Below are positions 1-5,987 of a stretch of 5,987 nucleotides of DNA, in pieces (the stretch's first letter is position 1; every line of letters begins with the position of its first letter). The DNA lies in NCBI GenBank assembly GCA_003499585.1, contig DNSU01000080.1, forward strand, positions 3,253-9,239, in the 5' to 3' direction. A program made the translations under genes and the position numbers. Below the pieces are notes generated by a model. It saw nothing but the letters and a program-made list of their open reading frames with translations. It was not told where the DNA came from and made no database searches. The DNA is from Cyanobacteria bacterium UBA9579 (GTDB lineage Bacteria > Cyanobacteriota > Vampirovibrionia > Gastranaerophilales > UBA9579).

Positions 1-15
1 GTCAAAACTGAAACG

Positions 16-40
16 ATGAGTTTCTGTTTTGTAAACTCAT
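16..40. other. 8-bp inverted repeat, possible hairpin or end of an upstream transcript
   Basis: ATGAGTTT (16-23) and AAACTCAT (33-40) are perfect reverse complements around a 9-base loop, and a flanking G-T wobble can extend the stem. The bases that follow on the plus strand (TCTAGTATATT) are not a clean U-tract, so a terminator for a gene left of the window is only possible. A transcription-factor operator is the alternative reading. Confidence 0.3.
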
Positions 41-150
41 TCTAGTATATTAGAGATTAATTATAAATCTAACAAAAACTAGTCTTTTAGGAGTAAGTTT
101 TTCTTATTTAACAAGGGAAACAGACATTTTAGTTTTTTAAAAAAGCATTG

Positions 151-178
151 GTTTACATTTGTTTACAAAGCTTATTAA
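151..178 (+). promoter_or_regulatory. GTTTACA direct repeat with a weak promoter-like box
   Basis: GTTTACA occurs at 151-157 and 161-167, exactly 10 bp apart (one helical turn). The inverse TGTAAAC occurs at 30-36. TTTACA (152-157) could serve as a -35 element with TATTAA (173-178) as -10, but the 15-bp spacing is short. Two sites on the same helix face suit a dimeric regulator. In sequence this AT-rich, chance is a real alternative. Confidence 0.2.
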
Positions 179-282
179 TTAAGGCATTTCTTTATATTTT
201 TATGTTTTCCTTATAACAGAAATAAACTATTTATTTTAAACATTTCTTACATTAATAATCACCGTACTCCATACCCAGAGAT

Positions 283-291
283 TGTTATATT
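283..291 (+). promoter_or_regulatory. Candidate extended -10 promoter element
   Basis: TGTTATATT reads as an extended -10 (TG, one base, then TATATT). It would start transcription near 298 and give a leader of about 68 bases before the ATG at 366. There is no good -35 box 17 bp upstream, which extended -10 promoters can tolerate. This is a pattern match only. Confidence 0.2.
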
Positions 292-365
292 TTGGTGATG
301 AACTCACTTAAGTTATCGACTGATGTCTTTTTGGAGCTAGTATACTTATACAAGGAGAGAGATAA

Positions 366-1937
366 ATGAGAGTTTTACCTCAGGAACTAATGTGGAAAGC
401 GAGAACAGGCAAAGGTTATATTGATTATCTAAAGCAAATAGGCACAGAATTTGCTATGGGACAAATTTTAAACCTCATAGGCACTTCCAGTAAAAAGAAT
501 TTAATAACTCTAACAAAGTTATTTGAAAAAATAGCAGGCTCTGAAGGGTCTGTAAGGCATGCGCGCAGAATGAGATGGTTGTTTGAAACCGATCATGCCC
601 ATCTGCACTGGTGGCAAAAAATAATTAGTGAACTTGATCCGAATTGCAGAAATAAGTTTCTGGTTAACTTCTTTGTCCATGGATACTATGCTGATAACCA
701 GAGAAAACGTGCAAAATTCCATGAAAAAAATGGATTTTATCCACCAACAGTACTCCTGTCCAGCATAACCCAGAAATGCAATTTTAATTGTGCAGGGTGC
801 TGGGCTCATAACTATGAAGTAAAAGAAGATTTATCTTTTGAAGAATGGAAAAAAGTATTTGATGAAGCAAGAGATGAACTTGGTGTACACATAATGCCAA
901 TCGTTGGCGGTGAACCGTTTGCTCGCAAAGACTTTTTGGATTTAGTCGAGCTTTATCCTGATTGCATTTTCATTGTGTTTACAAACGGGTCATTATTAAC
1001 CGATGAAACTATTGCAAGAATTAAAAAATTAGGCAACGTTGCTCCTATGTTCAGCCTGGGAGGATGGGAAAAAGCCACTGATGGAATCAGAGGCGAAGGA
1101 ACATTCCAAATGGTAATGGAAAAAATGGATAAGCTTAAAAAAGAAGGTATATTCTTTGGAATTAGCTTAACCGCAACAAAAGAAAATGCACAAGAAGTTG
1201 TATCAGATGAATATATGAAAATGCTATCTGATAAAGGCAGCTTATGGACATGGGTATTCCACTATGTCCCTGTAGGTGAAAACCCTGATGCAACATTAAT
1301 GCCAACAGCAGAACAAAGAGAGATGATTAAGCAGGCTGTTTATAATGCAAGAAATACTCTGCCAATGATGACTGTCGATTTTTGGGGTGACGGCCCGGAA
1401 ATGATGGGTTGTATCGCTGGTGGCAGACAATATATTCACGTAAACGCTAAGGGTGACGTTGAACCTTGCACATTTGTGCACTTAGCTACACATAATATTA
1501 AAAATTCATCATTAACAGAAGCACTTGAAAGTCCATTTATGAAAGCAGTCAGAAAAGGTGCTCCATACGATGGAAATATGCTGAGACCTTGTATGATTGT
1601 AGACAGACCATGGGTTCTTAGAGGATATCATAAGAAATTTAAACCGTATGAAACCCATAGAGGTGCAGCAGATTATCTCACTAAACCTGAAGTAATGAAA
1701 GAAATAGATAAATATGCAGAATCTGTTGCTAAAGTTATGGATGAAAACTGGGAAAAAGATTATTATATGACTTTATTCCCACTACCTGGAGAATATTATC
1801 ACGATAGAAAAATCTTATGCAGCAGTAAATTACCTATAAATGGAGTTCACGGCGGTTGTGAAGCAAACGGTGGGTGTAGCTGCGGAAAAGATTTATCTGC
1901 TATAGAACAATTATCTAAAGAACTGACGAATGTATAG
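366..1937 (+). CDS. Radical SAM protein with SPASM-like region and Cys-rich C-terminus
   Basis: This is a cytoplasmic radical SAM enzyme of 523 residues. The SAM-cluster motif CxxxCxxC is C138, C142 and C145, in the context CNFNCAGCWA. The SAM-binding GGEP motif is at 181-184. C349, the GDVEPC motif (C368) and C409 form a SPASM-like auxiliary-cluster region. A Cys-rich tail carries C485, C498, C504 and C506 and could hold a further cluster. About 125 residues precede the radical SAM core. They look helical and include a His/Trp-rich patch, HAHLHWW (77-83). No signal peptide or membrane segment is seen. AAGGAG at 352-357 sits 8 bases before the ATG and supports this start. The gene leads the operon, and the ferredoxin 25 bases downstream is a plausible electron donor. 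The reaction and substrate cannot be told from the sequence. The family call is firm and the function is unknown. Confidence 0.9.
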   Translation: MRVLPQELMWKARTGKGYIDYLKQIGTEFAMGQILNLIGTSSKKNLITLTKLFEKIAGSEGSVRHARRMRWLFETDHAHLHWWQKIISELDPNCRNKFLVNFFVHGYYADNQRKRAKFHEKNGFYPPTVLLSSITQKCNFNCAGCWAHNYEVKEDLSFEEWKKVFDEARDELGVHIMPIVGGEPFARKDFLDLVELYPDCIFIVFTNGSLLTDETIARIKKLGNVAPMFSLGGWEKATDGIRGEGTFQMVMEKMDKLKKEGIFFGISLTATKENAQEVVSDEYMKMLSDKGSLWTWVFHYVPVGENPDATLMPTAEQREMIKQAVYNARNTLPMMTVDFWGDGPEMMGCIAGGRQYIHVNAKGDVEPCTFVHLATHNIKNSSLTEALESPFMKAVRKGAPYDGNMLRPCMIVDRPWVLRGYHKKFKPYETHRGAADYLTKPEVMKEIDKYAESVAKVMDENWEKDYYMTLFPLPGEYYHDRKILCSSKLPINGVHGGCEANGGCSCGKDLSAIEQLSKELTNV

Positions 1938-1962
1938 TTTCTCTAAGGAGTAAAAATAAATT

Positions 1963-2169
1963 ATGCCAAGACAAATCAATATAGAAAATTGTACACAATG
2001 TGGGGCATGCCTTCCAGCTTGCCCTGTAGATGCAATAGAAACCAGAGATGGAATTATTCAGATTAATCCTGATGAATGTGTAGATTGCCAAACATGCTGG
2101 CGAATTTGCCCGGAAAAGTGCATAGACGGCGGCCCGGATAAATACCTCGAATTAAGGACTGAACAGTAG
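1963..2169 (+). CDS. 2[4Fe-4S] ferredoxin
   Basis: A 68-residue clostridial-type ferredoxin, full length for this family, with two complete CxxCxxCxxxCP motifs: C10, C13, C16, C20 followed by P21, and C39, C42, C45, C49 followed by P50. These bind two low-potential [4Fe-4S] clusters. An extra Cys (C53) lies just after the second motif. The protein is soluble and cytoplasmic. AAGGAG at 1945-1950 precedes the ATG by 12 bases, a slightly long spacing. Its stop codon lies 3 bases before the next start. From context, it most likely supplies electrons to the radical SAM enzyme, to the three dehydratase-like proteins downstream, or to both. In the 2-hydroxyacyl-CoA dehydratase family, ferredoxin is the known donor to the activating ATPase. 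Confidence 0.95.
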   Translation: MPRQINIENCTQCGACLPACPVDAIETRDGIIQINPDECVDCQTCWRICPEKCIDGGPDKYLELRTEQ

Positions 2170-2172
2170 ATC

Positions 2173-3318
2173 ATGAGCTTAGAGCTAAAAGAAAAAAAGG
2201 CAAATAATAAAAAAGAAAGAATTATTTCCTTTCCCCGCATGGGACATCTTAGTATTCCTGTTAGTGCAATGCTAAGATCCATGGGGGCAAATGTTCTATT
2301 AGCTCCAAGCAACAATACTGAGACCCTTAACTATGGGACAAGACATAGTTATGAAACAGTCTGCTTGCCTTATAAACTTAATCTTGGCAATTATATTCAG
2401 GCTCTTGATGCTGGCGCCAATGTATTACTAATGTTTAATGCTCCAGGCACATGCAGACTGGGAAATTATGCACGTATGGCCGAAGCAACTCTCATAGATC
2501 TAGGCTATGATTTTGAAATGGTAATTTTTGACATGTACAAGGGCAAGCTAGTTGAAATTTCCAGAAAATTCGCTCAGGCCATGGGCAAAAAGGTGAGTTT
2601 TACTAAGATACTTTATGGCATTCGTTTAGGTTTTGCTAAATTCGATGCTCTTGACGTTATAGAGAGAAAATTATTCTATACCAGACCAAGAGAAATTAAG
2701 CCCGGTGCGGCTGAAATAATTTATAAAGCAGGAATTCGGGCAATAGATAGCGCAACGACTATTCAGGAAGTAAAAGATATAGTTGATATAACTATAGAAA
2801 AATATGATTCTATACCAATAGATAACAACAAAGATGTTTTAAAAGTTTACCTAACAGGCGAATTTTTTGTTTTGCTAGATCAGTTTACAAACATGGAGAT
2901 AGAAAAAGAACTCGGATTGCTCGGAGTTGAAGTAGAAAGACAAATTATGCTTTCGGACTGGACAAATGGCGTACTACTCCCAAAATGGATACATAAAAGA
3001 GAATCTCACAGGGAACGAGCTTTCAGAGTTGCCAATAATTATATAAAAAGAGCTATCGGTGGAGAATGTATGGAATCCATAGGAGATACTGTTTATGCAG
3101 CACAGGCAAACATTGACGGAGTGGTTCATATCGGTCCGTTTAACTGCAACCCTGAAATAGTAAGCCAGTGTATTCTTCCTCACGTTAGCAGAAAAGAAAA
3201 TATACCTGTTATTTCCTTAGTAATAGATGAACATCAGGGAAAAGCAGGTTTTGTTACCAGGTTAGAAGCATTTGTTGATTTAATGTACAGACGTAAAAGA
3301 GCAAAGATTACGGCCTAA
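2173..3318 (+). CDS. Acyl-CoA dehydratase activase-related protein, paralog A (COG3581-like)
   Basis: A 381-residue cytoplasmic protein resembling the non-ATPase [4Fe-4S] subunits or domains linked to 2-hydroxyacyl-CoA dehydratases. Visible motifs are ISFPRMG (18-24), CLPYKL (C64), GTCRLGNY (C94), GPFNCNP (C325) and the C-terminal DEHQGKAGFVTRLEAF (352-367). C64, C94 and C325 have equivalents in both downstream paralogs and are the likely cluster ligands. C299 and C333 are unique to this copy. It carries Asn (N48) where the other two have a Cys in a CKR motif. An N-terminal Lys/Glu-rich extension of about 16 residues is absent from the other copies. The start is fixed because the ferredoxin stop is in frame 6 bases upstream and no other Met precedes the conserved region. 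The nearest Shine-Dalgarno-like site (AAGGA, 2154-2158) is distant, which suggests translational coupling. No ATP-binding motif is seen. The substrate is unknown. Confidence 0.8.
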   Translation: MSLELKEKKANNKKERIISFPRMGHLSIPVSAMLRSMGANVLLAPSNNTETLNYGTRHSYETVCLPYKLNLGNYIQALDAGANVLLMFNAPGTCRLGNYARMAEATLIDLGYDFEMVIFDMYKGKLVEISRKFAQAMGKKVSFTKILYGIRLGFAKFDALDVIERKLFYTRPREIKPGAAEIIYKAGIRAIDSATTIQEVKDIVDITIEKYDSIPIDNNKDVLKVYLTGEFFVLLDQFTNMEIEKELGLLGVEVERQIMLSDWTNGVLLPKWIHKRESHRERAFRVANNYIKRAIGGECMESIGDTVYAAQANIDGVVHIGPFNCNPEIVSQCILPHVSRKENIPVISLVIDEHQGKAGFVTRLEAFVDLMYRRKRAKITA

Positions 3319-3340
3319 AGGCCATAAGGAGGACAATATT

Positions 3341-4411
3341 ATGAAAATAGGCATACCAAGGGCTTTAGGATATTATATATACTATCCTTTCTGGCATGCG
3401 TTCTTCAATGACCTTGGTATTGAAGTTGTCTTATCAGGAAAAACATGTAAAAGAATCGTGTCACAGGGCAGTGCTCTGGTTGTTTCTGAAACATGCCTTC
3501 CCGTAAAGGTATATGTAGGGCACGTTATAGATCTTTTAGACAAAGGAGTAGATGTAATTTATTCTCCAAGCATTCAATCAATAGCTCCAAAAATATATAA
3601 CTGTTCAAAATTACGAGGCCTACCTGATTTAATCAGAAACGTTATCAAAAGAGATTTCCTCTTAATTGAGCCAACTCTGGATAAATCTGCTCCTAAACAG
3701 GGTTTATACGAATATTTGTATGAATCTGTAGCCCCATTAGGAATTACAGATAAAAAAAGAATTAAGCAAGCATCAAAAGCAGGCTGGGAATGCATGAATA
3801 ATTATCATCTTATGACTAAAGCCGGCATGCCTATAGATGTTGCCAGAAAAAATGCCATAGCCGGTAAAGTTGAAATCGTTAATGATCATGATAATTTCCC
3901 TATCAGCGTTGCTGTACTTTCCCATGGATATAACTTGCATGACGACCATGTGAGTATGAAAGTATTTAAGAAACTTGAAAAACTTAAAGTTAAATCTTAC
4001 ACATCAGATAACCTTACAAAAGAAGAGATGTCTGCAGGTGTTAACGTATTAAATACTCAGCTATACTGGGCCAATGAATATGAAATGACCGGAGCTGCAG
4101 GACATTTCTTAAAAGATAATAATATTGACGGTATAGTTACTATAACAGCATTCGGTTGTGGTCCTGATTCTCTTATGGTTGAAAGAATCACACGCTACGC
4201 TAAAAGACTCAAAAAACCGCTTTTAAATCTTACTATTGATGAACACACCGGAGAAGCGGGGTTCATTACAAGATTAGAAGCGTTTACAGATATGCTTTTA
4301 AGAAGAAAACGTACTACTATTGTCGAAGCTCTCAACAAGCAAGTATACCGTGACAATTCAGATATCCAGAGAATACGTGCTGAAATTGAGCGCATGAAAA
4401 TCAATGTCTAA
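3341..4411 (+). CDS. DUF2229-type acyl-CoA dehydratase activase-related protein, paralog B (COG3580-like)
   Basis: A 356-residue protein opening with the characteristic DUF2229 start, KIGIPRALGYYIYYPFW. It then shows CKR (C36), ETCLPVKVYVGH (C52), YNCSKLRGLPDLIRN (C88), FGCGPDS (C273) and DEHTGEAGFITRLEAF (from D300). In clostridial activator proteins this domain is usually fused behind ASKHA ATPase domains and ahead of a dehydratase-like domain; here it stands alone without an ATPase. C52, C88 and C273 correspond to the conserved Cys of the flanking paralogs and probably bind a [4Fe-4S] cluster. C151 is specific to this copy. AAGGAGG at 3326-3332, 8 bases before the ATG, is the strongest ribosome site in the operon, so this product may be made in greatest amount. 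The gap from the previous gene is 22 bases. The exact role is unknown. Confidence 0.82.
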   Translation: MKIGIPRALGYYIYYPFWHAFFNDLGIEVVLSGKTCKRIVSQGSALVVSETCLPVKVYVGHVIDLLDKGVDVIYSPSIQSIAPKIYNCSKLRGLPDLIRNVIKRDFLLIEPTLDKSAPKQGLYEYLYESVAPLGITDKKRIKQASKAGWECMNNYHLMTKAGMPIDVARKNAIAGKVEIVNDHDNFPISVAVLSHGYNLHDDHVSMKVFKKLEKLKVKSYTSDNLTKEEMSAGVNVLNTQLYWANEYEMTGAAGHFLKDNNIDGIVTITAFGCGPDSLMVERITRYAKRLKKPLLNLTIDEHTGEAGFITRLEAFTDMLLRRKRTTIVEALNKQVYRDNSDIQRIRAEIERMKINV

Positions 4412-4454
4412 TTTTAAAATTCATTATACACAGATATATTACTGAGGCACCATT

Positions 4455-5561
4455 ATGAAAATTTCTTTTCCTCATATGGGAAATTTATATATAGCACTTG
4501 GAAGCGCTCTCAAAATCATGGGAGCAGAGGTTATTATACCTCCTTATAACTGTAAGAGAACACTTTCATTAGGAACCAGAAATAGCCCTGAGGCTGTATG
4601 TTTACCGTACAAGCTCGTTCTAGGCAATTATATTGAAGCAATTGAAGCTGGGGCTGAAGGACTTCTCATGATTGACAGCCCTGGGATATGTAGACTCGGC
4701 CAGTATAGCAATTCTTCAAGAACTGCGCTTACAGATATGGGGGCAGATGTAGAATTTATTAATTTTGATCTTTATAAAGGCAAATTAAGAGAGCTTTATA
4801 CCGGATTTAAAAAGGCTACAGGCAACAGTAATCCTATAGATATTATTAAAGCTATTAATGTTGCGCTTATCAAAATTGATATACTTGACCAGCTTGAGCA
4901 TGCACTTGCCTATTATAGAGCCCGAGAAATCCAGATAGGGAGTGCTGACATTCGATACAGAAGAGGAGTAAAAGCAATAGAAGAGGCCATGTCTCCCGCA
5001 AAATGCAAAACAGCATTTAAATATGCCATGGAGCAATTATCATCTATCCCTATAGATAAGGATAAAGATGTAATACATGTAGACTTAACCGGAGAAATTT
5101 ACGTTGTTATTGATTCTTTTTCCAATCTGGAAGTAGAAAAGGAGCTTGGTAAACTTGGTGTGCACGTCCATAGAAAGTTAAACCTCAGTAACTGGACTAA
5201 AACTTTCTTAATTCCTTCTTTTTTACAATTTAGCGAAAGCCACGGGGAAAAAGCTGCAAGGTATGCTCATGATTTCTTAAAAAGGGATATCGGAGGCGAT
5301 GCTATAGAATCAGTGGGTGATACTGCATATGCAAGCTATTCAAAAAGCGACGGGATAGTTCATCTATTGCCATTTACATGCATGCCGGAGATTATCGCAC
5401 AGAATATACTTCCAAATATAAGGATGGAAAGAGATATTCCTGTGTTATCTCTTGTACTGGATGAATATCAAGGCAAGGCAGGATTTGTCACCAGACTGGA
5501 AGCTTTTGTTGATCTTATTAACAGACGTAAAAGAAAACAAGAAAAAGTAAAAATCGCTTAA
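4455..5561 (+). CDS. Acyl-CoA dehydratase activase-related protein, paralog A' (COG3581-like)
   Basis: A 368-residue protein clearly homologous along its whole length to paralog A. Shared blocks are ISFPHMGN (3-10), CLPYKLVLGNY (C49), GICRLGQY (C79), DLYKGKLRE, LTGE, IESVGDTAYAS, PFTCMP (C309) and DEYQGKAGFVTRLEAF (336-351). C49, C79 and C309 match the conserved trio. C33 in a CKR motif matches C36 of paralog B but is missing from paralog A. It differs from both others in having DEY instead of DEH in the C-terminal motif. It lacks the counterparts of C299 and C333 of paralog A (Ala and Asn here) and has its own C184. The start has a modest GAGG site (4444-4447) 7 bases upstream. The 43-base gap before it is the longest in the operon. 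No ATPase motif is present. It may pair with paralog A or B as a heterodimer, as such subunits do in known dehydratases. Confidence 0.8.
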   Translation: MKISFPHMGNLYIALGSALKIMGAEVIIPPYNCKRTLSLGTRNSPEAVCLPYKLVLGNYIEAIEAGAEGLLMIDSPGICRLGQYSNSSRTALTDMGADVEFINFDLYKGKLRELYTGFKKATGNSNPIDIIKAINVALIKIDILDQLEHALAYYRAREIQIGSADIRYRRGVKAIEEAMSPAKCKTAFKYAMEQLSSIPIDKDKDVIHVDLTGEIYVVIDSFSNLEVEKELGKLGVHVHRKLNLSNWTKTFLIPSFLQFSESHGEKAARYAHDFLKRDIGGDAIESVGDTAYASYSKSDGIVHLLPFTCMPEIIAQNILPNIRMERDIPVLSLVLDEYQGKAGFVTRLEAFVDLINRRKRKQEKVKIA

Positions 5562-5575
5562 TTATTACGATCTTT

Positions 5576-5610
5576 AGATTCTTCACGGAGTTTATCCTGA
5601 GTGAAGCGAA
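5576..5610. repeat. Small palindromic intergenic element
   Basis: CTTCAC (5581-5586) and GTGAAG (5601-5606) are inverted arms. An inner GGA/TCC pairing (5587-5589 with 5595-5597) extends the fold, leaving a GTTTA loop and a TGA bulge. The core TATCCTGAGTGAAGCGAA resembles, from memory, the short dispersed palindromic repeats built around TCCTGAGYGAAGCGAA that recur between genes in many bacterial genomes. Only one copy is visible in this window, so its repeat nature is not shown here. There is no U-tract, so it is unlikely to be a terminator by itself. Confidence 0.4.
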
Positions 5611-5627
5611 TATACCAAGACTGACAG

Positions 5628-5656
5628 GGTTAAGATTAATATCTTAACCTTTATTC
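5628..5656 (+). terminator. Probable operon terminator between convergent genes
   Basis: GGTTAAGAT (5628-5636) and ATCTTAACC (5641-5649) form a perfect 9-bp stem with a 4-base TAAT loop, followed on the plus strand by TTTATT. The stem is AT-rich (three G-C pairs) and the U-tract is weak, so efficiency may be modest. The hairpin lies 66 bases after the last operon gene and directly beside the stop codon of the convergent gene. It could act on both transcripts, but the minus-strand side has no T-run. Confidence 0.45.
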
Positions 5657-5987
5657 AGCTGCAAAAACCGGCGGAAGTACTATAAGAGCATTTGTCACTC
5701 TGCCGCCGCCTTTTACAGATGGAAAATTAACCAGTCTTCCATTAACTACCATCTGGGTAGAAGTGCCGCCATCAAGGTTCATTGCATTATGACAGCCTAA
5801 TTCCCACATAATTTTAGCCAATTCAGTTAATGTAGCCCCCTCAGAAATTCCTTTTTGCCTTCCATCTATAGTAACCATAACAAGGCTGCCGCCTTTTGTA
5901 TAACCTATAGCGGTTCTGGGAAATTTTGTCCATAAGAAACTGTGTGAAAACTTCTGTTTATCAATAAATATCTTACCGTTTTTTACC
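5651..5987 (-). CDS. Phosphodiester glycosidase family protein (NAGPA/DUF2233), C-terminal part
   Basis: The frame is open from the right window edge to a TAA at 5651-5653, giving 111 visible residues; the N-terminus lies outside. An internal Met at 5876-5878 should not be taken as the start, because typical family motifs lie on both sides of it: PRTAIGY upstream, and TIDGRQ, NLDGGTST (the family's Asp-Gly-Gly active-site region) and GGRVTNAL downstream. The best match is the phosphodiester glycosidase domain named after human N-acetylglucosamine-1-phosphodiester alpha-N-acetylglucosaminidase. Bacterial members are usually exported and are thought to act on cell-surface or wall glycans. A signal peptide would be in the unseen part. 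The gene is convergent with the operon, so it is probably functionally unrelated. Confidence 0.85.
   Translation of the reverse strand, partial: VKNGKIFIDKQKFSHSFLWTKFPRTAIGYTKGGSLVMVTIDGRQKGISEGATLTELAKIMWELGCHNAMNLDGGTSTQMVVNGRLVNFPSVKGGGRVTNALIVLPPVFAAE

Follow-up and report, generated by a model that had tools for sequence, protein, structure and literature searches.

The window analyzed here, a stretch of 5,987 nucleotides from Cyanobacteria bacterium UBA9579, holds an operon that encodes a radical SAM protein (rSAM), a ferredoxin, and three subunits resembling those of the benzoyl-CoA reductase/2-hydroxyacyl-CoA dehydratase (BCR/HAD) superfamily. We give a probability of about one half to the reading that these five proteins, together with a BadF/HgdC-type ATPase encoded elsewhere in the genome, act on one lipid or lipid-linked substrate. 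Two parts of this reading, the split from the ATPase and the membership in the BCR/HAD superfamily, are well supported.

The operon and its products

The operon consists of the following genes.

366..1937, + strand: radical SAM gene (rSAM), 523 aa
1963..2169, + strand: ferredoxin gene, 68 aa
2173..3318, + strand: G3, COG3581-type/HgdB-like subunit, 381 aa
3341..4411, + strand: G4, DUF2229 subunit, 356 aa (PF09989, 166 bits)
4455..5561, + strand: G5, second COG3581-type subunit and paralogue of G3, 368 aa (from family alignment and tree)

Within 366–5561, the intergenic gaps are 25, 3, 22, and 43 bases in gene order, and each of the five starts is preceded by a purine-rich AGGA/GAGG-like stretch, as judged by eye. 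A preliminary description of this DNA had proposed a single operon of five same-strand genes that is led by a radical SAM gene and contains no ATPase gene. The coordinates, gaps, and recurrence of the operon agree with this proposal, gene 1 matches both Radical_SAM and SPASM in Pfam, and PF01869 (BadF/BcrA ATPase) had no match in the six proteins scanned from the window. Because the 365 bases 5′ of the rSAM gene contain no ORF of 40 aa or longer and a convergent phosphodiester-glycosidase-type ORF lies 3′, the operon is probably complete inside the window. Within the window, the operon has no known dehydratase gene beside it. The window contains neither a tRNA nor an Rfam match at gathering score, and counts of promoter- and terminator-like elements in it were at chance level.

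The rSAM protein (PF04055, Radical_SAM; PF13186, SPASM) has an N-terminal helical domain of ~120 residues (AlphaFold pLDDT of 89.4 for the model), core cysteines C138, C142, and C145, and cysteines C349, C368, and C409 in the SPASM-like part; these six are the invariant cysteines across 23 aligned sequences. It is 92% identical to a protein of Candidatus Melainabacteria bacterium RIFOXYA12, and the best 15 of 80 rSAM loci, at 61–78% identity, come from Melainabacteria, Gastranaerophilales, or bacteria without a lineage name. A fold search placed it nearest to SkfB and SuiB, which modify peptides rather than lipids; many further radical SAM enzymes, including viperin, MoaA, and PqqE, were also returned, and we draw no function from them. 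Compared to SkfB/SuiB and to the archaeal tetraether synthase Tes (GDGT-MAS), the window protein has its own N-terminal helical domain and a SPASM-like part with only three invariant cysteines in the 23 aligned sequences. Heme/d1 enzymes of the AhbC/D and NirJ types were considered and rejected, as rSAM scored 59–91 bits against cut-offs of at least 500.

The ferredoxin is of the 2x[4Fe-4S] type (PF00037 and PF12838). The COG3580/COG3581-style labels used for G3, G4, and G5 are presumptive and follow the preliminary description; the Pfam matches were computed. G3 matches HGD-D and, partially and below the cut-off, DUF2229; G5 has a partial DUF2229 match of 31.4 bits (cut-off 29.4) and is 50% identical to G3. 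All 63 COG3581-type proteins have three invariant cysteines, and so do all 32 DUF2229 proteins in the alignment (5 of 37 sequences were left out by length). The cysteines in question are C64, C94, and C325 in G3, which also has C299, a residue kept in its own group; C52, C88, and C273 in G4; and C49, C79, and C309 in G5. Their spacing resembles that of Cys95/128/380 of BzdO, as given in PMC11971306, which also describes a BzdN double cubane that uses six cysteines. G3 is predicted to adopt the HadB/BzdO-type fold, with 9–14% sequence identity in structural alignments to this enzyme group.

Throughout, ‘order’ and ‘class’ are those of Melainabacteria GWF2_37_15 (G001), and we infer the order name Gastranaerophilales. 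A COG3581-type protein was found at E 1e-20 in 190 of 192 genomes of the order, and a close G5 (61–86% identity) in 13 genomes of the order draw. Six of these other genomes contain the complete five-gene order (L123, L124, L125, L127, L129, and L130), a seventh relative (L126) has the operon interrupted by a contig end, and the other six have G5 without its sister operon genes within the stretch fetched. Thus, the possibility raised in the preliminary description, that the five-gene linkage is unique to one genome, does not hold.

A separately encoded ATPase

The 16 genomes from which the first loci came include 14 that are Gastranaerophilales-like, and each of the 16 has a PF01869 match above the cut-off. 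Thirteen of these 14 genomes have one full-length ATPase match, with open frames of 335–359 aa, and in G013 it is split in two; other PF01869 matches in the 14 genomes are weak and partial. No relatives of G3, G4, or G5 were found within ~1.3–1.5 kb on either side of 27 ATPase loci of the order, and no ATPase match was found in stretches L123–L140, the six complete operons included. At E 1e-20, the ATPase was found in 121 of 213 class genomes, 117 of which have one match each at 69–100% identity and four of which have matches of ≤38%. The G4 family is present in 117 of the 213 genomes, the same 117 as the ATPase when both lists were compared by reading; as presence follows one clade split, this agreement alone is weak evidence of coupling.

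Among 20 further genomes of the order, 15 contain the ATPase. It was not found in G031, G035, G037, G043, and G045, which are apparently drafts in which loss and gap are alike possible; G043 carries the full operon. Of the six genomes with the complete operon, five have the ATPase, always on another contig than the operon. The lack of an ATPase is therefore probably a local absence only, and most related genomes examined encode one elsewhere. The preliminary description had offered two alternatives, an undescribed redox or radical pathway and a split system with its ATPase elsewhere, of which the second fits the relatives. That the system works without an ATPase is not supported: one is present in 117 of the 213 genomes of the class and in 15 of the 20 added from the order.

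In other phyla, consecutive DUF2229, COG3581-type, and ATPase genes form a cassette, seen in C. ljungdahlii, Tepidanaerobacter (two), Oceanirhabdus, Thermodesulfovibrio, and Brocadiaceae. When 37 ATPases were placed in a tree (12 of 49 sequences were dropped by length), the orphan ATPases grouped with those of the cassettes, and an extra cysteine set is common to 35 of the 37 and absent from two HgdC-like outgroups. The orphan and cassette ATPases belong to the same family and both have this set. These findings make the orphan ATPase the likely partner of the operon; a representative is named acyl-CoA dehydratase activase in NCBIfam. The cassette contains the same two subunit families as the window, with the same three invariant cysteines, but has two subunits and an adjacent ATPase gene, whereas the window type has three subunits, rSAM, a ferredoxin, and an unlinked ATPase. 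No paper on the function of the cassette itself was found in the literature searched. Because genomes of the order have up to three COG3581-type paralogues and one clear ATPase match each, several reductase modules probably share a single ATPase.

The window set also differs from characterized members of the superfamily. Unlike HadBC/HadI, HgdABC, and BzdNOPQ, to which G3 has 9–14% identity in the structural alignments, it includes an rSAM partner and a DUF2229 subunit, and no CoA-pathway genes were recognized near the window operon. From the double-cubane protein DCCP and its reductase (6eno, 7yyl, and 7yzm) it differs in G3, with three family-wide invariant cysteines plus C299, and in its unlinked ATPase.

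Association of rSAM with COG3581-type subunits

In the class draw, the rSAM gene was found in 32 of 117 order genomes. A search with G3 gave two score groups, one of 33 places at 411–541 bits (51–65% identity) and one of lower scores (≤351 bits, ≤46%). The high-scoring group occurs in exactly the 32 rSAM genomes and in 0 of the 85 others, with G001 containing two of each gene. At least two COG3581-type copies are present in all 32 rSAM genomes, whereas 83 of the 85 others have one and 2 have none (Fisher 2e-29, in a test that ignores common descent). Similarly, a second DUF2229 gene is present in 30 of 32 rSAM genomes and 0 of 85 others. We also placed the rSAM label on a tree of 87 ATPases, a single short gene and a poorly resolved tree, which covered all 32 positives and 55 of 85 negatives. 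The label required 17 parsimony changes, compared to a shuffled mean of 26.1 and minimum of 20, and these changes suggest that the rSAM–G3 pair was lost or gained jointly and repeatedly. rSAM and G3 are clustered wherever both were seen, except in G001; as the genes share one cluster, their joint loss partly reflects joint location.

A COG3581/DUF2229 gene was in view at 7 of the first 80 rSAM loci. The other 73 had none in view, indicating that the rSAM family does not always depend on this partner. In four loci (L002, L003, L006, and L007), the gene order is DUF2229, PHP, G3, second radical SAM, and SLBB polysaccharide-export-type protein, and the cluster continues with radical SAM and PAP2, with a lipid kinase nearby (Pfam on L007). 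Across the 12 loci L002–L013, PAP2 adjoins the rSAM gene in 11 (6–184 bases) and a YegS-type lipid kinase lies within 830 bases of it in 11 (Pfam on L007 and L003); G3/G4 were in view at only 4 of the 12.

Two of the seven linked loci (L018 and L022) are of a type that we take to belong to Desulfobacterota, and rSAM was found at E 1e-80 in 75 of 395 genomes of that phylum. We sampled 20 of the best-scoring rSAM loci, one per genome and excluding the query's own. Nine have consecutive radical SAM, COG3581, DUF2229, and ATPase genes (the ATPase is cut in L331), six have radical SAM and COG3581 genes with no adjacent DUF2229 or ATPase gene (two of these reach a contig end), and five have no COG3581 gene adjoining the radical SAM gene. 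Four of the six genomes with ATPase-less loci (G474, G419, G448, and G353) encode an ATPase elsewhere, at 66–69% identity; in the other two, all ATPases found were either fused (50%) or more distant.

In a midpoint-rooted tree of 103 rSAM proteins, which included four of the six complete operons and from which L013 and L064 of the 80 anchors were dropped by length, the linked loci are divided between two distinct groups. One clade of 19 (support 1.0) includes 10 of them and another of 20 (support 0.98) includes 17, and the last ancestor common to both groups takes in the entire tree. As the linked groups are separate, the rSAM–COG3581 linkage probably arose twice, once in Melainabacteria and once in Desulfobacterota; repeated loss of one old linkage is a possible alternative.

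The same 20 Desulfobacterota clusters contain genes for glycosyltransferases (17), B12-radical SAM proteins (11), LpxL acyltransferases (10), ACP (9), acyltransferases (9), and thioesterases (9). Together with PAP2 and the YegS-type kinase, these lipid and glycan neighbors make a lipid or lipid-linked glycan the most likely substrate. Three observations count against a lipid role: the fold of rSAM is nearest to SkfB/SuiB, no lipid gene was recognized beside window-type operons, and L347 and L348 in Desulfobacterota keep the lipid genes with COG3581 absent.

A proposed pathway and its alternatives

In the pathway we propose, the ferredoxin, or another one, would reduce the ATPase, which may be a homodimer as in HgdC. 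This ATPase, made from its unlinked locus, would then hydrolyze ATP to place a low-potential electron on three-cysteine [4Fe-4S] sites of predicted G4/G3 or G4/G5 heterodimers, a step suggested by homology to HadBC/BzdNO and by the invariant cysteines. The reduced site would deoxygenate or reduce the substrate, presumably through a ketyl-type radical, and rSAM, which itself needs low-potential electrons, would make another radical modification either ahead of this step or following it. A more specific version, which we advance tentatively and consider appreciably less probable than the general reading, is an undescribed two-radical lipid pathway. Here a membrane lipid or lipid-linked glycan would be modified in turn by rSAM and by an ATP-driven BCR/HAD-type reductase; the pairing would have arisen or been reassembled twice, and one unlinked ATPase would be an electron pump shared by several modules. 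We found no paper that couples rSAM to a DUF2229/COG3581-type reductase in the literature searched, which leaves most subscription papers outside.

Alternatively, the ATPase, G3, G4, G5, and the ferredoxin could be a mere source of low-potential electrons for the clusters of rSAM, with no substrate of their own. The position of the ferredoxin between rSAM and G3 in six of six complete operons and the co-occurrence of rSAM and G3 without exception in the class draw would both fit such a role; many relatives of rSAM lack the module, and a generic reductant could serve these. However, the G3, G4, and G5 families keep three invariant cysteines like those of a catalytic site, G3 has the predicted fold of the substrate enzyme, the cassette exists in Clostridia without this rSAM nearby, and all 85 order genomes without rSAM still contain G4, with one COG3581 copy in 83 of them. 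We thus regard a pure electron source as unlikely.

It is similarly improbable, in our estimation, that the module is a split glycerolipid ester reductase, a PlsA/Ger-like maker of plasmalogens or alkyl ethers, with rSAM introducing another change to the lipid, for instance chain coupling. The plasmalogen synthase PlsA/PlsR and the glycerol ester reductase Ger belong to the same superfamily, share the building blocks ATPase, DUF2229, and HgdB-like subunit, and reduce glycerolipid esters (PMC13274423, PMC8788747, and PMC12838417). Further homologues of PlsA without the activation domain have an unclear role according to PMC13274423, the PAP2 and lipid-kinase neighbors suit a lipid substrate, and the 117 order genomes gave only a single ATPase match each at E 1e-20, which means that no fused PlsA/Ger was seen in them. 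The fused relatives, however, are ~1400 aa and combine ATPase and DUF2229 in a single reading frame, whereas the window has separate genes of 356–381 aa. Split subunits and fused PlsA/Ger coexist, for example in C. ljungdahlii, and because they do so in one genome the two types probably differ in function. In addition, G4 scored 80–119 bits to three fused proteins compared to 107–234 bits to split ones, and the literature matches listed included no ether-lipid data on Melainabacteria.

There is little to recommend rSAM as a RiPP (peptide) maturase with the reductase tailoring the peptide. In contrast to SkfB/SuiB maturases, no precursor peptide was found for the window rSAM in the upstream stretches: only frames of 22–25 aa lie there, and a comparison of 400 upstream bases each from the window and from six relatives revealed no shared peptide. 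Moreover, the N-terminal part of rSAM is a helical domain, and its relatives have lipid-type neighbors. Finally, a chance neighborhood of unrelated anaerobic enzymes is very improbable, as the same gene order is kept in six other genomes, the co-occurrence is without exception, and a second linkage exists in another phylum; G5 lies outside the operon in six genomes and G001 has one rSAM copy, the G3–G4 pair, and G5 on separate contigs, but its second rSAM copy (L015, where no ferredoxin was seen in the stretch scanned) adjoins a G3-type gene.

The co-occurrence of rSAM and G3 provides a concrete pair for reconstitution. If the proposed pathway is right, widespread ‘CoA activase’ homologues that have no activation domain would gain a role, and electron pumps of the BCR/HAD superfamily, driven by ATP, would be shareable among modules rather than dedicated to one operon. 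It would also suggest that uncultured bacteria related to the cyanobacteria make an undescribed lipid or glycolipid.

Genes flanking the window-type operon

A VKOR-family gene lies 5' of the complete five-gene operon in three related genomes (Pfam assignment on L123 only), as do genes that we take to be QueH-like:
L123 8283-9930, VKOR-family and QueH-like genes
L125 11034-12905, same genes
L127 11178-13117, same genes
At the other end of the operon, an ORF matching the phosphodiester glycosidase family (NAGPA, Pfam PF09992) is convergent to it:
window 5651-5986, minus strand, truncated by the window end

Variant radical SAM loci

At two loci of radical SAM relatives, the reductase subunits have two further neighbours, a PHP protein and another member of the radical SAM family:
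L002 3050-6426
L007 4174-7447
The former was CehA/McbA-like and the latter PTO1314/HpnH-like, each with a score below cut-off. In four Desulfobacterota loci (L338, L340, L342 and L343), radical SAM and COG3581 genes are followed by a further protein, HgdB-like by eye, in place of DUF2229.

DUF2229 genes in other genomes

Two ketosynthase-like ORFs, recognized by eye, adjoin the Thermodesulfovibrio DUF2229–COG3581-type–BadF-type ATPase cassette (L212 6204-12213), and this cluster type is found in Desulfobacterota too. Three Clostridia-type genomes contain DUF2229 genes within a few kb of apparent, presumably SpoVAD-type, sporulation genes, as judged from sequence:
L208 3934-4956, DUF2229
L211 11447-12337, DUF2229
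L213 9080-10084, DUF2229
A link between these three DUF2229 genes and sporulation is possible.
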